A stretch of DNA of 6,463 nucleotides, from assembly GCA_007136585.1 (NCBI GenBank), contig SLGR01000066.1, positions 1-6,463 on the forward strand, written 5' to 3'. The stretch is from Candidatus Sumerlaeota bacterium. Lineage in GTDB: Bacteria > CG03 > SLGR01. Within the stretch, counting starts at the first letter, position 1. The number at the start of each line of letters is the position of its first letter. Under the pieces are notes generated by a model, which was given only the letters and a program-made list of their open reading frames with translations, had not been told where the DNA came from and did not search any database. Made by a program: the position numbers and the translations under genes. Positions 1 to 6,463 of the stretch are shown piece by piece.

Positions 1-2
1 CG

Positions 3-3000
3 GATTTTGAGGAGTCGCTCAGGCTGGAATCCGAGGACAGGTACCAAGAGAGGCTGGGGGTAGTCTCGGAGCTTATTGAGAAACTTGACGGTATGTATTT
101 TCAGCATTCCTTTAAAGTCGCCGCCCTGGCCTTTCTTATAGCCTCGGAGATGGGGCTTGACCGGGAATTCGCCGGGCTTATTTATGATGCGGCCCTTCTT
201 CACGACGCCGGAAAAACCCTGCCCGGGATAAAGCGGCTTGTATCCGGCAAAAAGAATATAGGTTCCCGGGAGTTTGAGGTAATAAAAAGACATACCCTGA
301 AAGGGGCAAGGCTCCTTGAGAGTTACGGGATGCCGGATTATTTTATCTCTGCCGCCAGGGACCATCACGAGAGATGGATGGGAGAGGGGTACCCCGACGG
401 GGTAAGCCGGAAAGAAGTCCCGCTTATCGCCAGGATAATAGCCGTCGCCGATGTCCTGGAGGCGATAACCGCCGAGAGGCCCGGATCCGTCCCGGAATCC
501 CTTGAGTACGCGCTGAATTATATAGAAGAAAATAAAGGAAGTCTTTTTGATCCTGAAATTATTGAGGCACTCGGGCGGGTAGACTTACTGAAAATGCGCA
601 GAGTGATTTACGCGGAAGTAAGCGTCGCAACCGGTGACGAAACTGACCCTGAGACGGTCATAGAGAGACTCTCCGATGAGGGGCTGCTTACACCCGGTGA
701 CGCGGATCACCTGAGGAGCCTTGCCGAAAAGACCGATTCCCCCGGGGCGATGGCAGCCCTTCTTGAGGAGCTTATCCGGGAGGGGTACCTGGTTACAGGC
801 GATATTGAGATACTTGATTCCATAGCGGAGATGACCCATCTTCCCGATGCCCTGGAGATAATACTGGATATAGAGACCCTCTTTGATAGCGGGAAAATTT
901 CCAGGGAAAACCTGCCGCATTTTATAAACCTTCTTGGTATAACTGAAGTGGATTACGATGAGGCCCTGGAGATGATATCGGAGATGAAAACAGAGATAAA
1001 GGGTCTGGAAAAGGTCTCCATAAGCAGGGGTCCGTTAAGCAGGGTAAAGAACCTGAGGACCCGGGAGCTTTCTCCCGGGGAGGAAGAGACCGTATGGGGC
1101 GCCGTATCCGGGATAATGCGGGAGGCCTCAGAGAGCGGGGATATCTTTCTCGAGAGAACCGCATCGGCTCTGGGTCGGTACCTCGCAAGGGGCGATATAG
1201 CGGTTTTTGAGGGAGATTTTATTGACAGGGATAACTATATACTAGCGGAGATGTGCGGGGAGAGGCTCCTTCTTTCCACAGAGGTGCTTCAGAGCCGCTC
1301 CTTCAGAAGCGTGATGCAAGAGCTTCTCCTTCACCTTGGGGGGTGCGATATGACTCCTTCCGTAGCAGAGAAAATATCTTCATATGTAAGGAGTAAATCC
1401 CTGTGGGGGTTTGGCGGAAAGATATTCCGGTCTGTATTAAGGATCTTAACCGGCCGCCCTCTCTTCAGGCGTCTCACTGCGCCTGAGATGACGCATTATT
1501 ATACCCGCAGGTCAGCGGAGAGGGATACGGGTGTTATCTATATACACGGGAAAGGGGAACTTGAGCTGGCCTTTGCTGTAGGGAAAAAACTGCATTTTAT
1601 GGAAAGGCCGGGAGGGGCTGACCTGACAGAGTTTTCAATGAGACTGGCGGAGAGTTTTGATGTTCTTATGGTCTCTCATACTATGCTTGACCGTATATTT
1701 AAGACAGCCTCCCTGGGCCTTGAAGAGAATATGAGGAGGTACGTCTACCCCGCGCTCAACCGTATATTCAACAGAAAGGGTGTCCTTTCGGATAAGAAGA
1801 CCGTGGTTCCCGTGGGTAACAGTATGGGCGGGCTTTTTACCAGTCTGGGCGTATCAGAGTTTTTTATTGACACCGAAGGCAGCCTCAAACCCGAAACCTA
1901 TGATCCGGGTATCGGGACCGTTGTTCTTATAAACCCCGCCCTGAACGGGCTCTCAAGGTTTGCGATGAACTGGATGAAGTTTACTCTTCAGTACCTTTTC
2001 TGGCGCATATACGGGGTTGTGACCGGGAGCGAACCGCTTCTTGCGGGTCTCTGGGTAAGGGACGGGGCCCTGGGTGAAGCTCAGGAGAGAATGAGAACCG
2101 CCGCCGCCCATAAAAACTTTCCGTATATTATAACCGTGGGGATGGAGACCGGCGACGTGCCACGGCTTCCCCTTGGGCTTCACAGGAACAGGATAGTAAG
2201 GGAAGCGCTGAACCTTATCGGGTTGAGCGGAAAAGATGATACTATAGTTGATCCTGACGGCGTGAGAGGTTTGGGGCGGGACGGAAAACCTCTTTTCCCG
2301 GGGAGGTACACACCGATAATCATAAGGGGTCTTTCACACGGCCGGTACAAAGAAAACCTTCCCGCCTCTCTTGCGGAGCGGCTTGTAGAGCTCACCGCTA
2401 AAGAACTCCCCGCATCCCGGATAGAGGCGGTTGTAAACGGTGTATCCAAGGGAGCGCTTACCTCTTACGGGCCTGAGAACCCCCTCTATGTTGATAAAGA
2501 TGATAAGGTCGAGCTTATTGAGATAGCGGAAACCCCGGCGGACCGGAATGTTACTGTAAATAAAACCCGACATCCTGAGAAGCTATCTTTCTCCGTAAAG
2601 AAGACAGAAGGGAGATGGGAAGATCTTCCGTCAGAGAAGGCCTGGGCGGTTATCCTTGATTATTATCTTTCCCGTATGAGTCGCTCGGGAGAGTTAAGCC
2701 CGGAAAGAGAGCATATAGCTCTCACGCCGGATATGCCGGAGTTACTTGAGAAGGTATCAGCCGATTACGGTCTCAGTACTGTGGAACTCCCCGCGGGGCA
2801 CCTGGAGTCGTATTCTGACGTGGACGCGCTTTTCGGGTTCGGCCCGGGAATACTCCTTATGAGGGGGCGCAGGGTCAGTCCCCTTGAGCTTATCTATGAT
2901 ATTATTGACGAGAACCCTGCTGCTGTCACTGAGATCCTTGATGAAATTTACCTTCGCCACGGGTATTATGCCCTCCGGGAGCATATAATGGAATTTCCCG

Positions 3001-4076
3001 GCAGCAGGGAACTGAATATGTTTATTGAAGCGATAAGAAGTAGTGAGAGAGTCGCTGAGGTAAGAGAAGGCGAGCCTCTGAGCGGGCTGATTCTTGAAGC
3101 GGTACTGAAGGACAGGGCGGTTATAAGGCTCTCCCGTGTTTCGGAATCCGGATTCGTAAGGGTTTCCGGGCATCTGAGCGCGCCTGCGTCGGAACTCCGG
3201 GAACTTGAGGGGGTAAAGGCTTCGGCTGACGTATCGCTTGACGAATCAATGGATGTGTTACTGGCCGTATACGGGAAATACCCCGGTGTTGAAGATATTT
3301 TTGAAGAATTTGAAGCTGTCAGGGGCCCCGACGGAGAAAGAACCGGGTTTAAAGACGGAAAACTTATCATAGAGCCGCGGAAGTACGACCTGCTCAATGA
3401 GATCAGCCGGACTCCTGAAGGAGAGGGACTGGCCTCCGACCTTCTAAAAATAATAGCGGCTTACGAAAGGAGCAGGACCCGCGCAGGGGTTACAGGCGAT
3501 ATTGACAGGCTCTATCTGCAGGAGCTTAAAGGTATGGGCCTGGAGGAAGGGCTTGACGCGATAGCGCTTCCTGTCTTTTTCAACGATTTCCTTCCGTTTC
3601 TTATTTCAGGTGAATTCCCCGGCTCCTCCGAGATAAAGGCGAGGCTTGATGAGGTCTTCAGCAGGGAAGATTATATTTCCCTTTCGGATTATTACAAAGG
3701 GGCCTTTACAGGTCGCGTTCTTACCCATATGGAGAGGTTCCTGGGAGAGAAACGCAGGGTCGCCGATACCTCCGGGACGGGGTATGTGAAAGCCGAGGAT
3801 ATCATAGACGGGTATTCCGAAACCGTATCAGGAGTTGCTCATCTTGTAAGGGCGGTCAGCGTCCTTGCTCTTCCTGTCGCGCCCCTTGCCGCGGTTTCCG
3901 GAGGTGTCTTCAACGGTTACGATGCCCTGAGGGCCCAGGATATCCTTATTCCTTCCGGTCTTGATATAGGGCGTCGCCTGCAACTGTTTATCACGGACAT
4001 TCTCGGTGGAGGAAGAGGCGGGCTTGCAGAGGGTATAAACGCCGTTAAAATAACCAATATCCTTTCCGCCAACTGA
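3..4076 (+). CDS. Large multidomain protein: HD-GYP phosphodiesterase domain, helical repeats, alpha/beta hydrolase and unassigned C-terminal region (5' partial)
   Basis: The frame is open from base 3, so the true start lies to the left. The first in-frame ATG (93) is not a credible start: it has no Shine-Dalgarno and sits four residues before the first HD-GYP metal histidine. Residues below count from that ATG. Residues 1-165 form an HD-GYP domain: H5, HD 37-38 with K41, H67, HH 91-92, GYP 99-101, D120. Such domains hydrolyse cyclic di-GMP in the cytoplasm using a metal centre. Residues 187-292 hold about three helical repeats. Residues 293-479 are unassigned. Residues 480-770 read as an alpha/beta hydrolase: HG 485-486 after a hydrophobic strand, nucleophile elbow GNSMGG with S577, likely acid D688 in TGDVP, and likely base H749 in LSHG; its substrate is unknown. 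Residues 771-1327 match no family I recognise and include a hydrophobic stretch at 1249-1273. No signal peptide is visible in the part present. The gene ends in tandem stops, TGA TAA. I am sure of the gene and the HD-GYP call, fairly sure of the hydrolase, and do not know the overall role. Confidence 0.8.
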   Translation, partial: DFEESLRLESEDRYQERLGVVSELIEKLDGMYFQHSFKVAALAFLIASEMGLDREFAGLIYDAALLHDAGKTLPGIKRLVSGKKNIGSREFEVIKRHTLKGARLLESYGMPDYFISAARDHHERWMGEGYPDGVSRKEVPLIARIIAVADVLEAITAERPGSVPESLEYALNYIEENKGSLFDPEIIEALGRVDLLKMRRVIYAEVSVATGDETDPETVIERLSDEGLLTPGDADHLRSLAEKTDSPGAMAALLEELIREGYLVTGDIEILDSIAEMTHLPDALEIILDIETLFDSGKISRENLPHFINLLGITEVDYDEALEMISEMKTEIKGLEKVSISRGPLSRVKNLRTRELSPGEEETVWGAVSGIMREASESGDIFLERTASALGRYLARGDIAVFEGDFIDRDNYILAEMCGERLLLSTEVLQSRSFRSVMQELLLHLGGCDMTPSVAEKISSYVRSKSLWGFGGKIFRSVLRILTGRPLFRRLTAPEMTHYYTRRSAERDTGVIYIHGKGELELAFAVGKKLHFMERPGGADLTEFSMRLAESFDVLMVSHTMLDRIFKTASLGLEENMRRYVYPALNRIFNRKGVLSDKKTVVPVGNSMGGLFTSLGVSEFFIDTEGSLKPETYDPGIGTVVLINPALNGLSRFAMNWMKFTLQYLFWRIYGVVTGSEPLLAGLWVRDGALGEAQERMRTAAAHKNFPYIITVGMETGDVPRLPLGLHRNRIVREALNLIGLSGKDDTIVDPDGVRGLGRDGKPLFPGRYTPIIIRGLSHGRYKENLPASLAERLVELTAKELPASRIEAVVNGVSKGALTSYGPENPLYVDKDDKVELIEIAETPADRNVTVNKTRHPEKLSFSVKKTEGRWEDLPSEKAWAVILDYYLSRMSRSGELSPEREHIALTPDMPELLEKVSADYGLSTVELPAGHLESYSDVDALFGFGPGILLMRGRRVSPLELIYDIIDENPAAVTEILDEIYLRHGYYALREHIMEFPGSRELNMFIEAIRSSERVAEVREGEPLSGLILEAVLKDRAVIRLSRVSESGFVRVSGHLSAPASELRELEGVKASADVSLDESMDVLLAVYGKYPGVEDIFEEFEAVRGPDGERTGFKDGKLIIEPRKYDLLNEISRTPEGEGLASDLLKIIAAYERSRTRAGVTGDIDRLYLQELKGMGLEEGLDAIALPVFFNDFLPFLISGEFPGSSEIKARLDEVFSREDYISLSDYYKGAFTGRVLTHMERFLGEKRRVADTSGTGYVKAEDIIDGYSETVSGVAHLVRAVSVLALPVAPLAAVSGGVFNGYDALRAQDILIPSGLDIGRRLQLFITDILGGGRGGLAEGINAVKITNILSAN
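651..968 (+). repeat. Tandem protein repeats of about 34 residues inside the HD-GYP protein
   Basis: Immediately after the HD-GYP domain, residues 187-220 and 221-254 (counted from the ATG at 93) align without gaps and share 14 of 34 residues. The shared positions include a Glu-Gly pair, GD, Ser, Ala-Glu, Thr, Pro and Ala, with leucines between. A weaker third copy covers about 255-292, with the same 17-residue spacing from its Gly to its Thr but extra residues near the end. The pattern suggests paired helices separated by a G-x-(L/I) turn, as in a small solenoid or a helical linker. The repeats are seen directly; the fold is inferred. I do not recognise a named repeat family. Confidence 0.6.
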
Positions 4077-4118
4077 TAATCCCGTACCCTCCCCGCAAGT
4101 CCGGAAACCGCAGCGCCC

Positions 4119-4147
4119 TTTAAAAAGAGACCGTGTTAAGTTATAAT
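4119..4147 (+). promoter_or_regulatory. Candidate sigma-70-type promoter for the ftsH-lipoprotein unit
   Basis: A perfect -10 hexamer TATAAT (4142-4147) lies 17 bases downstream of TTTAAA (4119-4124), which matches the -35 consensus TTGACA at four of six positions. Transcription would begin near 4153-4155, leaving a leader of about 57 bases before the ATG at 4212. It is the only good promoter candidate in the gap between the first and second genes. Consensus-like hexamers can occur by chance in AT-rich stretches, so this remains a prediction. Confidence 0.6.
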
Positions 4148-4166
4148 TATAGATGTGTTCTTAACA
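4134..4166. promoter_or_regulatory. Inverted repeat enclosing the -10 box, possible operator
   Basis: TGTTAAG (4134-4140) and CTTAACA (4160-4166) are perfect 7-bp inverted arms separated by 19 bases, and the TATAAT box lies between them. A dimeric repressor bound here would block RNA polymerase. The arm centres are about 26 bp apart, roughly two and a half helical turns, so they would not lie on the same face of straight B-DNA; that weakens the operator reading. The right arm runs into an 8-bp palindrome, ACAGCTGT (4164-4171). It does not match the CIRCE heat-shock operator (TTAGCACTC arms). Confidence 0.3.
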
Positions 4167-4190
4167 GCTGTAGCAAAAATAAAACGAAAG

Positions 4191-4200
4191 AGAAAGGAAA
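4191..4200 (+). promoter_or_regulatory. Ribosome binding site candidate for ftsH
   Basis: The purine-rich run AGAAAGGAAA contains an AGGA core (4195-4198) 13 bases before the ATG at 4212, which is longer than the usual 5-9. The spacer is AT-rich and the whole leader from about 4171 is A-rich and probably unstructured. An in-frame stop at 4203-4205 excludes any earlier start, and the next ATGs (4230, 4239) have no nearby Shine-Dalgarno, so this site supports the start at 4212. Confidence 0.5.
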
Positions 4201-4211
4201 TTTAATATAAG

Positions 4212-5861
4212 ATGAACAGAAAAACTAAAATGTTCTGGATGCTGAACAAGGTCAAGATAATAATTGTCATTGTTTTGGCGAGTCTTATTTTTTCGGCGGT
4301 AGCCGGTATGCTATCCGTGGAGTCTTTTTATAGAAGGCTTACGGTAGCGCAGATGCCCATGAACCTTATAATGGCCGGGTTCTCCGCCGTTGTATTTGTA
4401 TCAATGTATTCTATTTTCCTGAGAGGTGGGATGTCCAGAATAAGCCAGGACAAGATAAAAGGTGAGAGCGTTAACGTAAAATGGGACGATGTCATAGGCA
4501 TAGAAGAGGTCAAGGAGGAGGCCCAGGAGGTTGTCGAGCTCATAAAGGACCGAACAAGGATCACAAAGATCGGCGGACGGATACTTAGGGGTCTTCTTAT
4601 GATCGGGCCTCCGGGGTGCGGTAAGACACTCCTTGCCAAGGCCATAGCCACCGAAGCGGGCATACCTTTTATATCAATGGCCGCAAGCGAGTTTAATGAG
4701 ATTTTTGTGGGTGTCGGGTCAAGCAAGGTCAGGAAACTTTTCAAGAAAGCGAGGATAATGGCCTACGGTTACGGGGCCAGTATTATATTTGTTGATGAGA
4801 TTGACGCTATCGGGCGCCAGAGGTCCTTTTCCTTCGGAAGCGGCCAGGAGACCAACAATACCCTGAACCAGCTTCTTGTTGAGATGGACGGACTGAAAGA
4901 GGATGACCTCAGCATTATTGTTATTGGAGCGACAAACGCCAGTGAATCGGTTATAGATCCCGCTCTTTTAAGGCCCGGAAGGTTTGACCGTAAACTCTAT
5001 ATCGGAAGACCCGGGCTGGACGGGCGTGAGGATCTCTTTAAATACTACCTGTCAAAGATAAACTACGACCCTGATATTGATGTCTCCCGACTTGCCCGCA
5101 AGGCCGTGTATAAGTCACCGGCCGATATTGAGAATATAGTTAAGGAGGCGGCGCTTATAGCAACCAGGGAAGGGAAGGATATAGTTGAGCATAAGGAAAT
5201 ATCCGCTGCCATTGAGCGCATAGATATGGGTATAAAGCATAAGCGAAAGATGACTGAACAGGAGAGAAAACGGGTTGCCTACCACGAATCGGGTCATCTT
5301 ATGGTTCTTTGCTTTCTGCACCCGACTGATGATGTATTTAAAGCCTCAATTGTATCCAGGAAAGATACCCTGGGGGCCGTCTATCACCAGCCCCGGGAAG
5401 AGCTTTTTACCAGTGACAGGGACCATCTTCTTGCCAATATACAGGTAGCCCTGGGAGGGTATGTGGCGGAGAAACTTGTTTTCGGTGTAACCTCTAACGG
5501 GGTCTCCGGGGATTTTCAGAAGGCAATGGCCGAGACCCATAATATGGTCTGGAAATTCGGTATGGGCGGGAACGGTTTCATAGGAGATTTTACTGTGATA
5601 CCTCCGGAACAGCTCTCTGAAAGGACCAAGGACGATCTCAATAAAGAAGAGATGCTTATCTTTAAGAACTGCTACAAGGAAGTTGAAAGGCTTCTCAGCA
5701 GCGAGAGGGCCCTCCTGGATGAGTTTGCCAGTAAACTGCTTGAAAAAGAGGAGCTGGAGTATGATGAGATTGAAGAGATATTCCATTCCTATGTCCCGTC
5801 GTCAAAAAAATCCTTAAGGAAAAAGCTGGAGGCCGAAAAAAAAGAACACCCCACCGGGTAA
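4212..5861 (+). CDS. ftsH: FtsH-type ATP-dependent zinc metalloprotease with a minimal extracytoplasmic loop
   Basis: FtsH is a hexameric inner-membrane protease that unfolds membrane and soluble proteins with its AAA+ ring and cuts them in a zinc chamber facing the cytoplasm. Two hydrophobic helices occupy residues about 15-34 and 51-70. The AAA+ module shows Walker A GPPGCGKT (132-139), the pore motif FVG (165-167), Walker B IIFVDEID (191-198), sensor residue N242, and arginine fingers R254 and R257 in LLRPGRFDR. The protease module has the zinc motif HESGH (358-362), with E359 as catalytic base, and D434 in the position of the third zinc ligand. At 549 residues it is shorter than E. coli FtsH (644), mainly because the stretch between the membrane helices is about 16 residues rather than about 70. 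The P-loop has Cys where Thr is usual, and the zinc motif has Ser where Ala is usual; neither should destroy activity. The tail is lysine-rich. The start at 4212 follows an in-frame stop at 4203. The next gene starts on the base after its stop. Confidence 0.95.
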
Positions 5862-6463
5862 ATGAAGTTCTTAATCCCGGTTGCGTTTATACTGTTTTTA
5901 TCCGGATGCGGGGTAACCTACCCTGAGGGAGAACTGCTGGAGAGCATTGACCGCATACTCTCCGTTGAATACTCTATAGAAGATGTAAGGACAGCAAGAG
6001 AGGGAGGTTCACTCTGGTTTCACGTGCCTGTTAAAAGGATATTCAACCGTGAGCTTGAGCTCCACGAGGATCTCATAAAAAAACTCCGGAACGTCTCGCT
6101 TACCGCAACCCGGGTTTTCCTGAGTTCCGATGCTGATATTGAATTCTTCTGTATGTACATCTTTTCCGAAGACGGTATGGAGCTCAGAATGATCAGGCAC
6201 ACAGAGGATGTGGAGAAGGCCAGGATGTGGTACATTTCGCAGGAATCCCTGCAGCTTCGGTCAAAGACATCCATTGATTATAACCCTGTAGTTCTCGGTG
6301 AAAAAGCGGTGAAAAATATGGCCGGGGCGGATCCTGGGGATATACGAAATTACCTTAAAGATGATAAAAGGGATGATATAATAAGGTATATACCCGGGTT
6401 TGAGGAGATCGAGAGACTTAAATCCCGCCGAATCGCTGATGACAGAGCCCTGATTTACGCCGA
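5862..6463 (+). CDS. Predicted lipoprotein of unknown function (3' partial)
   Basis: Two hundred codons are visible and the frame is open at the right edge, so the protein is longer. It begins with a short bacterial lipoprotein signal peptide: Lys at position 2, a hydrophobic core (3-13) and the lipobox LSGC (13-16), giving lipidated Cys16 after signal peptidase II cleavage. Residue 17 is Gly, not Asp, so under the E. coli sorting rule it would go to the outer membrane. The mature part is charged and mixed helix/strand: an acidic helix-like segment at 22-47, a strand-rich part at about 50-110, then a lysine/aspartate-rich segment with DDKRDD at 167-172. I recognise no family. The ATG directly follows the ftsH stop in the same frame, and the bases upstream offer only a poor Shine-Dalgarno, so translation probably depends on ribosomes finishing ftsH. 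The lipobox and the continuous open frame make a chance reading frame unlikely. Confidence 0.85.
   Translation, partial: MKFLIPVAFILFLSGCGVTYPEGELLESIDRILSVEYSIEDVRTAREGGSLWFHVPVKRIFNRELELHEDLIKKLRNVSLTATRVFLSSDADIEFFCMYIFSEDGMELRMIRHTEDVEKARMWYISQESLQLRSKTSIDYNPVVLGEKAVKNMAGADPGDIRNYLKDDKRDDIIRYIPGFEEIERLKSRRIADDRALIYA

What the first reader, a model, noticed from the sequence alone, without database searches (positions are those of the whole stretch)
3..4076. HD-GYP phosphodiesterase domain fused in one chain to an alpha/beta hydrolase and a huge unassigned region
Seen: HD-GYP motifs at residues 5-120 and a GNSMGG nucleophile elbow at 575-580 in one uninterrupted frame of at least 1357 codons. 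Known: HD-GYP domains are usually output modules of shorter regulators paired with receiver, PAS, GAF or membrane domains, and alpha/beta hydrolases are not a usual partner. Inference: cyclic-di-GMP binding or turnover could gate the hydrolase, or the HD-GYP module could act on another nucleotide. This is the best candidate in the window for an undescribed system.
Basis: partly seen in the sequence, partly recalled or inferred. Interest (0 to 1): 0.7.

Follow-up and report, generated by a model that had tools for sequence, protein, structure and literature searches.

The report
Tail of a giant capped protein
The gene is the cut-off tail of one of many giant, apparently exported bacterial proteins that carry ever-changing enzyme modules between two conserved end pieces, and that travel across genomes together with their own version of the membrane protease FtsH, which gives a first handle on how such giants are made or disposed of.

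Summary
The frame is real (1357 codons, no stop, no start before the contig edge) and the HD-GYP domain is solid. The alpha/beta hydrolase is only motif-level: Pfam E=0.1, no relatives in 386 genomes, fold model failed. That domain pairing recurs nowhere I looked, so 'c-di-GMP gates a hydrolase' is not supported.

What recurs is the protein's last ~300 aa (C-cap). It ends giant ORFs (up to 13,409 aa, mostly cut by contig ends) in four genomes of one order. Giants start with a signal-like peptide plus a conserved ~650-aa N-cap; interiors hold changing enzyme modules (SecA, pyruvate kinase, PPDK, peptidases, glycosidases). One complete 1098-aa ORF carries both caps. Giants have 9-fold fewer cysteines than ordinary ORFs, suggesting export.

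The next gene is a second FtsH, a clade apart from canonical FtsH, followed by a lipoprotein. Across 386 genomes the N-cap occurs in 17 and FtsH2 in 17; 15 are shared. Within the phylum both occur in the same 4 of 16.

Best reading: the end of one exported cap-cargo-cap giant beside its membrane protease. Giant ORFs are known in Omnitrophota-like bacteria; I found no report of the shared caps or FtsH2 coupling. Cargo function and FtsH2 action are untested.

The parts
3..4076 (+). 3' part (1357 codons plus stop) of a giant gene; 5' end lies beyond the contig edge
   Evidence: open frame without stop, no in-frame start before nt 93, window is the whole contig, first 160 nt found nowhere else in the assembly
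60..560 (+). HD-GYP module (aa 20-186), HD..GK and HH motifs kept, usual D/N of HHExxDGxGYP replaced by M
   Evidence: Pfam HD_5 7e-25; PDB 5z7c, 4mcw relatives; motif comparison
906..1508 (+). stretch (aa ~302-502) resembling parts of two other giant ORFs of the same genome (C85, C106)
   Evidence: 26-27% identity, E about 1e-5 to 1e-6
1530..2400 (+). alpha/beta-hydrolase-like module with GNSMGG elbow (nt 1815-1832); boundaries inferred
   Evidence: (Abhydrolase_6 E=0.1, nt 1791-2252), not confirmed by fold
3186..4073 (+). C-cap: conserved C-terminal domain shared by giant ORFs, ending ...NILSAN
   Evidence: AF2 core pLDDT ~90, no PDB fold match
4212..5861 (+). FtsH2: second FtsH-like AAA+ zinc protease, short extracytoplasmic part, Walker A and HESGH intact
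5862..6463 (+). lipoprotein-like gene (LSGC lipobox), cut by the contig end, constant partner of FtsH2
   Evidence: relatives directly downstream of FtsH2 in nearly all genomes examined

Best explanation
The open frame is the C-terminal end of one member of a family of giant, exported, modular proteins: signal peptide and N-cap, then a long changing series of enzyme-like modules (here HD-GYP and a hydrolase-like module among them), then a C-cap. The gene directly downstream encodes a dedicated FtsH-type membrane protease (FtsH2) with a lipoprotein partner, which I propose watches over export of the giant chains, trims them or clears stalled ones. Shown here: shared C-cap, shared N-cap, both caps in one complete ORF, modular interiors, cysteine depletion, gene order with FtsH2, co-occurrence of FtsH2 and N-cap. 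Inferred: that this particular chain had an N-cap, that the chains are outside the cytoplasm, that FtsH2 acts on them, and that the cargo works on neighbouring cells or the surroundings.
For: C-cap profile found only in 4 of 386 genomes, mostly in large ORFs (13,409 aa in G003) at or near their C-terminal end. N-cap (DLHAN / EG / GGFH motifs) follows a signal-like peptide; profile found in 17 of 386 genomes, usually in large ORFs, up to 24,620 aa. G001 ORF L109:2239-5532 (1098 aa, complete) has N-cap (E=7e-254) and C-cap (E=6e-76). Interiors: pyruvate kinase, cation efflux, SecA, M28, M23, GH65, PPDK, adenylate kinase, M3, asparaginase, protein kinase; SecA start also in an N-cap giant of another phylum. 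Module swapping: C24 and C243 are 93% identical over their last 302 aa but differ upstream. Cysteine 0.11% in 33,044 aa of own giants against 0.98% in ordinary ORFs. FtsH2 lies directly downstream of a C-cap ORF in the window and in G003:C36, and one receiver gene away in G001:C129. FtsH2 and N-cap share 15 genomes out of 17 each (naive hypergeometric P=5e-23); within the phylum the same 4 of 16. FtsH2 forms a long-branched clade apart from canonical FtsH (support 1.0).
Against: The N-terminus of this gene is not in the assembly, so N-cap and signal peptide are assumed by analogy. In other phyla FtsH2 and its lipoprotein are usually not beside a giant gene, so the coupling could reflect shared ancestry of the lineages rather than function; two genomes have N-cap without FtsH2 and two the reverse, and P-values ignore relatedness. 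Housekeeping-type enzymes (SecA, pyruvate kinase) outside the cell have no obvious substrate. No expression, export or processing data.
Confidence: 0.6

Rival explanations
1. The giants are cytosolic polyproteins: one long mRNA and chain that FtsH2 cuts into working enzymes, so HD-GYP and hydrolase are released as ordinary intracellular enzymes.
For: Interior modules look like cytosolic enzymes with kept motifs (SecA GEGKT, pyruvate kinase KIE signature, M28 ligands); a dedicated protease lies next door; the genome has nine GGDEF domains.
Against: Signal-like N-termini, 9-fold cysteine depletion, transmembrane-like segments in some interiors; the FtsH2 protease domain would be cytosolic and FtsH enzymes normally degrade processively rather than cut at sites (general knowledge).
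Confidence: 0.15
2. One reading: a c-di-GMP (or other nucleotide) sensing HD-GYP module that gates a fused alpha/beta hydrolase.
For: HD-GYP with motifs kept, GNSMGG elbow in the same chain, GGDEF genes present.
Against: Pairing not seen elsewhere; about 300 aa separate the modules; both sit in a longer chain of a family with varying cargo; likely outside the cytoplasm.
Confidence: 0.06
3. The giants are real, but FtsH2 is only a lineage marker: an FtsH paralogue carried by the same bacterial groups without acting on giants.
For: In other phyla FtsH2 plus lipoprotein mostly sits among unrelated genes, some of them RND transporters; FtsH2 without detected N-cap in G071 and G353, whose congeners G214 and G223 have both; the FtsH2 tree nests this order inside other phyla, so co-transfer in one event is possible.
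Against: Within the phylum presence is patchy yet perfectly matched: G004 has both and its congener G006 neither, G000 and G001 both and G002 of the same family neither; FtsH2 lies beside or near a C-cap giant in three of three checkable genomes of this order.
Confidence: 0.3
4. Assembly or binning artefact that merged unrelated genes, or degenerate pseudogene tracts.
For: The contig is short, ends mid-gene, and the MAG has 257 contigs.
Against: No stop in 1357 codons, fairly even GC3 (0.49-0.60) along the frame, conserved C-cap and downstream order in independent genomes, catalytic motifs kept in several cargo modules.
Confidence: 0.03

Closest known systems
Giant ORFs of Omnitrophota (PMC10066038), including the 39,678-aa protein of 'Ca. 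Velamenicoccus archaeovorus'
   Same: Very long ORFs, many per genome, in small-genome uncultured bacteria of the PVC neighbourhood; transmembrane or exported character proposed
   Different: The paper calls them poorly conserved with few annotated domains and cites a coat or predation role; here a shared N-cap across phyla, a shared C-cap within one order, enzyme-rich interiors and an FtsH2 link are seen
Large extracellular protein of 'Ca. Menyafoubacter' (PMC12057145)
   Same: Soda-lake-type bacterium, ~6000-aa secreted protein, same broad superphylum
   Different: Built of carbohydrate-binding beta-helix, Rhs and adhesin domains; no such domains were found in the giants scanned here
Canonical FtsH (TIGR01241)
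   Same: AAA+ domain, M41 zinc protease motif HExGH, two N-terminal hydrophobic stretches
   Different: FtsH2 is a separate clade, 38-42% identical to the phylum's canonical FtsH over most of the chain, about 75 residues shorter before Walker A, below the NCBIfam cut-off (462.7 of 600), and found in genomes that also have a canonical FtsH
HD-GYP regulators (PDB 4mcw, 5z7c)
   Same: HD motif and HHE..G.GYP motif
   Different: Embedded in a giant chain, no receiver, PAS or GAF domain seen, M in place of the usual D/N

Membership tests
HD-GYP phosphodiesterase | HD domain with HD..GK and HHE..G.GYP motifs | tested here: met
   one D/N to M change in the GYP motif
HD-GYP phosphodiesterase | Hydrolysis of c-di-GMP or cGAMP | not testable with these tools
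   needs enzymology
Alpha/beta hydrolase | Nucleophile elbow G-x-S-x-G | tested here: met
   GNSMGG at aa 605-610
Alpha/beta hydrolase | Profile score above curated cut-off | tested here: not met
   Abhydrolase_6 13.7 bits against 26.3
Alpha/beta hydrolase | Alpha/beta hydrolase fold | tested here: inconclusive
   single-sequence model pLDDT 34
Giant ORFs of the Omnitrophota type (>20 kb) | ORF longer than 20 kb | tested here: inconclusive
   only 4.07 kb of this gene is in the contig; a related C-cap ORF in G003 is 40 kb
Giant ORFs of the Omnitrophota type (>20 kb) | Shared domains with giants of other phyla | tested here: inconclusive
   N-cap shared across phyla, but this gene's N-terminus is missing; its C-cap is confined to one order
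FtsH (window 4212-5861) | AAA+ plus M41 HExxH and third ligand | tested here: met
FtsH (window 4212-5861) | NCBIfam TIGR01241 cut-off (600 bits) | tested here: not met
   462.7 bits

The most novel reading that the evidence does not exclude
Several uncultured phyla share a cap-cargo-cap system: giant exported chains that collect and swap whole enzymes, including housekeeping-type ones such as SecA and pyruvate kinase, between conserved ends, with a dedicated membrane FtsH2-lipoprotein pair that handles chains too long for the ordinary export and quality-control machinery.
Probability: 0.4. Interest if true: 0.82.

Novelty: new variant of a known kind. Interest (0 to 1): 0.62.

Why it matters
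Giant bacterial proteins are counted in several papers but hardly explained; they are described as poorly conserved with few annotated domains (PMC10066038). A conserved N-cap, an order-specific C-cap and a protease that travels with the N-cap give sequence handles for finding, sorting and testing them: where they go, how they are exported, and what clears them. It also removes a false lead, since HD-GYP and hydrolase here are two of many modules rather than a signalling pair.

Tried and rejected
Whole-protein scan of genome contigs found nothing. Linking the cut 5' end to another contig by shared end sequence: no second copy. Relatives of the hydrolase region in the phylum and in 386 genomes: none; by PDB sequence: only chance-level hits. 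AlphaFold2 of the hydrolase region: failed. C-cap fold in PDB: no match; C-cap and N-cap profiles against PDB sequences and N-cap against Pfam: nothing credible. N-cap motifs (DLHAN, EG, GGFH) recall the TIKI/ChaN/erythromycin-esterase group, but this is memory only and no profile supported it. Names of the other-phylum genomes could not be read; Omnitrophota is a guess. The paper on 'Ca. Velamenicoccus' (PMC9004380) was not held and neither are bioRxiv preprints, including the giant-genes preprint cited in PMC12057145, so prior description of the caps or of FtsH2 cannot be excluded.
Full report
Observation. The window is the whole of contig C195 (6463 nt) of a MAG of 1.88 Mb in 257 contigs. 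The + frame 3-4076 has 1357 codons without a stop and is open at its 5' end. No start codon lies in frame before nt 93, which is inside the HD domain's span, so the gene begins beyond the contig. HD-GYP is confirmed at aa 20-186, closest among solved structures to cGAMP and c-di-GMP phosphodiesterases. The usual D or N in HHExxDGxGYP is M; the HD..GK and HH residues are kept. The hydrolase is suggested only by GNSMGG (aa 605-610) and by Abhydrolase_6 at E=0.1 in the right place; no relatives were found in 386 genomes and the single-sequence model failed.

The shared tail. The last ~250-300 aa recur at the C-termini of other large ORFs in the same genome, in contigs carrying pyruvate kinase and a cation-efflux domain (C123), M23 (C150), a cytidylyltransferase-like domain (C24), M28 (C243), and SecA plus glycosidase-like domains (C226). 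They end in similar letters (NILYAN, HILYAK, NILSAN). A profile of this C-cap finds 11 places in G000, 12 in G001, 2 in G003 and 5 in G004, and none in the other 12 genomes of the phylum; a wider profile finds it in the same 4 of 386 genomes. Open frames reach 13,409 aa; most run off contig ends. AlphaFold2 with 24 sequences gives a helical core at pLDDT ~90 and a poorly predicted tail, with no match in PDB.

The shared head. Large ORFs in these genomes begin with a signal-like peptide followed by a conserved ~650-aa N-cap with invariant D-x-H-x-N, E-G and G-G-F-H residues. One complete ORF of 1098 aa in G001 (L109:2239-5532) has both caps, which ties them together. The N-cap profile finds 17 of 386 genomes, 13 of them outside the phylum, usually in large ORFs (up to 24,620 aa); in those fetched it sits at the N-terminus. 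Whether the window's gene has an N-cap cannot be seen.

Interiors. Modules identified in giants of the window's genome and order include SecA, pyruvate kinase, PPDK, adenylate kinase, M3, M23 and M28 peptidases, GH65, GH130, alpha-amylase, PLD, a UPF1-like helicase, asparaginase and a protein kinase; not all of these ORFs show a cap, because contigs end. Several keep catalytic motifs. An N-cap giant of another phylum also runs into a SecA domain at its contig end. Near-identical ends joined to different interiors (C24 and C243, 93% over 302 aa) show module exchange. Six of forty contigs sampled from the genome lie wholly inside one ORF.

Likely location. Own giants contain 0.11% cysteine over 33,044 aa; 98 ordinary ORFs contain 0.98%. 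Together with signal-like N-termini this favours an extracytoplasmic place, by inference. The ordinary ORFs were taken stop to stop and not curated.

The FtsH neighbour. Window 4212-5861 encodes a second FtsH (549 aa) with Walker A and HESGH intact. It is 77-80% identical in exactly the four C-cap genomes of the phylum; elsewhere in the phylum only canonical FtsH at about 40% was found. In the window and in G003:C36 it directly follows a C-cap giant, in G001:C129 after one receiver-domain gene; in G004 the contig starts just before it. A lipoprotein-like gene follows it in all four. Across 386 genomes FtsH2 (51% identity or more) is in 17, N-cap in 17, both in 15 (naive P=5e-23). FtsH2 proteins form one clade, well apart from canonical FtsH, with this order nested inside those of other phyla, which suggests transfer into it. 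In other phyla FtsH2 plus lipoprotein is seldom beside a giant. The counts ignore relatedness, so a functional tie is plausible but unproved.

Organism. The phylum name in current taxonomy was not established; CG03 is a possibility raised by PMC12057145, where giant genes in CG03 are mentioned. Genomes of the order with giants are larger (1.9-2.5 Mb) than those without (1.0-1.6 Mb) (table).

Known and new. Giant ORFs over 20 kb are reported as common in Omnitrophota, poorly conserved, with few annotated domains and proposed predatory or adhesive roles (PMC10066038). A large secreted protein is reported from a related saline-lake bacterium (PMC12057145). I found no paper linking such giants to FtsH or SecA, but key papers were not held. 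I rate this a new variant of a known kind.

The fused chain is real; the gated-hydrolase idea is not supported. The window is better read as the end of one giant capped protein beside a protease that accompanies such proteins.

Noticed in passing
L102:1055-1789 -, L115:5503-6246 -, L031:2639-3412 +: A ~245-aa receiver-domain-like protein (KILVVEDEEIIASMVKDNLEARGY) recurs between giant genes.
   Followed up: partly
L102:1793-2329 -, L104:62-724 -, L109:1680-2291 + and 5563-6096 +, L111:1411-1989 +, L032:3612-4211 +, G003:C25 35565-36170 -: A ~180-200-aa protein with an N-terminal hydrophobic stretch and a DEYDINP motif lies between giant genes (alignment A4); function unknown.
   Followed up: partly
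L196, L202, L208, L209, L116: RND-transporter-like genes, most with very little cysteine, lie near FtsH2 in several genomes of other phyla and in G003.
   Followed up: no
G001:C9, C87, C142 starts: Contigs begin at closely similar N-cap stretches of different giants, so assemblies probably break at repeats shared by giant paralogues.
   Followed up: partly
window 4119-4147: Promoter-like TTTAAA-17-TATAAT in the gap before FtsH2; consensus match only.
   Followed up: no
L109:2239-5532 +: Smallest complete ORF with both caps (1098 aa) and little room for cargo; a convenient model protein.
   Followed up: partly
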